Of a DNA stretch of 64,000 bases, positions 1 to 64,000 are shown in pieces. The DNA is from Verrucomicrobium sp. GAS474 (GTDB lineage Bacteria > Verrucomicrobiota > Verrucomicrobiia > Methylacidiphilales > GAS474). Below the pieces are notes generated by a model. That model saw nothing but the letters and a program-made list of their open reading frames with translations, did not search any database and was not told where the DNA came from. Both the position numbers and the translations under genes were made by a program. The stretch spans positions 806,001-870,000 of the forward strand of contig NZ_LT629781.1 of assembly GCF_900105685.1 (NCBI RefSeq), given 5' to 3'. Positions within the stretch are counted from its first letter, which is position 1. Every line of letters begins with the position of its first letter.

Positions 1-120
1 AGGCGCCGCCAAAGCGCGTCCGCCTAGTTCAGGCCCTCAGAACAGGAGGTTCCAGGAGGGGCGAAGCCCCTCTTGGGCTATAAAGCGGGTTACCTCCAGC
101 TGTACCGGGTCGACCCCGCA
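1..120 (-). repeat. Dispersed repeat, partial copy C (cut by window edge)
   Basis: This non-coding stretch before the first gene is a diverged, incomplete relative of the two ~297-bp repeats at 52711-53007 and 55878-56175. Read on the minus strand it shares the core GTACAGCTGGAGG (93-105), the hairpin GAGGGGC-GAA-GCCCCTC (56-72) followed by CTGGA, and GCCTGAACT (near 26-34), in the same order as copy A. The left end is lost at the window boundary and the right end fades out before 185. I see no convincing coding capacity in it. Confidence 0.6.
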
Positions 121-185
121 AGCCCCAACGGGCCGCCCCACCCCAGGATTGTCTTTTACACAGCGACCGTTACGATCCCGACGTC

Positions 186-1004
186 ATGCGCCCCCTCTTC
201 TCCTCCGCGACGCCGCTCCTTGTCCTGGGCCTGGCCCTGGTTCTCCTCGGCGGCCCGGCCTCCCGGACGCATGCCGCCGACACGCTGACCTTCGAGGCCG
301 ATCCCTACATGCCCTACACGGGGGACTCGGAAAAGGGGGAGACCGGTTTCATGGTCGACATCGTGAAGGCGGTCTTCGAGGCGAAGGGCTATAACGTCGT
401 CTACCAGTCGACCTCCTGGAACGCCGTCCTCCACCACGCGAAGGAAGGGCGGATCACCGGCATCGTCGGCCTGAGCAAGATCGACGCCCCCGACCTCCTC
501 TTCCCGAAGATCGAGGAAGGCCGGGCGCAGGGGATGTTCTACGTCGGCATCGAGAGCGACTGGAAGTACGCCGGGGCCGGGAGCCTCGACAAGATCGTCC
601 TCGGCATCATCGCCGACTACAAATACAACCCCGAGGTCGGCGCCTACATCACGAAGAACCGGGGCGACGTGAAGAAGATCTTCCCCGTCCTCAGCGACAA
701 CAGCCCGCTGACCGCCCTCGCCACCGCCCTCCTCGACAAGCGGATCACGACCTTCGTCGAGGACAAGAACGTCGTCCAATACTTCCTCAAGAGCTACGAC
801 AGGGCCGACCGGCTCGTCGAGGCCGGGCCGCTGAAGGCGTCGACCGACCTCTACGTCGCCTTCTCCCCGCTCTTCCTCAACGCGCCGGAGCTCGCCGCCC
901 AGCTCTCCGAGGGCGTCGCCGCGATGCGCGCCGACGGCCGCCTCGGCAAGATCCTCGCCAAATACGGGGTGACCGACTGGGCGACGGCCGCCGCCGCGCA
1001 ATAG
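186..1004 (+). CDS. Periplasmic solute-binding protein (SBP_bac_3-like)
   Basis: A 272-residue protein with a cleavable signal peptide: a short basic start, a Leu/Ala-rich core and an AxA-type end near residue 31. The mature part has the fold signature of family 3 extracellular solute-binding proteins: an opening strand leading to PYMPYTG, then GFMVDIVKAVFEAKGY and a mid-protein lobe crossover. Such proteins capture polar amino acids or related small molecules in the periplasm. No ABC permease or ATPase is adjacent; the next gene is an MFS-type carrier 10 bp downstream, so the two are probably co-transcribed. The ligand cannot be told from sequence. No strong ribosome-binding site precedes the ATG. 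Confidence 0.75.
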   Translation: MRPLFSSATPLLVLGLALVLLGGPASRTHAADTLTFEADPYMPYTGDSEKGETGFMVDIVKAVFEAKGYNVVYQSTSWNAVLHHAKEGRITGIVGLSKIDAPDLLFPKIEEGRAQGMFYVGIESDWKYAGAGSLDKIVLGIIADYKYNPEVGAYITKNRGDVKKIFPVLSDNSPLTALATALLDKRITTFVEDKNVVQYFLKSYDRADRLVEAGPLKASTDLYVAFSPLFLNAPELAAQLSEGVAAMRADGRLGKILAKYGVTDWATAAAAQ

Positions 1005-1014
1005 CGGCCCCGCC

Positions 1015-3960
1015 GTGAAGTCCGCCGCCTCCTCCCTCTCCCTCTTCTCCGCCCGGCTCCGCCTTCGGCTGGCGCCGGGCGAGGGGGCGATGCTGGCGGC
1101 GTTGACGGCCCTCTTCTTCTGCCGGGGCGCGGCGGCGGTCTGCTTCGACACGGCGGCGGGGACCGCCTTCCTCTCGGAGTTCGGCGCGGCCCGCCTTCCC
1201 TTCATCTACCTCGGCGGGGCGCTGGCGGGGGTCGCCTTCGGGACCCTCTACGTGAGGCTCGCCGCCCGGCCCGGGATGGGGGCACAGCGGCTCCTCCCGG
1301 GGACGCTCGCCGTGGCCCTCGGCGTCGCGCTGGGGGCTGCCCTCGCCGTCCGCCACCCGGCCCTCGCCTGCGCCGCGATGCTGTGGAAGGAGATCGCCTT
1401 CAACTTCCTCAACATCGTCGTCTGGGGGACGGCGAGCCGCCTCTTCGACGTCCGGCAGGGGAAGCGGCTCTTCGGCTTCGTCGCCGCCGGGGGGATCGCG
1501 GCGAACATCGCCGCGGGCCTCGCCGTCCCGGCCCTCGCCCGCTGGGGCGGCGTCCCCGGCCTCTTCTCCGTCTCGGCGGCGGCCCTCGCGGCAGGGCTGG
1601 CCGTCCTCCTCGGCATCCTCCGGGCCTTCCCGGAGAAATTCGCCGCCGGCCCCTCCTCCCCCCACGTCAGGCCGGGGAAGAGCGAAGCCGCCGCGCCGGA
1701 GGAAGGCGGGGGCGGCGGCGGTCTCTGGCGCTCCCTCGCGGAGGACCGCTACCTGCGGCTCTTCCTCTTCCTCTCGGTCCTCTCGAACTTCGCCTTCTTC
1801 TTCACCGACTTCCTCTACTTCGACCGCCTCGACGCGATGTTCCACACCGAGGAGAACCTCGCCGCCTTCATGGGCCGCTTCTCCGCCTGGGTCGGCGTCG
1901 GGCAGCTCGTCCTCAGCCTCTTCCTCTCCGGGACGATCCTCAGCCGCTTCGGCCTCGCCGCCGCCCTCGCCGTCCTGCCGTGGGCCTGCGGCTTCGCCGT
2001 CTCGGGGGCGGTCGGGGCGCTCTCCCTCTTCGGGACGGGCGGCGGCTTCTTCTGGCTCATCATCGCGGCGAAGCTCGCCGACGAGGTCTTCCGCGCCGCC
2101 CTCCTCGGCCCCGCCTTCCGCATTCTCTACCAGCCCCTTCCCGAGGACGAACAGTTCGTGTTCCAGGCGCGGGCCGAGTCGGTGATCGATCCCGCCGGGG
2201 CGGGCCTCGCGGGGGGGCTCCTCCTGCTCCTCACCGTCGCGTGGGCCGTCCCTCCCGCGTGGCTCTGCGGCCTCCTCGCCCTCTTCCTCGTCGGCTGGAT
2301 CGTCGTCGCCCGGAAGATGGGCGGCGAATACGGGCGGCGGCTGGCCCGGGCGCTGACCCGGCGGCGGCTCTCCGGGACCGCCCTGACCCTCGACGACGCC
2401 TCGGTCGCCCTCCTCCTGAAAATGGCGGGGAGCGCCGATCCCGGCGCCGTCCTCCACGCCCTCGACCTCCTCGAACGGGCCGACCGCCCCGAATGGCCGC
2501 AGCTCCTCGCCGCCGCCCTCCGGCACGAGGCGGAGGAAGTCCGGCTCTGGGCGATCGAACGCATCGGGCGGACGGGAACCCGCTCCCCCGCGCCCTGGGA
2601 AGCGCCGCTGCGGGCCCTCTGGATCCCGGGCGGCGCGGCCGAGGCCCGCATCGCCCGGGCGGCACTCGGCGCGGCGATCCGCCTCGGCCATGCGGAGGCC
2701 CTCCGCTTCGCGCAGGCCCGTTTCCCCGGCTGCGACGGGGAGACCCGCCGGGAAGTGCTCGCCGCCTTCCTCGCCCGGTCCGCTCCCGCGCCGGAGGAAG
2801 GGGGCGTCGAGTCCGGACCCGACGCCTGGGCCGACGAACGGCTGGCCGGGCTCCTCCGATCGGGAACCGCGAGCGACCGCCTCGAGGGGATCGCCGTCCT
2901 CACCCGCCTCGGAGCCGAAACCCGTTCCGATCCTCTCAGTTGGCGCACCGCCCTCCTCCCCCTCCTCTTCGATCCCGACGAGAGCGTCCGCCTCGCCGCG
3001 CTCCGCGCCGCCCTTCCCCTCGCCGGGGAGGAACTCGTCTCGCCCCTCCTCGCCGCCCTCCGGGAGCGCCCCTTCCGCCCGGCCGCCGCCGCCGCCCTCC
3101 ACGCCTGCGGCCCCGCGGCGGTCGGCCCCCTCGGCGTCGTCGCGAACGGGGCCGAGACCTTCCCCGCCTCGGCCCGCCGCGTCGCCCTCCGGCTCCTCGG
3201 CCGCGCCGAGGCGGGCACAACAGCCTGGGACCACGCCCGGGAGGCCCTCCTCTCCGCTCCCGACGACGAGGACAAGGTCCTCCGGCAGGAACGGCTCCGC
3301 GCCCTCGCGCAGACCGGCTGGACCGTCCCGCGCCGGGACCGTGCCGCCTGGCTCGCCCGCCTGACGGAGGAAGCCGGGGAAGCCGCCGGGTTCGACCACC
3401 TCGCCCGCCTCCTCGCCGCCCATCCCCCGCTCCGCGAGGCCCTCGAGCGCGAGGCCCGCGAAGCCCGCCTCCAGATCCTCCGCCTCCTCTCCCTCTTCCC
3501 GGGGGGCCGGGAACTCCGCGCGCTGGAGACCGTCCTCGTCGGCGAACGGGCCCGTCCGGGAGCGGCCTCCCCCTCGCCCGCCCTCTCCCTCGCCGCCTCC
3601 CGCCGCCGCGCCAAGGCCCTCGAACTCCTCGACACCCTCCTCCCCGCCGAGGCGAAAGGCGTCGTCCTCCCCCTCTTCGATCCCGCCCCCGCCTCCCCCA
3701 CCAACAAGGGCGATCCCGCCGCCCTCCTCCTCGACCTGATCGCCGCCCCCCGCAGCGAGATCCTTCCCTGGACCCGGGCCTGCGCCCTCTACGCCCTCGG
3801 CGGGAGCGCCCACGCCCAACCCCGCGCCGGGACCCTGAAATCGGCGCTTCCCGCCCTCCGCGCTTCCGTGGAGGATGAAGAGGAGGAAGCCTTCGTCCGC
3901 GAGACCGCCCGCTGGGCCGAAGGCCGCATCCTCGCCCTCGCCCCCACCCCCGGCCATTGA
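1015..3960 (+). CDS. ATP/ADP-translocase-like MFS carrier with HEAT repeats
   Basis: A 981-residue protein with a GTG start right after the preceding gene. Residues ~20-440 are about twelve hydrophobic segments in the pattern of nucleotide-transporter (NTT/Npt)-like MFS proteins, including a conserved KE(I/L)AFNxxNI segment near residue 124. Residues ~455-975 are hydrophilic, Leu/Ala/Arg-rich helical repeats of HEAT type (repeated short helix pairs such as VLHALDLLERAD). Proteins of this build in Bacteroidota, Planctomycetota and Verrucomicrobiota often also carry a C-terminal cNMP-binding domain; here that domain is a separate gene 9 bp downstream. Substrate unknown; nucleotide exchange is only suggested by homology. 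The antisense strand is open for long stretches, which I read as a GC-skew artefact. Confidence 0.72.
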   Translation: MKSAASSLSLFSARLRLRLAPGEGAMLAALTALFFCRGAAAVCFDTAAGTAFLSEFGAARLPFIYLGGALAGVAFGTLYVRLAARPGMGAQRLLPGTLAVALGVALGAALAVRHPALACAAMLWKEIAFNFLNIVVWGTASRLFDVRQGKRLFGFVAAGGIAANIAAGLAVPALARWGGVPGLFSVSAAALAAGLAVLLGILRAFPEKFAAGPSSPHVRPGKSEAAAPEEGGGGGGLWRSLAEDRYLRLFLFLSVLSNFAFFFTDFLYFDRLDAMFHTEENLAAFMGRFSAWVGVGQLVLSLFLSGTILSRFGLAAALAVLPWACGFAVSGAVGALSLFGTGGGFFWLIIAAKLADEVFRAALLGPAFRILYQPLPEDEQFVFQARAESVIDPAGAGLAGGLLLLLTVAWAVPPAWLCGLLALFLVGWIVVARKMGGEYGRRLARALTRRRLSGTALTLDDASVALLLKMAGSADPGAVLHALDLLERADRPEWPQLLAAALRHEAEEVRLWAIERIGRTGTRSPAPWEAPLRALWIPGGAAEARIARAALGAAIRLGHAEALRFAQARFPGCDGETRREVLAAFLARSAPAPEEGGVESGPDAWADERLAGLLRSGTASDRLEGIAVLTRLGAETRSDPLSWRTALLPLLFDPDESVRLAALRAALPLAGEELVSPLLAALRERPFRPAAAAALHACGPAAVGPLGVVANGAETFPASARRVALRLLGRAEAGTTAWDHAREALLSAPDDEDKVLRQERLRALAQTGWTVPRRDRAAWLARLTEEAGEAAGFDHLARLLAAHPPLREALEREAREARLQILRLLSLFPGGRELRALETVLVGERARPGAASPSPALSLAASRRRAKALELLDTLLPAEAKGVVLPLFDPAPASPTNKGDPAALLLDLIAAPRSEILPWTRACALYALGGSAHAQPRAGTLKSALPALRASVEDEEEEAFVRETARWAEGRILALAPTPGH

Positions 3961-3969
3961 CCCGCGACC

Positions 3970-4386
3970 ATGCTGACGATTGAAAAAGTGATGCTGCTGA
4001 AGTCGGCCAGCGTCTTCTCCGGCGTCCCGGAGGAGATGCTCGTCGCCCTCGCCGAGACGGCGCGGGAGCGGGAGTTCGCCCCCGGCGCGCCGATCTTCGC
4101 CGAGGGCGAGGAAGGGACCTGCCTCTACGTCATCGCCCTCGGGGCCGTCCGCATCCACAAGGGGGACCACCTCCTCGCCCGCCTCGGCGCGCGGCAGGTC
4201 TTCGGCGAGCTCGCCGCCCTCGACCCCGAGCCCCGCTCCGCCTCCGCGACCGCCGACGACGCCGGGGCCCTCCTCTTCGAGATCGGCAACGAGGCCCTCT
4301 ACGAACTCCTCGCCGACCACGCCGAAGTCGCCCGCGACATCATCGCCGTCCTCTGCCGCCGCCTCCGCGACGCCGGGAAGCGGTAG
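3970..4386 (+). CDS. Cyclic-nucleotide-binding domain protein
   Basis: A 138-residue protein made of one CAP/CRP-type beta-roll domain and nothing else; there is no helix-turn-helix. The beginning (a helix around VMLLKSASVFSGVPEE) and the jelly roll with GEEGTCLYVIALGAVRI and VFGELAAL (the phosphate-binding-cassette region, residues ~75-90) are typical. The Arg that contacts the cyclic phosphate lies in PRSASATA. It starts 9 bp after the MFS/HEAT carrier, so it is probably translated with it and may be its regulatory subunit, replacing the fused domain of related carriers. It ends 3 bp before the end of the convergent SRPBCC gene. Confidence 0.8.
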   Translation: MLTIEKVMLLKSASVFSGVPEEMLVALAETAREREFAPGAPIFAEGEEGTCLYVIALGAVRIHKGDHLLARLGARQVFGELAALDPEPRSASATADDAGALLFEIGNEALYELLADHAEVARDIIAVLCRRLRDAGKR

Positions 4387-4389
4387 GGG

Positions 4390-4878
4390 TCACCTCTCCC
4401 CGAGGTAACGCCTCCAGCCGTCGCCCCCGTCGTTCTCGGCGGCCTTCCGGACCGCCGCCGCCTGGGCCGCGATCAACCTGCGCATGTGGGCGCGCAGGAA
4501 CAGGGCATCCGCGAGCGATCCCAGCCAGCCGCAGGGCGTCGTGAAATCGAAACGGTCCTCGACGACGGTCCCGCCGTCCCGCGCGGTGAAGAAATGATCG
4601 TGGTCGAAGCGTCGGAACGGACCCTCCACCATCGAATCCCGGAAATGCCCGGGCCGGGCGAAGGCGGTGATCCGGCTGGTCAGCGTCTGGGAGAGGCCGA
4701 ACTGCCGCGCCCGCCACGTCACCGCGTCGCCGGGACCGAGAAGCCCCCGGGTGACCCCGGCGATCGCCGTGGCCTGCGCCGGGTAGGCGGCCTCGGCATG
4801 GAGGTCGACGCTGAGAGCGAGATCGAAGACCCGCTCCGGCGGGGCCTGGATGAAATGAGTGACGATAATGAGGGGCAT
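4390..4878 (-). CDS. SRPBCC-family protein
   Basis: A 162-residue START/Bet v1-like (SRPBCC) protein. It opens with the usual strand-helix HFIQAPPERVFDLALSVDLH and has the central RFDHDHFF/EDRFDF strands and a long C-terminal helix that close a hydrophobic cavity. Members bind or process lipids, polyketides and other hydrophobic ligands. It is the last gene of a minus-strand operon, 22 bp after the TIGR01777 epimerase; pairs of SRPBCC and TIGR01777 proteins recur in many bacteria. No catalytic residue can be assigned. Function within the operon is inferred only: ligand carriage or a cyclase/hydrolase step. Confidence 0.75.
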   Translation of the reverse strand: MPLIIVTHFIQAPPERVFDLALSVDLHAEAAYPAQATAIAGVTRGLLGPGDAVTWRARQFGLSQTLTSRITAFARPGHFRDSMVEGPFRRFDHDHFFTARDGGTVVEDRFDFTTPCGWLGSLADALFLRAHMRRLIAAQAAAVRKAAENDGGDGWRRYLGER

Positions 4879-4900
4879 AAGAGTCGGAATTCAATGTGGA

Positions 4901-5872
4901 TCAGCGTTCTCCCTCGGTCTGGCACAGGTCGCGGGCGGCCTCGCCCCACTGGGGAAACCGGAAGGCAAAGCCTTCCCGGAGGAGCCGGGCCGGGACCACG
5001 CGGCGGCTCTTCAGGATCAGCTCGGTCTCGGTCCGCAGGAAGAACGCGGCGATCTCCAGCAGCCAGCCCGGGGTCGGAAGGCCGAAGCCGCCGGGAATCC
5101 GCGCGGCGCGGCGGAGCCCCGCCATGAAGGCCCCGTTCGGCAGCGGATGGGGCGCGGCCAGGTTGATGTGGCCCGAGATCGCCCCGTTGCCGATCAGCCA
5201 GGAGACGGCGCGGACGAAATCGTCCCCGTGGATCCACGAGACATATTGCCGCCCGTCGCCCGACCGGCCCCCGAGGCCGAGGCGGACGAGCCGCCGCAGG
5301 AGGTCGAACGGGCCGCCCGCCCCCGGCGTCATCACGATCGCCGAGCGGAGGAGGACGAGGCGGGTCGCCGGGAGGGGGACCCCGGCCAGCGCCGCCAGCG
5401 CCGTCTTTTCCCACGCCGTCGCCACCGCGATGCTGAAGTTCCAGGTCTCGGGCGCTCCCGGCTCGTCGCCTCCCAGGAGGCCCTCCTCGTCGTTCGCCGC
5501 GTCGTAACGATGGGCGTAGATCGTCGCCGTGCTGGCCTGGAGCCAGACACGCGGCGGTCGCGCCGCGCGGACAATCGCCTCGCCGAGGACCCGCGTCGAG
5601 TCGAGGCGGGAGTCGACGATCTCCTTCCGGTTCGCCGCCGTATAGCGGCAATTCACACTCCGCCCCGCGAGGTTGATCACCGCGTCGGCCCCCTCCAGTT
5701 CCGCCTCCCAGCCCCCCGCCGTCCGCCCGTCCCACGGCACCACGCGCCACGGAACGGCGGCGGGCGGCCCCGCCCGGCGGCTGAGGACGACGACTTCATG
5801 GCCGTCCCGATGGAAGGCGCGGGCAAGGAGGGTGCCGACCTGGCCGGTCCCTCCGGGAATGACGATTTTCAT
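4901..5872 (-). CDS. TIGR01777-family NAD(P)-dependent epimerase/dehydratase-like protein
   Basis: A 323-residue protein of the YfcH/TIGR01777 family of extended short-chain dehydrogenases. The Rossmann motif GGTGQVG is at residues 7-13, followed by DAVINLAGRSVNCRYT, which is characteristic of this subfamily; the C-terminal DUF1731 tail carries SRRVVPARLL and ends in GFAFRFPQW. The start at MKIVIPGG was chosen because the Rossmann strand must begin there; a much longer open frame upstream is a shadow of the next gene. It lies 32 bp downstream of the MBOAT gene in the same operon. The substrate of the family is unknown in general. Confidence 0.85.
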   Translation of the reverse strand: MKIVIPGGTGQVGTLLARAFHRDGHEVVVLSRRAGPPAAVPWRVVPWDGRTAGGWEAELEGADAVINLAGRSVNCRYTAANRKEIVDSRLDSTRVLGEAIVRAARPPRVWLQASTATIYAHRYDAANDEEGLLGGDEPGAPETWNFSIAVATAWEKTALAALAGVPLPATRLVLLRSAIVMTPGAGGPFDLLRRLVRLGLGGRSGDGRQYVSWIHGDDFVRAVSWLIGNGAISGHINLAAPHPLPNGAFMAGLRRAARIPGGFGLPTPGWLLEIAAFFLRTETELILKSRRVVPARLLREGFAFRFPQWGEAARDLCQTEGER

Positions 5873-5904
5873 GATGCGTTTTGGATTTGAAATGGAGATC
5901 GGGA

Positions 5905-7284
5905 TCAGACGAGATGCCGCAGGACCAAAGCCCAGAAGGTTCCGGCCATGGCGATGAAGAGGCTGGTGAGGAGGGTATGGCCGATCACGAACTGGGGACC
6001 CTTGGGCCAGTCCCGGTGGTCGAAGTAAAAGAAATCGACGGTGAGGCGCATCGTCCAGAAGACGGCGATGAATCCGGTGAGCGCCAGCGCGCTCTTCCCT
6101 CCCGCGAGCATCTCCGCATGGAGCACGGCGGTCAGCAGGAAGAAACTGACGATCGTCAGCCCGATCGTGCCGTAGTAGGTCACGAAGATCTTCCGGTTGA
6201 AAGGCTCGAGCTTCGCGAAGTCCCTCTTCCACTGCAGCCGCCAGGGAAGCTGGACCCCGGCCGCAATCGCGAAGAGATGGCCGACGGTGGCGAGCCACAG
6301 CGCAAGGTTCAGATACCAGCCGACAGGCCGGGCCGCGAGCGCGAGGTGGAGGTGGTGATAGAGCGGAAGGATCAGGGCCTCCATGAACGGCCCGTGGAAG
6401 AGGAGCGGGGCCGGGGCCAGGAGCCAGAACCAGGTCCAGACCCTCCGCGCCGGGGCCGGCCACCTCGCCTCGATCCGCAGCGCGCCGCGCTCCGCCAGCA
6501 CCAGGATTCCCTGCAGGACGAAATAGCAGAACGGCCCGCCCCACCCCCCTCCGGCGGGATAGCTGAGGGCGCTCTCGTGGAGCAGCCCGGAGAGAACGAA
6601 GATGGCCGCGATCGACCCCGCCGCCCCAAGCTTCCGCCGGAGCGTCGGGAAAAGGAGGATCCTCCCCAGCTGGACAAAGGCGAGATTCCAGCGGCGGCTC
6701 CAGAAATCGTGGAGCGAGGCGCTGCGGAAGGGGTGGTCGAAGAGCGGAGCGACCGGCCAGCCCGCCGCCCGCATCAGGTAAGCCAGGATCTCCGCATAGC
6801 CGCGATGGACCGCCAGCAGAATCGCGAGGAGCCCCGCCCAGGCGACGACGGCGGGCGGCAGCGCAGGCTCCAAGAGGGCAAGGAGAAGCGCCAAGACCAA
6901 GCCGCCGAGCATCGTCCGGTATCCCTGGAAAAAGCGGGCACTCTCCCCCTCCGGCAGCTCGGCCGCCACCCGCCTTTCGAAGGGCGCAGCATCGATGCCC
7001 GGCCACAGCGTCAGGTAGACGAACAGGCCCGTCTTCGGGAACGCCGCGATCCGGTCCCGGGGATAACGGAAGAGGACCGAGCCCTTCAGCAGGTAGAGCA
7101 TCGCCGCCGAGGCGACGATCAGCCGCTGCCAGGGCGCCAGCGCCGCCCCGCACCCGATCCCCGCCGCCCAGCCCGCGAGCGGAAAGAACCAGCCCGCCGC
7201 CCGGCGCAGCGCCGTGCCGGGAAGGAGGTAGAGGGCGGCGACCAGGAGGAACCAAGCGGCGGCGAGGGCGGAGAGGAAGATCAT
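5905..7284 (-). CDS. MBOAT / wax-synthase-like membrane O-acyltransferase
   Basis: A 459-residue integral membrane protein with about ten hydrophobic segments. It carries the two hallmarks of membrane-bound O-acyltransferases of the wax-synthase/DGAT type: DFWSRRWN near residue 200 and the catalytic His in GLLHESAL near residue 235, followed by a conserved GPFCYF stretch. Such enzymes move an acyl chain from acyl-CoA or a carrier to a hydroxyl group. Neighbours are a small membrane protein upstream and an epimerase plus SRPBCC protein downstream, which suggests a modified lipid or ester product. The substrate cannot be named. Confidence 0.75.
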   Translation of the reverse strand: MIFLSALAAAWFLLVAALYLLPGTALRRAAGWFFPLAGWAAGIGCGAALAPWQRLIVASAAMLYLLKGSVLFRYPRDRIAAFPKTGLFVYLTLWPGIDAAPFERRVAAELPEGESARFFQGYRTMLGGLVLALLLALLEPALPPAVVAWAGLLAILLAVHRGYAEILAYLMRAAGWPVAPLFDHPFRSASLHDFWSRRWNLAFVQLGRILLFPTLRRKLGAAGSIAAIFVLSGLLHESALSYPAGGGWGGPFCYFVLQGILVLAERGALRIEARWPAPARRVWTWFWLLAPAPLLFHGPFMEALILPLYHHLHLALAARPVGWYLNLALWLATVGHLFAIAAGVQLPWRLQWKRDFAKLEPFNRKIFVTYYGTIGLTIVSFFLLTAVLHAEMLAGGKSALALTGFIAVFWTMRLTVDFFYFDHRDWPKGPQFVIGHTLLTSLFIAMAGTFWALVLRHLV

Positions 7285-7323
7285 GGGGGGAGGAGAGTTG
7301 AAGGTTTCCGCGCGGGAGCGGGA

Positions 7324-7701
7324 CTAGCCGAGGTCGGGCGCGGGAGGGATCTTCGCGAGGGCGTGCTTCCGGCGCATCCGCGAGAGGGTCCAGAAATTGC
7401 CGAAATGCATCGCGCCGAGAACCAGGAGGACCTGTCCCACCTTCACGCTCAGCACCTCGATCACCTGCTGCGTGTCGGGGATCTCCGCCGTCGTCTTCAG
7501 CGCGAACGTCACGAAACCGAGATTGATGAGGTAGAAGCCGACCACCAGCAGCTGGTTGATCGAATCGGCCAGATCCTCCCGGCCGTCGAAGCAATCGACG
7601 AGGAAGACCCGTCCGTTCTTCTTCAGCGTGTGGGCGACGCCGACGGTGAGGAGGAGGCTGATCGCGAGGTAGATGAGGTAGAGGAGGGTGGTGGGGTTCA
7701 T
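7324..7701 (-). CDS. Small integral membrane protein, conserved in appearance
   Basis: A 125-residue protein with three predicted membrane segments (residues ~5-25, ~50-70 and ~85-105), separated by a charged loop containing FLVDCFDGREDLADSINQLL. I cannot name its family with confidence. It is the first gene of the operon that continues with the MBOAT enzyme 39 bp downstream. Its start lies 34 bp downstream of an inverted repeat matching the one in the regulator's own promoter. The cluster position suggests a membrane partner of the acyltransferase; this is inference. Confidence 0.65.
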   Translation of the reverse strand: MNPTTLLYLIYLAISLLLTVGVAHTLKKNGRVFLVDCFDGREDLADSINQLLVVGFYLINLGFVTFALKTTAEIPDTQQVIEVLSVKVGQVLLVLGAMHFGNFWTLSRMRRKHALAKIPPAPDLG

Positions 7702-7735
7702 CGGTTGGATCGGGTTTATTGTTTTATTATTTCTA

Positions 7736-7759
7736 TATTTTCGAAAATTAATGAAAATT
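7736..7759 (-). promoter_or_regulatory. Putative GbsR/MarR operator before the MBOAT operon
   Basis: On the plus strand this reads TATTTTCG-N8-TGAAAATT. It matches the inverted repeat at 8328-8351 (TATTTTCA-N8-TGAAAATA) in half-site sequence and in spacing. It also contains a perfect 12-bp palindrome, ATTTTCGAAAAT (7737-7748). It sits in an AT-rich gap between the regulator and the first gene of the operon, about 35 bp upstream of the start codon, where a repressor would act. Confidence 0.6.
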
Positions 7760-7788
7760 AAGCCTAAAAAAAGAGCGCTCCGGTTTCT

Positions 7789-8328
7789 TCAGATTTTCTT
7801 CCCGAGGAACTTCAGGGCGACGGGCATCAGGGCGCTTTGCTCCGAACGGGAGATCCGCTCCATCATCGAGTCGGCGAGCCCGACGAATTCCCCGAGCGCC
7901 TTCACCTGCCTGTTGAACGTCGCCGCCTTCTCCCCCTTCAGGGAGCGCGTCTGCGCCTCGCACTCGCGCAGGACGCCGAGGACCGGCTCGATCTCCCGCC
8001 GCTTCCGGTTCCGGGCGATCGTGCAGAACATCTTCCAGACATCCTTCTCCGACTCGTAGTAATCCTTCCGCTCCCCCTTCACGATCACGCTGCGGACCAG
8101 GCCCCAGTCGATCAGCTCGTGGAGGTTCTGGTGGGCGTTGCCCCGGCTGATCTCCAGCTCGGCCATCACCTCGTCGGTCGTCAGGGGCCGCTCGCTGACC
8201 ATCAGGAGGGCGTGGATCTGGGCCATCGTCCGGTTGATCCCCCAGGCGCTCCCCATCGTCCCCCAATGGGAGATGAACTCGTCGCGGGCCTTCTTCAGGG
8301 CCTCGGTCTCGGCGGGTTTCTCGCTCAT
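7789..8328 (-). CDS. GbsR/MarR-family transcriptional regulator
   Basis: A 179-residue winged-helix regulator of the GbsR type. SHWGTMGSAWGINRTMAQIHALL is followed by the DNA-binding helices in LTTDEVMAELEISRGNAHQNLHEL (residues ~45-85) and a wing around GERKDYYESE; the remainder is a helical dimerisation/sensing region. I chose the ATG at 8328. A further ATG at 8367 has a good Shine-Dalgarno (GGAGGA, 7 nt spacing), but the 13 codons between are unusually AT-rich and coincide with a consensus sigma-70 promoter and an inverted repeat. It is transcribed towards the MBOAT operon, which carries the same operator, so autoregulation plus control of that operon is likely. Confidence 0.82.
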   Translation of the reverse strand: MSEKPAETEALKKARDEFISHWGTMGSAWGINRTMAQIHALLMVSERPLTTDEVMAELEISRGNAHQNLHELIDWGLVRSVIVKGERKDYYESEKDVWKMFCTIARNRKRREIEPVLGVLRECEAQTRSLKGEKAATFNRQVKALGEFVGLADSMMERISRSEQSALMPVALKFLGKKI

Positions 8329-8351
8329 ATTTTCAATATATTCTGAAAATA
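8328..8351 (-). promoter_or_regulatory. Putative autoregulatory operator of the GbsR/MarR gene
   Basis: A perfect inverted repeat TATTTTCA-N8-TGAAAATA overlaps the -10 element and the start codon of the regulator gene. A protein bound here would block transcription start. The same half-sites and spacing recur at 7736-7759. Confidence 0.65.
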
Positions 8352-8363
8352 CAATTTTGTCAA
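8335..8363 (-). promoter_or_regulatory. Sigma-70-type promoter of the regulator gene
   Basis: On the minus strand: -35 TTGACA (8363-8358), a 17-bp spacer, -10 TATATT (8340-8335). The expected transcription start falls at about the A of the ATG at 8328, so the message would be leaderless. Confidence 0.6.
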
Positions 8364-8460
8364 TCATCTGTTTTCCTCCCGGCCCCGAATCGGAACCCTC
8401 TCCTCTCGACTCCCCGCGCCGGAGTCTGATAGCGTGAAGCCCGCGCGACCGGTAAAACTG

Positions 8461-8547
8461 GGACAGATGGCCGAGTGGTTTATGGCTGCAGTCTTGAAAA
8501 CTGCCGTGCCTGCAAAGGCACCGTGGGTTCGAATCCCACTCTGTCCG
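8461..8547 (+). tRNA. tRNA-Ser (anticodon UGA)
   Basis: A complete class II tRNA. The acceptor GGACAGA (8461-8467) pairs with TCTGTCC (8540-8546), with discriminator G at 8547. The anticodon stem GCAGT/ACTGC encloses loop CTTGAAA with TGA at 8495-8497. A long variable arm and the T-loop GTTCGAATC follow. The 3' CCA is not encoded (the next bases are CA only). The 3' end is copied again about 100 bp downstream (8632-8647). Confidence 0.95.
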
Positions 8548-8549
8548 CA

Positions 8550-8566
8550 GCGGCCCTACGGGCCGC
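8550..8566 (+). other. Hairpin just after tRNA-Ser
   Basis: A 7-bp perfect stem GCGGCCC-TAC-GGGCCGC begins three bases after the tRNA. There is no T-tract, so it may be a processing or weak termination structure rather than a classical terminator. Confidence 0.4.
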
Positions 8567-8586
8567 AAGGCAGAGAAAGCTAAAAA

Positions 8587-8641
8587 AGCCGGAGGCGATT
8601 ATCGGATGGCGGGCCGGGAGGTCGGGGCCGCAATCCCACTC
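8587..8641 (+). repeat. 55-bp direct repeat, left copy
   Basis: This sequence is identical, base for base, to 9628-9682, 1041 bp away. The pair brackets the AT-rich DUF4272-like gene. Its right end runs into a copy of the tRNA-Ser 3' end. Confidence 0.85.
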
Positions 8642-8665
8642 TGTCCGGCGCTCCGCGCGGACAGA
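8632..8665 (+). other. tRNA-Ser fragments forming a hairpin
   Basis: Positions 8632-8647 repeat the last 16 nt of tRNA-Ser. After 10 bases, CGGACAGA (8658-8665) repeats the tRNA's first seven bases. The two pieces form an 8-bp stem TCTGTCCG/CGGACAGA. It looks like the junction of a lost tandem tRNA copy, or an attachment-site remnant. Confidence 0.45.
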
Positions 8666-8711
8666 GAGTCCCAAAAAGCCGGAGTGTCCGCGCCCCTTAA
8701 TACCCAAATGG

Positions 8712-8758
8712 CCGAACGCCCTATTCTCCGAACGAAATAGGGCTTAAATGACCGAACG
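8712..8758. repeat. CCGAACG triplet and hairpin at island left end
   Basis: CCGAACG occurs at 8712-8718, 8728-8734 and 8752-8758, and inverted at 9603-9609 on the other side of the island. A perfect 8-bp stem GCCCTATT/AATAGGGC (8718-8725 with 8736-8743) puts one copy in its loop. It might be an end-recognition or regulatory structure. Confidence 0.4.
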
Positions 8759-8828
8759 TTGCCCGTTCGTCTGGGAGTTTGTGTTTCATTGTGGTGCGCT
8801 AAAATTTTGGATAAAACTGTAAAGAGAC

Positions 8829-9545
8829 ATGGAAGATCAAGAATACATCGAGCCTCCTCCACCATGCGCAGAGAGGGTGGCTCGCCGAGCGTTGATCCTA
8901 TCCGCTATCGCCTGTCGTGGTTTCGCTGAAAATGAAAAACCGGAAGAGGCAGTGCCTATTGCAAAAGACTGTCTCAATTGGCTAATCTCCTTAGGTCTGG
9001 ACGACGATTTGAGCGAGTGGGAGAGAGCGTTGCTGCAAGCCCCGTTAGGGAGCCTTTCCAGTCGAGACAAGAATAACGCGAGTTGGCTCAGTGAAGCTGT
9101 CGCCGTATTAGCTTGGTCACTTGGAAAGGCTGATTTGCCCTTGTTTGACAAGCAATGTGACCCTGCCGGGGTGGCAAACGGCCTCGGCTTTCTTCAACCT
9201 GCTGGGGAAACAATCTTGAATAATCCCGCATTGCTTTCCCCTGACGAGCTAGGTGATTACAACGAGTTCATTTACAATTTGCATTGGCGACTTCGCAGTT
9301 TTTCAATCAATAAACAGAAATATGATTTTGAGTCGTTAGCTCGTAAGGCTTGGGGAGAGCCAGTCGCGAAATATGGGCTTCAGTTTTTGGAAAAAGACCT
9401 GTCTCTTGGTGGCGTTCCGATAACACAAGCACAGGAAGTTACGTGGCGCACAGTCTTGAGCATTACACAAGAGAGGCACCGGGCTTCAAATTGGCTGACT
9501 GGTTATGCCTCGGAAGATTTTTACGAAGTGACGACGGATACATAG
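8829..9545 (+). CDS. DUF4272-like protein in an AT-rich island
   Basis: A 238-residue cytoplasmic protein. The arrangement resembles DUF4272: an N-terminal RVARRALILSAIACRG helix, a central region with SEAVAVLAWSLGKADLP, then YNLHWRLRSFSI, and the C-terminal signature ERHRASNWLTG followed by an end of the type DxxEVTTDT. The function of that family is not established. Its codons are far richer in A and T than in neighbouring genes, which fits recent transfer; it lies between perfect 55-bp direct repeats beside a tRNA gene. No signal peptide or membrane segment is seen. Confidence 0.7.
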   Translation: MEDQEYIEPPPPCAERVARRALILSAIACRGFAENEKPEEAVPIAKDCLNWLISLGLDDDLSEWERALLQAPLGSLSSRDKNNASWLSEAVAVLAWSLGKADLPLFDKQCDPAGVANGLGFLQPAGETILNNPALLSPDELGDYNEFIYNLHWRLRSFSINKQKYDFESLARKAWGEPVAKYGLQFLEKDLSLGGVPITQAQEVTWRTVLSITQERHRASNWLTGYASEDFYEVTTDT

Positions 9546-9627
9546 ATAGTTCGGCTTCGTTCAGCGAGTTGGAGCATCCGTCCGGGAATTAATGTGTTCG
9601 GGCGTTCGGACAATAAAGGCTCCTGAC

Positions 9628-9682
9628 AGCCGGAGGCGATTATCGGATGGCGGGCCGGGAGGTCGGGGCCGCAATCCCACTC
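9628..9682 (+). repeat. 55-bp direct repeat, right copy
   Basis: Identical to 8587-8641. After the repeat the two flanks diverge: CTGTCC-like tRNA sequence follows the left copy, while CCCACGCG follows the right. The stretch 9546-9767 contains no gene. Confidence 0.85.
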
Positions 9683-9767
9683 CCCACGCGAAGGACGTTC
9701 CCTAGCCCGCCAGCAGCCCATCGCACCCGAACAACCGAAGACAAAACCGACCTAAGCGGCTGCCGCG

Positions 9768-10190
9768 ATGAACACTTCCCCCAAAAAAAGCCTTTGGTTC
9801 CCGCATGTCATTTCCGAATACTCATGCCGCCAATGCGGGCACGTCCATTCCCTGTCTGCCCCGATGCTCTCCCGTCTTCATGCCATTGCGACCATCGTCG
9901 CATCACTCCCCCTCTCGTTTATTTTGGCGAGTCCACCTTGGAACCTCTCTTGGTATAATGGAGTGGGGATCTTCGCCGGAGAGACTCTTACTCTCTTCGC
10001 CGCAGGCTGGCTTATCGGCCTGCTGCAGTCGGTGCGTCATGCACACAATACTCGCCAATGCCGAAGCTGTGGGGGCCCCATGATGTTCTGCGGTCGCCAT
10101 TTTCCCGGAAACGGCCACATCCAAAGAATCGATAAAGCCGTTTTCCTCCTGTTCTTCGGGATCAACGCAACCCTTTGGGTTCTCTTGTAG
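9768..10190 (+). CDS. Small Cys-rich membrane protein of unknown function
   Basis: A 140-residue protein with an N-terminal CRQCGH pair, two hydrophobic segments (residues ~35-55 and ~60-85), a second CRSCGG followed by CGRH, and a hydrophobic C-terminal end. Two zinc-ribbon-like knuckles around a membrane hairpin suggest a metal-stabilised cytoplasmic face. Codon composition is intermediate between the AT-rich island to the left and the GC-rich core. I do not recognise the family; it could belong to the island's flank. Confidence 0.5.
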   Translation: MNTSPKKSLWFPHVISEYSCRQCGHVHSLSAPMLSRLHAIATIVASLPLSFILASPPWNLSWYNGVGIFAGETLTLFAAGWLIGLLQSVRHAHNTRQCRSCGGPMMFCGRHFPGNGHIQRIDKAVFLLFFGINATLWVLL

Positions 10191-10266
10191 AATCGAGTGC
10201 CGTTATTCTCGGCCCCCACCCCACCCTTGCGTCTCCCCCCCCGCTCGTAAATAATCCCCCCCACCC

Positions 10267-12525
10267 ATGCGCCCCTCCCTGTTCGCCGCCCTCTCCCTCC
10301 GCCTGGGCGCGTTGTGGTCCGAGGTGGGCCATGCGCCGGTCGCCCCGTCGCTCATCTCGGGGATGATCGTCGCGATGATGGCCTCGGTCATGGGGGTTTC
10401 CTTCGCCGCACTGGTGTTCGGCGGGGAGCTTTCGGGGTGGATTCCCTATGGGGTCAGCCTTTTCCTGCTCGGTGCGCTTCTGCTCGGCGGCGGCACGGCG
10501 CTCCTCAGCGCCTTTCCCGGGAGCATCACGGTTCCCCAGGATCGCTTCTTCCCGATCCTCGGCCTGATGGCGGTCGGCATGACGGCGACGCTGCACGGGG
10601 CGGCGTCGCCCGACGACATCGCCCGGACGGTCCTCGCGACGATCGCCATCGCCTCCCTCCTCACCGGCCTCGCCTTCTACCTCCTGGGCCGGTTCGGCCT
10701 CGGCAACCTGATCCGCTTCATTCCCTATCCGGTGGTCGGCGGGTTCCTGGCGGGGTCGGGCTGGCTCCTCTTCTCGGGATCGTTCCGGGTGATGACGGGG
10801 AGCACCCTCGCGCTGGCCTCGCTCCCGGCCCTGGGCCGCCCGGAGACGGCGGCGCTGTGGGTTCCGGGCCTCCTCTTCGGCACCGTCCTGTGGGCGGTCC
10901 TCCGGTGGCGGCCCCACGTCCTCGCCGTCCCGACGCTGCTGGCGGTCGGCGTCGGCCTCTTTTACCTCGCGGTCGCGCTGCTCCACCTGCCGCTGGCCCA
11001 CATGCGGGAGACGGGCTGGCTGCTGAAGAGCCTCCCCTCGGTGCCGGTGACGGAGCTGCACGGCCTCTTCGCGGCGCGCGGCGTCCACTGGGAGGTCGTC
11101 GCGGCGCAGGGCGGCTTCCTCTCCGCGCTCCTCCTCACCGCCGTGATCTCCCTGCTGCTCAACATCACCGCCATCGAGCTGACCGCCGACCGGGAGATCG
11201 ACCTGAACGCGGAGCTCCGCGTCGCCGGATGGGTCAACCTCGCGGGGGGCGTCGCCGGATCGTCCCCGGGGTTCCTCGGCCTCAGCCTCACCCGGCTCCC
11301 GCTGAGTTTCGGGGCCTCCAACCGGCTGACCGGGCTGGTCTACGCGGCCTGCTGCGGGGCGATCCTCCTCTGCGGCACGGCGTTCCTTTCCTACATCCCG
11401 AAGTTCGTCCTCGGCGGCTTCCTCCTCTACCTCGGCCTCTCGATGCTGATGGAATGGATCGTCGACGGGCGGCGGCAGCTCCCGGCGGCCGACTACGGCG
11501 TGATGCTGCTCATCCTGATCGTGATCGGGACGGTCGGCTACCTGCAGGGGATCGCGGTGGGGATCGTCGCCGCGTCGGCGCTCTTCATCGTCGGCTATGG
11601 CCGGGTGAGCGTGGTGGCCCGCCGCCTGACGGGGGCCGAGCAGCGGAGCAACGTCGACCGCGCCGAGGCCGACACCCATCTCCTCCAGGAGAAGGGGCGG
11701 GGGCTCCTCATCCTGAAGCTCCAGGGCTTCATCTTCTTCGGCAGCGCGAACAAGCTCTACGACACGGCGCGGGACCGCCTCGCCCTGCCCGGCGAGGAGC
11801 CGCTCCGCTTCGTCCTCCTCGACCTGGGGCAGGTCACCGGCCTCGACTCCTCGGCCCTCCTCAGCCTCGTGAAGATGCGGAAGCTGGGGGCGAAGCGGGG
11901 CTTCCGCCTCGTCCTGGTCGTCTCCCCGGCCTCGGCGCGGCTCCGCGCCCAGATCGAGGCGGGCGGCCTCCTGAACGCCGACGGCGCCCGCCTCTTCCCC
12001 GACCGGGACCACGGCCTCGAATGGTGCGAGGACGAGATCCTGAACGAGGTCCGCCTCGGATCGGGCATCGAGGTCCGCGAGGAGGACGTCCCGCTCCTCC
12101 TCTACCTGCAGCGGCACTGGCCCGCCGACTCGAACCCGACGCGGCTCGACCGGTACCTGGAACGGGTCGGCGTCTCGGCCGGGGAGCCGCTCTTCCGCCA
12201 GGGCGAGCCGTCGCGGGAACTTTACTTCGTCGAGGAGGGCCGGGTGCGCGTCGAGCTCGAGCTGGGCGACGGGCGGGTGATCCGCCTGCGGAGCCTGCTG
12301 AAGGGAACGGTGGTCGGGGAACTCGGCTTCTACCTCCACTCCGCCCGCGGGGCGACGGTCCGCGCCGAGACCGCCTGCACCCTGCGCCGCCTCACCGACG
12401 AGGGGCTGAGGCGGATGGAGGCGGAGGAGCCCGGCGCGGCCCTCGTGTTCCACCATTACATGAGCCGCTTCCTCGCCGACCGGATGACCTATACGAACCG
12501 GGCGCTCCAGGCGGCGCTCGAATAG
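10267..12525 (+). CDS. SulP-family anion transporter with STAS and cNMP-binding domains
   Basis: A 752-residue protein with three parts. Residues ~25-450 are a SLC26/SulP membrane domain with 10-14 segments (FIPYPVVGGFLAGSGW is the typical core motif). Residues ~476-595 are a STAS domain with the DLGQVTGLDSSALLSL signature around the conserved Asp-Ser. Residues ~630-748 are a cyclic-nucleotide-binding beta roll (EPLFRQGEPSRELYFVEEGRVRV, VVGELGFYL). SulP proteins move sulfate, bicarbonate or other anions; the cNMP domain suggests gating by a cyclic nucleotide or a structural role. It ends 20 bp from the convergent racemase gene. Confidence 0.88.
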   Translation: MRPSLFAALSLRLGALWSEVGHAPVAPSLISGMIVAMMASVMGVSFAALVFGGELSGWIPYGVSLFLLGALLLGGGTALLSAFPGSITVPQDRFFPILGLMAVGMTATLHGAASPDDIARTVLATIAIASLLTGLAFYLLGRFGLGNLIRFIPYPVVGGFLAGSGWLLFSGSFRVMTGSTLALASLPALGRPETAALWVPGLLFGTVLWAVLRWRPHVLAVPTLLAVGVGLFYLAVALLHLPLAHMRETGWLLKSLPSVPVTELHGLFAARGVHWEVVAAQGGFLSALLLTAVISLLLNITAIELTADREIDLNAELRVAGWVNLAGGVAGSSPGFLGLSLTRLPLSFGASNRLTGLVYAACCGAILLCGTAFLSYIPKFVLGGFLLYLGLSMLMEWIVDGRRQLPAADYGVMLLILIVIGTVGYLQGIAVGIVAASALFIVGYGRVSVVARRLTGAEQRSNVDRAEADTHLLQEKGRGLLILKLQGFIFFGSANKLYDTARDRLALPGEEPLRFVLLDLGQVTGLDSSALLSLVKMRKLGAKRGFRLVLVVSPASARLRAQIEAGGLLNADGARLFPDRDHGLEWCEDEILNEVRLGSGIEVREEDVPLLLYLQRHWPADSNPTRLDRYLERVGVSAGEPLFRQGEPSRELYFVEEGRVRVELELGDGRVIRLRSLLKGTVVGELGFYLHSARGATVRAETACTLRRLTDEGLRRMEAEEPGAALVFHHYMSRFLADRMTYTNRALQAALE

Positions 12526-12545
12526 GGGAGCGGCCCCGGCCCCGC

Positions 12546-13250
12546 TCAGGCGGCGGGCTTCGCCCAGCGGATCGCCGCCAGCGCCAGCGCGTCGATGGTG
12601 TCGATCAGCGGGACGGCGATGTCGTGGTGCGGCCCCGCCTGGATGCCGAGCGGGATTTCGGTGCAGCCCAGCACCACGGCGAGGGCTCCCCGGGAGGCGA
12701 GCAGCTCGGCGGTCTCGGCGAGCGGGGCGTACGATTCCGCGAGGCGGTTGGCCTTCACCGAGGCGATGGCGGGCGAGACCAGGCGGGCGGTCTCCGCCTC
12801 GTCGGGCGTGATCACGTTCCAGCCCAGTTCCCCCAACCGATCCTGATAGAGCCGCATCGCCAAGGTCCCCGCCGTCCCCATCACGCCGACGGTCCCGCTC
12901 GGGGCGACGCGACGCAGGGCCTCGGCGGTGGCGTCGACAATGTGGAGGATCGGGAGCGGCGTGGCGGCGGCCATTTCCCGATACCAGCCGTGGGCGGTGT
13001 TGCACGGGATGGCGATCGCGCCGCAGCCCGCCGCCTGGAGACCGGCGACGCCGCGCAGCAGGAGCGGCAGCGGATCGGGGCCGCCGGAACGCGCCTGGGT
13101 CCGGTCCGGCACGCGGGGATCGGACCAGAGGACGGCGGGGATATGTTCCTGGTCGGTGGCGGCGGGGGTGAGCAGGGTGAGGCGGCTCATGAAATGGGCA
13201 CTCGCCAGGGGGCCCATCCCCCCGAGCACGCCGAGGGTGCGATTGGTCAT
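12546..13250 (-). CDS. Aspartate/glutamate racemase family protein
   Basis: A 234-residue PLP-independent amino acid racemase of the Asp/Glu/hydantoin racemase superfamily. The two catalytic cysteines are visible in IPCNTAH (near residue 83) and LGCTEIPL (near residue 194). The N-terminal LGVLGGMGPLASAHF motif is typical of the aspartate-racemase branch. It interconverts the L and D forms of an acidic amino acid by a two-base mechanism. It stands alone, convergent with the SulP gene. Confidence 0.85.
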   Translation of the reverse strand: MTNRTLGVLGGMGPLASAHFMSRLTLLTPAATDQEHIPAVLWSDPRVPDRTQARSGGPDPLPLLLRGVAGLQAAGCGAIAIPCNTAHGWYREMAAATPLPILHIVDATAEALRRVAPSGTVGVMGTAGTLAMRLYQDRLGELGWNVITPDEAETARLVSPAIASVKANRLAESYAPLAETAELLASRGALAVVLGCTEIPLGIQAGPHHDIAVPLIDTIDALALAAIRWAKPAA

Positions 13251-13325
13251 GCCGCAAAATGGCCCAAACCCGCCGGGATGGACAGCAAAAGCATCGGGTA
13301 GCGCCCCGGCCCCGATCAGCTCAGC

Positions 13326-13904
13326 TCAACTCTTGAAGACCGGCAGCGTTTCGCACCGGTAATCGGGATTGAAGAGGGAGAGCGTCTCGTTGACGTAGAG
13401 GGAGCGGTGGACCGCCCGGGCCTGCTGGATGACCTCGGCGGGGAGCGTGTCCCGATGGTACTGGCAGATCCCCATCAACTCGGGCCGCCGGCTGAAAATC
13501 TCCTCGAGCCGGTGCTCGTATTCGACGAGCTTCTCGAAGTTCTTTTCGGAGCCGAATTCCCACGTCATGTCGCCGCTCGCCCAGAGGCCCTTGTAGCCGT
13601 CCCGCAAGGCCCGATCGAGCGTCTCCTCCAGGAGGCCGAGCATCCCCGTCACGTCGAAGACGCCGTCGGCGGAGACGCACGAGTCCGAGGAGAGGACGAG
13701 GCGGCCCCGCTGGACCTCGGCGGCGACGTCGACGCCGAGGGCCGCGAGGCTCGAACGAATCCCCATCACCATCGGCTTGCTGTTGAGATAAAGGCACCGG
13801 TAGCCCTCGTTCAGCCGCCGCTGGATCGTCGCCGTCAGGGCGGGAAGCTGCAGGGCGGGGGACCCCTCGTAGACGAGGCAGTGATGGCGCGAAGTGCATT
13901 CCAT
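13326..13904 (-). CDS. MEDS (DcmR-like sensory) domain protein
   Basis: A 192-residue single-domain protein of the MEDS family, related to the RecA-like sensory domain of the dichloromethane regulator DcmR. It shows an N-terminal HHCLVYEGSPA, then GYRCLYLNSK, LWASGDMTW in the middle, and ICQYHRDTLP near residue 147, all in the expected order. There is no DNA-binding or kinase domain, so it would act as a free-standing sensor or switch protein. Neighbours (racemase, FAD oxidoreductase) give no clear pathway. The ATG has no strong Shine-Dalgarno. Confidence 0.75.
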   Translation of the reverse strand: MECTSRHHCLVYEGSPALQLPALTATIQRRLNEGYRCLYLNSKPMVMGIRSSLAALGVDVAAEVQRGRLVLSSDSCVSADGVFDVTGMLGLLEETLDRALRDGYKGLWASGDMTWEFGSEKNFEKLVEYEHRLEEIFSRRPELMGICQYHRDTLPAEVIQQARAVHRSLYVNETLSLFNPDYRCETLPVFKS

Positions 13905-14007
13905 GGCGGGAGGAAGGCCGGTTTCCCTATTTTCGGCCCATTTCCTCCGGGAATCAACCCCGACTTTGCCTCATTACCGTCTTAAACAGGGTAACTTATC
14001 AGCCTCC

Positions 14008-15438
14008 TCACCGCGCCAAGACCGGCTCAGGCTCCTTCTGCGGGCGGGGCCCGGGCAGGGGCAGGTAGACGCCTTCGCTCCGCAGCCGGTCGCGCAGCGC
14101 CTCGGTGTCGACGGCGTGGACGTCGGAATCGAAGCGTTCCCCCGCCAGGGCCGCCGCCATCCCGGCGGCCTCGCCCATGGCGAGGCAGACCGGCATGACG
14201 CGGATGCTGCCGTGGACGATCCGCTCGCACGAGATCGACCGGCCCGCGACGAGGACGTTCCGCAGGCCGGCGGGGGTGAGGCAGCGGTAGGGGATGCCGT
14301 GCGACTCGCCGGGGCCGTAGTGGGCGAAGCGGGTCTCGACGTTGACCTCGGTGACGTCGAGGGAGGCGGCCTCCTCGCGGGTGAAGTGGAGGTCGATGAA
14401 GTAGCAGTTCCGGCAGATCTCGTCGTCGAAGGAGCGGCGGGCGGCGTAGTCGTCGAGGGTCAGGCAGTAGTCGCCGACGATGCGGCGGCTCTCGCGGATG
14501 CCGACGGCGGCGCCGGTGGTGACGAGGTGGGCGTTGCCGAAGGCGGCGGGGGCGAACTCGGCGAGGGCGTCGCGGTAGGAGGCGGCCATCTTCCGGCCCA
14601 GGACCAGGGCGCGGGAGACCGAGGCGGGATCGGTGCTGTCGACGTTCCAGAGGTGGCCCGCGTTGAAGCCGACAGTGCCGGGACCGATGAGGTTCTGGCA
14701 GAGGTGGGTGTCGGGGATCAGGGGATAGCGGCCCGACTTGAGGATCGCATGGATCGGGCTCTCCTTGTTCGTGGCGAAGAGGCCGGGGCCGGAGAAGTAG
14801 GCCTCCTCGTCGACGTTCGCGAGGATGAAGCAATGGGTGGCGGGCTGGACGGTGCCGTCGCGGTCGCCCTGCTGGAACTCGGCCCCGGCCCAGGCGGCGA
14901 GGTCGGCGTCGCCGGTGCAATCGACGTAGACCTTCGCGCGGAGGGCGGAGAGGCCCGCCTTGTTCGAGACGACGAGGTGGGAGACGACGCCGTCGGCCGG
15001 GTCCCCGCCCCCGGCCAGGACGACGTCGGAGAGGACGGTGTGGAAGAGGATCTCCGCGCCGGAAGAGGTGACGAGGTGGTCGTAGACCCGCTTCAGCCGC
15101 TCGGCGTCGATGGGAACCCAGTCGAGGTCCTTCTCCTTCACGTGGGCGAGCCCTTCCTTCGCCGCGCGGAAGACCTTTTCGGCGATGCCCCGGTAGATCA
15201 CCTTCTCCTTGTCGGAAAAGGGACACCAGGCGGGGACGAGGGCGGTGGTCCCGGCCCCGCCGAGGGCGCCCGACGATTCGACGAGGAGGGTCCGCGCCCC
15301 TTCGCGGGCCGAGGCGATGGCGGCGGCGCATCCGGCGGGGCCGCCCCCGACGACGATGACGTCCCAGCGGTCGTCGAGGGGAACGGAGCGGGGGGCGAGG
15401 GAAATCGTCTTCGGCGTCGCGCGGAAACTCATGCCCAC
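14008..15438 (-). CDS. FAD-dependent oxidoreductase (pfam12831 type)
   Basis: A 476-residue flavoprotein. The dinucleotide-binding motif VVGGGPAGCAAAIASAREG lies near residues 29-47, followed by LVESSGALGGAGTT, and the end contains the second FAD contact (LVAGRSISCERIVHGSIRVM). There is no signal peptide. This family is abundant in Verrucomicrobiota, Planctomycetota and Lentisphaerota and is thought to act on small oxidisable substrates, often sugar-related. GTG at 15438 is taken as start because AAGGAGG lies 6 nt before it; ATG at 15432 is the alternative. Confidence 0.82.
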   Translation of the reverse strand: MGMSFRATPKTISLAPRSVPLDDRWDVIVVGGGPAGCAAAIASAREGARTLLVESSGALGGAGTTALVPAWCPFSDKEKVIYRGIAEKVFRAAKEGLAHVKEKDLDWVPIDAERLKRVYDHLVTSSGAEILFHTVLSDVVLAGGGDPADGVVSHLVVSNKAGLSALRAKVYVDCTGDADLAAWAGAEFQQGDRDGTVQPATHCFILANVDEEAYFSGPGLFATNKESPIHAILKSGRYPLIPDTHLCQNLIGPGTVGFNAGHLWNVDSTDPASVSRALVLGRKMAASYRDALAEFAPAAFGNAHLVTTGAAVGIRESRRIVGDYCLTLDDYAARRSFDDEICRNCYFIDLHFTREEAASLDVTEVNVETRFAHYGPGESHGIPYRCLTPAGLRNVLVAGRSISCERIVHGSIRVMPVCLAMGEAAGMAAALAGERFDSDVHAVDTEALRDRLRSEGVYLPLPGPRPQKEPEPVLAR

Positions 15439-15598
15439 TATCTTCCTCCTTAAGAGCGGGTTACTCGATGCTTTCAGGTTTCAGTTATTGGTTGAAAAGT
15501 TTCACTTTTCCACCATTCCCCGACGCCGGAACCGGCCCCGGAAAGCCGATGATTTACTTCGGCCCCGACGCGGGCCAGCCTGGGGACCTTCCCCCCCC

Positions 15599-16183
15599 AT
15601 GATCCCCTCCCCCGCCAAGCCCCGCTGCGCCTGGGTCCCCCTCGACAAGCCCCACTACGTCGCCTACCACGACACCGAATGGGGCGTCCCGGTCCACGAC
15701 GACCGGCTCCTCTTCGAGATGCTGATCCTCGAGGGAGCGCAGGCCGGGCTGAGCTGGGAGACGATCCTGAAGCGGCGCGAGGGCTACCGGAAGGCGTTCC
15801 GCCAGTTCGACCCGAAAAAGGTGGCGAAGATGACCGACGCCGAACTGGAGGCGCTGATGGACGATCCGGGGATCATCCGGCTGCGGCTGAAGATCGTTTC
15901 CGCGCGGAAGAACGCCGTCGCCTTCCTCGCGATCCAGAAGGAGTTCGGCTCCTTCGACGCCTACCTGTGGAACTGCGTCGGCGGGAAGCCCCGCGTGACG
16001 GCGCGGCAGGCGGGAAGCACTCCGACGGTGACCTCGCCCGAGTCGGACGCGCTCTCGAAGGATCTGAAGAAGCGGGGGATGACCTTCGTCGGCTCGACGA
16101 TCCTCTACGCTTACCTCCAGGCGGTCGGCGTCGTGAACGACCACTCGGTCGATTGCTTTTGCTTTTCCCGCCGGGGGAAATAA
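15599..16183 (+). CDS. tag: DNA-3-methyladenine glycosylase I
   Basis: A 194-residue base-excision repair enzyme that removes 3-methyladenine from alkylated DNA. Family landmarks are present: RCAWVP with a zinc-ligand Cys near the start, YHDTEWGVPVHDD, LILEGAQAGLSWETIL and the closing NDHSVDCFCF that supplies the His and Cys zinc ligands. The open frame extends much further upstream, but the family begins at MIPSPAKPRCAW, so I used the ATG at 15599. It is followed by the ECF sigma gene after 77 bp. Confidence 0.9.
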   Translation: MIPSPAKPRCAWVPLDKPHYVAYHDTEWGVPVHDDRLLFEMLILEGAQAGLSWETILKRREGYRKAFRQFDPKKVAKMTDAELEALMDDPGIIRLRLKIVSARKNAVAFLAIQKEFGSFDAYLWNCVGGKPRVTARQAGSTPTVTSPESDALSKDLKKRGMTFVGSTILYAYLQAVGVVNDHSVDCFCFSRRGK

Positions 16184-16260
16184 GGGCGGGGCAGGGTCTT
16201 TTTCCATTTTTCCGAAAAAAGAGCGCGCCGATTTTCGATCCGGTTCGTTTCTCCTCTTGA

Positions 16261-16791
16261 ATGGACGCTTCCGCCTCTGCCTTTGAAACCGTGATCCGGG
16301 AGCACGGACGTCGCCTCCATGCGATCGCCTACGCCGTCCTCCAGGACGGAACCGAGGCCGAGGACGTGGTGCAGGAGACCTTCCTCAAGGCCTACCGGAC
16401 GCAGCTCGAAGGCCGCCGCTTTCCCGAGCCGGAGAAACTCCCCGCCTGGCTCGCCGCGCTGGCCCGGAACGCCGCCATCGACCGCCTCCGCCGGAGCCGC
16501 CGCCAAAGTCCCCTTCCCGACGATGCCGAGGAGACCCATGCCGACGTGCGCGGGACGACGCCCTCCGCCGCCCTCGAAACCCGGGAGCGGACGGCCCAGG
16601 TCGACGGCCTCCTCGCCGCCCTCCCCGAGGCCCACCGCATCGCCGTCACCCTCCGTTTCATGGAAGGGATGGATTACGCCGCCATCGCCCTCCACATGGG
16701 CATCAGCCACGGGGCCCTGCGCGGCCTCCTGGGCCGGGCCATGCAAACCCTGCGCTTGCAAGCCGCCCTCCTTCCCTCCCTCCTGCCATGA
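16261..16791 (+). CDS. ECF-type RNA polymerase sigma factor
   Basis: A 176-residue sigma-70 family protein with only regions 2 and 4. Region 2 (residues ~8-80) contains AEDVVQETFLKAY and the -10-recognition part with LARNAAIDRLRR; region 4 (residues ~110-165) is the HTH with LPEAHRIAVTLRFMEGMDYAAIALHMG. It overlaps the next gene by 4 bp (ATGA), the usual coupling of an ECF factor to its anti-sigma factor. The target regulon is unknown. Confidence 0.9.
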   Translation: MDASASAFETVIREHGRRLHAIAYAVLQDGTEAEDVVQETFLKAYRTQLEGRRFPEPEKLPAWLAALARNAAIDRLRRSRRQSPLPDDAEETHADVRGTTPSAALETRERTAQVDGLLAALPEAHRIAVTLRFMEGMDYAAIALHMGISHGALRGLLGRAMQTLRLQAALLPSLLP

Positions 16792-18893
16792 GCACCCCCT
16801 CCGAACGAGAACTCCACCAACGGATCGACGACTGGCTGGCGCTGGCCGAGGCCGACGCCCTCCCTTCCGAAGAGAAGAAGGCCCTCGACCTTCACCTCGC
16901 CGCCTGCCCCGCCTGCCGCCGCATCGCCACCGAACACCACGCCATGAGCCAACACCTGAAAGCGACCCTCGAACCCCGCCGTCCCGACGCCGCCTTTGAA
17001 GAGCGCCTCCTCACCCGCTTCCGCGAGGAAGCGACGGAACTGGAAGAGGAAATCACGTCCGCTCCTTCTTCCCGCTGGAATCTCTCCTACCTCATGGCCG
17101 GGATCAGCCGCGCCTTCCGCGTTCCCGCCTTCCGCTACGGCGGGGCTGTCGCCGGACTCGCGGCCCTCGTCGTAACCGGGGCAGTGTTGACGCAGGAGCC
17201 GATCCCGGAAGGGGGGCCGGTCTTCCGCTCGCGCGTCCCGTATGGGTTGGCGAAGAAAGAGTATGCCTCGGATGCGCAGAGCTACGCCCCGACCCCGGCC
17301 CGGCCCTCTTCCAGATCGGGCGACATCGGCGACTTGCCCGATGCCGGCGGCAGCGCGGCACCCGACTCTCCGGCGTTCGCTCCCTTCGACTCCTCGACCC
17401 GGATCGCAACAGGAGGGCGGTTCGCTGTCAGCGCCGCCAAGATCGCCATCGCCCACCCCGTCGGCAACGTCTGGGCTTCCGCCGCCTCCGAAGCCTCCCC
17501 GGCCTCTCCCGCTTTTGCTGGTGCCATGGCGGCCCCGGCTCCCGCCCCCGCCTCCGACGTGGCGAGGAAAATCATCCGCCGCAGCCATGTCGAGATGGAA
17601 ACCGCCGCCTTCGCTCCCGCTTTGGCCGGGATCGACGCGGCGGCGAAGGCGGCGGGCGGCCTCATCGACACGCAGAGCCAGGCGCGGGGCGCGAACGGCA
17701 AGATCTCCGGCACCCTCGTCGTGAAGGTCCTGCCCGAGAACCTCGACGCCTTCCTCGACCGGATCGCCGCCCTCGGCGAGGTGAAGAGCCGGACGACCGA
17801 CGCCGACGACATCTCGAAGGCCTACGCCGACACGACGGCCCGCATCGCGAACAACCGCGCCATGGAGGCCCGCCTCGTGAAGATGATCGCGGAGAAGGAC
17901 GGCAAGGTCGGCGACCTCCTCCAGGTCGAGCGCGAGCTGGGCCGCGTCCGCAGCGAGATCGAGACGATGGAGGCCGAGATCCGCCTCGACGACGCCCTCG
18001 TCCGCTACGCCACCGTCACGATCGCCCTCCGCGAGCGCGACCTCGCCCACTCCGCCGTCCCCGACCGGGCCGTCCTCGCCCTCACCCTCATCGTCGCCGA
18101 CGGGAACGTCCCCGCCGCCGTCGACCAGGCGAAGGCCGTCCTCGCCGCCCAGGCCCCCCAGGCCGAGTTCCTCTCCGCCCGACTCCAGCAGGACGGGACC
18201 GAGGGCGCCCCCGCCACGACCGCCGAGGCGACCCTCGCCGTCCGCGCCCCCGCCGCCCAGGCCGTGGCCGCCGAGGCCGCCCTGCGGACCCTCGGCCCCG
18301 TCACCGCCTTCACCCGGACCGACGAGACGACCGACGCCGACGCCCCCATCCGCTTCGAGGTCCGCCTCGTCTCCGAGGCCGACCCGATCCAGCAGACCGA
18401 CCTCGTCCTCGGGCTCCCCGGCGACGCCGTCGAGGGGAAAGCCGCCGCGCTCCGCGGGGAGGCCGCCTCCTTCGGCGCGACCGTCCGCGACTCGGGCTTC
18501 ACCCGGAGCGACGACGGCCGCACCGAGGCGACCCTCCGCCTCCGCCTCCCGCTCGAACGCTATCCGGCCCTCCTCGCCCGCCTCCGGGGCGAAGGAAAGA
18601 TCGTCCGCTTCACCGAAGAGCGCCACGACACGAAGACGGCGGAAGCCCATGCCGGCGGCAGCAAGCAGACCGCGACCGCCGAGATCGCCCTCACCCTCCA
18701 GAGCGAAGCCGCCATCGTCCCCGACGCCAACGCCCCCTGGGCCGTCCTGCGGAACACCCTGGCCCAGGGAGCCGCCGCCCTCGGCTGGAGCCTCCGGATG
18801 ATCGGGGTCGCCCTCGCCTTCCTCGCCCCGTGGGTCGCCGTGGCGGCGCTGGTCGGCGGGATCGTCTGGCTCGCCCGGAAACGGAAGAAGTAA
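16788..18893 (+). CDS. Membrane anti-sigma factor fused to DUF4349-like domains
   Basis: A 701-residue protein. Residues ~33-50 hold the zinc-binding HLAACPACRR (zf-HC2) anti-sigma motif; a membrane segment follows at ~115-132. The extracytoplasmic part contains a DUF4349-type domain at ~255-425 (starting IIRRSHVEMETA, with a coiled-coil centre rich in Glu/Arg). A second, weaker region of the same sort spans ~500-620, and a C-terminal membrane segment lies near 665-690. The coupling to the sigma gene by a 4-bp overlap supports the anti-sigma role. The large outer part probably senses an envelope signal; which one is unknown. Confidence 0.75.
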   Translation: MSTPSERELHQRIDDWLALAEADALPSEEKKALDLHLAACPACRRIATEHHAMSQHLKATLEPRRPDAAFEERLLTRFREEATELEEEITSAPSSRWNLSYLMAGISRAFRVPAFRYGGAVAGLAALVVTGAVLTQEPIPEGGPVFRSRVPYGLAKKEYASDAQSYAPTPARPSSRSGDIGDLPDAGGSAAPDSPAFAPFDSSTRIATGGRFAVSAAKIAIAHPVGNVWASAASEASPASPAFAGAMAAPAPAPASDVARKIIRRSHVEMETAAFAPALAGIDAAAKAAGGLIDTQSQARGANGKISGTLVVKVLPENLDAFLDRIAALGEVKSRTTDADDISKAYADTTARIANNRAMEARLVKMIAEKDGKVGDLLQVERELGRVRSEIETMEAEIRLDDALVRYATVTIALRERDLAHSAVPDRAVLALTLIVADGNVPAAVDQAKAVLAAQAPQAEFLSARLQQDGTEGAPATTAEATLAVRAPAAQAVAAEAALRTLGPVTAFTRTDETTDADAPIRFEVRLVSEADPIQQTDLVLGLPGDAVEGKAAALRGEAASFGATVRDSGFTRSDDGRTEATLRLRLPLERYPALLARLRGEGKIVRFTEERHDTKTAEAHAGGSKQTATAEIALTLQSEAAIVPDANAPWAVLRNTLAQGAAALGWSLRMIGVALAFLAPWVAVAALVGGIVWLARKRKK

Positions 18894-18905
18894 GGGAAGG
18901 ACCAA

Positions 18906-19475
18906 CTACCGCGCCAGCACCCCGGTCCCCTGCGGGACGGGGCTGGTGCGGCACTCGGGGCAGAACTGCGACCACATCCGGCGCACCGCCTCGGCCAGGA
19001 TGCGGACGTCGCTCCGGGCGTCGTGGCGGCGCTCCCCATCGGCTTTCAGATTGAGGCGGGCCATCACCGCGTCGAGGCCGTGGCCGCCCCGCCCGCCCCA
19101 TACGCGCTTGGAAAAATCGATCGAGTCGAAGAAGCCGACGGGCCGCGTCTCCAGCCCTTCGCGGGCGCAACTCTCGCGAAGGAACGGCATGTCGAACCGC
19201 CGTCCGTTGTGGGCGATGAGGACCGCCCCGCCGACGAACTCGGAAAAAGCGCGGAGGGCTTCCGCCGCGCCGGGGGCCTCGCGCACGTGATGATTCGTGA
19301 TCCCGGTGTAGGAAGAGATGAAGCCGGAGATCGGCTGGCGCGGACGGACGAAAGTCGAGAAGGTCTCGCTCTCCAGCACCTGCCCCGTTCGCATCCGCAT
19401 CCCGGCGATCTGAATGATCTCGTCGCGGACGGGAGAGAGCCCCGTCGTCTCCAGGTCGAAAATCACCGTGTCCAT
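18906..19475 (-). CDS. DnaQ-like 3'-5' exonuclease (DEDDh)
   Basis: A 189-residue exonuclease of the DNA polymerase III epsilon/RNase T superfamily. ExoI is FDLETTGLSP (residues 5-14), ExoII is HNGRRFDMPFL, and ExoIII is HDARSDVRIL, giving the DEDD metal ligands plus His. A short C-terminal tail has CPEC. It may proofread or trim nucleic acids; no polymerase domain is attached. It begins 10 bp after the glycoside hydrolase gene and is the last of four same-strand genes. Confidence 0.88.
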   Translation of the reverse strand: MDTVIFDLETTGLSPVRDEIIQIAGMRMRTGQVLESETFSTFVRPRQPISGFISSYTGITNHHVREAPGAAEALRAFSEFVGGAVLIAHNGRRFDMPFLRESCAREGLETRPVGFFDSIDFSKRVWGGRGGHGLDAVMARLNLKADGERRHDARSDVRILAEAVRRMWSQFCPECRTSPVPQGTGVLAR

Positions 19476-19485
19476 TATTCCGCCT

Positions 19486-21981
19486 CTACTGCGCTTCCCG
19501 CACGATCACGTCGCCGCGCCGTTCGGGCGGCGTCACGGTCAGCCGTTCGAGTTTGCCGTTCTTCAGCACGCCCTCGACGGTCGTGTTCCGCGCCGCGTGG
19601 AGCTTGAAGGAGACGTTCCATTCCTTCGGCCACGCGGGGAAGAGGACGATCTTTTCGCCGCGCTGCTGGAGGAGCATCGATTGGAGGATGCTCTGGCCGA
19701 CGCCGCCGTTGTCCAGGGCGGGCTCGGTGCCGTTCCCGGGGCCGGAGCTCGGGCCCGGCTTCCAGAACCACTTGAAGCGCGCCTCGCGGCTGAAGGCGCT
19801 GAGGCCGGGGTAGTTCGGCCCGTGGCCGGTGTCGGGGTTCCGGTCCTCGGCGAAGTTGCGGATTGCCTCGCGCTTCGCGTCGTCGCTCAGGCCGAGGCAG
19901 GCGGCGACGATGCCGTCCCAAGCCCAGCCGGTGCTGTCGGTGAAGTTCCGGGCGCGGAAGGTGTTCAGCCCGAGGTCGATCTCGGGGAGGCCGACGCCGA
20001 AGAGGCGGTAGGGGAAGATCGCGTATTCCTCGGGGTTCTCGACATTTTTCTCGGTGCCGTAGACCTGCGCGGGGAGGAGGATCGGCGCGCCGTCGTCTTT
20101 CTGCGTCGTCGAGGGGATCGGCACCTTGTCGGGCGTGTTGTTCCGTCCCGTTCCCGTCTTGCCGCGCGGGAGGGGAGGGAGATCGGCGAGGGTCTTCTTC
20201 CACGCGGTCCGCTGCGCCGCCGTTGCCGTTCCGGGCGGCAGGGCGATGAGGCGGGGGAGGACGGCCATCAATCCGGCGATGTCGGGGAGCGGGTTGACGA
20301 CATCCTTTCCGCTGGGCGATTGATAGGTGGTCAGCGATTGCGCAGGGCTGAAGACGATTTTTCCATCCCCACCCCGCTGCCAATGTTGATCGTAATAGGC
20401 GGCGACGCCGTCGGCGAGGGGGAGGAGGGTGTTGACCAGAAAATCGGTGTCCTGCGTGGCGTCGTAGTAATCGAGCATCATCGCCGTCAGCTCCAGGCCG
20501 CCCTGAATCTCGTACCGGATCGCGAGGTTCTGGAGAACGGCCTCCTTGTTCCCGATGCCGAAGTCGGCATCGTTCGGCAGGCCCCAGAAGAAGCCGGTCT
20601 CGGGGAAGGCCGCGCCCGCGTGCTTGTCGTAGAGACGGGTCCGCTCGGTCAACAGCGCGAGGTTCTCCCGATAACGACGGAAGAAGGGGCGCATGAGGTC
20701 GTAGTCCCCCGAGGCGAGCATCGGCCAGTAAATGTGGCGGGTGTTCTGGAACGGAATGTTGCCGCCTCCGGTGCGGAAGTCGGGATTCCCGGTGTCGCCT
20801 TTGGCGGGGTCGTATTTTTCCTTCGGCGTTTCCTTGCCGACGGTGAAGATCGCGCCGTTGAACGGGATCGGCATCGCGGCGACGGAGCGGCCGCTTCCGG
20901 CGGTCATCCACCGTTGCATCGCGTAGCTCTGGGTGACGGCGCGGGCCATCTCGCCGTCGGTCGGATCGCCTCCGGGCAGGTCGTTCCCGTCGACGACGAT
21001 CCAGCTTCGGCCCCAGAACGCGCGCCACCAATTGCGGTGGGCGAGGCGGGCCGCCTCGATGTCGAGGCCGGAAAGAGTATCGGCGAGGACGCCCGCATCG
21101 TCGGCCCAAGCCTCGACGTCGGGGGCGGTGGTGGCGAGGGCGTAGAGATCGAGGCGGAAGGCGGCGCTCTCCTTCATCAGCTTCAACGTCCGGTCCCCGG
21201 AGGCGACGAAGCCCGGTCCTTCGAGGACCGCGCCGAAGGTCCGGTTCAGGAGCGGGTCGGGGTATTTCGGCAGGAGCGATTCGAGATGCTGATTGGCGAG
21301 GAGGGCTGGGTAGAGGCTCCGCCCGTTGTGATGGCACCAGGCGATCCGGTCGCCGCCCGGTTTCGCGGGGAGGACGGTATCGGGATCGACGGTGACGAGG
21401 CTGCCGGGGGTATCGCGAAGCTCGCGGAAGCCGTCGTTGAACTCGACGTTGTCTCGTTCCCGGCCCTTGACGCGGCGGACCTCGCGGGGTTCGTTCCGCC
21501 AGAGCTCGAGGTCGGCCTGCGCCCCGGTCGCCTTGCCGGAGGCGGTGCGGACCTCGACGTGGGCGACGGGGTGGTTCGCGTCGACCCAGACGCGATAGAG
21601 GGGGCGGGGCGCGTCGGCGGGGGAGTAGACCTCGACGGCCCCCTCCTCGGGCTTCAGCACCTGCCGGAACGACTTCGCGACAAGCGGGGAGGCGGCGAGG
21701 TGGAGGCGGACGCGCCCCAGTTTCAGGAGTTCGCCGTTCTCGCTCCACGCGTCGGTCTTGCCGATGAGGAAGACGAGGTCGCCGTTTTCCTCGACCCAGA
21801 CGTTGAGGCCGAGGTCGCCGTTGCCGAGGGGCATCGAGCCGAGCCACGGCTTCGCGGCGGAGTTCTTCCAGGCCACGCTATCCCACGTGACGTCGTAGGC
21901 TCCGGGGGCGGGCTGGGCTTGCGCTCCGGCACCCACAATGCCCAAGGCGACGAGAAGGAGTGAAAGGACCGGCTGCCGCAT
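19486..21981 (-). CDS. Secreted DUF5703 / GH95-clan glycoside hydrolase-like protein
   Basis: An 831-residue protein with a signal peptide (LLLVALGIVGAGAQAQ). The N-terminal beta domain carries WLGSMPLGNGDLGLNVW, typical of DUF5703. A long (alpha/alpha)-barrel follows, with NWWRAFWGRSWI and later GWAWDGIVAACLG. The C-terminal beta domain has KIVLFPAWPKEWNVSFKL, as in GH95-like enzymes. It probably cleaves a plant or algal polysaccharide side chain (fucosidase-like) in the periplasm or outside; the exact linkage is not predictable. It lies between the CHASE2 gene and the exonuclease with very short gaps. Confidence 0.75.
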   Translation of the reverse strand: MRQPVLSLLLVALGIVGAGAQAQPAPGAYDVTWDSVAWKNSAAKPWLGSMPLGNGDLGLNVWVEENGDLVFLIGKTDAWSENGELLKLGRVRLHLAASPLVAKSFRQVLKPEEGAVEVYSPADAPRPLYRVWVDANHPVAHVEVRTASGKATGAQADLELWRNEPREVRRVKGRERDNVEFNDGFRELRDTPGSLVTVDPDTVLPAKPGGDRIAWCHHNGRSLYPALLANQHLESLLPKYPDPLLNRTFGAVLEGPGFVASGDRTLKLMKESAAFRLDLYALATTAPDVEAWADDAGVLADTLSGLDIEAARLAHRNWWRAFWGRSWIVVDGNDLPGGDPTDGEMARAVTQSYAMQRWMTAGSGRSVAAMPIPFNGAIFTVGKETPKEKYDPAKGDTGNPDFRTGGGNIPFQNTRHIYWPMLASGDYDLMRPFFRRYRENLALLTERTRLYDKHAGAAFPETGFFWGLPNDADFGIGNKEAVLQNLAIRYEIQGGLELTAMMLDYYDATQDTDFLVNTLLPLADGVAAYYDQHWQRGGDGKIVFSPAQSLTTYQSPSGKDVVNPLPDIAGLMAVLPRLIALPPGTATAAQRTAWKKTLADLPPLPRGKTGTGRNNTPDKVPIPSTTQKDDGAPILLPAQVYGTEKNVENPEEYAIFPYRLFGVGLPEIDLGLNTFRARNFTDSTGWAWDGIVAACLGLSDDAKREAIRNFAEDRNPDTGHGPNYPGLSAFSREARFKWFWKPGPSSGPGNGTEPALDNGGVGQSILQSMLLQQRGEKIVLFPAWPKEWNVSFKLHAARNTTVEGVLKNGKLERLTVTPPERRGDVIVREAQ

Positions 21982-22005
21982 CGTGTTCCCCAGGAAGACA
22001 GGCGA

Positions 22006-23478
22006 TTAGGGTGAATCGATCTCTTGCGGCAACGGATCGTGCTGACGGGAGGCGATCTCCCCCTCGCTCTCCCACGCCCCGGCGGCGAGGCCGGAGAGGA
22101 TGACGCCGGTGCCGAGGACGGCGAGGGCGATGAGCGGGAAGACGACGTTGGCCAGCGCGACGGCGGCGAGGGAGACCAGGGTGATCGAGGCGAGGGTCGT
22201 CCCGATCAGGAGGAGGGCCCGGCCGAAGTGGAAGCGCCGCGCCGCATAGGCGAGGACGCCGCCGGTGACGAGGAAGAGGAGCGAGGCGAGGGCCTTCGGG
22301 ATCGGGTGGAGGAAATCGCCCCGGACGATCTGGGCCGAGGCGGCCATCGCGACCTCGACGGGGGCGCGGAGGCCGCCCGGGGTCTGGAGCGGCTTCGCGA
22401 CGGAGGGATCGGTGGCGGCGATCCAGACCTGCCGCCCGGCGAGGGAGGCCATCGGGACGGCGTCGGGCCGGATCCCGCGCTCGACCTGGTCGGCGCCGAG
22501 GACGAAGTCGTCGTTGCCGATGCGGAGGACGGGGAGGCCGGGGCTGCGGAGGCGGAGGCGGAGGGAGCCCGAGGCGTCGATCGGGACGCGACGAAGGGTC
22601 TTCCCGTTCCCGTCCCGGAGGATCACCTCATGGCCGGGCCGGACCTCGCTCCGCGCGAGGTCGGCCCCGATCCGGGAGGCGGCGGCGGCGAGGGCGAGGG
22701 AGGGGAGGATCTTGTCGCGGACGCGGAAGAAGAGCGGGACGTGGCGGAGGACGCCGTCGGTGTCGGGGCCGAGGTTCGTCACCCCGACGAAGGCCCCTTC
22801 GGAGAAGGTCGGCACCGGCCAGAACAGGGAGCCGTAGCGGGTCGGCATCGCCTTGTCGGGATTGGCCTTCGGATTGGGTTCCGCGTCGGGTTTCAGGTCC
22901 GCCTTGGGATCGGAGGAGGAAGGGAGGGCGAGGGAGAGCGCCAGGGCATTCTCGGGCGGCGGGGTCTTCGCGTCGGTCTGGAGGGCGGCGGCGGCGAGGA
23001 CGACGGCCCCGGTGCCGCAGCGGCGGATGAGGGAGGCGAAGGTGTCATCGAAGGCGGTGTAGCGGGGGTCCTCGTCGTGCATCAGCATCTCGAAGACGAC
23101 GCTCCGGGGATGTTCCGGGAGGAGGCCGCGGAGGAGGATGGCGTAGTCGAGCCGGGGCCACGGCCAGGGGCGGTCGCTCGGCACGCGGTCGATGGAGAGG
23201 AGGGCGTAGGCGTCCTTGTCAGACTGGGCCGGGGCGGAGGCGATCCAGGTCGTCTCCCAGTCGACGAGGCGCTCCTCGGCGGCGTCGAAGAACCCGCCGA
23301 AGTGGAAAAAGCTGACGAGGACGGCCCAGACGAGGCCGAAGCCGGCGGCGATCCGCGCCCGCTTCAGGTCGAGGCGGCCCGTGAGACCCAACGCCGGAAA
23401 TCGCAGGGCCCCATCCGTGGGGGCCGAAGGCGTCTTGTCCATGGAGTAGGGTTTAGGCAGCCGGAAAGGATTAGACAA
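22006..23478 (-). CDS. CHASE2-domain membrane sensor without output domain
   Basis: A 490-residue protein: cytoplasmic N-terminus, one membrane segment (residues ~42-60), a large extracytoplasmic CHASE2 domain (~75-370; note YALLSIDRVPSDRPWPWPRLDYAIL and VVFEMLMHDED), and three membrane helices near the C-terminus (~385-470). CHASE2 normally feeds kinases, adenylate cyclases or diguanylate cyclases; here the protein stops shortly after the last helix, so it must signal through a partner. It lies 26 bp after the aldo/keto reductase and 24 bp before the hydrolase gene. An internal ATG 12 codons in is an alternative start. Confidence 0.78.
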   Translation of the reverse strand: MSNPFRLPKPYSMDKTPSAPTDGALRFPALGLTGRLDLKRARIAAGFGLVWAVLVSFFHFGGFFDAAEERLVDWETTWIASAPAQSDKDAYALLSIDRVPSDRPWPWPRLDYAILLRGLLPEHPRSVVFEMLMHDEDPRYTAFDDTFASLIRRCGTGAVVLAAAALQTDAKTPPPENALALSLALPSSSDPKADLKPDAEPNPKANPDKAMPTRYGSLFWPVPTFSEGAFVGVTNLGPDTDGVLRHVPLFFRVRDKILPSLALAAAASRIGADLARSEVRPGHEVILRDGNGKTLRRVPIDASGSLRLRLRSPGLPVLRIGNDDFVLGADQVERGIRPDAVPMASLAGRQVWIAATDPSVAKPLQTPGGLRAPVEVAMAASAQIVRGDFLHPIPKALASLLFLVTGGVLAYAARRFHFGRALLLIGTTLASITLVSLAAVALANVVFPLIALAVLGTGVILSGLAAGAWESEGEIASRQHDPLPQEIDSP

Positions 23479-23504
23479 TCGCGATGTGCAAGAGCGGTTT
23501 TTCC

Positions 23505-24506
23505 TTAGATCACGGCGTCGTGGGCGACGTAGGGGGCCTCCAGGGCGGCGGCCTCCTCAGGGGTGAGGACGAGCTCGAGGGCCGCCACGGCGTCCTCCAG
23601 ATGGCGGGGCTTCGACGCGCCGATGATCGGGGCGGTGACGACGGGGTTCCGGAGGACCCACGCCAGGGCGACCTGCGCCGGGGGGAGGCCCCGCGCGGCG
23701 GCGATCCGGCCGACCGCCTCGACGACGGCCCGGTCGGCCTCGGCGGTCTTGTCGTAGAGGCGGCGGCTGACGAGGTCGGAGCCGTCCCGCGCCGTCGCGG
23801 GCGATTCCGCGCCGGGCCGCGCGGGCTCCGGCGCGGGCCGGGCGAGCTTCCCCCGGGCGAGGGGGCTCCACGGGATCACGCCGATCCCCTCGTCCCGGCA
23901 GAGGCCGAACATCTCCCGCTCCTCCTCGCGGTAGATGAGGTTGTAATGGGGCTGCATCGAGATGAAGCGGGTCCACCCCCGCCACTCGGCGACGTGGAGC
24001 GCCTTCGCGAACTGCCAGGCCCGCATCGACGAGGCCCCGAGGTAGCGGACGCGGCCCGATTTCACGATGTCGTGGAGGGCCTCCATCGTCTCCTCGATCG
24101 GCGTGTGCGGGTCCCAGCGGTGGATCTGGTAGAGGTCGATGTAATCGGTGCCGAGCCGCCGCAGGCTGTCGTCGACGGCGGCGAAGAGGGCCTTGCGGGA
24201 GAGGCCGCCCGTGTTGGGCCGGTCCCGCCACGGGTGGTAGGCCTTCGTGGCGACGACGATCTCGTCCCGCTGCGCGTAGTCCCGCAGCGCCCGGCCGACG
24301 ATCTCCTCGCTCGTCCCGTCGGAATAGGCGTTCGCCGTGTCGAAGAAATTGATGCCGAGGTCGAGGGCCCGCTTGATGAAGGGACGGCTCTCCTCCTCGG
24401 GGAGGGTCCACGGATGGTTCCCCCGCTCCGGGAGGCCGTAGGTCATGCAGCCGAGGGCGAGGCGGGAGACGACGAGGCCGGAGGTGCCGAGGCGGAGGGT
24501 GTTCAT
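23505..24506 (-). CDS. Aldo/keto reductase
   Basis: A 333-residue NADPH-dependent oxidoreductase with a TIM-barrel fold. The catalytic tetrad is visible: Asp and Tyr in FFDTANAYSDGTSE, Lys in VVATKAYH and His in LYQIHRWD. The cofactor end contains PIIGASKPRHLEDAV. It reduces aldehydes or ketones to alcohols; substrate not predictable. It is first in a run of four minus-strand genes and divergent from the dienelactone hydrolase (112-bp gap). Confidence 0.92.
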   Translation of the reverse strand: MNTLRLGTSGLVVSRLALGCMTYGLPERGNHPWTLPEEESRPFIKRALDLGINFFDTANAYSDGTSEEIVGRALRDYAQRDEIVVATKAYHPWRDRPNTGGLSRKALFAAVDDSLRRLGTDYIDLYQIHRWDPHTPIEETMEALHDIVKSGRVRYLGASSMRAWQFAKALHVAEWRGWTRFISMQPHYNLIYREEEREMFGLCRDEGIGVIPWSPLARGKLARPAPEPARPGAESPATARDGSDLVSRRLYDKTAEADRAVVEAVGRIAAARGLPPAQVALAWVLRNPVVTAPIIGASKPRHLEDAVAALELVLTPEEAAALEAPYVAHDAVI

Positions 24507-24618
24507 GGAATCCGTACCTTAAGCCCTCCCCCCCGCATTTCAACCGCCGGGGAGCGAAACCGGGGTAAACGCGCGCGGCCATGGCCTTTCCGCCCGGTTT
24601 GGGTTATCTTTTCCCGAT

Positions 24619-25380
24619 ATGACTCTGAACGAGCCCGCCTTCTTCGACCTGCCGACGCCGACCGGACCGATGCGGGTCCATCACTTCGTCCCCGCCGGGG
24701 GGAACCGCTGCCCGGCGGTGATCCTCTATTCGGAGATCTTCCAGGTCACCGGCCCGATCCGGCGGCTGGCGGCGAAGCTCGCCGGGGAGGGCTTCGAGGT
24801 CTTCGCGCCCGAGGTCTACCATGAGTACGAAGTCCCCGGCGCCGTCCTCGCCTACGACCAGGCCGGGGCCGAACGGGGGAATTTCCTCAAGTTCGAGAAG
24901 CCGGTCCCCGCCTTCGACGCCGACGCGCGGGAACTGATCGAATGGATCGTGAGCCGGGAGAGAGGCTATCCGTGGCAGGGCGTCGGCACCCTCGGCTTCT
25001 GCCTCGGCGGCCACCTCGCCTTCCGCGCCGCCCTCTATCCCCGCGTGGCGGCGACGGCCTGCTTCTACCCGACGAACCTCCACACTGCCGACCTCGGCAA
25101 GGGCCAGCAGGACGACACCCTCGCCCGGAGCGGCGAGATCGAGGCCGAACTCCTCCTGATCTGGGGCCGCCAGGACCCCCACGTCCCGCTGGAGGGCCGC
25201 CGCAAGATCTACGAGACGCTGACCGAGAAGGAGCGCCACTTCCAGTGGCACGAGTTCAACGCCGCCCACGCCTTCTCCCGCGACGAAGGCCCCCGCTACG
25301 ACGCGGCCGTCTCCCGCCTCGGCTGGGAGCTGACGCTGGAGCTCTTCAAGCGGAAGCTCTCCGTCCCGGCCTACGCCTAG
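24619..25380 (+). CDS. Dienelactone hydrolase family protein
   Basis: A 253-residue alpha/beta hydrolase. The nucleophile Cys is in GFCLGGHLAF, the Asp in WGRQDPHVP and the His in AAHAFSRD, the triad order of dienelactone hydrolases. It opens lactone or ester rings in the cytoplasm. It stops 3 bp before the stop codon of the convergent AhpD-like gene. There is no aromatic degradation cluster nearby, so a general esterase role is as likely. Confidence 0.88.
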   Translation: MTLNEPAFFDLPTPTGPMRVHHFVPAGGNRCPAVILYSEIFQVTGPIRRLAAKLAGEGFEVFAPEVYHEYEVPGAVLAYDQAGAERGNFLKFEKPVPAFDADARELIEWIVSRERGYPWQGVGTLGFCLGGHLAFRAALYPRVAATACFYPTNLHTADLGKGQQDDTLARSGEIEAELLLIWGRQDPHVPLEGRRKIYETLTEKERHFQWHEFNAAHAFSRDEGPRYDAAVSRLGWELTLELFKRKLSVPAYA

Positions 25381-25383
25381 GCT

Positions 25384-25890
25384 TTAGTTCTGCGGGGCGG
25401 GAGGCGTCGTCTCCGGCGCCTGCGGCTTCGCCTTCCGCAGCGGAACCCGGTTCCGGAACGTGATCGAAAGGCGGTTCCACGCGTTCATCGCGACGATGAC
25501 CAGCGTGAGGTCGACGAGTTCCTTCTCGGAGAAATGTTCCAGCATCTCCTCGTAGAGCTCGTCCGAAGCGGCGTTCTCCCCGAGCAGCGTCACCTCCTCG
25601 GCCCAGGCCAGGGCGGCGCGCTCCGAGTCGCTGAAGAAGGTCGTCTCGTTCCAGATGGAGAGGACGTCGAGGCGCTGCTGGGCCTCGCCCGCCGCGCGGG
25701 CCTCCTCGGCGTGGAGGTTGATGCAATAGGCGCAGCCGTTGATCTGCGAGACCCGCAGCTCGACCAGCGCGCGGAGCTTCGCCGGGACGTTCTTCGCCGC
25801 ATAGCCGGAGAGGCCGCCGAGGGCCTGGACCCCCTCGGGGGCGGCATTCTTGTAATTCAGGCGGGGGGCGGCGTGGGATTCGTATTTCAT
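25384..25890 (-). CDS. AhpD-like carboxymuconolactone decarboxylase-family protein
   Basis: A 168-residue helical protein. The redox/proton-relay motif CAYCINLHAEEAR (CxxC plus His) marks the alkylhydroperoxidase AhpD-like branch, and the later WAEEVTLLG and MNAWNRLSI fit the same fold. It likely reduces peroxides with a thiol donor; true carboxymuconolactone decarboxylase activity is improbable given the CxxC. It converges on the dienelactone hydrolase gene. Confidence 0.88.
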   Translation of the reverse strand: MKYESHAAPRLNYKNAAPEGVQALGGLSGYAAKNVPAKLRALVELRVSQINGCAYCINLHAEEARAAGEAQQRLDVLSIWNETTFFSDSERAALAWAEEVTLLGENAASDELYEEMLEHFSEKELVDLTLVIVAMNAWNRLSITFRNRVPLRKAKPQAPETTPPAPQN

Positions 25891-25933
25891 AAAGAGGAAC
25901 CCACCCTAGGGCCTCTCCCGCACTTTGCAAAGG

Positions 25934-27328
25934 CTACGCCTCGGCGAGCGCCTTGATGTGATCCAGGACGCGGAGGTGGATGCGGTGGATGATGAAGTCG
26001 GTCCAGAGCTGCCAGTAGGCGACGGGCCAGATGCGGTTCCGGTACCAGGTCGTCCCCTCCAGCCGCGTCCGCCCGCCGGGAAGCGGGACGAGCCGCAGCT
26101 CCCCCTCCTCCGATTCCATGTAGCCGTGCAGGTGGGCCGGATGGATGTGAGGATAGGGACTCAGCTCCTCCAGCGGCTCCGGCTGGGCGGCGACGGAGAA
26201 CCGCAGCCGCCGGGGCGCGTCCCAGACCTCGATCGGCTCGACGAATTCCCCGGTCGAGAAGACGCAGTGGCGGACCGCCCCGACCCCCTCCCCGTCGATC
26301 ACGGCATGGGTCGGGTAGGCAATCCCCGTCCGGAAGAGCCATTCCCGCTTCTCGGAAATCGGGGAAAAGGCGACGACGTTCGGCCAGACCTTCTCCGGCG
26401 AGGCGTCGATCTCGACCGCCGAGGTGACGCTGAGGAGGGGCGGCTCCAAGTGCGCCGCGCCCTCCATCCCCATGAAGAGCGGCATCGAGGCGAGGAGGAG
26501 CGCCACCGGCAGGCGGGAGCGGGCCGCATGGCGCGAATCCTGGATCGTATGGCCGACGAACCCGCCGAACCACGCCAGCACCACCGCGATGGGCGACGCC
26601 ATGAGGAGGCAGACGACCCCCTCGATCGCGATCACCAGGAGGGTGATCCCGACAAAGAGCAACGGAAGAAGCGCCACGGTCAGGCACATCCCCAACGGAC
26701 GGGGACGCTGCCGCGCGTAGAGCAGGACCGAGGTCATCCCGAGCGCAAAGGGCAGGCCGACGAAAAGGCCCCAGCCGTAATCCTGGGCCACCTTCACCCC
26801 GATCACCACCAGCAGCGCCCCAATGGGGCCCACAATCGCGATGCTCCCGCACGCGCTCACGACCGCCTCCCGGTCCCAGGCCGAGGGCTTGGCCTCCGTG
26901 GCCGGAGCCGCCGAGGGAGGCGGGACCGGCGCGGGCCGGTTCCGCAGCAGGCTCAGCGTGATGAAAAAGAGGAGATTCACCACCGGCACGAAGAAGAGGC
27001 AGCAGAACACCGCCGGCATGTCCACCGTGCGGAGGCGGCGCAGCGTGAGGACGATCCCGACCGCGAGGAACGGAAGCGAAGTCAGCAGCAGGAAAAGATA
27101 AAACCCCGAATCACCCCCCGTCCCCACCCCGCCCGGAGAGACATAGTTCCAGGCATACCAATCCCGATGGAAGCAAGAGTGCGCGATAAGCCGGTCGAGG
27201 TTGTACTTCAGCGCAACCAGGACAAACCCCTGCCAGAAATAAGTCCACCCATCGAGAGGCTTCCCCCAGAACGCGGTCCACAACGCGGCCAACCGGGAGG
27301 GTTCGGGAAGAGATGAATTCGAGGCCAT
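25934..27328 (-). CDS. Membrane protein with C-terminal SRPBCC domain
   Basis: A 464-residue protein. Residues ~1-310 hold about seven hydrophobic segments with a Pro/Ala-rich loop near 130-150. Residues ~325-462 form a soluble SRPBCC-type domain (SAVEIDASPEKVWPNVVAFSP opens it; GGRTRLEGTTWYRNRIWPVAYWQLW and a final helix close it). A hydrophobic-ligand domain tethered to a membrane part suggests lipid handling or sensing. I do not recognise the membrane family. It stands alone, downstream of and in the same direction as the exoprotein gene. Confidence 0.65.
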   Translation of the reverse strand: MASNSSLPEPSRLAALWTAFWGKPLDGWTYFWQGFVLVALKYNLDRLIAHSCFHRDWYAWNYVSPGGVGTGGDSGFYLFLLLTSLPFLAVGIVLTLRRLRTVDMPAVFCCLFFVPVVNLLFFITLSLLRNRPAPVPPPSAAPATEAKPSAWDREAVVSACGSIAIVGPIGALLVVIGVKVAQDYGWGLFVGLPFALGMTSVLLYARQRPRPLGMCLTVALLPLLFVGITLLVIAIEGVVCLLMASPIAVVLAWFGGFVGHTIQDSRHAARSRLPVALLLASMPLFMGMEGAAHLEPPLLSVTSAVEIDASPEKVWPNVVAFSPISEKREWLFRTGIAYPTHAVIDGEGVGAVRHCVFSTGEFVEPIEVWDAPRRLRFSVAAQPEPLEELSPYPHIHPAHLHGYMESEEGELRLVPLPGGRTRLEGTTWYRNRIWPVAYWQLWTDFIIHRIHLRVLDHIKALAEA

Positions 27329-27377
27329 AGATAAAGGCGTGATCGACTTTGACCCAAGGCCTCAATTCCAGTCAGGA

Positions 27378-30300
27378 CTACGGCTGGAAGGTCGGCAACG
27401 CGGCATTGCCCTGCGTCGTCCAGATGGTCGTGAAATTCCACGAAGCGGGATAATTCGCCTGGAGCTGGAGCCAGGATGTGGTTTCGCCTACGGCGCCGCG
27501 CTGGCTCTGGCCCGAGGTGCCATAGCCCGAGGTAGTGACATCCCAATAGCTGGCGGTCACCGTCACGGAAGAGGCTTTTGCGCCCAACAAACCGCCCAAT
27601 GTCGCTCCGGAAACGGCCCCGGTCGAATAGGAGGCCGTGATCGACCCCTTCGTGCTGTTGCCGATCAGGCCGCCGACCGTGCTGCTCGTCCCGCCCGAGG
27701 CGGAGCCCGTCGCGTAGGTCGCGGTCACCGCGCCCCGATTGATGCCCAGAAGGCCGCCCACCGTCGTACTGTCCGTTCCTGTGACCGATCCCGTGGCATA
27801 GGAGGTGCCGAGAGTACCCGCGTTAAACCCGACGAGGCCGCCGACCGTGCTCGAGCTCTGGCCCGAGACCCCGCCGGTGGCGTAGGAGCCGGTGATCGAA
27901 CTGGAGGTTTCGGCATCGCCAGACAATCCGCCGATCGAGCTGTCGGTGCCGCCGCTGACCGACCCCGTTGCATGCGAGGTCGCGATGGAGCCGAAATTGT
28001 AACCGACGAGACCGCCGATATTGGTGTCGTTCCCGCCGACGACGGTTCCCGTGGCGTAAGACGTCGCCACCGCATGGTCGTTGATGCCGATCAGGCCGCC
28101 CGTCGCCGTCTCGTTGCCGCCCGTCACCGATCCGGTGGAGTAAGAGCCGCTGACCGTACCATCGTTATAGCCGACAAGGCCGCCCGCAGTGCTGTTGGTC
28201 CCGGCCACGACGTTTCCGGTGGCATGGGAGTTGGTCACGCTCCCGCTGCCGTCGATCGAGCCGACGAGGCCGCCCGTCGAGGTGAAGTTTCCGCCGGTCA
28301 CGGCCGCCGTCGAGGTGACGGCACTGATAGAACCATAGTTCTCTCCTACCACGCCGACATTGGCGTTGTCGCCGCCCACGATCGTACCGCCGACCGCGAG
28401 GTTCTTCACGCTGCCGCCGCTCTCATTGTAACCGACGAGTCCCACATAGGTCGCAGTGGTGTTGCTGATGGAGAGCCCGGTAATCGCATGCCCGTTGCCG
28501 TCGAGGGTTCCATTGAATCCGGCAGCCCCCGTCCCCTGGCCGATCGAGACGAAGCCCGCGCCGGAATTCCAACCGCTCGTACTGCTGGCGTCGATGTCGT
28601 TGGCGAGGGCCCACTTCGCGGTCCGCAGGGTGCTGGTCGACCCGACGCCTTGGAGGCCGTAGACATCGGCAACCTGATAGGGACTGGCGGAGGTGCCGCT
28701 GCCGCTGACGACGCGGAGGAAGCTGCCGCCGCTGATCGTGAAGTTCCCCGCGCTGAAGCCCGGCAAGGTGGCGCTGTTCTGGACCCAGCTCCCGCCCGCC
28801 AGAGTGAAGTGGCCGACCGAGATCGCGCCCGTGTCACTGATGGTGCCGCCCGAGTTGACGATCAATCCATTCCCGGTGGTACCGGAGACGGAGCCGTTGA
28901 GGGCCATGTTTCCACCTGAAACGAGGGTGAGCGTATTCGAGCCAAGGGCGATGTCTCCTGCGGTCAGGGTATTTCCAGCCGTGGCAGTGTAGTTGCCCCC
29001 GCTCACCGCGGTGGTTCCCCCGAGGGTGATCGATCCGGTGCCGCTTGTGGTCAAGTTTCCATTGAGCGTGAAGCCGCCGGTGCTGACGAAGTTGACGCCC
29101 GAGGCGACGGTGACGTTGCTTCCCGAGACGCTGTAAAGACTGGTTTGTCCAGAAGGGTTCGCCTGGCCCATGAGGCTGTTGCTTCCCCCGACGGCGGTGA
29201 CGGTATTGCCCCAAATATTAAGGCCTGTTCCTTGGGATGCAACGGTTGCTCCAGCTGAGGTCCCCCCATCGGTTAATAGAATTTCCCCACTGGTGAATCC
29301 GTTGGAAATGTATTGGTAGGTTCCGCCAGCGCCTGTCGTCGTGGTCCCTAGCAGCATGCCGTTGTTATAAGCGCTAATGGTGACGCCGGAACTCAGCGGA
29401 GTGATTCCCGCATCGCTATAAGCCGTTCCCGATGCAATGACCGACAGCATTCTTAGCAGCGGTGCCGTCACTCCGTTGACCATCTGCCAAGTGTTGACGA
29501 AATCGAGGGCGCTGAAATTCGACTGTTGAAGGAATTGCGTTGAAGTGAGGCTGACGATGTTAGTCGCCGTCCCCACGTTGTTGCCGATGCCACTTACCCC
29601 CTGAGTTGTAGTATCCCAATAGCTATCGGCAATCACGCTGCCAATGCCGGTGTTCCCGACGAGGCCGCCGACAGCGTAATAACCACTAACGCTCCCGGTT
29701 GCGTAGCTGGTCCGCACCAGGCCGATACTCGATCCGACCAAGCCGCCGGAACTGGCATTGCCGGTGCCGACGACGTTGCCGGTGGCATAGCTATTTTGAA
29801 CCGTACCGGTATTCCAGCCAACCAAGCCACCGACGGAAACATTGCCCCCTACGCCACCACTGATATTGCCGGTGGCATAGCTCTGCTGAATGGTGCCGTT
29901 ATTCGTTCCTGCAATGCCGCCTGCCTGAATATTACTGGTGCCAGAGACGTTGACCGTTCCAGTGGAGTAGACATTCTGGATCAAGCCGTTGTTGATACCC
30001 ACCAAGGCACCCGCATTGAGATAGCTCCCGAACGATCCACCCAGCATAGCCACATTTTCAAGGGTCCCCATCGACGTGACGACACCGAAGAGGCCGGAGT
30101 TGGCGATGCCGTAATTATTGACCGTCAAGCCGGTGATGCTGTGGCCATCCCCCTCAAAGAGGCCGCTGAAGCCCGTGGTACTATTGCCGATCGGATTGAA
30201 TCCAGCCCCGCCGTTCCAACTTGTCGTCCCGCTGGCATCGATATTATTCGCCATTTTCCAATTTGCAGCAAGGAACGCACTGCTCGATCCAATGCCCTGC

Positions 30301-33300
30301 AGGCCGTACACATCGGCGACTTGGTAAGGACTCCCTGTTGTTCCGCTTCCGCTCAAGACGCGAAGGAAGCTCCCGCCATTGATTGTAAAATTATTCGCGC
30401 TGAAAGTCGGGAGAGTCCCCGTATTCTGCACCCAGTTCCCGCTCGTGAGCGTGAAGTTCTTCACCGTCACGGAGCCTGAATCGGAAATTGTCCCGCTCCC
30501 TGCCGCGATGTTCAGGCTCCCGCTCGATCCGGAGATTGAGGAGGCGATGGTTATGTTCCCCGACGAACTCAAGGTCAGGGAGCCCGTTCCAGCAATCGTT
30601 GCTCCGGTGATGGAAAGCGTCGAGGCGGAGTTCAAGGTGACGGCTCCCGTGATTGCCGCCGATCCGGTCAGGGAGAGGCCGCCGCTGCCCGTCGTTGCGA
30701 TGGTTCCGGCGCTCAGAGAGAGGGAAGCACCGCCCACGTTCAGCCCCGCCGCCATGACGGAGGAGAGAGACACCGTTCCCGAAGTGCTGATGATAGTGGG
30801 CGTGTAGCCGACGGCATTAATCGCGCTAGAGAAACTGATCGAGCTCGCGGCCGAGACGCTGGCATTGCCGGGCAGGGTGACAGTGCCGTTGAAGGCAATT
30901 GTTCCCGATCCCGAGGCGGTCAAATTTCCATCGAGAATGTAGGAACCGTTAGAAAGAAAACTGACACCCGAAGCAGTGGTAATATTGTTGCCCGAAGCAG
31001 AATAAAGGCTGGTCTGCCCGGATGAATTTGATTGAGACAGCAAGCTGTTGCTAGCGGAGACCGTTGTTACTGTATTTCCCCAGATATTCAACGTACCTCC
31101 AGTTGTTGAAACTGTTACGCCTTTGATACTGGCATTGTCAGTTAGCAAAAAGGCCCCGCCGCCGCCGAGAACGCCGTTTTGAACATAATTGTAAGTCCCT
31201 CCCGTGCCGGTAGTCAGAGTGGTCAGGGCACCGTTATTATAGAGGGAAACCGAAATGCCCGATCCGACATTGGTAATTCCTGCATCGCTATAAGCGACGC
31301 CAGAAATGATGATGGAACTGGAGCGAAGCAAAGGAGCGGTGACTCCATTGAGAATCTGCCAAGTGTTAGTGAAATCGAAACCGGTGAAGTTCGATTGCTG
31401 CAACATTTGTGCAGAAGTCAGAACGGCTCCACTGCCTCCATAACCATAGTCAGTGCCGACTACTGTACCTGTCGAAGTATAAGCATTGTAGACGTAGCCG
31501 ATTTTAGAGCCGACGACGCCGCCTACATCTCCGAGACCAGTGATTGTGCCGGTATTGTAGACATTCTCGACCAAGTGGGCCAAAGAGGGGGAATAAGAAA
31601 CATTGCTAATGTAGCCAGCGATGCCGCCAGTCCCGTAGGATGAAGGTTGACTGATGTTTCCGGTGTTAAAAGCGTTCATCACCGTGGCCTCGGTCCATCC
31701 GACGATACCGCCTACACAATCCTCAAAATCAGTACCAGTGCCGCTAATATTTCCGGTATTGTATGCACCGTTGATCACGCTGGTGCTCCAGAGTGATCCA
31801 GCGATGCCGCCCACACCGTCATTACCCGTCACTGTGCCGGTGTTAAAGACATTCGAGATGTAGCCGGGATTGGCCAAGCCGACGATGCCGCCAACGTTGG
31901 TCCCGCCAACGATGACGTCGTTGGTGAGCCCCAGGTTTTGAACGGTTCCTCCGTTAAGGACGGAAAACAATCCAACCTGATTCGCCGAAGGACGATTGAT
32001 ATTCAAGAAGTCGATGACGTCGTTGTTGCCATCGAATGTCCCGCTGAATCCGTTGGTTGCCGTTCCGGTGTAGCCGATGGGATTGAAGCCCGCTCCCGCA
32101 TTCCACCCACTCGTCCCCGAGGCATCGATGTTATTGGCGAGCTTCCAATTCGCGGCGAGGAATGTGCTGCTGGAGCCGATCCCCTGCAGGCCGTAGACGT
32201 CCGCCACCTGGTAGGGGCTGGCGCTGGTACCGCTTCCGCTCACGACACGGAGGAAGCTCCCCCCGTTGATGCGGAAATCGACCGCGCTGAAGGTCGGCAG
32301 CGTGGCGGCATTCTGCACCCAGTTCCCCGAAGTAAGCGTGAAGTTCTTCACCGTGACCGAACCGGGCGCGGTGATCGTGCCGCCGGAGTTGAGGACGAGG
32401 CCGCCGCTGCTCGCGCTGATCGAGCCGTTGAGGGCGATGTCGCTTCCGGCGTTGAGGGTGAGGGTGCTCGCGCTGGTCCAGGAGAGGGCGGCGTCGGAGT
32501 TGAGCGTGAGGGTCTGGGCGGCGCTGTTCGTCGCGCCCGAGGTGGCGAGGGTGACGTTGGCGCTGCCGAGCTGGGTGTTGAGGTAGCTGTCGAGGAAGGT
32601 GTTCGTGTTGTCGCCGGTGCCGCTGTGAATGATGGTGATCGAGCCGGGATCGAAGAGGAGATCGCCGTTGCCGCCGGGGCCGCTCAGGTCGGCGTAGCCG
32701 GTGACGCGCAGATTCCCGCCCGAGATCTCGGCTTGGCCGCCCTTTCCATCCCCCGCGCCTTTGGCCGAGAGGGCGCCGTCGAAGGTGGTCGTGCCGCCCG
32801 AGACGATCTTCACCGAACCGCCCCGGCCCGAGACGGTGGCATCGGCGACGAGGCGACCGGTCGAGGTCACGTCGATGTCGTCGTCGGAAAGCAGGTCGAT
32901 TCCCCCGCCGCCCGTCGTCCCGCTGGCGTCGACGAGGCCGCTGTTCACGATCTTGCCGCCGCCGCCGAGGACGCCGAGGTGGACGACGCCGCTCTTCACG
33001 CTCGCGCCCGTCGCACGGATAACTCCGGTGTTGTTGATGGCGAGGCTGTAGAGGTTGCCGGTGGCTTTGAGGTCGGCCTGGACGGCGTTGATGAGGCCGC
33101 TGTTGTTGATGCCGGTGCCGGCTCCACTGCTCAGGCTGCCGCTCCCGACGCGGACGAGGCCGCCTTCGGGGACGCCGGTGGTCAGATAAAGTTCGTCGGT
33201 TGCGTAGACGCCGACGAGGCCGCCTTTGCCCGCGACTTCGCTGGCGTTGACGGTGCCCTGGTTGTCGATGTGTTTGGCGATGAGGTAAACATCTCCGCCG

Positions 33301-33833
33301 ACGGCGTTGATGGTGCCGAGGTTGGTGATGGCGGCGGTGCTATTGCCGACGAAGTGCATCGCTCCGCTCCCGTTGTTGGCGATGAAGTCGGCGTTGTTGA
33401 TGTCGAGGGTGCTCGCCATGAACCCGGCGGTGTTGACGATGCCGGTGGCGCCGATCATGACGCCGTTGGGGTTGATGAGGAAGACTTTGCCGTTGGAACT
33501 CAACGTGCCGTAGATCTGGGAGAGGTTGGTCCCGACGACGCGGTTGAGGACGGTGCTGTTGGCGTCGCTCTGGATGAATTTGGTCAATTCCCCAGCCCCG
33601 ATGCTGAAGTCTTGCCAGTTGATGACGGCTCCGTTGCTGTTGACGACGGTCAATGTGTTGCCGCTGCTGCTGATGTTGGCCGTGCCACTGACGACGTCGC
33701 CCCCGGTGGGGTTCGCTCGCAGTTCCCATGGGGTGACGCTGAGGCCCACCATGATCCCCAACAAAAAGAGGGCTGAAAAGGACCGCTGCGCTGCGCGCTT
33801 CTGGAAGGTAATCGATTGATCGACGGATTGCAT
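27378..33833 (-). CDS. Giant two-partner-secretion (filamentous-haemagglutinin-like) exoprotein
   Basis: A 2151-residue secreted protein. After a long signal region (hydrophobic FSALFLLGIMVGL) comes the TPS domain (residues ~30-240) with NGAVINWQDFSIG and the hallmark LINPNGVMIG. The middle has three large related modules, each opening with GGSFLRV(V/L)SGSGT and PYQVADVYGLQG. The last ~350 residues are dense in GLUG-type turns (GGLVGYN, YATGSV). Such proteins cross the outer membrane through a TpsB pore and form a beta-helix used in adhesion or surface structure. No TpsB gene, membrane anchor or sorting tail is seen here. I used the ATG at 33833; an upstream start at 33869 adds 12 residues. 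Base composition is more AT-rich than neighbours. Confidence 0.85.
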   Translation of the reverse strand: MQSVDQSITFQKRAAQRSFSALFLLGIMVGLSVTPWELRANPTGGDVVSGTANISSSGNTLTVVNSNGAVINWQDFSIGAGELTKFIQSDANSTVLNRVVGTNLSQIYGTLSSNGKVFLINPNGVMIGATGIVNTAGFMASTLDINNADFIANNGSGAMHFVGNSTAAITNLGTINAVGGDVYLIAKHIDNQGTVNASEVAGKGGLVGVYATDELYLTTGVPEGGLVRVGSGSLSSGAGTGINNSGLINAVQADLKATGNLYSLAINNTGVIRATGASVKSGVVHLGVLGGGGKIVNSGLVDASGTTGGGGIDLLSDDDIDVTSTGRLVADATVSGRGGSVKIVSGGTTTFDGALSAKGAGDGKGGQAEISGGNLRVTGYADLSGPGGNGDLLFDPGSITIIHSGTGDNTNTFLDSYLNTQLGSANVTLATSGATNSAAQTLTLNSDAALSWTSASTLTLNAGSDIALNGSISASSGGLVLNSGGTITAPGSVTVKNFTLTSGNWVQNAATLPTFSAVDFRINGGSFLRVVSGSGTSASPYQVADVYGLQGIGSSSTFLAANWKLANNIDASGTSGWNAGAGFNPIGYTGTATNGFSGTFDGNNDVIDFLNINRPSANQVGLFSVLNGGTVQNLGLTNDVIVGGTNVGGIVGLANPGYISNVFNTGTVTGNDGVGGIAGSLWSTSVINGAYNTGNISGTGTDFEDCVGGIVGWTEATVMNAFNTGNISQPSSYGTGGIAGYISNVSYSPSLAHLVENVYNTGTITGLGDVGGVVGSKIGYVYNAYTSTGTVVGTDYGYGGSGAVLTSAQMLQQSNFTGFDFTNTWQILNGVTAPLLRSSSIIISGVAYSDAGITNVGSGISVSLYNNGALTTLTTGTGGTYNYVQNGVLGGGGAFLLTDNASIKGVTVSTTGGTLNIWGNTVTTVSASNSLLSQSNSSGQTSLYSASGNNITTASGVSFLSNGSYILDGNLTASGSGTIAFNGTVTLPGNASVSAASSISFSSAINAVGYTPTIISTSGTVSLSSVMAAGLNVGGASLSLSAGTIATTGSGGLSLTGSAAITGAVTLNSASTLSITGATIAGTGSLTLSSSGNITIASSISGSSGSLNIAAGSGTISDSGSVTVKNFTLTSGNWVQNTGTLPTFSANNFTINGGSFLRVLSGSGTTGSPYQVADVYGLQGIGSSSAFLAANWKMANNIDASGTTSWNGGAGFNPIGNSTTGFSGLFEGDGHSITGLTVNNYGIANSGLFGVVTSMGTLENVAMLGGSFGSYLNAGALVGINNGLIQNVYSTGTVNVSGTSNIQAGGIAGTNNGTIQQSYATGNISGGVGGNVSVGGLVGWNTGTVQNSYATGNVVGTGNASSGGLVGSSIGLVRTSYATGSVSGYYAVGGLVGNTGIGSVIADSYWDTTTQGVSGIGNNVGTATNIVSLTSTQFLQQSNFSALDFVNTWQMVNGVTAPLLRMLSVIASGTAYSDAGITPLSSGVTISAYNNGMLLGTTTTGAGGTYQYISNGFTSGEILLTDGGTSAGATVASQGTGLNIWGNTVTAVGGSNSLMGQANPSGQTSLYSVSGSNVTVASGVNFVSTGGFTLNGNLTTSGTGSITLGGTTAVSGGNYTATAGNTLTAGDIALGSNTLTLVSGGNMALNGSVSGTTGNGLIVNSGGTISDTGAISVGHFTLAGGSWVQNSATLPGFSAGNFTISGGSFLRVVSGSGTSASPYQVADVYGLQGVGSTSTLRTAKWALANDIDASSTSGWNSGAGFVSIGQGTGAAGFNGTLDGNGHAITGLSISNTTATYVGLVGYNESGGSVKNLAVGGTIVGGDNANVGVVGENYGSISAVTSTAAVTGGNFTSTGGLVGSIDGSGSVTNSHATGNVVAGTNSTAGGLVGYNDGTVSGSYSTGSVTGGNETATGGLIGINDHAVATSYATGTVVGGNDTNIGGLVGYNFGSIATSHATGSVSGGTDSSIGGLSGDAETSSSITGSYATGGVSGQSSSTVGGLVGFNAGTLGTSYATGSVTGTDSTTVGGLLGINRGAVTATYATGSASGGTSSTVGGLIGNSTKGSITASYSTGAVSGATLGGLLGAKASSVTVTASYWDVTTSGYGTSGQSQRGAVGETTSWLQLQANYPASWNFTTIWTTQGNAALPTFQP
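28511..28830 (-). repeat. Exoprotein internal module head, copy 3
   Basis: This in-frame segment of roughly 300 bp encodes the shared block (WVQNSATLP to GWNSGAGF). It is about two-thirds or more alike to copies at ~30161-30480 and ~32041-32360. The spacing between copies is ~1.65 and ~1.9 kb. Confidence 0.7.
30161..30480 (-). repeat. Exoprotein internal module head, copy 2
   Basis: Second copy of the in-frame block (WVQNTGTLP to WNGGAGFNPIG). It is followed on the C-terminal side by a region with GVAYSDAG/GTAYSDAG-type linker repeats shared between modules 1 and 2. Confidence 0.7.
32041..32360 (-). repeat. Exoprotein internal module head, copy 1
   Basis: First copy of the in-frame block (WVQNAATLP to GWNAGAGFNPIG). 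The three heads differ mainly at third codon positions and a few loops, which fits old duplication under selection. Confidence 0.7.
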
Positions 33834-33905
33834 CGTGGGATTCCGGCTAAGTGATATTTTGTTACACATTCGACAATGAATGTGCTCCGCGTATTGCGAA
33901 TTAGC

Positions 33906-33945
33906 ATAAAAAAGCCCTTCGGCAACCTTCTTCTGAAAGCGGGCC
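33906..33945 (-). terminator. Possible terminator region near the exoprotein/comM gap
   Basis: Read on the minus strand after comM, an imperfect stem (GCCC...GGGC with an inner CTTTC/GAAGG) is followed by six T. It is imperfect and may instead be part of the exoprotein promoter region, since both genes are on the same strand. Confidence 0.3.
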
Positions 33946-33969
33946 GCGCGCTTCCGCGATGATCAAAAA

Positions 33970-35604
33970 TCAGCCCCAGACCTGCCGATCGAGGGAGCGG
34001 AATTGGACGGCTTCGGCGATCTCGGCTTCGCCGATGTGGTCGGCATCGGCGAGGTCGGCGATGGTGCGGGCGACTTTCAGGATGCGGTCGTAGGCGCGGG
34101 CGCTGAGCCTGAGGTCGTCGAGGGCGGCGGTGAGGAGGAGGCCGGCCGATTCGTCGAGGACGCAGTGCTCGCGGATTTCCTTCGGGGTCATCCGGGCGTT
34201 GCAGAGGGTCTTCCTTTTCCCCTTCGATTTCGCGAAGCGGGCGCGCTGGCGCTGGCGGGCGGCGACGATGCGGTGGCGGATGGCGTCGGACGACTCGGCG
34301 GGGCCGGGGTTCATGAGGGTCTCGCGCTTCACGGCGGGGACCTCGATGTGGATGTCGATCCGGTCGAGGAGGGGGCCGGAGACCTTGTTCAGGTATTTCT
34401 GGATCGCGGCGGGGGTGCACTTGCCGAGGCGGGCGTCGTCGAAGCCGCCGGTCGGCGTCGGGTTCATCGCGGCGACGAGCATGAACTGGGCGGGGAAGGT
34501 CATCGTCCCGGCGGCGCGGCTGATGGTGACGGTGGCGTCCTCCAGGGGCTGCCGCAGGACCTCGAGGGCGGTCCGCTTGAACTCGGGGAGCTCGTCGAGG
34601 AAGAGGACGCCGTGGTGGGCGAGGGTGACCTCGCCGGGGGAGAGGTTGGCGGTGCCGCCGACGAGGCCGACGTCGGAGATGGTGTGGTGGGGGGCGCGGA
34701 AGGCGCGCCGCCGGACGATGGGCTGCCCGGCGGGGAGGAGCCCGGCGACGCTGTGGATCTTCGTCGCCTCGATCGCCTCGTCGAGGGTGAGCGGGGGGAA
34801 GAGGGAGGGAATCCGCTTCGCGAGCATCGACTTGCCGCTGCCGGGCGGCCCGATCATGAGGAGGTTATGGCCTCCGGCGACGGCGATCTCGATGGCCCGC
34901 TTGACGCTTTCCTGGCCCTTCACGTCGGCGAAGTCGAGGTCGTGCCATTCGCCGTCGACCGGCTGGAAGGCGGGCTCGTCGCCGCGGGGTTCGGGATTGG
35001 GGGGAAGGGCGGCGAGGCGGGCAGGGGCGTCGCCGACGATCTCGGCGGCCTCGCGGAGGGTCGAGACGGGGAAGACGCGGAGGCCGGGGACGAGGGCGGC
35101 CTCGGCGGCGTTGGCGTGGGGGACGATGAGGGCCAGGCGACCCTGCTTTTTCGCTTCCAGTGCGATGGGGAGGACGCCCCGGACCTGGCGGACCTCGCCG
35201 GAGAGGGCGAGTTCCCCGACGATGAGGAAGCGGTCGAGCGACTTGTCGGCGGGATCGGCGGCCTGGCCCTTGCCGTCGCGGAGCTGGTCGGTGGCGGCGA
35301 GGAGGCCGAGGGCCATGGGGAGGTCGAAGCTGGGGCCTTCCTTGCGGATGTCGGCGGGGGCGAGGTTGATCGTGGTGCGGCCGAGGGGGTTCTTGAAGCC
35401 GCTGTTCTGGAGGGCGGTGTAGACGCGGTGGCAGCTCTCGCGGACGGCGGCGTCGGGGAGGCCGACGACCTTCGTGTCGTAATCGCCCCAGGTGTTGTTG
35501 ACCTCGACCTCGACGCCGAGCGCCTCGACACCCCAAACCGAAGCCGAAAAAATCCGTGCCAGCACGGGAGGAACGGTACCGATTGTTCGGGCTACGGAAA
35601 GCAC
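33970..35604 (-). CDS. comM: YifB/ComM family Mg-chelatase-like AAA+ ATPase
   Basis: A 544-residue protein with the ComM order: an N-terminal Lon-protease-like domain (ALGVEVEVNNTWGDYDTKVVGL, GRTTINLAPAD), then the AAA+ core with Walker A GPPGSGKSMLAKR and Walker B VLFLDELPEF, and the C-terminal Mg-chelatase-type helical domain ending ILKVARTIADLADAD. ComM is a hexameric helicase that helps branch migration during natural transformation. Oddly, the usual Cys pair after the MNP motif (NPCPCG in most relatives) is MNPTPTGG here, with one Cys kept further on (GKCTP). Confidence 0.88.
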   Translation of the reverse strand: MLSVARTIGTVPPVLARIFSASVWGVEALGVEVEVNNTWGDYDTKVVGLPDAAVRESCHRVYTALQNSGFKNPLGRTTINLAPADIRKEGPSFDLPMALGLLAATDQLRDGKGQAADPADKSLDRFLIVGELALSGEVRQVRGVLPIALEAKKQGRLALIVPHANAAEAALVPGLRVFPVSTLREAAEIVGDAPARLAALPPNPEPRGDEPAFQPVDGEWHDLDFADVKGQESVKRAIEIAVAGGHNLLMIGPPGSGKSMLAKRIPSLFPPLTLDEAIEATKIHSVAGLLPAGQPIVRRRAFRAPHHTISDVGLVGGTANLSPGEVTLAHHGVLFLDELPEFKRTALEVLRQPLEDATVTISRAAGTMTFPAQFMLVAAMNPTPTGGFDDARLGKCTPAAIQKYLNKVSGPLLDRIDIHIEVPAVKRETLMNPGPAESSDAIRHRIVAARQRQRARFAKSKGKRKTLCNARMTPKEIREHCVLDESAGLLLTAALDDLRLSARAYDRILKVARTIADLADADHIGEAEIAEAVQFRSLDRQVWG

Positions 35605-35645
35605 CTTTTAAGCACATCGCCTCCCGGCGGGCCGGGGGGGAAAGC

Positions 35646-36089
35646 TCAGGACTGCGCCGGAACGGGCGGGGGCTGGTTCAGGAGGAGCCAGTAGAGGCCG
35701 AGATGGCCGATGACGTCGACGAACTGGTCGAAATCGACCGGCTTGCGGATGTAGCTGTTGGCGCGGAGCTCGTAGCTGGCGACGACGTCCTCGTCTTCCT
35801 TCGACGAGGTGAGGACGACGACGTTGAGGAGGGAGGTCCGGGCATGGGCGCGGAGGCGGCGGAGGACCTCGATGCCGCCGAGGCGGGGGAGGTTGATGTC
35901 GAGGAGGACGAGGAGGGGGAGCGCCCCGGGCTCGCTCCCTTCCCTGCCGTGGAGGTAGTCGAGGGCCTCGACGCCGTCGCGGACGACGACGACGGGGTTC
36001 GCGACGTTCTGCTTGCGGAAGGCCCGCAGGGTGAGATCGACGTCGTCCTGGCTGTCTTCGACGAGGAGGATCGGGGCGGTGCAGTTCAT
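35646..36089 (-). CDS. Single-domain response regulator (Rcp1-like)
   Basis: A 147-residue receiver domain with no output domain. The acidic pocket is in LLVEDSQDD, the phosphoacceptor Asp in LVLLDINLPRLGG and the switch Lys in YIRKPVDFDQF, the pattern of Rcp1-type regulators that pair with phytochrome-like kinases. Its ATG overlaps the kinase stop codon by 4 bp, so the two are translationally coupled. It is likely phosphorylated by that kinase and passes the signal by protein contact. Confidence 0.92.
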   Translation of the reverse strand: MNCTAPILLVEDSQDDVDLTLRAFRKQNVANPVVVVRDGVEALDYLHGREGSEPGALPLLVLLDINLPRLGGIEVLRRLRAHARTSLLNVVVLTSSKEDEDVVASYELRANSYIRKPVDFDQFVDVIGHLGLYWLLLNQPPPVPAQS

Positions 36090-38314
36090 GGGAGGGGGGC
36101 GGCGGGCGCGGGCGAGGTTACCACGGGCCGGGGCTCCTCGCCGAGCGTAAAGAAGAAGGTCGCCCCCTCCTCGACGGCCGATTCGGCCCAGATCCGGCCT
36201 CCGTGCCGCTTGATGATGCGGGCGACGATGGCGAGGCCGACGCCGGTCCCCTCGAACTCGGCCTGGGAATGGAGGCGCTGGAAGTTCTGGAAGAGTTTGT
36301 CCCGGAAGCGCATGTCGAACCCCGCGCCGTCGTCCCGGACGTAGTAGACGGGACGCCCGCCCTGGAGGAGGCTCCCGAACTCGATCCGGGCGGTGGGGTG
36401 GCGGCCCGTGTATTTCCAGGCGTTGCCGAGGAGGTTCTCCAGGACGTTTTCGATGAGGCGGCGGTCGCACCGGGCGAGGAGGCCGAGGGAGATGGAGAAG
36501 GTGGCGGTGGCGGCCCGGCCCGGGGAGGAGGCGCGGAGGGTGTCGGAGATCCGGACGGCGATGGCGCTGAGGTCGACCTCGTCGGTCTGGGCGATGGCGC
36601 AGCGGGAGATGCGGGAGAGGGCGAGGAGGTCGTCGATGATCTGGCCCATCCGGCGGCTGGCGTCCTGGACGCGGTCGAGGTAGCGGTGGCCCTCGGCGGG
36701 GAGGAGGGACCCGTAGTCCTCGATCAGGGCCCGGCAGAAGCCGTTGATCCCGCGCAGCGGGTTGCGGAGGTCGTGGGAGACCGAGTAGCTGAAGGCTTCC
36801 ATCTCCCGGTAGGCGGCCTCGAGTTCCTCGGTCCGCTCGCCGATGCGCTGCTCCAGCTGGGTGTTGAGGGAGCGCATCGCCTCCAGCGTCGACTTCTGCG
36901 CGGTGATGTTCCGGGAGATGCCGACGATCTGGACCACCGCCCCGCCGGCGTCGAGGACCGGGACGAGGGTCGTCTCGAAGACGATGCTGCCGGAGGAGCT
37001 CTTCGCCGTCTGCTCGTAGGTGACCGGCTGCCCCGCCGCGACGCACCGCCGGTAGTTCGCCTCGAAGCGGAGCCCCTTCTCCCCGGGGAAATAATCCCGG
37101 GGGCGGCTCCCGATGAAGCGTTCCACCTCGATGTCCCCCATCGCCGCGCCGGAGGGGTTGATGGCGGTGTAGCGGAAATCGCCGCCGGCCTCGACCCGGA
37201 GCGAGAAGAGGAGGTCGCTGCTGTTCTCGAAGACCGCGCGGAACGCGATGTCCCGCTCGCGGAGGCGGTATTCGGCGGCGAGTTCCTGGTCCTGCTCGTA
37301 GAGGAGGACGATCTGCCGGAACATCGCGCAGAGGACCATCGCGGCCGACCCGATGTAGACGGCGATGCCGACGATCGACCGCTCCCCCTCCGCCTCGAAG
37401 CGCCGCGCCCCGTAGACGACGCCGACCCCCGCCGCGAGGACGAAGAGGAGGGGCAGGAGGCGATGGAGGCGGTCGAGCCACCGGACGTAGGGCCCCTTCG
37501 TCACGATCCGCCCCCGGACGGTGGCGAGGCCGTAGAAGAGGAGGGTGTGGCTGAGGGAGAAGAGGTAGGAGAGGAGCCCGCCCGTCGTCGGCACGCCCTG
37601 GAGGAAGTCGAGATTCCACTTCAGCCAGGTGAAGGAGAGGCCGCCCATGCCGAGGAGGGCGAGGAGGGGGCTCCCGGCGATGTCGATCCGGCGGACGAGG
37701 ACGATCAGCCCGATCATGCCGAAGGCGGTGAGGAAGAGGACCGGATAGAGGCCGACGACGAAGAGGGTGCCGTTTCCCCAGATCCCCCGGTTCGGAAGAT
37801 AGAGGGCGACGATCAGGGTGGCGGCCATGAGGCCGAGGCCGGTCATGTCGAGCCAGACGGCGCGGCGCTTCTTCCCCTCCAGGCCGATGTCGAGGGCCGG
37901 GGCGAGGGCGATCAGGAGGGAGAGGGGAAGGAGGGGGAAGAAGAGGTCGGAGAGGCCGGGAAAATGGAGGGTCCCCGTGAGGAGGCCGAACACCCAGACG
38001 AGCTGCCCCGCCGCATAGCCCGCCGCCCCGACGATGAACCAGGAAAAGCTCCGGGGCGAAGGCGCTCCCCCCGCCGTTCCCGCGTGCTCCCCCTGCGAGG
38101 ACCGACGACGGAGGACGAGGACGAGGAGGCCGGCGAGGATCTCGAAGGTCCACCGGGCATTGTCGGCGACCAGGTCGACGAAGGGGCTGCGGCAGACCGC
38201 GTGGAGGGTGAGGCTGACGGCGAGGCCGAGGGCGATGAGAACCAGGAGCACCCGCTCCAGCCGGGTGAACGCCAGGCGGGCGACGAAGCCGGAAAGGGGG
38301 AAGGAGGGCTTCAT
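36086..38314 (-). CDS. Membrane PAS histidine kinase
   Basis: A 742-residue sensor kinase. Residues ~15-335 hold about nine membrane segments. A PAS domain (~350-465) starts FRAVFENSSDLLFSL. Then comes the HisKA dimerisation helix with the phosphoacceptor His in SVSHDLRNPLRG (~510), and the HATPase domain (~600-735) with NLLGNAWKYTG, RDDGAGFDMRF and GTGVGLAIVARII. The NFQRLHS segment is typical of phytochrome-type kinases, matching the Rcp1-like partner. I chose the ATG at 38314; a GTG at 38368 preceded by AAGGGG is the alternative. The signal is unknown. Confidence 0.88.
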   Translation of the reverse strand: MKPSFPLSGFVARLAFTRLERVLLVLIALGLAVSLTLHAVCRSPFVDLVADNARWTFEILAGLLVLVLRRRSSQGEHAGTAGGAPSPRSFSWFIVGAAGYAAGQLVWVFGLLTGTLHFPGLSDLFFPLLPLSLLIALAPALDIGLEGKKRRAVWLDMTGLGLMAATLIVALYLPNRGIWGNGTLFVVGLYPVLFLTAFGMIGLIVLVRRIDIAGSPLLALLGMGGLSFTWLKWNLDFLQGVPTTGGLLSYLFSLSHTLLFYGLATVRGRIVTKGPYVRWLDRLHRLLPLLFVLAAGVGVVYGARRFEAEGERSIVGIAVYIGSAAMVLCAMFRQIVLLYEQDQELAAEYRLRERDIAFRAVFENSSDLLFSLRVEAGGDFRYTAINPSGAAMGDIEVERFIGSRPRDYFPGEKGLRFEANYRRCVAAGQPVTYEQTAKSSSGSIVFETTLVPVLDAGGAVVQIVGISRNITAQKSTLEAMRSLNTQLEQRIGERTEELEAAYREMEAFSYSVSHDLRNPLRGINGFCRALIEDYGSLLPAEGHRYLDRVQDASRRMGQIIDDLLALSRISRCAIAQTDEVDLSAIAVRISDTLRASSPGRAATATFSISLGLLARCDRRLIENVLENLLGNAWKYTGRHPTARIEFGSLLQGGRPVYYVRDDGAGFDMRFRDKLFQNFQRLHSQAEFEGTGVGLAIVARIIKRHGGRIWAESAVEEGATFFFTLGEEPRPVVTSPAPAAPLP

Positions 38315-38493
38315 CGTGGGGTCGGAAAACGAGGGCTCTAGCGGGCTCTTTTGAGCGCACTCTGACACAGAGCCCCTTCCCGGGCAATCGGTTCTATATC
38401 GGAGCCCGCAACGCCGGTTCCCCCTTTACCTTCTCCCCTCCGCCGCGATAAAGTCGGGGAGCGTCCCCCCGGTCGTCCCCCCCGCTGGCTCCT

Positions 38494-39597
38494 ATGGATT
38501 CCACCCCCCGCCTTTACGTCATCGACGACGATCCGTTCTGCTTCGAGATGATCGCCCTCCTCCTGCGCGGCGAGGGCTACGAGCTCCGCTACCTCGACGA
38601 CAGCGAGAAGGCCTTCGACCAGATCCGGGAGGGCCGCCCCCACGTCGTCCTCAGCGACCTCATGATGCCGAAGGTCTCCGGCATCGAGCTTTGCAAGCAG
38701 CTGAAGGCCGATCCCCAGACCCGGGACATCCCCGTCATCCTCCTCACCGGGATCGACGACGAGGCCTACCTCACCCGCTGCGTCGACGCCGGGGCCGACG
38801 ACTTCCTCGACAAGGGGATCTCCGCCCCCGTCCTCCGGGCGCGGATCCGCTCCATGCTCCGCATCCGGGCCCACTACGATCTCCTCCGCGAGGCGATGCG
38901 GCTCCGCGAGGACTTCGCCAACATCGTGATCCACGACATCGGCAACCCGCTGGCGACGATCGTCATCGAGACGGACGACCTCCTCGCCTGCGATCCCCGC
39001 GCCGACCAGGTCGAGAGCCTCACCACGATCAAGAACAGCACCCGCCGCCTCCGCGACATGGCCCACGACATGCTCCTGCTCGCGAAGATCGACCAGGGGA
39101 AGCTCCACCTCGACCTCGCCGAGTACGACCTCGCCGCCCTCATCGCCGAGGCCGCGGGCCACGCCGCCCCCCTCGTCCGCCGCCGGAAGCTGAACCTCCA
39201 GGTCACCCGCTCGGGCGAAGACGGGGACGCCCATCCCCCCGTGTGCGAGTGCGACCGAAACCTCGTCCTCCGCGTGATCGACAACATCCTCTCCAACGCC
39301 ATCAAGTTCTCGCCGCCCGGCGGCCGGGTCGAGATCGGCCTCCATTGCCTCGGCGGCAGCGAGGGGGTTCCCGGGGGCCGCTTCCGCATCGAGATCGAGG
39401 ACGAGGGAACCGGGATCCCCGAGGCGCTCCGGGAAAAGATCTTCGAGAAATTCGAGATCGGGCAGGTGAAGCGGGAAGTCCCGCAGATCGGCCTCGGCCT
39501 CGCCTTCTGCCGCACCGCGATCGAGGCCCACGGCGGGACCATCTCCGTCTGCGAGGGCCGCTCCGGCCGCGGGACCCGGATGATTATCGATCTCTAG
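38494..39597 (+). CDS. Response-regulator/histidine-kinase hybrid (REC-HisKA-HATPase)
   Basis: A 367-residue cytoplasmic protein: a receiver domain (residues 1-125; DDDP pocket, Asp in VVLSDLMMPKVSG), a HisKA helix with IVIHDIGNPLATIV (His near 145), and an HATPase domain (~235-365; NILSNAIKFSPPGG, EDEGTGIPE, GLGLAFCRTAIEAHGG). It is transcribed away from the membrane kinase, across a 179-bp gap. It may receive phosphate from that kinase and pass it on, forming a relay; this is inferred from proximity. Confidence 0.88.
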   Translation: MDSTPRLYVIDDDPFCFEMIALLLRGEGYELRYLDDSEKAFDQIREGRPHVVLSDLMMPKVSGIELCKQLKADPQTRDIPVILLTGIDDEAYLTRCVDAGADDFLDKGISAPVLRARIRSMLRIRAHYDLLREAMRLREDFANIVIHDIGNPLATIVIETDDLLACDPRADQVESLTTIKNSTRRLRDMAHDMLLLAKIDQGKLHLDLAEYDLAALIAEAAGHAAPLVRRRKLNLQVTRSGEDGDAHPPVCECDRNLVLRVIDNILSNAIKFSPPGGRVEIGLHCLGGSEGVPGGRFRIEIEDEGTGIPEALREKIFEKFEIGQVKREVPQIGLGLAFCRTAIEAHGGTISVCEGRSGRGTRMIIDL

Positions 39598-39703
39598 GTC
39601 GCGTTAACGAACCCCGGCGGGAAACTCGATCCGGGGCCGTGGGAGGAGGGGCCGTTCCCGCTCCCGAAGGAGCGTTCTCCGCCCCCTACCCCTTCAACTT
39701 CGC

Positions 39704-40213
39704 CTATTGCCCCACCGTCGGCGCGGTCGACTGGATCGCGGGGGCGGCCGCCCCGTCGGTGGTCAGGAGGGCGGCGACGGGGCCGACGGGCTGGGTGACG
39801 ACCTGTTCCTCCCCGGCGAAGAGCTGCTGCGCGACGTAATAGCTGGCGCCGCCCGCGAGGAGGGCGAAGACGAAGGCCTCGGCCAGCCGTCCCCAGCGGA
39901 AGCCGCGCTGCGATTCCATCCGGATCGCCGTGACCCGGGGGACGGCGACGACCTTCGGCGGGGGCATCTTGACCACCGGCTTCGTCTCCGCGTGGATGAC
40001 GGTATGGGAGGGCGAGGGGGGAGGGGAAAGGGGGACGGCCGAGGAAAGGCTCGGGGCGGGCGGGACGGCTCCGGCCTTCGCTTCCGCCTTCGTGGCGGGC
40101 TCGGTTTCGAGCTTCGTTTCCAGCTTGGGTGCGGGCTTTCCCTCCGTCGGGGACGGGGAGGCCGGGATCGCCGGGGTCTTTTCCGGGAGAGGGGAGGCGG
40201 GCGGCTGCGACAT
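39704..40213 (-). CDS. Pro/Lys/Ala-rich single-pass membrane protein
   Basis: A 169-residue protein. Residues 1-110 are low-complexity and rich in Pro, Ala, Lys and Glu (with near-repeats such as KLETKLETEPATKAEAKA). One membrane helix (AEAFVFALLAGGASYYVA) lies near 118-136 and a short C-terminal part follows. I recognise no family. It could be a linker or anchor, or a TonB-like flexible spanning protein without the TonB end. Coding is supported by an in-frame ATG and a coherent membrane helix, but other readings are possible. Confidence 0.5.
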   Translation of the reverse strand: MSQPPASPLPEKTPAIPASPSPTEGKPAPKLETKLETEPATKAEAKAGAVPPAPSLSSAVPLSPPPSPSHTVIHAETKPVVKMPPPKVVAVPRVTAIRMESQRGFRWGRLAEAFVFALLAGGASYYVAQQLFAGEEQVVTQPVGPVAALLTTDGAAAPAIQSTAPTVGQ

Positions 40214-40332
40214 GGAAGGAGGTTAAGACTCCTTTCGGGGGGAGACAAGCGCGATGTCCCGCCTTGCTTTCCTGAAAACAGGCCTGCACTCTTTCCGCTA
40301 CCCTTTTTCCCGCCGTTACCCTTCGTCCCTTC

Positions 40333-41310
40333 ATGCAGCCCCACCTCGATCATTTCCGAGCCCTCCTCGCCGAGCGGGATCGCTTTTGCATCCTCTCCCA
40401 CATCCGCCCGGACGGGGATGCCTACGGGTCGGCCCTCGGCCTCGCCCTCAGCCTGAAGGCGTTCGGGAAGGAGGTCTCGGTCTACAACGAGGACGGCCTC
40501 CTCTGGAACTACCATTTCCTCCCCGGCAAGGAGTGCATCGAGAAGACGCCCGCCGCCGCCCCCGGGCCCGACGTCGCGATCATCGCCGTCGACACCTCGA
40601 CCCAGGAGCGCCTCGGGGAGACCTTCGTCGGCTGGAACCGCCAGCCCGACGTCAACATCGACCATCACCAGAGCAACCCCGGCTTCGGCCGCATCAACCT
40701 GATCGATGCGGAAAGCCCCGCCTGCGCCCAGATCCTCTACGACCTCATCGAGGCCGCCGGGCTCCCCTGCCCGCCCGAGGCGGCGACGAATCTCTACGTC
40801 GGCCTCATGACCGACACCGGCTCTTTCCAATACCGCCACACCACGGCCCACACCTTCGAGGTCGCCGCCGGGCTCGTCTCGCGCGGGGCCGACCCGACGG
40901 CAATCGCCCAGCGCTTCTACCAGTCGACCTCGGTCGAGAGCTTCAACCTGAAGCGGGAGGTCCTCGGCGTCACGAAGTTCACCCACGGGAACCGCGTCGC
41001 CCACTACCGCCTCACGCGGGAGATGTACGCGAAGAGCGGCGCGCGGACCGACGAGGTCGAGAACTTCCTGGAGCAGCTCCAGGTCGTCGGCAGCGTCGAG
41101 GTCGCCTTCATGCTGGAGGAGATGGAGGGGGGAAAGACCCGCGTCAGCCTCCGCTCCCGCGGCACCGTCGACGTCAACGCCATCGCCGGCGGCCTCGGCG
41201 GCGGCGGCCACCGGCTGGCCGCGGGCATCCGCTCCTCCCTGCCTCCCGACGAGCTGGAGGCCCTCCTCCTCCGGCAGATCGGCGAGGCGCTGGCCGCCCA
41301 CGGCGGCTGA
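40333..41310 (+). CDS. nrnA: DHH-family oligoribonuclease / pAp phosphatase
   Basis: A 325-residue DHH/DHHA1 phosphoesterase. Metal-binding motifs are RPDGDAYGSALG, AVDTS, VNIDHHQSN and MTDTGSFQYRHT; the C-terminal DHHA1 domain ends GGLGGGGHRLAAG. NrnA degrades nano-RNA and 3'-phosphoadenosine-5'-phosphate. It precedes truB and ribF, the order often found after nusA-infB-rbfA, although those genes are not upstream here. Confidence 0.92.
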   Translation: MQPHLDHFRALLAERDRFCILSHIRPDGDAYGSALGLALSLKAFGKEVSVYNEDGLLWNYHFLPGKECIEKTPAAAPGPDVAIIAVDTSTQERLGETFVGWNRQPDVNIDHHQSNPGFGRINLIDAESPACAQILYDLIEAAGLPCPPEAATNLYVGLMTDTGSFQYRHTTAHTFEVAAGLVSRGADPTAIAQRFYQSTSVESFNLKREVLGVTKFTHGNRVAHYRLTREMYAKSGARTDEVENFLEQLQVVGSVEVAFMLEEMEGGKTRVSLRSRGTVDVNAIAGGLGGGGHRLAAGIRSSLPPDELEALLLRQIGEALAAHGG

Positions 41311-41408
41311 AGCACGCCGCGAGGCGGGAGGGATGCCTTCCCTTCCTTCCGCGACGCCCTCGGCGCGGCACACCCGATCCCCCCTTAACTCTCCCCCCCC
41401 ACTCTTTC

Positions 41409-42122
41409 ATGGAACTCGACGGCGTCCTCCTTCTCGACAAGCCCAACGGCCCGACCTCCCACGACATGGTCGACCGCGTGCGGCGCAAATTCGGCCTGAA
41501 GAAGGTCGGCCACTGCGGCACCCTCGATCCCGCCGCCACCGGCCTCCTCATGATCGGCATCGGCAAGGCGACGAAGATCCAGGACCTCCTCATGGCCGAG
41601 GACAAGGTCTACGCGGGCCGCATGAAGCTCGGCGTCACCACCGACTCCCAGGACGCCCAGGGCGCCCCCCTGGAAACGAAAGAAGTCCCCCCGTTCACCC
41701 CGGAGCAGATCGCCGCCGCCTTCGCCAAATACCAGGGCGATTTCTACCAGACGCCGCCGATGGTCTCCGCCGTGAAGAAGGACGGCGTCCCCCTCTACAA
41801 GCTGGCCCGCGCCGGGAAGACCGTCGAGCGGGAGCCCCGCCTCGTCCACGTCTACTCCCACCGGATCACCGAGCTCGCCCTCCCCGAGATCGCCTTCGAG
41901 ATCACCTGCAGCAAGGGCTTCTACGTCCGCACCTATTGCCACGACATCGGGGCCGACCTCGGCTGCGGCGCCCACCTCACCGCGCTGAGCCGCCTCCGGT
42001 CGGGGAACTTCTCCCTCGACCGCGCCGTCTCGTGGGAGACCCTCGACGCCCTCCCCGGCGTCCAGGAACTCTCCCGCCACGTCCTGAGCCTCCCGGAAAT
42101 CTCCCGGCTGCGGCGGCAGTAA
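41409..42122 (+). CDS. truB: tRNA pseudouridine-55 synthase
   Basis: A 237-residue enzyme that makes the universal pseudouridine in the T-loop of tRNAs. The opening GVLLLDKPNGPTSHDMV and the catalytic Asp in HCGTLDPAATGLL are unmistakable; KGFYVRTYCHDIG follows. It lacks a C-terminal PUA domain, as many short TruB proteins do. The long upstream open frame is a shadow; the ATG at 41409 fits the family start. It lies 98 bp after nrnA and 30 bp before ribF. Confidence 0.95.
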   Translation: MELDGVLLLDKPNGPTSHDMVDRVRRKFGLKKVGHCGTLDPAATGLLMIGIGKATKIQDLLMAEDKVYAGRMKLGVTTDSQDAQGAPLETKEVPPFTPEQIAAAFAKYQGDFYQTPPMVSAVKKDGVPLYKLARAGKTVEREPRLVHVYSHRITELALPEIAFEITCSKGFYVRTYCHDIGADLGCGAHLTALSRLRSGNFSLDRAVSWETLDALPGVQELSRHVLSLPEISRLRRQ

Positions 42123-42152
42123 CGCGCCCTCCCGCGACGACGCCCTTCCGCC

Positions 42153-43109
42153 ATGGCCATCCCCCTCCTTCAGGCGCCCCCGATGCCCGGGGTCACGGGG
42201 CTCGCCGTCGGCGTCTTCGACGGGGTCCACCTCGGCCACCGCGCCATCCTCGCCGAGGCGCGGCACGGCGGCGGCGAGGGGGCGCACGGCCAGACCGCTG
42301 CCCTCACCTTCGATCCCCATCCGATGGTCCACATGGCGCCGGAGAAGGCCCCCTCCCGCCTCAGCACCGCCGCGCAGCGGACCGCCCTCCTCCTCGATTC
42401 CCGCGGCGGGACCCTCAGCCGCGTCGACGCCGTCCTCACCATCGCCTTCAACGAGGCGCTGCAGCACCTCCCCGCCGAGCGTTTCCTCGAGGAGATCGTC
42501 CGCATCTTCCCGAACCTCCGGCGGATCGCCTCCGGCCCCGACTGGAAATTCGGCCAGGGCCGCCGGGGCGACGCCGCCCTCATCGCCGGGTTCAACGCCA
42601 CCCACGGCTTCCCCTTCCGCGCCTTCCCCGTCCCCGCTGTCCTCCACGGCGGCAGCCCCATCAGCAGCACCCGCGTCCGCGAGGCGATCCGGCAGCGGGA
42701 CTTCGCCGAAACCGCGGCGATGCTGGGGCGGGAGTACGACATCGAGGGCCTCGTCGGCCACGGCGCGGGGCGCGGCTCCGGCATCGGCTTCCCGACGGCG
42801 AACGTCGGCGGCATCGCCCAGCTCCTCCCCCCGCCGGGCGTCTACGCCTGCCGGGTGACGGTGAACGGGGAGAGCCACCGCGCCGTCGCCAACCACGGCT
42901 CCAACCCCACCTTCGGCCCCGACACCCAGACCCACCTCGAGGTCCACCTCCTCGACTTCAAGAAGGATCTCTACGGCGCGACGCTGAAGATCGACGCCTT
43001 CCGCTTCCTGCGCGACGAGCGGAAGTTCAGCTCCGTCGAGGCCCTCATCGCCCAGATCGGGGCCGACGTGGCGACGGCGCGGACGATGGCCGATTCGGCG
43101 TTGTTCTAA
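42153..43109 (+). CDS. ribF: Bifunctional riboflavin kinase / FAD synthetase
   Basis: A 318-residue protein that turns riboflavin into FMN and then FAD. The N-terminal adenylyltransferase part has VGVFDGVHLGHRAIL, TFDPHP and GPDWKFG then SSTRVREAI; the C-terminal kinase part has GIGFPTANV and LEVHLLDFKKDLYG. It is the last gene of nrnA-truB-ribF and converges with the beta-CASP gene with a 7-bp gap. Confidence 0.95.
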   Translation: MAIPLLQAPPMPGVTGLAVGVFDGVHLGHRAILAEARHGGGEGAHGQTAALTFDPHPMVHMAPEKAPSRLSTAAQRTALLLDSRGGTLSRVDAVLTIAFNEALQHLPAERFLEEIVRIFPNLRRIASGPDWKFGQGRRGDAALIAGFNATHGFPFRAFPVPAVLHGGSPISSTRVREAIRQRDFAETAAMLGREYDIEGLVGHGAGRGSGIGFPTANVGGIAQLLPPPGVYACRVTVNGESHRAVANHGSNPTFGPDTQTHLEVHLLDFKKDLYGATLKIDAFRFLRDERKFSSVEALIAQIGADVATARTMADSALF

Positions 43110-43116
43110 CCTCGGC

Positions 43117-44517
43117 CTAGAACTCGATCGCGTCGCCCTCGTGCGGGAGGACGACCTCGCTTCCCGGGTAGGCGGCCTGGAGCGATTTCTGGAAGGCGAG
43201 CCCGGCGTGCTCCTCGCCGTGGACGAGGGCGATCTTCCGCTTCGTCCCGCCGACGCGGGAGGCGTAGGCCAGGAGCTCGTCCCGGTCGGCGTGGCCGCTG
43301 TAGGCGTCGATCTTCACGATCTCGGCGCGGACGTCGAATTCCTCGCCGAAGATGCGGACCCGCTTCTCCCCCCGCAGCAGCTGGGCGCCGAGGGTGTTCT
43401 CCGCGCAGTAGCCGACGAAGAGGACGGTGTTCCGCGCGTCGCCGATGTGGTTCCGCAGGTGGTGGAGGATCCGCCCCGCCTCGCACATCCCCGAGGCCGA
43501 GATGATGATCGCCGAGCCGGGGAAGGTGTTCAGCTCCCGGGACTGCTCGACCTCGCGGATGTAGCGGATGTCGCCCCAGCCGAAGGGGTTCTTGTTCTTC
43601 TGGAGGTATTCGTAGAGGTCGGCGTTGAAGCACTCCGGGTGGAGCCGGAAGACCTCGGTCGCGTTCACGCTCAGCGGGCTGTCGACGAAGATCGGGAGGG
43701 CGGGATAGCAGTCGATGTCGCGCAGCTTGTGGAGCGCGAGAACGACGCCCTGCGCCCGGCCGACGGCGAAGGAGGGGATGAGGACCTTCCCGCCCCGCTC
43801 CCGCGTCCGGTTCACGACGGAGCAGAGGAAGTCGGAGGCCGAGTCGGTCGCCTCGTGAAGGCGGTCACCGTAGGTGCTCTCCATGAGGAGGACGTCGACG
43901 CCGTCGACCGGCTCGGGATCGCGGAGGATCTCGCTCGTCCCGTGGCCCCGTCCGACGTCGCCGCTGAAGAGGAGCCGGGCCTGGCGTCCCGCCTCGGAGA
44001 GGTCGAGGGCGACCTGCGCCGAGCCGAGCATGTGGCCCGCGTCGTGGAAGGTCGCCCGCACGCCGTCGACGACGGGGAAGCGGCGGCGGTAGTCGATCGA
44101 GACGAACTGGGACATCGTCCGCTCCGCGTCCTCGCGGGAGTAGAGCGGCTCGACGGGCGGGAGGCCCTGCTTCGCCCGCTTCTTGTTCACGTAGGCGGCG
44201 TCGCCGTGCTGGATCTTCGCCGAGTCCTGGAGCATGATGCCGCAGAGGTCGCGCGTCGCCGGGGTGGCGTAGATGTTCCCGGCGAAGCCGTGGCGGACCA
44301 GGTTCGGCAGGTTCCCGCTGTGGTCGATGTGGGCGTGGGAGAGGATGACGGCGTCGAGCGAGGCGGGATCGAAGGGGAACGAGGCGTTCCGCGCCCGGCT
44401 CGCCTCGCGCTTCCCTTCGGCGAGGCCGCAATCGAGGAGGACGCGCGCGCCCCCCACTTCGAGAAGATGTCGGGAGCCCGTCGTCATCCGGGCCGCCCCG
44501 TAGGGGGTCAGCTTCAT
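43117..44517 (-). CDS. Beta-CASP metallo-beta-lactamase ribonuclease
   Basis: A 466-residue protein of the bacterial CPSF73-like (YSH1) branch. The zinc motif is SHAHIDHSGNLP. Next come HDAGHMLGSAQV, FSGDVGRG and LLMESTYGDRLH, then the beta-CASP insert (IPSFAVGRAQ, DSPLSVNATEVF, SASGMCEAGRILHHL). The C-terminal RMMBL motif is DAYSGHADRDELL, with a final HGE. It likely processes or degrades RNA in the cytoplasm. It is divergent from the cupin gene. Confidence 0.9.
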   Translation of the reverse strand: MKLTPYGAARMTTGSRHLLEVGGARVLLDCGLAEGKREASRARNASFPFDPASLDAVILSHAHIDHSGNLPNLVRHGFAGNIYATPATRDLCGIMLQDSAKIQHGDAAYVNKKRAKQGLPPVEPLYSREDAERTMSQFVSIDYRRRFPVVDGVRATFHDAGHMLGSAQVALDLSEAGRQARLLFSGDVGRGHGTSEILRDPEPVDGVDVLLMESTYGDRLHEATDSASDFLCSVVNRTRERGGKVLIPSFAVGRAQGVVLALHKLRDIDCYPALPIFVDSPLSVNATEVFRLHPECFNADLYEYLQKNKNPFGWGDIRYIREVEQSRELNTFPGSAIIISASGMCEAGRILHHLRNHIGDARNTVLFVGYCAENTLGAQLLRGEKRVRIFGEEFDVRAEIVKIDAYSGHADRDELLAYASRVGGTKRKIALVHGEEHAGLAFQKSLQAAYPGSEVVLPHEGDAIEF

Positions 44518-44602
44518 GGCTTCAGCCTAGCGCGAAAGGGAGCCGATTGCGATGCCTCATTTGGTACCCGGCGAAATCGGGTTATAGTATCCGATTCCTT
44601 CC

Positions 44603-45130
44603 ATGAATGCCGTCAACATCATGCCCGAGGTGATCCGCCTGGGGCCGCTCGGCTGGGTGCCGAACAATCCCCGCCTCCCCGTCCTCTTCTACCACGACGC
44701 GATCCCCTCCGACGGGATCGAGCATGCCATCGGCTTCGAGGGGGCCTTCGGCCTCCACGGCTGGCCCGCGCAATGGCGGGGCGGCATCTACGACTTCCAC
44801 CACTACCACTCCAACGCCCACGAGGTCCTCGGCGTCGTCTCGGGCTCGGCCTGGCTGATGCTCGGCGGGCCGGGCGGGCGGCTCGTCCGGTTCAAGGCGG
44901 GCGACGTCGTCGTCCTCCCCGCCGGGACGGGCCACCGCCGCGTCGAGGCGAGCGACGATTTCGTCGTCGTCGGGGCCTACCCGCCCGGCCAGCGGTGGAA
45001 CCTCTGCCGGGAGAGCGACGGCCCTCCCGCCGAGGCGGTCCTCGCCCGGATCGCCCGCGTCCCCTTCCCCTCCTCCGACCCGGTCTACGGCGACGAAGGC
45101 CCCCTCATCGCCCTCTGGCGGCACGGTTAG
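44603..45130 (+). CDS. Cupin-domain protein (YjlB-like)
   Basis: A 175-residue protein with one cupin barrel. Metal-ligand motifs are FHHYHSNAHEVLGVVSG and, later, GDVVVLPAGTGHRR. The N-terminal and C-terminal flanks (WVPNNPRLPVLFY; DPVYGDEGPLIALW) match the YjlB-like group of uncharacterised cupins. Function unknown; probably a small-molecule enzyme or a stress-linked metal protein. It converges with the LysE-family gene (16-bp gap). Confidence 0.85.
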   Translation: MNAVNIMPEVIRLGPLGWVPNNPRLPVLFYHDAIPSDGIEHAIGFEGAFGLHGWPAQWRGGIYDFHHYHSNAHEVLGVVSGSAWLMLGGPGGRLVRFKAGDVVVLPAGTGHRRVEASDDFVVVGAYPPGQRWNLCRESDGPPAEAVLARIARVPFPSSDPVYGDEGPLIALWRHG

Positions 45131-45146
45131 GGAGGGCCCGGAAAGT

Positions 45147-45797
45147 TCAGCGCGACGCCCACGCCAGCCGCAGGCCGAGGGCGACGAAGACCGCGCCGGT
45201 CACCCGATCGATCCCGGCCTCGAGCCCCGGGTGGCGGCCGATCATCCGGACGAACGGCGCGGCCCCGGCGACGAGGGCGAGATTCCAGAGATTGCCGATC
45301 ACGGTGAAAAGCAGCCCCAGCATGAGGAAAGCCCAGGCGCTCAGGTGAGCCGCCTCGGACGCCGCCGGATCGAGGAACTGGGGAAGGAAAGCGAGGAAGA
45401 AGAGGGCGACCTTCGGATTCAGCACGTTCGTCAGATATCCCTGGAGGAAGATCCGCCGGGCCGGAAGGGGCGGCAGGCCCTCCACTGCGCCCCCGCCTCG
45501 AAACGATCCGGACCGCGCCCGCAGCAGCCGCCAACCAAGGTAGGCGAGATAAGCCGCGCCGAGGAGCTTCACCCCCGTGAAGGCGACCGCCGAGGCGTAA
45601 ATGAGGGCCGAGAGGCCGGCCGCCGCCGCCACCGTGTGGGTCAGGCAGCCGAGGGTGATCCCGGCGACGGAGAGGAGCCCGCCCCGTTTCCCCTGCGCGA
45701 GGGTCCGTCCGAGGATGTAGAGCGTGTCGGGCCCCGGCGTGAGGGCGATCAGGACGACCGCCCCGGCGAAGAGCCCGAAGTGATGGATGCCGAGCAT
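45147..45797 (-). CDS. LysE-family amino acid exporter
   Basis: A 216-residue membrane protein with six hydrophobic segments and the LysE/RhtB signature TPGPDTLYILGRTLAQG near residue 22, followed by GITLGCLTHTVAAAAGLSAL and NVLNPKVALFFLAFLPQF. It exports amino acids or related compounds. The open frame extends 22 codons upstream, but the family starts just before the first helix, so I used the ATG at 45797. It is divergent from priA (64-bp gap). Confidence 0.88.
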   Translation of the reverse strand: MLGIHHFGLFAGAVVLIALTPGPDTLYILGRTLAQGKRGGLLSVAGITLGCLTHTVAAAAGLSALIYASAVAFTGVKLLGAAYLAYLGWRLLRARSGSFRGGGAVEGLPPLPARRIFLQGYLTNVLNPKVALFFLAFLPQFLDPAASEAAHLSAWAFLMLGLLFTVIGNLWNLALVAGAAPFVRMIGRHPGLEAGIDRVTGAVFVALGLRLAWASR

Positions 45798-45861
45798 GGG
45801 AGGGGAAAGGGGAGGATCGTGCCTTGAGATCGCCCGAAATTCAAGCCATGCTGGCCCGCTC

Positions 45862-48153
45862 ATGGAACCCGGCCTCTTCTCCGACGACTGCGCCTACGTC
45901 CGCGTCGTCCCGGAGAATTCCCGCGACCGGGCCTACGACTACGCCGTCCCCGACGCGCTGCGCGGGCGGGTCGGCGTGGGGATGCGGGTCCGCATGCCCC
46001 TCCGCAACGCGGAGACCTCGGGCATCGTCATCGAGACGCTCGCCCGGACCGGCTACGCGAAGATCCGCGCGATCACCGGCCTCGTCGGGGAGACCCCCGT
46101 CGTCCCGCCCTCGCTCTTCGCTCTCGCGCGGTGGATGGCCGACTATTACTGCGCCCCCCTCGCCCTCGCCCTCCGCTGCATCCTCCCGGAGCCGGTCCGG
46201 GCCGAGGCCGGGGCGCTGGTCCGCCTCTGGGTCGCGGTCCGGCCCGACGTCGGCGACGAGACGGTCGAGCTCGCCCTCGGCAAGGCGAAGAAGCAGCTCG
46301 AGGCGTGGCGCTGGCTCCGGGAAAAAGGCCCCGGCTGGCTCGGCGACCTCTGCGGCGAGAGCGGCATCGGGCGGGCCGTCTGGCAGGGCCTCCGCGACCG
46401 GGGCTTCGTCTCGATCGAGAACGCCGAGAGGGAACGCGATCCCTTCCTCCGCCTCCCCGATCCCGTCGGCGCCGAGCACGAGCCGAACGCGGCGCAGGCC
46501 GCCGCCCTGGCGATGATCGCCGAGGAGGGGGCGAAGCACGGGACGGCCGAAAAACCCCGCCCGATCCTCCTCCACGGCGTCACCGGGAGCGGCAAGACCG
46601 AGGTCTACCTCCGCGCCATCGCCGCCGTCCTCGACGCCGGGAAGAGCGCCCTCATGATCGTCCCCGAGATCGCGCTGACCCCGCAGGCCGTCGAGCGGTT
46701 CCGCGCCCGCTTCCTCGGGAAGAAAGTCCGCGTCGCCGTCCTCCACAGCGGCTTGTCACGAGGCGAACGGTACGACCAGTGGCGGCAGATCCGGGAGGGC
46801 CGCGCCCGGATCGTCATCGGGGCCCGCTCGGCGATCTTCGCCCCGGCGGAAGACCTCGGCCTCATCGTCGTCGACGAGGAGCACGAAGGTTCCTACAAGC
46901 AGGAGGAGGCCCCCTACTACCACGGGCGCGACCTCGCCGTGATGCGGGCCCACCTCGAGGGGATCCCCATCGTCCTCGGCTCGGCGACGCCCTCGCTCGA
47001 GACCTTCCACAACGCCGGCGCGGAGCAGGGGAAATACCGGATGGTCCGCCTCCCCGCCCGCGTCGCCGAGCGCCCCATGCCCCTCGTCCACGTCATCGAC
47101 CTCCGGCAGAAGGGCAAGCCGAAGGACGGGGAACCCCCGCCCTCCGCCGCCATCACGCCCCGCCTCCGCGAGGCCGTCGAGAAGCGGCTCGAACGGCACG
47201 AGCAGACCCTCCTCTACCTCAACCGCCGCGGCCATTCGACGACCCTCCAGTGCCCCGAATGCGGCCACGTCGAGATGTGCCCCCACTGCAGCCTCTCCCT
47301 CACCTTCCACCGCTCCGACGCGCGGCTCCGCTGCCACCTCTGCGACCACGTCGCGGCGGTCCCCTCCCGCTGCCCCGCCTGCGCCGCCCCCGGCTACCGC
47401 TACGGCGGGCAGGGAACCCAGAAGATCGAGGAAGCCGTCGAGCAGGCCTTCCCGAAGGCCCGCATCCTCCGGATGGACTCCGACTCGATGCGCGGGAAGG
47501 ACGTCCACCACCAGGCCCTCGCCGCGTTCGCCGCCGGGGAGGTCGACATCCTCGTGGGGACCCAGATGATCGCCAAGGGCCTCGACTTCCCGAAGGTCAC
47601 CTGCGTCGGCGTCATCAACGTCGACGGGGCGCTCCAGATCCCCGACTTCCGCGCCGGGGAGCGGGTCTTCCAGCAGCTCATGCAGGTGGCGGGCCGCGCG
47701 GGCCGCGCCGAGACGAAGGGCGAGGTCTTCATCCAGACCCGGACCCCGTTCCACCCCGCGATCCAGTACGCGCGGCACCACGATTACGACGGCTTCGCCG
47801 AGCAGGAGCTCGAGTTCCGCAAGGCCCTCGGCTACCCCCCCTACCGCCGCGCCATCCTCGTCCGGTGGAAAGGGAAGAGCGAGGAGAAGACCCGCTTCGT
47901 CGCCGAGCAGATCGGCAGGAAAATCGCCGAAGGCTTCCAGGCCGTCGGGGCCAACGGCGCGAAGCTCGGCGAAGCCCAGGAAGTCGCCCCCGCCTCGATC
48001 GTCCGGATCGACGGGTTGTTCCGCTTCAACCAGTTGTTGCTGACCACCCGCGTCCCCGAAGCCGCCCGCTTCCTCACCGCCCTCCTCGCCGACCCGGCCT
48101 GGGAAGAGGAGGTGAAGACCTCCGTCGACGTCGATCCGTTGATGGTCGGGTAG
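45862..48153 (+). CDS. priA: Primosomal replication restart helicase PriA
   Basis: A 763-residue superfamily 2 helicase. The N-terminal 3'-fork-binding domain (DYAVPDALRG) leads to Walker A GVTGSGKTEVY, the DEEH box VDEEHEG and the ATGSATPSLE-like GSATPSLE. Zinc-binding cysteines lie in CPECGHVEMCPHC and CHLCDH...CPAC, and motifs GTQMIAKGLDFP and QVAGRAGRAETKG follow. PriA reloads the replicative helicase at stalled forks. The start at MEPGLF was chosen over a longer frame that enters the LysE promoter. Confidence 0.95.
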   Translation: MEPGLFSDDCAYVRVVPENSRDRAYDYAVPDALRGRVGVGMRVRMPLRNAETSGIVIETLARTGYAKIRAITGLVGETPVVPPSLFALARWMADYYCAPLALALRCILPEPVRAEAGALVRLWVAVRPDVGDETVELALGKAKKQLEAWRWLREKGPGWLGDLCGESGIGRAVWQGLRDRGFVSIENAERERDPFLRLPDPVGAEHEPNAAQAAALAMIAEEGAKHGTAEKPRPILLHGVTGSGKTEVYLRAIAAVLDAGKSALMIVPEIALTPQAVERFRARFLGKKVRVAVLHSGLSRGERYDQWRQIREGRARIVIGARSAIFAPAEDLGLIVVDEEHEGSYKQEEAPYYHGRDLAVMRAHLEGIPIVLGSATPSLETFHNAGAEQGKYRMVRLPARVAERPMPLVHVIDLRQKGKPKDGEPPPSAAITPRLREAVEKRLERHEQTLLYLNRRGHSTTLQCPECGHVEMCPHCSLSLTFHRSDARLRCHLCDHVAAVPSRCPACAAPGYRYGGQGTQKIEEAVEQAFPKARILRMDSDSMRGKDVHHQALAAFAAGEVDILVGTQMIAKGLDFPKVTCVGVINVDGALQIPDFRAGERVFQQLMQVAGRAGRAETKGEVFIQTRTPFHPAIQYARHHDYDGFAEQELEFRKALGYPPYRRAILVRWKGKSEEKTRFVAEQIGRKIAEGFQAVGANGAKLGEAQEVAPASIVRIDGLFRFNQLLLTTRVPEAARFLTALLADPAWEEEVKTSVDVDPLMVG

Positions 48154-48264
48154 GGGGGAGCCCTCCCTCCGCCACACGATTGTCACACAGTGTACGCGGA
48201 GGCGACATAGCGGTCGGCTTGGGTCTTGGGCTCAACCTTAATCATTCGAGAAACACCACACACC

Positions 48265-49776
48265 ATGCACCTTTGGGGAGAAACGCTCACATTCGGATCG
48301 GCCTTCTTTTTACTGCTCGCGCTCGGCCTCGCGCTCGGTTTCGAGTTCATCAACGGCTTCCATGACACGGCCAACGCCGTCGCCACGGTCATCTACACGA
48401 AGTCGCTGAAGCCGGTGCCCGCCGTCATCTGGTCGGGCGTCTGGAACCTCATCGGCGTCATGACGTCGACGGGGGCCGTCGCCTTCGGCATCCTGGCGCT
48501 CCTGCCGGTCGACCTCGTCACCCACGTCGGCTCGTGGCCGGGCTTCGCGATGGTCTTCGCGATCCTCCTCTCGGCGATCGTCTGGAACCTCGGCACGTGG
48601 TGGTTCGGCCTCCCCGCCTCCAGCTCCCACACGATGATCGGCTCGATCATCGGCGTCGGCCTCGCCTACTCGGCGTTCCCCGGGATGAGCAACGGCCTCC
48701 ACTTCGGCGAGGGCGTCAACTGGGCGAAGGCCCAGGAAGTCGGCATGGTCCTGATCATCTCCCCGCTCTTCGGCTTCTGCGCGGCGGGCCTCCTCCTCCT
48801 CCTCTCCAAGGCGATCATCAAGATCCCCGCCCTCTACGCCGCCCCGAAGGAAGGCGAGAAGCCCCCGCTCGGCATCCGCGCCCTCCTCGTCCTCACCTGC
48901 ACCGGCGTCAGCTTCGCCCACGGCAGCAATGACGGCCAGAAGGGGATGGGCCTCCTCATGCTGATCCTGATCGGCCTCGTCCCCGGAGCCTTCGCGCTGA
49001 AGGCCGGCACCAGCCCGCAGACCGTCGCCGCCCTCGCGGCCCAGGCCCAGATGAACGTCGTCGCCCTCCACGAGAAAGTCGGCGACGCCGCCGCGACGAT
49101 GACCGACGACGAGGCCGAGGCCGAGCTCGGCGGCCTCCTCAAGGGCAAGGTCAAGAAGAGCGACAAGACCTACGCCGCCCTCTCCTTCGAGAGCGCCACG
49201 ATCGCGACCGCCCTCGAGGGCAAGACGACGTTCGACACCTTCGCCACCGAGGAGCGCCGCACGCTCCGCACCCGCATCTACCTCGTCGACGAGGTGACCG
49301 GGAAGCTCGACAAGGGCAAGAAGCTCGACGACCTCTCCCCCGAGGCGCAGAAGGCCCTCACCGGCTTCAAGAAGCAGGGCGACGCGGTCACAAAGTACAT
49401 CCCCGACTGGGTGAAGATCGCCGTCGCGCTCGCGCTCGGCCTCGGCACGATGATCGGCTGGAAGCGGATCGTCGTCACCGTCGGCGAGAAGATCGGCAAG
49501 GCCCACCTGACCTACGGCCAGGGCGCCGCCGCCGAGCTCGTCGCGTGGAGCACCATCGGCCTCGCGTCGAACTACGGCCTCCCCGTCAGCACGACCCACG
49601 TCCTTTCCTCCGGCATCGCGGGGACGATGGCGGCGAACGGCTCCGGCGTGCAGGGCAAGACGCTGCGGAACATCCTCCTCGCCTGGGTGCTGACGCTCCC
49701 CGTCTGCATCTTCCTCGGCGCGACGCTCTTCTCGGGCGTCCTCTATGTCCTCTTCCACTTCGTCGGCGTGAAGTAG
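48265..49776 (+). CDS. pit: PiT-family inorganic phosphate transporter
   Basis: A 503-residue symporter with the duplicated PiT signature: GFEFINGFHDTANAVATVIYT near the start and VSFAHGSNDGQKGMG in the middle. About ten membrane helices are present. Between residues ~250 and ~380 lies a large hydrophilic insert, rich in charged residues and predicted helical, which probably faces the cytoplasm. The protein imports phosphate with protons. The ATG at 48265 was chosen over a TTG 13 codons upstream. A strong terminator follows. Confidence 0.92.
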   Translation: MHLWGETLTFGSAFFLLLALGLALGFEFINGFHDTANAVATVIYTKSLKPVPAVIWSGVWNLIGVMTSTGAVAFGILALLPVDLVTHVGSWPGFAMVFAILLSAIVWNLGTWWFGLPASSSHTMIGSIIGVGLAYSAFPGMSNGLHFGEGVNWAKAQEVGMVLIISPLFGFCAAGLLLLLSKAIIKIPALYAAPKEGEKPPLGIRALLVLTCTGVSFAHGSNDGQKGMGLLMLILIGLVPGAFALKAGTSPQTVAALAAQAQMNVVALHEKVGDAAATMTDDEAEAELGGLLKGKVKKSDKTYAALSFESATIATALEGKTTFDTFATEERRTLRTRIYLVDEVTGKLDKGKKLDDLSPEAQKALTGFKKQGDAVTKYIPDWVKIAVALALGLGTMIGWKRIVVTVGEKIGKAHLTYGQGAAAELVAWSTIGLASNYGLPVSTTHVLSSGIAGTMAANGSGVQGKTLRNILLAWVLTLPVCIFLGATLFSGVLYVLFHFVGVK

Positions 49777-49792
49777 GGCGGGATCGGAATTG

Positions 49793-49826
49793 AAAAGGCG
49801 GCGGGATTTTTCCCGCCGCCTTTTTT
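49793..49826 (+). terminator. Rho-independent terminator after the phosphate transporter
   Basis: A perfect 14-bp stem (AAAAGGCGGCGGGA, 49793-49806, paired with 49811-49824) has a TTTT loop and is followed by a T run. The A-rich left side makes it usable in both directions, so it may also end the convergent ygfZ transcript, whose stop codon is 19 bp away. Confidence 0.92.
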
Positions 49827-49844
49827 GTGTCCGCAGAGGAAGCG

Positions 49845-50738
49845 TCAGGAAACGACGCGGAAGGTCCGGCCGTCGGCTTCGGTCTTCAGCTCGGGCGGGG
49901 TTTCGAGGAATTTGCGCTTGAGGAAGCCGAGGGCGCGGACTTTGCCGTCGGGGAAGGGGGCGAGGCGGGTGAGGCGGCCCGCCTCTTCGCCCGGGGCGGC
50001 GAAGAGGGGGGCGGGCGACCGGTCGACGGGGCCGCCGGTCTGCTCGAGCCGGACGAGGCGGCGGTTGACGTGGCCGATGCTCCGGATGCGGGCGACGGTC
50101 TCCTGGCCGACGTAGCAGCCCTTGTCGTAGACGAGGCCCCGTCCGGCGAGGTCGAAGGCGACTTCCTGCGGGAGGGTCTCGGCGTCGATCTCGATCCCCC
50201 AGCGGGCGATGCCGTGCTCGATCTCGAGGCGGTCGACGAGGTCCGCCGCCTCGGCCTCGGGGAGGGCGGGGAAGGGGACGGGGAAGGAGCGGGAAAGAGG
50301 AATCCAGTGGTCGACCCCCTCGACGCCGAAGCGTTGGCTGACGAAGGCGACGGGGGCGAGGGTCTCCCCTTCCTTCGGCTTCGACGCGAAGCCGGAAAGG
50401 CCGTCGCCCTGGAGGCGGCTGAGGGCGAATTGGCCGGTCACGTCGTCGATCGTCACGTCGTCGGCGATGAGGAATTTCTCGAGCCGCTCGCGGAGCGTTT
50501 CCCGGAGGGAGAGATCGGCGTCGAGGTAGAGGGCGTCGTCGGTCGCGGAGAGGAAGAGATCGCCGACGATCTTCCCCTTCCCCGTCAGCACCGCGCCGTA
50601 GACGCTCTGGCCGGGCTGGAGGAGGGTGAGGTCGCGCGTCGTCTGCCCGTTGAGGTAGCGGACGCGGTCCTCCCCGGTCACCCGCCAGAGGGCGCGGGCG
50701 GGGAGGGCGAAGAAGGGAAGGGAAAAGGGAGGCTTCAT
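49845..50738 (-). CDS. ygfZ: YgfZ/GcvT-like folate-binding protein
   Basis: A 297-residue protein related to the glycine-cleavage T-protein. It opens with GEDRVRYLNGQTTRDL and carries the YgfZ hallmark KGCYVGQE with its conserved Cys (near residue 210). YgfZ uses folate to support assembly or repair of Fe-S enzymes. It follows crcB by 22 bp on the same strand, and converges on the phosphate transporter's terminator. Confidence 0.92.
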   Translation of the reverse strand: MKPPFSLPFFALPARALWRVTGEDRVRYLNGQTTRDLTLLQPGQSVYGAVLTGKGKIVGDLFLSATDDALYLDADLSLRETLRERLEKFLIADDVTIDDVTGQFALSRLQGDGLSGFASKPKEGETLAPVAFVSQRFGVEGVDHWIPLSRSFPVPFPALPEAEAADLVDRLEIEHGIARWGIEIDAETLPQEVAFDLAGRGLVYDKGCYVGQETVARIRSIGHVNRRLVRLEQTGGPVDRSPAPLFAAPGEEAGRLTRLAPFPDGKVRALGFLKRKFLETPPELKTEADGRTFRVVS

Positions 50739-50760
50739 GCCGGGCCGGTTCTGATTTCGT

Positions 50761-51177
50761 TCATTTCGATTGAAGCATCATCCCCGCCGCGTGGCCGAGC
50801 CAGACGGCGGCGAGGCAGAGGACGAGGGAGAGGAGGCAGTTCGTCCCCGCCTGCGCGACGTGGCCGAGCTTCGCCAGCTCCATCGTCTGGAGGCTGAAGG
50901 AGGAGAACGTGGTGTAGCCGCCGCAGATCCCGGTCATCAGGAAGGCGCGGAAGTGGGGCGAGGCGGCCCCCCCTTCGGCGGCGGTGAGGACGGCGGCGAG
51001 GAAACCGATCAGGAAGGAGCCCGAAACGTTGATCAGGAGCGTCCCGAGGGCGAAGACCTGGGGAAAATTCCCCGGCACGCCGAAGCGGGCGGTCACCCAT
51101 TGCGCCACGCCGAAGCGGGCCACGGAGCCGATGGCGCCGCCGAGAGCGACGGCGAGGTAAGTCATCCAGGGGGTCAT
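50761..51177 (-). CDS. crcB: Fluoride exporter CrcB (Fluc)
   Basis: A 138-residue four-helix membrane protein that forms dual-topology dimeric fluoride channels. The family motif GGAIGSVARFGVAQW is at the start, NVSGSFLIGFL in the second helix and GICGGYTTFSSFSLQTMEL in the third, including the Phe residues that line the pore. No convincing fluoride riboswitch precedes it. It is probably co-transcribed with ygfZ. Confidence 0.95.
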   Translation of the reverse strand: MTPWMTYLAVALGGAIGSVARFGVAQWVTARFGVPGNFPQVFALGTLLINVSGSFLIGFLAAVLTAAEGGAASPHFRAFLMTGICGGYTTFSSFSLQTMELAKLGHVAQAGTNCLLSLVLCLAAVWLGHAAGMMLQSK

Positions 51178-51360
51178 GAGTCAGAGAGAAGCCGAAGTTT
51201 CAGCCGACTGCCCTTCTTTGGCAAGCGGAGATCATGGCCGCGCCCCCCCTTCCTGAAGGATTCACCTGAGGCAAAAGTGATCGCCCTCATGGCCTCAAAA
51301 ATGCTTCTTGGAAAGGGGTCGCTTAACCGGGTTTATTTCTTATTTGGTAATTGTTTCGCC

Positions 51361-52713
51361 ATGTCTTTAACTCCTCATTCCGCCCTCCGCCGCCGTCTGG
51401 CTCCCTCTTCCCAAGCTTCCGCCCTCTTTTCCGAACCGGCTCTCTCCGAGGCCGATCTCGATACCCTCCGCCGGATCGCCGCGGGGGAATGGGACCTCAA
51501 TGCCCGCCTCGAGTCGGGCGGCGAGATCGCCGCGACGCTGAACCAGATCCTCGAGAACCTCGCCGAGACCCTCACCGGGGCGCTCCGCAGCGGGGTCCGC
51601 CTCTACGGGAACGTCCCGCCGCTCTTCGATTTCTCCGCACAGCTGGAGGGGGCGGCGAAGACGCAGGAGGAGCGCGCCGCCCACATCGCCGAATCGGCCC
51701 GGCACATGGCGGAGCAGCTCCACGCGATCGCCGGCCGCCTCCAGGAGGCCCTCGTCTCGACCGCCGACGTCGCCGGGATCATGGCCGACCTCGACGCCCG
51801 CTCGAAGCAGATCGAGAAGGTCGTCGACCGCGTCCAGCGCGTCGCGGGGCAGACGAAGCTCCTTTCCCTCAACGCCAGCGTCGAGGCGGCGCGGGCCGGG
51901 CAGGCGGGCCGCGCCTTCGCCGTCGTCGCCCAGGAGGTGCAGAAGCTGGCCGCCGACGCCGCCGAGGCGACGACCCAGATCCGCGACGTCCTCCACGACC
52001 TCGAAACGCGGATCGGCACCGCCGTCCAGGCCGTCGGGAAGCAGGGCGACGGCAGCACGGCCCGGGCCCAGGCTCACGACATCACGGCGGCGAACACGGG
52101 GGCGAACGCCCTTTCCCTCACCGGCGTGATGGAGGGGATCGTCGAGCGGGTCCGGCAGCAGAACGGGGAGGTCTCCGAGGTCGTGCGGGACATCGCGGGG
52201 ATCGCCGGGGAGGCCCGCCTCCAGACCGAGGGGGCGGCCCGGCTGAAGGAGATGGCGAACCGCGCCCGCGAGGGGAGCGACGCCCTCATCGTCTCCCTCG
52301 GCGCGTTCCATCTCCCCGCCCATACCCGGCCCCGGGACCTCGTCGCCCGGCTGGCGCAGGACCCCGCCCTCCGCTCGATGGTCCGCCACCGGCAGGAGGA
52401 GGCGATGGCCCTCGCCGCCGAGCGGAACCGCTTCATCGAGCTCCTCTACGTCACCGACGCCTCGGGGCGGCAGGTCACCGGGAACATCGCAAAGAAGAGC
52501 GACCTCGGGACGAGCAAGGGCTTCGGCAGCGATTGGTCCCAGCGGGAGTGGTTCCGCCAGCCGATGGAGCGGCAGGCCTTGTCGCTTTCTGACATCTACC
52601 GCTCCTCGGCCTCGGATCGATTCTGCTTCACCGTCTCGGTCCCGATCCTTTCCGAGGACGAGGAGATCGTCGGGGTTTTGGCTGTCGATATTGATCTGAC
52701 GCAGTTGATTTAA
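51361..52713 (+). CDS. Soluble methyl-accepting chemotaxis-like protein with C-terminal PDC/Cache-like domain
   Basis: A 450-residue protein without membrane segments. Residues ~45-300 are chemoreceptor coiled coil, with the kinase-contact tip LSLNASVEAARAGQAGRAFAVVAQEV near 170-195. Residues ~330-450 look like the distal half of a PDC/Cache sensor: LYVTDASGRQVTGN, DWSQREWFRQPM, LSDIYRSSASDRFCFTVSVPI and VGVLAVDIDL. The sensor follows the signalling part, the reverse of classical receptors, and must sit in the cytoplasm. Its TAA stop is also the first three bases of the inverted repeat at 52711. The ATG at 51361 was preferred to a longer frame running through the gap upstream. Confidence 0.78.
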   Translation: MSLTPHSALRRRLAPSSQASALFSEPALSEADLDTLRRIAAGEWDLNARLESGGEIAATLNQILENLAETLTGALRSGVRLYGNVPPLFDFSAQLEGAAKTQEERAAHIAESARHMAEQLHAIAGRLQEALVSTADVAGIMADLDARSKQIEKVVDRVQRVAGQTKLLSLNASVEAARAGQAGRAFAVVAQEVQKLAADAAEATTQIRDVLHDLETRIGTAVQAVGKQGDGSTARAQAHDITAANTGANALSLTGVMEGIVERVRQQNGEVSEVVRDIAGIAGEARLQTEGAARLKEMANRAREGSDALIVSLGAFHLPAHTRPRDLVARLAQDPALRSMVRHRQEEAMALAAERNRFIELLYVTDASGRQVTGNIAKKSDLGTSKGFGSDWSQREWFRQPMERQALSLSDIYRSSASDRFCFTVSVPILSEDEEIVGVLAVDIDLTQLI

Positions 52714-53007
52714 GGGGTCGCGAAGGGGGGCGGTGAATGCTCCTTCGGGACCGGGCAGAGACCCTGTACAGCTGGAGGCGATCCGCACGGGTTAGACGAC
52801 GCAAGAGGGGCTTCGCCCCTCCTGGACTTGCCTCCCGGCCCTGCAAGTTAGTTTCCCCTGAGGAACGAGTGTCGCTACCGCGACGGCAGTCCCCGTCTGA
52901 TAGGCCTGAACTGTTCTGGCCGCACCGCATTAGGCCGTCCGCTTCGGGTAGAGCGCGTCCGCTAGTTCCCCTGTCCGCTTGGGAGGAGCGACGCGTCCGA
53001 GTGCGGG
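52711..53007 (+). repeat. Dispersed ~297-bp repeat, copy A
   Basis: This fills the gap between the chemoreceptor and the glycosyltransferase-like gene. It starts with TAAGGGGTCGCGAAGG and ends near GCGTCCGAGTGCGGG; copy B (55878-56175) is the same element inverted. Hairpins are GAGGGGC-TTC-GCCCCTC (52805-52821) and GTCGC-TACC-GCGAC (52871-52884). The ends are nearly identical between copies, while inner blocks are rearranged. No open frame in it looks coding. Confidence 0.8.
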
Positions 53008-53069
53008 CGGAACCCAAGCGATACGCTCCGTCCTTGTCACCCGCCTCGTCTCCCCCTTATCCTCCCGGC

Positions 53070-54824
53070 ATGATTTCCGCCGACGGCCATCGCCGGGGCG
53101 CCTGGGGCGCGTTCTTCCTCTTTGCCCTTCTTCCCCTCCTCTTCGCCCTCTACACGGGGAATGTCTGGGAGGATTACTACATCACCTACCGCAGCAGCCA
53201 GAACCTGGCGACCGGCCACGGCCTCGTCTTCCAGCAGGGGGAGCGGGTCCAGACCTTCACCTCGCCCCTCGGCGTCCTCCTTCCCGCGCTCTGCAGCGTC
53301 GTGACGGGGACGACCCACGATGACGCCGCCCTCTGGCTCTTCCGCCTGATCTCGGCCTCGGCGCTCGGCGTCGCGGGGGTCTTCCTCTACCGGATGCTCC
53401 GCCATCACGGCGTCCCGCGCGTCCCCCTCTGGATCGGCCTCCTCCTCGTCGCCCTCGACGCGAAGACGGCGGCCTTCGACACGAACGGGATGGAAAACGG
53501 CTTCCTCCTCGCCTTCCTCCTCTTCTCCTGCTGGGCGCTGACCGTCCCCGCCCGCAGCGGCCGCCCGTGGCTCTGGATCGGCCTCTCGTGGGCCGGGATC
53601 ATGTGGAGCCGTCCCGACGGCTTCATCTACGGCGGCGCCCCGGCAGCGGCGGTCCTCCTCTTCGGCAGCGGGATCGCGGCGGGGCGGGCGGGCGGGCGGC
53701 TCTGGCTCCTCCGGCAATACGCCCTCGCCCTCGGCCTCGCCGTGGCGATCTACCTGCCGTGGTTCATCGGCTCGTGGGCCTACTACGGGACCCCCGTCTC
53801 GAACACCATCGCGGCGAAGGGAGTCAACCTCCACTGGTCGTTCCTCGAAAAACTGGCGGGCAAGCATGAGGCGACTCCCGTCGCCGTCGAGGCCCCGGCC
53901 CCAGCCCCCGCCCCCGCTCTTTCCGTCCCCGCCTCGACCTCCGCACCGGTCTCCTCCCCGACGATGGCCCCCACCGGCGGGCCCGAGGCCCCCGCCCACC
54001 GCTCCTTCCTCCAGCTCGCCCACCTGAACCGGCTCCACTTCGACGCCCTCGGCCTCATCTACGCCCCGATCTACGTCCAGGCGGGAGGCTGGCCCGAGGC
54101 AGCGCGGTGCTGGGCGTGGGCCCTCGTCATCCTCGGCGGGCTGCCGCTGGTCCTCCCCGGGATGGCGCGGACGACGCGGGCGGCGGCGGCGGCCTTCCTC
54201 ATCGTCGCGGCCTACTACTGCTACATGCCCCACGCCTCGCCGTGGTACCTCCCGACGGGGGCGTGGCTCGGCTACCTCTCGCTCCTCCTCGGCGTGATCG
54301 ACCTCTACTACCGGACGGGGCTGACCCGCCGCCTCACGTGGTGCGCGGCGGCTGCCGTCGGCATCGGCGCGCAGCTCTTCCTCTTCGCCGCCGCCAGCGC
54401 CCAGCTCCGCGTGCAGCAGCACGCCATCGAGCTCGGCGTCCGCACGCCGATCGGCCATTGGCTGAAGGAGAACGCGCAGTCGCCGTCGGAGACCGTCTTC
54501 CTCGAGCCCCTCGGCTACATCGGCTACTATTCCCAGCTGAAGATGGTCGACTTCCCCGGCCTCTCCGCCCCGGAGGTCGTCGCCCTCCGCCGCCGCCTCC
54601 ACACGGACAACTGGGCCGTCCTCATCGGGGCGCTGAAGCCGACGTGGCTCGTCCTCCGGCCCGCCGAGGTGACGATGCTCAACGGCGACGATGCCGCCCT
54701 CCTCCCCGCCTACCATGCGGTGAAGACCTTCGACGCCGGGGCCGAGATCGCCGCCGCCCGGATCTACGGGAAGGGCTACCTCGAGTGCGACCAGACGTTC
54801 ATCGTCTTCCGGAGGAATGACTAA
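53070..54824 (+). CDS. GT-C-type membrane glycosyltransferase-like protein
   Basis: A 584-residue membrane protein with about eleven hydrophobic segments. The first outer loop contains WEDYYITYRSSQNLATGHGL followed by GERVQTFTSPLG, the pattern of lipid-linked-sugar glycosyltransferases of the AftB/GT-C sort, where the acidic pair is catalytic. A Pro/Ala/Ser-rich loop at ~285-325 interrupts the membrane part, and a soluble domain follows the last helix (~460-584). It probably transfers a sugar from a polyprenyl donor outside the membrane. The start was placed at the ATG at 53070, beyond repeat A. The stop overlaps the acyltransferase start by 8 bp. Confidence 0.72.
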   Translation: MISADGHRRGAWGAFFLFALLPLLFALYTGNVWEDYYITYRSSQNLATGHGLVFQQGERVQTFTSPLGVLLPALCSVVTGTTHDDAALWLFRLISASALGVAGVFLYRMLRHHGVPRVPLWIGLLLVALDAKTAAFDTNGMENGFLLAFLLFSCWALTVPARSGRPWLWIGLSWAGIMWSRPDGFIYGGAPAAAVLLFGSGIAAGRAGGRLWLLRQYALALGLAVAIYLPWFIGSWAYYGTPVSNTIAAKGVNLHWSFLEKLAGKHEATPVAVEAPAPAPAPALSVPASTSAPVSSPTMAPTGGPEAPAHRSFLQLAHLNRLHFDALGLIYAPIYVQAGGWPEAARCWAWALVILGGLPLVLPGMARTTRAAAAAFLIVAAYYCYMPHASPWYLPTGAWLGYLSLLLGVIDLYYRTGLTRRLTWCAAAAVGIGAQLFLFAAASAQLRVQQHAIELGVRTPIGHWLKENAQSPSETVFLEPLGYIGYYSQLKMVDFPGLSAPEVVALRRRLHTDNWAVLIGALKPTWLVLRPAEVTMLNGDDAALLPAYHAVKTFDAGAEIAAARIYGKGYLECDQTFIVFRRND

Positions 54825-55896
54825 GCCTCCGCTCCAGCACCCCGGCGACCCTCACTCGCTCCCGCTCCCCCGCCTCGCCTCGATCGACCTCCTGCGGGCC
54901 GTGGCGGTGCTGATGGTGGCGACGGCCCACTTCGGCCGCGCCTTCTCGGCGGGGACGGCCCAGTTCTGCGCCGATTACGGGAAGCTCGGCGTCGAGGTCT
55001 TCTTCGTCATCTCGGGCTACGTCATCCCCTACAGCCTCGCCCGGAGCGGCTATTCCCTCGGCCCCGGGAACTTCGGCCCGCTGCAGGTCTTCGCCGCGAA
55101 GCGGTTCCTCCGCATCCATCCGCCGTACCTCGCCGCCCTCGCGCTCACGCTCGCGATCACATGGCCGTGGCGGCATGCCCTCGGCCTGCCCCAGGTCGAC
55201 ACGTGGGGGAGCCTGGCGCAGAGCGCCGCCTACCTCCACTTCCCGTCGGACAACCCGGTCTTCTGGTCGCTCCTCGTCGAGCTCGAATATTACGCGCTGA
55301 TCGCCTTCATCTTCCCCCTCCTCGCCCACCGGCGGCTCGCCGTCGGGATGGCGACCTTCGGGGCGCTCCTCCTCCTCGCCCGCGTCGCGGGGGAACCGGG
55401 CGATGCGTTCCACCTGCCGCAATACCTTCCCCGTTTCGCGGTCGGCTTCGCCGTCTTTTGCTTCACCGAGGGGCGGATCGGCTGGCGGCGGCTCGCCCTC
55501 CTCCTCGCCGGGCTCTGGCTCTGGGACCGGAGCGGGCCGGAGGCGACGGCGGCCCTCCTCACCGGCCTCGCCATCGCGGCCTTCGCGAAGTGCGGCACGT
55601 GGCACCGGGAAGACCATCTCCCGCCCGTCCTCGCCCCCCTCCTCTTCATCGGGGCGATCTCCTATTCGTTCTTCCTCGTCCACCTTCCGGTGGGGGGAAA
55701 GATCCTCATCGCCCTCCGCTTCCTCCTCGGCCCCGGCGAGGCATGGGGCTTCCCCGTCTTCCTCGCCGCGCTGGCCGGCGCGACGGGGATGGCGTTCGTC
55801 TTCTACCGCCTGGTCGAAGCGCCTTGCCACCGGCTGGCGGGGAGGATGGGGACACAAAAAGAGACGCCCTCGGCTCCCCCGCACTCGGACGCGTGA
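54817..55896 (+). CDS. Acyltransferase 3 (OafA/NodX-like) membrane protein
   Basis: A 359-residue integral membrane protein of the acyltransferase-3 family. It opens with SIDLLRAVAVLMVATAHF, which holds the catalytic His, then GKLGVEVFFVISGYVIP and FLRIHPPYLAAL; ten helices follow. It O-acylates sugars of lipopolysaccharide, exopolysaccharide or other glycans. The 8-bp overlap with the glycosyltransferase-like gene suggests both act on one surface glycan. Its last six codons and stop lie inside inverted repeat B, so its C-terminus was set by the repeat. Confidence 0.85.
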   Translation: MTKPPLQHPGDPHSLPLPRLASIDLLRAVAVLMVATAHFGRAFSAGTAQFCADYGKLGVEVFFVISGYVIPYSLARSGYSLGPGNFGPLQVFAAKRFLRIHPPYLAALALTLAITWPWRHALGLPQVDTWGSLAQSAAYLHFPSDNPVFWSLLVELEYYALIAFIFPLLAHRRLAVGMATFGALLLLARVAGEPGDAFHLPQYLPRFAVGFAVFCFTEGRIGWRRLALLLAGLWLWDRSGPEATAALLTGLAIAAFAKCGTWHREDHLPPVLAPLLFIGAISYSFFLVHLPVGGKILIALRFLLGPGEAWGFPVFLAALAGATGMAFVFYRLVEAPCHRLAGRMGTQKETPSAPPHSDA

Positions 55897-56175
55897 TTCC
55901 TCCCAAGCGGACAAGGGATCTAGCGGACCCGTTCTACCTGGAAAACTTGGCCCGATCGGTAGCGCGCCATCCAAGTTCAGGCCTATCAGACGGGGAGGTC
56001 CAGGAGGGGCAGAATGCCGTCGCGTTAGCGACACTCGTTTCTTAGGGGAGATTAACTGGCATGGCCGGGAGGCAAGCCCCTCTTGCGTCTTAAAACACGT
56101 GCGGATGGCCTCCAGCTGTACAGGGTGTGTACCCGGTCCCGAAGGAGCACCCACCGCTCCCTTCGCGACCCCTTA
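55878..56175 (-). repeat. Dispersed ~297-bp repeat, copy B (inverted relative to A)
   Basis: Read on the minus strand it starts TAAGGGGTCGCGAAGG (56175 downward), contains GTACAGCTGGAGG (56121-56109) and the hairpin GTCGC-GTTA-GCGAC (plus-strand 56019-56032), and ends GTCCGAGTGCGGG. The TAA is the stop codon of the minus-strand gene at 56173-56532. The block CCCCTCCTGGA stands after the GTCGC hairpin here but before it in copy A. Confidence 0.8.
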
Positions 56176-56532
56176 TCCGCGACGCCACGCCAGCCACGCG
56201 ACCCATCCGAGCGCACCCACGCCGATAACGAGCCCCGCGAGCGCGAGGAAGAGAAGCCGTCGGACCGTCCGGTCGGTCCGGCGCTGATGCTCCCGCAATT
56301 CGAGCACCATCTTGTGCAGGTGCTGATGGTCTTCCCGCAGCTCGGCGATCGTCGCGATGGCGTGGTCGAGGCGGTCCTTGCGCGGATGGCCGCCCGTCAA
56401 TTTCTGGACCGCCTTGTCGATCAGCGTCTCGACGAGGATCGGAATGGCGGCGGTGATCGACGGTTCGAGTTTCTCGAGGATCGGCCCGAGTTGGCCGACG
56501 GAGACGAGGATCGATTTCAAGGTGCGGTTCAT
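56173..56532 (-). CDS. Short coiled-coil protein with C-terminal membrane anchor
   Basis: A 119-residue protein. Residues ~1-45 form an amphipathic region (SILVSVGQLGPILEKLEP), ~50-90 a charged coiled coil rich in His, Arg and Glu, and ~93-115 one membrane helix (LLFLALAGLVIGVGALGWVAW). I recognise no family. It is the last gene of the run that begins with metR, and its TAA stop is the first codon of repeat B. Confidence 0.6.
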   Translation of the reverse strand: MNRTLKSILVSVGQLGPILEKLEPSITAAIPILVETLIDKAVQKLTGGHPRKDRLDHAIATIAELREDHQHLHKMVLELREHQRRTDRTVRRLLFLALAGLVIGVGALGWVAWLAWRRG

Positions 56533-56556
56533 GGGCGGGAGGGGCAGGGCGGGGGG

Positions 56557-57012
56557 TTAAAGGAGGTCGAGGTAATCGAGGACTTCGGGGACGCCGTGGC
56601 TGAGGAGGCGGGAGGGGATGCGGTAGCCGTCGGGAAGGAAATCGGCGACGCCCCGTTCGAGCAATTTCTGGAACCAGGGCCGGGAGGCCTCGACCCGCTC
56701 GACGAAGAGCCGGACGGCGGGGCGGTCGTGTCGGTCGATCCGGTAGTCGAGCGTCACCGTCACCGGGCGGGTCTCCCCCTCCAGCTCGATTTCGAGCGTG
56801 ACCCGGCGGCGGTCGGCGGCGAGCTTCCGCACCTCGAGCCGGGTCAGCGTCGCGCCGTAGGGGACGATGCCCCCGAAGGAATGGGGGAAGGGCCAGCCGA
56901 GCGGGAGGGGGCTGCCGTGGTTAACGACGTGGAGGGAGGCCTTGTCGAGGACCAGCCACTTCAGCAGATCGCGGCCGTGGGTGCGGAGCCAATCGGACAT
57001 AAGCACGGACAT
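56557..57012 (-). CDS. Hypothetical cytoplasmic protein
   Basis: A 151-residue protein without membrane segments. It has mostly beta-strand character in the centre (VTLEIELEGETRPVTVTLDYRI) and a C-terminal helical part ending GVPEVLDYLDLL. I recognise no family. It is 24 bp after the DedA-rhodanese gene and 24 bp before the next small gene, so it probably belongs to the same transcript. An internal ATG four codons in is an alternative start. Confidence 0.55.
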   Translation of the reverse strand: MSVLMSDWLRTHGRDLLKWLVLDKASLHVVNHGSPLPLGWPFPHSFGGIVPYGATLTRLEVRKLAADRRRVTLEIELEGETRPVTVTLDYRIDRHDRPAVRLFVERVEASRPWFQKLLERGVADFLPDGYRIPSRLLSHGVPEVLDYLDLL

Positions 57013-57036
57013 GGGGTCAATCTAACGCCGAATCGC

Positions 57037-58023
57037 TCAGACCGAAAGGGCGGCGGCGTTATCGGCTGCTTCCGCCTCGGCCCGCCACGGCTCGGTCGGC
57101 CACCCTTGCGCCCGCCAGGCGTCGATCCCGCCGAGGAGGGGCCGGGCCTCCCTCGCGCCCTGCGTGGTGAGGTAGTCGGCCATCGCGACGGCGGTCTGGT
57201 CCTCGGGACAGTCGCAGTAGACGACGAGGGGTTTGTCGAGGGGCAATGCGGCGAGGCGGGAGGGGAGCCGCACGTAGGGGATCCAGACGGCGGCCGGGAT
57301 CAGGACCGACTCGGCGGTCATCGTCGTCGCGTCGCGGGCGTCGAGGACGGTGATCGGCTCGCCCCGGTCGAGGCGGGCCTTGAGGTCGGCGACGGCGATC
57401 CCCTTCGCGCGGCCCCGGTTCAGTTCCGCCACGTAGCGCCGCCGGTTCCGGTAACGCCAGGCCAGGACCCCGGCGATCACCGCGGCGCAGGCCCACGGCC
57501 AATCGCCCTTCAGGCGGGCGGCGTGGGTGACGATGATCGAGAGCGCCTGCTCGATGTACGACCCGGCGACGAGGGGAAGCATCGCCCAGATCAGCGCCCC
57601 GAGCGCGTCGTAGAAGAGGAAGCGTCCCCACGGGATGCGGGAGAGCCCGGCCATCGGCGGCGTCAGCGAGCTGAGGCCGGGGATGAACTTCGCGAAGACG
57701 AGCATCTTCGTCCCATGGTTGGAGAAGATCACCTTCGTCTTGCTGATGCAGGTATCGGGCTTCCACGAGATGCGGCACATCAGGTTCAGCACCGTCGCCC
57801 CCTTCGCCCGGCCGATGGCGTACCAGATCACGTCGGCGAGGACGGCGGCGCCGACCGCCGTCAGGAGGCTGGCCCAGAGATTGAGCTCGTGCGAGGCGAT
57901 CAGCGCCCCGGCGGCGACGAGGAGGGGGAGCGCCGGGATCGGCAGGCCGATCTGCTCCGCGAAGACGCAGGCGAAGATGCCGTAGTAACCGAGGTTCCAC
58001 CAAGAGTGCGTCGCCGATTCCAT
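57037..58023 (-). CDS. DedA-family membrane protein fused to a rhodanese domain
   Basis: A 328-residue protein. Residues ~10-170 are a DedA/VTT domain with FAEQIGLPIPALPLL, a re-entrant part, and KFIPGLSSLTPPMAGLSRIPW, features tied to polyprenyl-phosphate or lipid flipping. Residues ~205-310 are a rhodanese-like domain (ITVLDARD; active loop starting at the Cys in VVYCDCPEDQTA; LLGGIDAWRAQGWP). Such fusions occur in several phyla; the link between sulfur transfer or redox and lipid transport is not understood. It lies 27 bp after the ydcF-like gene. Confidence 0.88.
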   Translation of the reverse strand: MESATHSWWNLGYYGIFACVFAEQIGLPIPALPLLVAAGALIASHELNLWASLLTAVGAAVLADVIWYAIGRAKGATVLNLMCRISWKPDTCISKTKVIFSNHGTKMLVFAKFIPGLSSLTPPMAGLSRIPWGRFLFYDALGALIWAMLPLVAGSYIEQALSIIVTHAARLKGDWPWACAAVIAGVLAWRYRNRRRYVAELNRGRAKGIAVADLKARLDRGEPITVLDARDATTMTAESVLIPAAVWIPYVRLPSRLAALPLDKPLVVYCDCPEDQTAVAMADYLTTQGAREARPLLGGIDAWRAQGWPTEPWRAEAEAADNAAALSV

Positions 58024-58050
58024 GGCCGCGACGATACGGCCGATCGCCGC

Positions 58051-58620
58051 TCAGGGCAAGGGCCGGAAACGGTAGGCCGCCCAGCCGCCCACCTCGCGGG
58101 CGACGGCCCGGAAGTCGCCCCAGCGGACGCAGAAGGCCGGGGCGGAGAAGACCGGAGCGACGCCGAAGCGTCCCAGGGCGAGGCGGACGCGGGAGAGGTG
58201 AAAATATTCGGTGACGACGACGACACCCCGCAAATCGCGGTCCCGGAGGAACGCCGCCGTGTTGCGGGCCGAATCCCACGTCGTCGCCCCGGCCGGATCG
58301 GGGACGATGCGGGCGAGCGGGAGGCCGTGGGCGGCGAGATAGGAGGCCATCCCCGCCGCCTCGCTCTGCCCGTGGATCTCCGAGGCCCCGCTGGCGAGCA
58401 CGACGGCACGGGGCTGCTCCGCCGCCGCGAGGAGCGCCCGGTCGAGCCGCGCCCGCTCGCGCAGCGTCAACGTCCCGTCCGCATTCACCCCGCCCGAGCC
58501 GAGGACCAGGATCACGTCGGCCGAACCCAGCCGCTCACGGGAACCATCCCACGCGAGGAGAGCCATCGCCGCGAGATAGAGCGCGCCCGCCCAGGCCGTG
58601 ATCCGCAATACACGTTTCAT
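58051..58620 (-). CDS. YdcF/DUF218-family protein
   Basis: A 189-residue protein with an N-terminal membrane segment (ITAWAGALYLAAMALLAW) and a DUF218 domain: ADVILVLGSGGV, RLDRALLAAA, VVLASGASEIHGQSEAAGMASYL and DPAGATTWDSARNTA, then VVVTEYFHLSRVRLAL. Relatives (YdcF, SanA, ElyC) act in envelope or peptidoglycan-precursor metabolism. It follows metR by 11 bp. The start is the ATG at 58620; the frame upstream is a shadow of metR. Confidence 0.85.
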   Translation of the reverse strand: MKRVLRITAWAGALYLAAMALLAWDGSRERLGSADVILVLGSGGVNADGTLTLRERARLDRALLAAAEQPRAVVLASGASEIHGQSEAAGMASYLAAHGLPLARIVPDPAGATTWDSARNTAAFLRDRDLRGVVVVTEYFHLSRVRLALGRFGVAPVFSAPAFCVRWGDFRAVAREVGGWAAYRFRPLP

Positions 58621-58631
58621 TGCTTTGAAGG

Positions 58632-59543
58632 CTAAAGCCCCTCGATCCCCTGCAACGTCGCAAAACTGATCTCCCGCATGATCCGCAGGAACTCCTCCAT
58701 GTAGGCGAGCTTCGCCCCCTCGAGGGTCGTCGCCGTGTAGAGGCGGCTCTGGAGGCCCGATTTGCCGATCTGTTTGCCGACGACGTACTTCTTGTCGAGG
58801 TAGGGCTGGATCGTCCACCCCGGCAGCGCCGCGACGCCCTGGCCGCTGGCGACGAGCTGGAGGATCGCGACGGTCAGCTCGGTCTTCCGCCGGACGGGAT
58901 CGACCTTCGCGGGGATCAGCACCTCGCGGACGAGGTCGAGGCGGTCGTCGGGGATCGGGTAGGTGACGAGGGTCTCGTTCTTGAAATCCTTCGCCGTGAG
59001 GTAGGGCTTCCGCGTGAGGGGGTGGTGCTTCCCGAGGATGGCGAGCATCTCGTAGCCGAAGAGGGGATGGAAGACGACGCCCTCGCGCTTCTGCGTGTGG
59101 GAGACGATGACGAGGTCGGCGCGGTTCTCGTTCAGGAGGCCGACGGGATCGGCGTGGAAGCCGGAGACGAGGTCCATCTCGACCTGCGGCCAATGCTCTC
59201 GGAAGGCGTCCATCGACGGCATCAGCCAGTCGAAGCACGAATGGCACTCGACGGCGATGCGGAGCCGCCCCGCCTGGCCCTGCGCGATCCGGGCGAGGTC
59301 GCGCTCGCCGTCGCGGACTCGCTTCGAGACGTCGTAGGCGAGCTCGACGAGGAGCCGCCCCGCGGCGGTGAGGCGGAGGGGATCGCTCTTCCGCTCGAAG
59401 ACCTCGACGCCGTAGTGGCTCTCCACCGCGCGGATCTGGTGCGAGGCGGCGGGCTGGGAAAGGTGGACCCGCCTCGCCGCCTTGGAGAGATTCCCCGTCT
59501 CGGCCAGGGCGATCAACGTGTGGAAGTGGCGCAGCTCGATCAT
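58632..59543 (-). CDS. metR: MetR-like LysR-family regulator
   Basis: A 303-residue LysR regulator. The N-terminal HTH (residues ~1-60) includes LSKAARRVHLSQPAASHQIRAVE. The effector domain has RLRIAVECHSCFDWLMP and WPQVEMDLVSG, which closely follow the MetR pattern. MetR activates methionine genes with homocysteine as co-effector. It is divergent from metE across 88 bp, and a T-N11-A box lies between them, so regulation of metE and of itself is likely. Four further genes follow on its own strand. Confidence 0.92.
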   Translation of the reverse strand: MIELRHFHTLIALAETGNLSKAARRVHLSQPAASHQIRAVESHYGVEVFERKSDPLRLTAAGRLLVELAYDVSKRVRDGERDLARIAQGQAGRLRIAVECHSCFDWLMPSMDAFREHWPQVEMDLVSGFHADPVGLLNENRADLVIVSHTQKREGVVFHPLFGYEMLAILGKHHPLTRKPYLTAKDFKNETLVTYPIPDDRLDLVREVLIPAKVDPVRRKTELTVAILQLVASGQGVAALPGWTIQPYLDKKYVVGKQIGKSGLQSRLYTATTLEGAKLAYMEEFLRIMREISFATLQGIEGL

Positions 59544-59555
59544 GGTCCCGCCATG

Positions 59556-59576
59556 ATCATAAGAATTTTGAATGAT
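59556..59576. promoter_or_regulatory. Putative MetR binding site (T-N11-A box)
   Basis: ATCAT-N11-ATGAT is a perfect 5-bp inverted repeat with an 11-bp centre, the classic LysR box. It lies 12 bp upstream of the metR start and 55 bp upstream of the metE start, so it can serve both divergent promoters. Confidence 0.6.
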
Positions 59577-59631
59577 GAAAGAAAAAACGATGCGTTAGGA
59601 GAATGATGAAGAGTTTGGGAGAGTGGAAGGC

Positions 59632-62028
59632 ATGAACCCGTCCCCCTGCATCGTCGTCCACTCCCTCGGCCATCCCCGCATCGGGGCCCACCGGGAATTG
59701 AAGAAGGCCGTCGAGGCCTACTGGAACGGCAAGAGCCCGCTCGCCGACCTCGAGGCGGCGGGCCGCGCCCTCCGCGCCGACCATTGGCGCGTGCAGAAGA
59801 ACGCGGGCCTCGACCTCGTCCCCGTCGGCGACTTCTCCTTCTACGACTCGATGCTCGAGCTCTCCTGCCTCGTCGGCAACGTCCCGCCCCGGTTCGCCTA
59901 CTCGCACCGGGCCGGGGAGCCGGTCGGCTCCGACACCTTCTTCCTCATGGCCCGCGGCTCGCGCGGCGAAAAGACCGAAAAGAGCGAGGGCAGGGAAACG
60001 TGCGGCTGCGGCCACGACCACGGCGCCCCCGCCGCGACCCGGCACGCCTGCGAGATGACGAAGTGGTTCGACACGAACTACCACTACATCGTCCCCGAAT
60101 TCCATTCCGGCACCCGCTTCGCCCTTTCCTCCGAGAAGCTCTTCAACGACTTCGAGGAGGCGAAGGCCCAGGGCATCGCCGGGAAGCCGGTCCTCATCGG
60201 CCCCGTCACCTACCTTGCCCTCGGCAAGGTCCAGGACGCGGCGAACCCGACGTTCGACCGCCTTTCCCTCCTCGACGGCCTCGTCGCCGTCTACGAGGAA
60301 GTCCTCGCCCGCCTCGCGAAACTCGGCGCGACGTGGATCCAGATCGACGAGCCGATCACGGCCCTCGATCTCTCCGCCGCCCAGAAGGCCGCGCTGAAGG
60401 GCGCCCATGCCCGCCTCGCGAAGGCCGCCGCCGCGCACGGCCTCAAGCTCCTCGTCGCCTCCTACTTCGGCCCCCTCCGCGACAACCTCGCCGACTTCCT
60501 CGCCCTCCCCGCCAACGCCTTCCATTACGACGCCGTCCGGGGCGAAGAGGAAATCGACGCCTTCCTCGCCGCCTTCAAGGAACAGGCGAAGGGGAAGATC
60601 CTCTCCCTCGGCATCGTCGACGGGCGGAACATCTGGAAGAACGACTTCGACGCATCCCTCGCCGTCCTCCGCAAGGCGTGGGCCGCCGTCGGCGAAGGCA
60701 ACCTCTGGCTCGCCCCCTCGTGCTCCCTCCTCCACAGCCCCGTCACGCTGAGGAACGAGACCTCCCCCTCGCTCGATCCCGAACTGAAGAGCTGGCTCGC
60801 CTTCGCCGAGGAGAAGCTCGACGAATTGGCCGCCCTCCGCTCCTTCCTCCTCGGCACCGGCGATCCCGCCGCGCTCGAGGCGAACCGCGCCGCCCAGGCC
60901 GCCCGCCGCGCCAGCCCCCGCATCCACAACGCCGCCGTCGCCCGCCGCCTCGCCGCCGTCACCCCCTCCGACGCCCGCCGCGTCTCCCTCTTCCGCGAGC
61001 GGCAGAAGCTCCAGCGGGCGAAGCTCGGCCTCCCCGCCTTCCCCACCACCACCATCGGCTCCTTCCCGCAGACCGCCGAGGTCCGCGCCGCCCGCGCGCA
61101 GTGGAAGAAGGGGACCCTCTCCGAGTCGTCCTACGAGGCCTTCCTCGAAAAGGAGATCGCCGCGTGCGTCGCCTTCCAGGACGAGATCGGGATCGACATG
61201 CCGGTCCACGGCGAGTTCGAGCGGAACGACATGGTCGAGTACTTCGGCGAGCAGCTCGAAGGGTTCGCCTTCACCGCGAACGGCTGGGTCCAGAGCTACG
61301 GCTCCCGCTGCGTGAAGCCCCCCATCCTCTTCGGCGACGTCAGCCGTCCCCGTCCGATGACCGTCCGCTGGTCGGCCTACGCCCAGACCCTCACCCGCCG
61401 TCCGATGAAGGGGATGCTCACCGGCCCCGTCACCATCCTCCAGTGGAGCTTCGTCCGCAACGACCAGCCCCGCTCCGCGACGGCGCGACAGATCGCCCTC
61501 GCCATCCGCGACGAGGTCGTCGACCTCGAGCGCGTCGGCCTCGCCGCCATCCAGATCGACGAGCCGGCGATCCGCGAGGGCCTACCCCTCCGCCGCGCCG
61601 ACTGGGCCGCCTACCTCGCCTGGGCCGTCGAGGCCTTCCGCCTCTCCGCCTCGGGCGTCCGCGACGAGACCCAGATCCACACCCACATGTGCTATGCCGA
61701 GTTCAACGACATCATCCAGGCCGTCGCCGACCTCGACGCCGACGTCATCACCATCGAGACCTCGCGGTCGAACATGGAACTCCTCGGCGCCTTCGCGAAC
61801 TTCAATTACCCGAACGAGATCGGGCCGGGCGTCTACGACATCCACTCCCCCCGCATCCCCGAGACCGGCGAGATGGAGCGGCTGATGGAAAAGGCGAAGG
61901 CCGTCCTCCCGCCCCGCAACCTCTGGGTCAACCCCGACTGCGGCCTGAAGACCCGCGCCTGGGCCGAGGTGAAGCCCGCGCTGAAGAACCTCGTCGAGAC
62001 GGCGAAGCGGCTCCGGGCGGGGGTGTAG
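59632..62028 (+). CDS. metE: Cobalamin-independent methionine synthase
   Basis: A 798-residue enzyme that methylates homocysteine from methyltetrahydrofolate-polyglutamate. The duplicated TIM barrels show EMTKWFDTNYHYIVPEF, TTTIGSFPQT and IQIDEPAIREGLPL; zinc ligands lie in IHTHMCYAEF, the Glu of ITIETSRS and the Cys of VNPDCGLKTR. Unusual is an insert of about 20 residues after FLMARG (residues ~107-140), containing C124-x-C126-x-H128-x-H130, plus H138 and C140. The ATG at 59632 was chosen (GGGAGA upstream) over a GTG three codons earlier. It is regulated, most likely, by the divergent MetR. Confidence 0.95.
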   Translation: MNPSPCIVVHSLGHPRIGAHRELKKAVEAYWNGKSPLADLEAAGRALRADHWRVQKNAGLDLVPVGDFSFYDSMLELSCLVGNVPPRFAYSHRAGEPVGSDTFFLMARGSRGEKTEKSEGRETCGCGHDHGAPAATRHACEMTKWFDTNYHYIVPEFHSGTRFALSSEKLFNDFEEAKAQGIAGKPVLIGPVTYLALGKVQDAANPTFDRLSLLDGLVAVYEEVLARLAKLGATWIQIDEPITALDLSAAQKAALKGAHARLAKAAAAHGLKLLVASYFGPLRDNLADFLALPANAFHYDAVRGEEEIDAFLAAFKEQAKGKILSLGIVDGRNIWKNDFDASLAVLRKAWAAVGEGNLWLAPSCSLLHSPVTLRNETSPSLDPELKSWLAFAEEKLDELAALRSFLLGTGDPAALEANRAAQAARRASPRIHNAAVARRLAAVTPSDARRVSLFRERQKLQRAKLGLPAFPTTTIGSFPQTAEVRAARAQWKKGTLSESSYEAFLEKEIAACVAFQDEIGIDMPVHGEFERNDMVEYFGEQLEGFAFTANGWVQSYGSRCVKPPILFGDVSRPRPMTVRWSAYAQTLTRRPMKGMLTGPVTILQWSFVRNDQPRSATARQIALAIRDEVVDLERVGLAAIQIDEPAIREGLPLRRADWAAYLAWAVEAFRLSASGVRDETQIHTHMCYAEFNDIIQAVADLDADVITIETSRSNMELLGAFANFNYPNEIGPGVYDIHSPRIPETGEMERLMEKAKAVLPPRNLWVNPDCGLKTRAWAEVKPALKNLVETAKRLRAGV

Positions 62029-62035
62029 GGAGGGC

Positions 62036-62599
62036 CTACTTCCCTCCCGGCAGCACCCGGCCGTGCATCTCGATCGTCAGCGCCTCGATGCGCTGGCTGA
62101 GGTTGCGGATCAGCTCGGTCATCTCGTTGTTCTGGCTGACGAGCTCGACGAGCTGGGCGGTCTGCGTCGCCGAGACCATCTGCCGTTCCTCGCTCGCCTT
62201 GGCGAGGGCCTCGCGGTGCTGCGCGTCGGCCTCGGCGTGGGCCTTGTCGCGGTCGGCCTGCCGAGTCTGGGCGAGGAGGATGAGCGGGGCGGCGTAGGCG
62301 GCCTGGAGACTGAAGGCGAGGTTCAGCAGGATGAAGGGGTAGGCGTCGAAGTGGAAGACCCCCACGATGTTCAGCACCATCCACGCGAAGACGACGACGG
62401 TCTGCGCGATGAGGAAGACCGGCGTCCCGAAGAAGCGGGCGAAGGCCTCGGCCTTCAGCGCGAACCAATCGTTCCCGAAGGCGTTCTGGAGGTGGAAGTG
62501 GGGAAGATGGAACCGGACGTGGTGCCGGGGATGGTGGGGGTGATGATGATTATCGTGGGCGTGGGGGGCGGCGGGAGCGGGCGAAGGGATGAGGGACAT
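62036..62599 (-). CDS. DUF1003 membrane protein with His-rich N-terminus
   Basis: A 187-residue protein. Residues ~10-38 contain about fourteen His in a mixed Pro/His/Asp tract. Two membrane helices follow (~58-80 and ~88-108) with the DUF1003 signature FDAYPFILLNLAFSLQAAYAAPLILLAQTRQADRD. A C-terminal coiled coil (~120-180) ends the protein. The role of DUF1003 is unknown; the His tract suggests metal binding. It converges on metE with a 7-bp gap. Confidence 0.85.
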   Translation of the reverse strand: MSLIPSPAPAAPHAHDNHHHPHHPRHHVRFHLPHFHLQNAFGNDWFALKAEAFARFFGTPVFLIAQTVVVFAWMVLNIVGVFHFDAYPFILLNLAFSLQAAYAAPLILLAQTRQADRDKAHAEADAQHREALAKASEERQMVSATQTAQLVELVSQNNEMTELIRNLSQRIEALTIEMHGRVLPGGK

Positions 62600-62828
62600 G
62601 GGGTTTCTCCGGGTGGGGGGTTGGGGAGGCGGGGGGCGGATAAGGAGTTGGTTGAGAGTCGTTTCAGGATCTTTCGGAATCTTCCTAAGCGATACTCCGG
62701 CCCGCCCCGTTGTCGATCCCCTTTTGGGTTACATTCACGTGCCGGAGGAGGGAGGGGGGAGGGAAATGTCGGGAGACTTGCGGAGCGCCCGTTTTTCGCG
62801 AACATTTGGCTTCGCCTTTTTTCACCCC

Positions 62829-63479
62829 ATGCGCCTCCGCCTCTTCATCGTCGCCCTGATCGTCGCCCTCCTCGGGGGGGGCCTCGGCGCGGCGGCGTGG
62901 GCGTGGCAGCTCCGCTCGATCGCGCGGCAGACCCAGTTCGACCAATACATCGGCCCCGCGGCGCTGGAGAACAACATCGATCCGCTCCTCATCCGGGCGA
63001 TCATCTGGCGGGAGAGCCGCTTCCAGCCCCGCGTCCGGGGACTGAACCGGGAGCGGGGCCTCATGCAGCTGACGCCCGGCGTGGCGGCGGAATGGGCCCG
63101 GGTCCGGCAGGTCGATCCGGTCGATCCCGACGCCCTCTTCGACCCGAAGGTGAACATCGAGATCGGGACGTGGTATTTCGCCCGGATGCTGAAGCACTGG
63201 GAGGGGGTCGAGAACGCCGAGGTCTTCGCCCTCGCCGAGTACAACGCGGGCCGGAGCAACGTGCTGAAGTGGGTCGACCCCGCCGCGCCGACCGACGCCG
63301 CCGCCCTCCACGACCGGATCGGCTTCCCCTCGACCCGCCGCTACGTCGACGCGATCCTGGTGAAGTACGAGGCCTACCAGCGGAACTATTTCCGCCCGCC
63401 GTGGCTCCTCTACTGGGACCGGCTGACGAAGAAGAGCGACCAGCCGACGCTCGTCGGCAGCGCGGCGAAGGCGCTCTAG
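62829..63479 (+). CDS. Lytic transglycosylase (SLT domain)
   Basis: A 216-residue protein with an N-terminal membrane anchor or signal (LFIVALIVALLGGGLGAAAW). The SLT catalytic domain follows, with the catalytic Glu in IIWRESRFQP, then RGLMQLTPGVAAEW and LAEYNAGRSNVLKW. It cleaves peptidoglycan glycan strands to 1,6-anhydro ends. The start at 62829 puts the basic residues and hydrophobic core at the N-terminus; the longer upstream frame is not convincing. Confidence 0.88.
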   Translation: MRLRLFIVALIVALLGGGLGAAAWAWQLRSIARQTQFDQYIGPAALENNIDPLLIRAIIWRESRFQPRVRGLNRERGLMQLTPGVAAEWARVRQVDPVDPDALFDPKVNIEIGTWYFARMLKHWEGVENAEVFALAEYNAGRSNVLKWVDPAAPTDAAALHDRIGFPSTRRYVDAILVKYEAYQRNYFRPPWLLYWDRLTKKSDQPTLVGSAAKAL

Positions 63480-63500
63480 GCTAGATCGGGCATCGGGGTA

Positions 63501-63517
63501 GCATCCCGGAGGGATGC
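63501..63517. repeat. Small palindrome in 3' region
   Basis: GCATCCC-GGA-GGGATGC is a perfect 7-bp stem directly before the left 38-bp inverted repeat arm. A matching small hairpin, TCGACCC-CTTCA-GGGTCGA (63751-63769), directly follows the right arm. Confidence 0.7.
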
Positions 63518-63518
63518 C

Positions 63519-63556
63519 AGCCATTAGCCGGGGGTCGAGCGCAGCGACACCCCCGG
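63519..63556. repeat. 38-bp inverted repeat, left arm (REP-like)
   Basis: This is the perfect reverse complement of 63713-63750. Each arm can also fold alone, because CCGGGGGT pairs with ACCCCCGG within it. The pair encloses 156 bp with no gene (63557-63712). The whole 63480-63789 gap is non-coding repeat sequence. Confidence 0.8.
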
Positions 63557-63712
63557 AATCGGATCGAAAGAAAGAGCGCGCCGCAAAAGGGCTTTTTCCC
63601 TCATCACACCAGCCGGAGCGCACCTCGAAGACAGAATGACGGGAGGACCGCCCGGGCAGGTCTCCTAAAAAGGCGAGCGGCGTTTCGGGGCGAGTTTTTT
63701 TGTCTCTTTCTA

Positions 63713-63750
63713 CCGGGGGTGTCGCTGCGCTCGACCCCCGGCTAATGGCT
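63713..63750. repeat. 38-bp inverted repeat, right arm (REP-like)
   Basis: Perfect reverse complement of 63519-63556, followed at once by the hairpin at 63751-63769. Such paired palindromes recall REP/BIME elements, which may stabilise RNA ends or attract small transposases elsewhere in the genome. Confidence 0.8.
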
Positions 63751-63789
63751 TCGACCCCTTCAGGGTCGAGGTCGAGTCCGAGGGCGGGC

Positions 63790-64000
63790 CTAGCTCTTCG
63801 CCGGGGCGGTCTTCCCGGTGACCCACTGGACCAGCTTGTCGGTCACTTCCTTGTATTGCGGGTAGGCCGGGAATTTCTGGATGACGACTTTCAGCGTCTC
63901 GATCGCCTCGGTCTTTTTTCCGACCTTCATGAGGGAGTCGGCCTTCAGGACGAGGAGGCGGGGATTGTCGACGACGGGGAAGTTGTCGGCGGTCTTCGGA
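63790..64000 (-). CDS. C-terminal end of a TPR-like protein (cut by window edge)
   Basis: The last 69 codons of a minus-strand gene whose start lies beyond the window. The visible part (LLVLKADSLMKVGKKTEAIETL, then FPAYPQYKEV) has the helix-turn-helix rhythm of tetratricopeptide repeats, with Ala/Gly/Ala positions in place, and ends in a short basic tail. It probably mediates protein contacts; the N-terminal part is needed for more. Confidence 0.6.
   Translation of the reverse strand, partial: PKTADNFPVVDNPRLLVLKADSLMKVGKKTEAIETLKVVIQKFPAYPQYKEVTDKLVQWVTGKTAPAKS

Follow-up and report, generated by a model that had tools for sequence, protein, structure and literature searches.

The inverted repeats that flank a glycosyltransferase gene and an acyltransferase gene in Verrucomicrobium sp. 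GAS474 are two copies, here named A and B, of a repeat family with at least 150 copies in the chromosome. The copies are modular in make-up, mosaic in sequence and located mainly at gene ends; one copy has an empty counterpart site in a sister species, and in the collections that were searched the family occurred in this genus alone. The explanation that we consider probable is a large family of small composite repeats, restricted to this lineage, which are non-autonomous, tolerated at gene ends and mixed by recombination, with A and B flanking the two genes by chance. Such elements would have been mobilized in trans and mixed by gene conversion, and they presumably serve no host function. The family is apparently undescribed; it belongs to the phylum Verrucomicrobiota, of which few members have been cultured. 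The genome of strain GAS474 consists of 3,763,444 bp with 65.8% GC and 3,273 ORFs (PMC5786674); the window analysed in this study, 64,000 nucleotides in length, corresponds to positions 806001-870000 of its single chromosome.

Copy number, anatomy and mosaicism of the family

Copies were detected with R1, a covariance model that covers 108 nt at the 5' end of the element. Based on this model, we identified at least 150 copies in the GAS474 chromosome, 64 copies in the sister species (G002, a MAG of the same genus assigned to uncultured Verrucomicrobium bin-317) and five weak ones in a further genome (G001). The E-values of R1 are rough, and nearly all matches scored between 74 and 122 bits; judged by these scores, the matches are no doubt family members. 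The genome-wide BLASTN count that the earlier note had proposed, with copy A as the query, gave 64 matches, so that further copies proved abundant. The family makes up about 1% of the chromosome, a repeat occurs about every 24 kb, and the copy density was clearly lower at genome positions 2.2-3.4 Mb than in the first 2.2 Mb.

Within the window, R1 matched copies A, B and C and one weak remnant, which is likely a degenerate member of the family (Table 1). Copy C, a partial repeat at the edge of the window that the earlier note had related to A and B, is a genuine family member (83.9 bits at window positions 53-154 on the minus strand), but belongs to another subfamily; a degenerate inverted partner of this copy was found at genome position 805780.

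Table 1. Repeat copies, their parts and the neighbouring genes in the window (positions are those of the window)
Feature	Position	Strand	Description
Copy A	52711..53017	+	Core with slot-2 module, 305-nt form; starts at the stop codon of a chemotaxis-receptor-like gene
Copy B	55870..56175	-	Core with slot-1 module, 306-nt form; starts at the stop codon of a 119-aa minus-strand gene
Copy C	1..154	-	Subfamily-2 element; 5' arm inside the window, remainder to the left of it (genome about 805.9-806.15 kb)
Hairpin GAGGGG-CUUCG-CCCCUC with flanks, in copy A	52801..52825	+	Sole helix with clear compensatory changes family-wide
Optional module of about 62 nt, slot 2 (after the hairpin), copy A	52828..52889	+	
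Optional module of about 62 nt, slot 1 (inside the hairpin loop), copy B	56012..56073	-	
GT-C-like membrane glycosyltransferase gene	53070..54824	+	No Pfam match; weak NCBIfam match to arabinofuranosyltransferase
Acyltransferase gene	54817..55896	+	Pfam Acyl_transf_3
Gene upstream of copy A, with MCP signalling and Cache domains	51361..52713	+	Copy A begins with its stop codon, TAA
Gene downstream of copy B, 119 aa	56173..56532	-	No family above cut-off; copy B begins with its stop codon
Weak match to the 5' arm of the family	39595..39694	-	Between gene ends; 23 bits; GGGGGCGGAGAACGCTCCTTCGGGA still readable

The anatomy of the element was derived from an alignment of 35 near-complete copies. 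The element is about 240-370 bases long and consists of a core of about 244 nt and an optional module of about 62 nt (GCCTCCCGGCC...TCGCTACCGCGACGGCA), which was found in two fixed places: slot 1, inside the central hairpin loop (as in copy B), and slot 2, just after the hairpin (as in copy A). The module was absent from 18 of the 35 copies, present in slot 1 in seven (one of them truncated), in slot 2 in seven and in both slots in two, while the remaining copy, at genome position 438847, is a hybrid that resembles a recombinant between the slots or a collapsed form of the doubly occupied element. A further (third) insert was detected near the 3' end in some copies of subfamily 2. The two ends of the element are unlike each other, with AGGGGTCGCGAAGG at the 5' end and CCGAAGCGG at the 3' end. 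The search for consensus ends that the earlier note had suggested gave different 5' and 3' ends and no consistent terminal inverted repeat. Copy 1883676 terminates in a (GA)n stretch, about 13 dinucleotides long. Arrays of shorter units, variants of GCGCTTGGGAGA and GCGTATGGGAGA, were also observed in intergenic regions between double-armed copies at genome positions 199.2, 638.0, 1669.8 and 1762.7 kb, and the same motif lies near the 3' end of core elements.

All four combinations of states were found for 721 of 861 informative pairs of two-state sites. Their share was 43% for sites less than 10 nt apart and 84-90% beyond, and linkage falls within about 10-30 nt. The copies are thus strongly shuffled mosaics. 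This mosaicism was likely caused by recombination or gene conversion, and less probably by recurrent mutation. Following insertion, short blocks would be exchanged between copies by recombination or gene conversion, giving rise to mosaics and to rearrangement at the occupied sites.

Location at gene ends and folding of the element

The gene context was assigned by a gene caller that relies on codon usage and was seeded with verified genes; all context statistics are based on it. Of 35 copies, 21 were located in convergent gaps, 12 in co-directional gaps (7 sense and 5 antisense, without orientation preference) and 2 in divergent gaps. Element-free gaps from the same loci (n=194), a local sample comprising the window and the loci around the copies, included 20 convergent, 137 co-directional and 37 divergent gaps. 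The elements were therefore enriched between convergent genes (21/35 versus 20/194; odds ratio 13, p 6e-10), and 33 of 35 full copies abutted at least one gene 3' end. Many copies, including A and B, begin exactly at a stop codon. Such flush ends are expected without any special mechanism, because convergent gaps that lack an element are only about 9 nt long (median 8.5 nt, compared with 309 nt for convergent gaps that contain an element): assuming one insertion per gap, 55% of the ends were predicted to lie within 3 nt of the stop codon, compared with 16 of 28 observed for the sense-upstream cases. We also considered a TA target within the TAA or TAG stop codons, and rejected it on three grounds: TA is missing from the 5' boundary of copies without a stop codon next to them, this boundary varies, and the short convergent gaps already explain the flush ends. 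If the elements spread as insertions, they would survive mainly between gene ends, where convergent genes almost touch and an insertion would be harmless.

The central hairpin is well conserved as a paired structure. In the alignment, 95.7% of its cells were paired and 78 cells carried changes on both sides, compared with 16 in shuffled alignments. Six base pairs showed compensatory change, the covariation score was reached in none of 500 shuffles, and the slid controls collapsed. These observations give support for the hairpin but not proof of it, because the shuffles leave the relatedness of the copies in, and the compensatory change hints at selection on some structure. In contrast to the hairpin, the whole element folded no better than dinucleotide shuffles (mean z -0.23 for the sense strand and -0.52 for the antisense strand), and a large structured RNA is therefore not indicated. 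No match of the elements to Rfam 15 was found at either the gathering or the E-value thresholds.

The preference for gene 3' ends, together with the compensatory changes and the arrangement of the module slots, which keeps the hairpin intact, would be consistent with a functional 3' element, a structured RNA that acts at gene ends as a bidirectional terminator, an mRNA stabilizer or a sponge. The earlier note had raised a dispersed structured RNA or 3' element as one of its options; the location at gene ends agrees with this option, but the use of both strands in co-directional gaps and the shuffle-like folding do not. Two convergent gaps, at genome positions 2684491 and 3067199, bear on the same question from both sides. 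Each is occupied by an element in GAS474 and in the sister species, as would be expected of a functional site, but the orientation is opposite and the sub-forms differ between the two species, an observation that simple insertion followed by inheritance also does not readily explain. Moreover, most convergent gaps carry no element, no Rfam family corresponds to it, and the family is absent from other genera of the order. Taking these results together, we regard a functional 3' RNA as unlikely, though worth bearing in mind. A related and slightly less probable possibility is a genus-specific family whose elements are modular, keep their structure and work at the 3' ends of genes regardless of their own orientation, for instance as bidirectional terminators or as insulators between convergent genes, and are renewed by constant exchange of modules with no dedicated transposase.

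The segment between copies A and B and the sister species

Comparison within the window confirmed that A and B are homologous and inverted relative to each other, as the earlier note had described, with their inner ends now refined to about 53017 and 55870. The two copies have arms of 88, 68, 61, 23, 18 and 17 nt, with complementarity of 87-100%. BLAST gives an identity of 76% between them, and the aligned columns give 82%; the longest identical block common to both is 23 nt. A 17-nt signature of the shared module had two occurrences in the window, one in each copy, compared with 0.07 expected from shuffles. A and B carry the same module of about 62 nt in different slots, and the 3' end of B overlaps the end of the acyltransferase gene. 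The identification of the enclosed genes as encoding a GT-C-like glycosyltransferase and an acyltransferase held, as did the absence of a transposase from the enclosed segment.

With facing copies and blocks of up to 23 identical nucleotides, recombination between A and B might flip the intervening segment and thereby change the expression of a surface glycan. This inversion switch, which the earlier note had proposed as a second option, appears highly improbable: the identity reaches only 76-82%, the copies represent sub-forms with different internal modules, no recombinase gene was found alongside either copy or among the enclosed genes, more than 150 other copies would be equally good partners, and both genes are read in the same direction, neither arm having a nearby promoter for an inversion to exchange.

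Next to this stands the possibility that facing elements are the ends of a composite transposon, and that the glycosyltransferase and acyltransferase genes arrived together with A and B. A facing pair elsewhere, at 1895605/1897632, is absent from the sister species as a whole together with the NPD and AlkB genes that it encloses, the flanks meeting within 20 nt; movement as a unit may therefore hold in some cases. In the sister species, the receptor gene at A and the glycosyltransferase-acyltransferase pair also occupy different contexts: the former stops at the same codon as in GAS474 and is followed by another gene with no element between them; the other two genes are adjacent, in another context, with no element beside them, and the BLAST matches there cover only the host flanks of the queries. 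The different contexts would fit a mobile unit, and the occurrence of the two enclosed genes without repeats speaks against one. Further evidence speaks against the unit. The A-B identity of 82% corresponds to only the 49th percentile of 575 copy pairs, and that of the NPD/AlkB pair to the 18th percentile, which does not suggest sister copies; the closest relatives of A are 1883676 (92%) and 1656414 (91%), and those of B are 479262 and 2684491 (84%). Neighbouring copies 0.5-5 kb apart were outward in 13 cases, facing in 10 and tandem in 15 (difference of tallies), a near-random distribution with no excess of facing pairs. The earlier note had also asked which genes lie inside pairs of copies: they were mixed and mostly belonged to housekeeping operons (ribosome recycling factor, SUF, exonuclease VII). 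Gene gain or loss and independent insertions could account for the single absent cassette. We therefore consider a composite unit decidedly unlikely. Of the non-autonomous composite mobile unit that the earlier note had put forward, the non-autonomous and dispersed character is retained (at least 150 copies, and for one of them a clean empty site in the sister species), but the composite unit is not. The glycosyltransferase and acyltransferase genes lie between A and B by chance and the pair is not a unit; given the genome-wide copy count, the apparent cassette is a coincidence. The family is thereby a caution that gene cassettes seemingly enclosed by inverted repeats arise by chance at a density of one repeat per 24 kb or so.

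At shorter distances the arrangement is different. Of 14 neighbouring copies with a spacing below 500 bp, 13 were inverted, which could be taken in favour of the composite unit and would also fit a foldback-type element, whose mobile form is double-armed with long inverted arms and whose single copies are solo arms. In short forms of the sister species (L074 and L069), a 5' arm likewise stands at each end, the two being inverted relative to each other. The arms, however, face each other in seven cases and face out in six, giving two arrangements rather than one; most copies are single, there is no common terminus, and the empty site at 2184438 points to single arms that inserted alone. On balance, a foldback-type origin seems doubtful.

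For copy 2184438 the sister species has a clean empty site: the gap is 285 nt in GAS474 and 21 nt in the sister species, with flanks that are 85 and 78% identical. At the gap of copy 1656414, the sister species holds a mini form of about 90 nt in which the module is reversed. The two neighbours of copy 1883676 (L051:2655-2959) have different partners in the sister species, indicating a synteny breakpoint. In addition, many bin-317 contigs end inside elements; short-read assemblies of the genus are therefore fragmented, and breakage at these elements should be considered when such assemblies are used.

Probable mobility, distribution and known repeat systems

No target-site duplication was detected, the longest string shared by the two flanks being on average 4.8 nt compared with 4.6 nt after permutation. 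Searches of the whole genome gave no match to Y1_Tnp (PF01797) or to the OrfB/TnpB-type zinc domain (PF07282), both with positive controls, and no match to DDE_3; a search for RRXRR (PF14239) also gave no matches, although none of its controls gave a match either. PF07282 and PF14239 served to look for TnpB/IscB homologues of IS605-type or OMEGA guide-RNA elements. Of the families represented by 79 proteins encoded between or beside copies, none of the 25 commonest was a transposase. Neither a transposase of the families searched nor a target-site duplication nor a consistent terminal inverted repeat was found, and we infer the movement of the elements from the copy number and the empty site. 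According to our preferred reading, the composite element (a core of about 244 nt with hairpins and no, one or two modules in the two fixed slots, with a further insert in some copies) would have spread as non-autonomous insertions mobilized in trans by a putative activity. The genus does have true insertion sequences; in the sister species, a gene apparently for an IS transposase (L084:5146-5928) occupies a gene end at which other genes stand in GAS474.

When 84,980 genomes of bacteria and archaea (GTDB r220) were scanned with an exact pattern of 19 specified bases, the family was detected in bin-317 contigs only; distant members elsewhere could be missed, because the pattern scan is exact. 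The same pattern had no match in viral contigs, and a plasmid search found nothing. Among the 60 relatives searched in all, R1 gave nothing in the 57 order-level relatives. The two-slot design, the mosaicism and the occupancy of the same gaps in opposite orientation make the family a good system for analysing how repeats that lack a transposase spread and are shuffled.

We compared the family with known classes of small repeats. The REP/REPIN elements, which go with RAYT transposases, are likewise palindromic repeats dispersed in intergenic regions near gene ends, but the GAS474 elements are ten times longer and have no Y1_Tnp/RAYT counterpart in the genome. MITEs such as RUP, Correia/NEMIS and ERIC/RU-1 (PMC2229807) share with the GAS474 family a small size, dispersal, lack of autonomy, an intergenic location and the ability to fold. 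RUP has terminal inverted repeats that match an IS and uses TA targets, whereas neither such termini or targets nor a partner IS was found for the GAS474 family; the absence of TA termini is a feature shared with YPAL/RU-2 (PMC2229807). Of the properties that define MITEs, presence or absence at an orthologous site was observed (copy 2184438), and terminal inverted repeats and target duplication were not.

For the mixing of modules, the nearest parallel appears to be the neisserial mosaic arrays. The NIME arrays (RS elements and dRS3; PMC3898611) are, like the GAS474 copies, mosaic intergenic arrangements of several modules associated with rearrangement. In the GAS474 family, by contrast, no dRS3-like palindrome of about 20 nt was identified between the modules to punctuate them, and there is no known phage integrase target.

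The pneumococcal BOX element (boxA-boxB(n)-boxC; PMC3049150) resembles the GAS474 family in several respects. Differences lie in the two fixed slots, which in BOX correspond to a tandem array, in the longer GC-rich core and in the phylum, and no sequence relation between the two was found by Rfam or by the 84,980-genome pattern scan, which included streptococci. Both consist of a core with an optional internal module of variable number, occur in about 100 or more dispersed copies, are enriched between convergent genes, have predicted stem-loops with the module as a separate fold, and lack a transposase of their own. BOX, RUP and SPRITE repeats of the pneumococcus show the same enrichment between convergent genes, from which their authors concluded that mobile and parasitic entities are likely (PMC3049150). 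By these features, the GAS474 family can be classed as composite small interspersed repeats that are BOX-like in kind.
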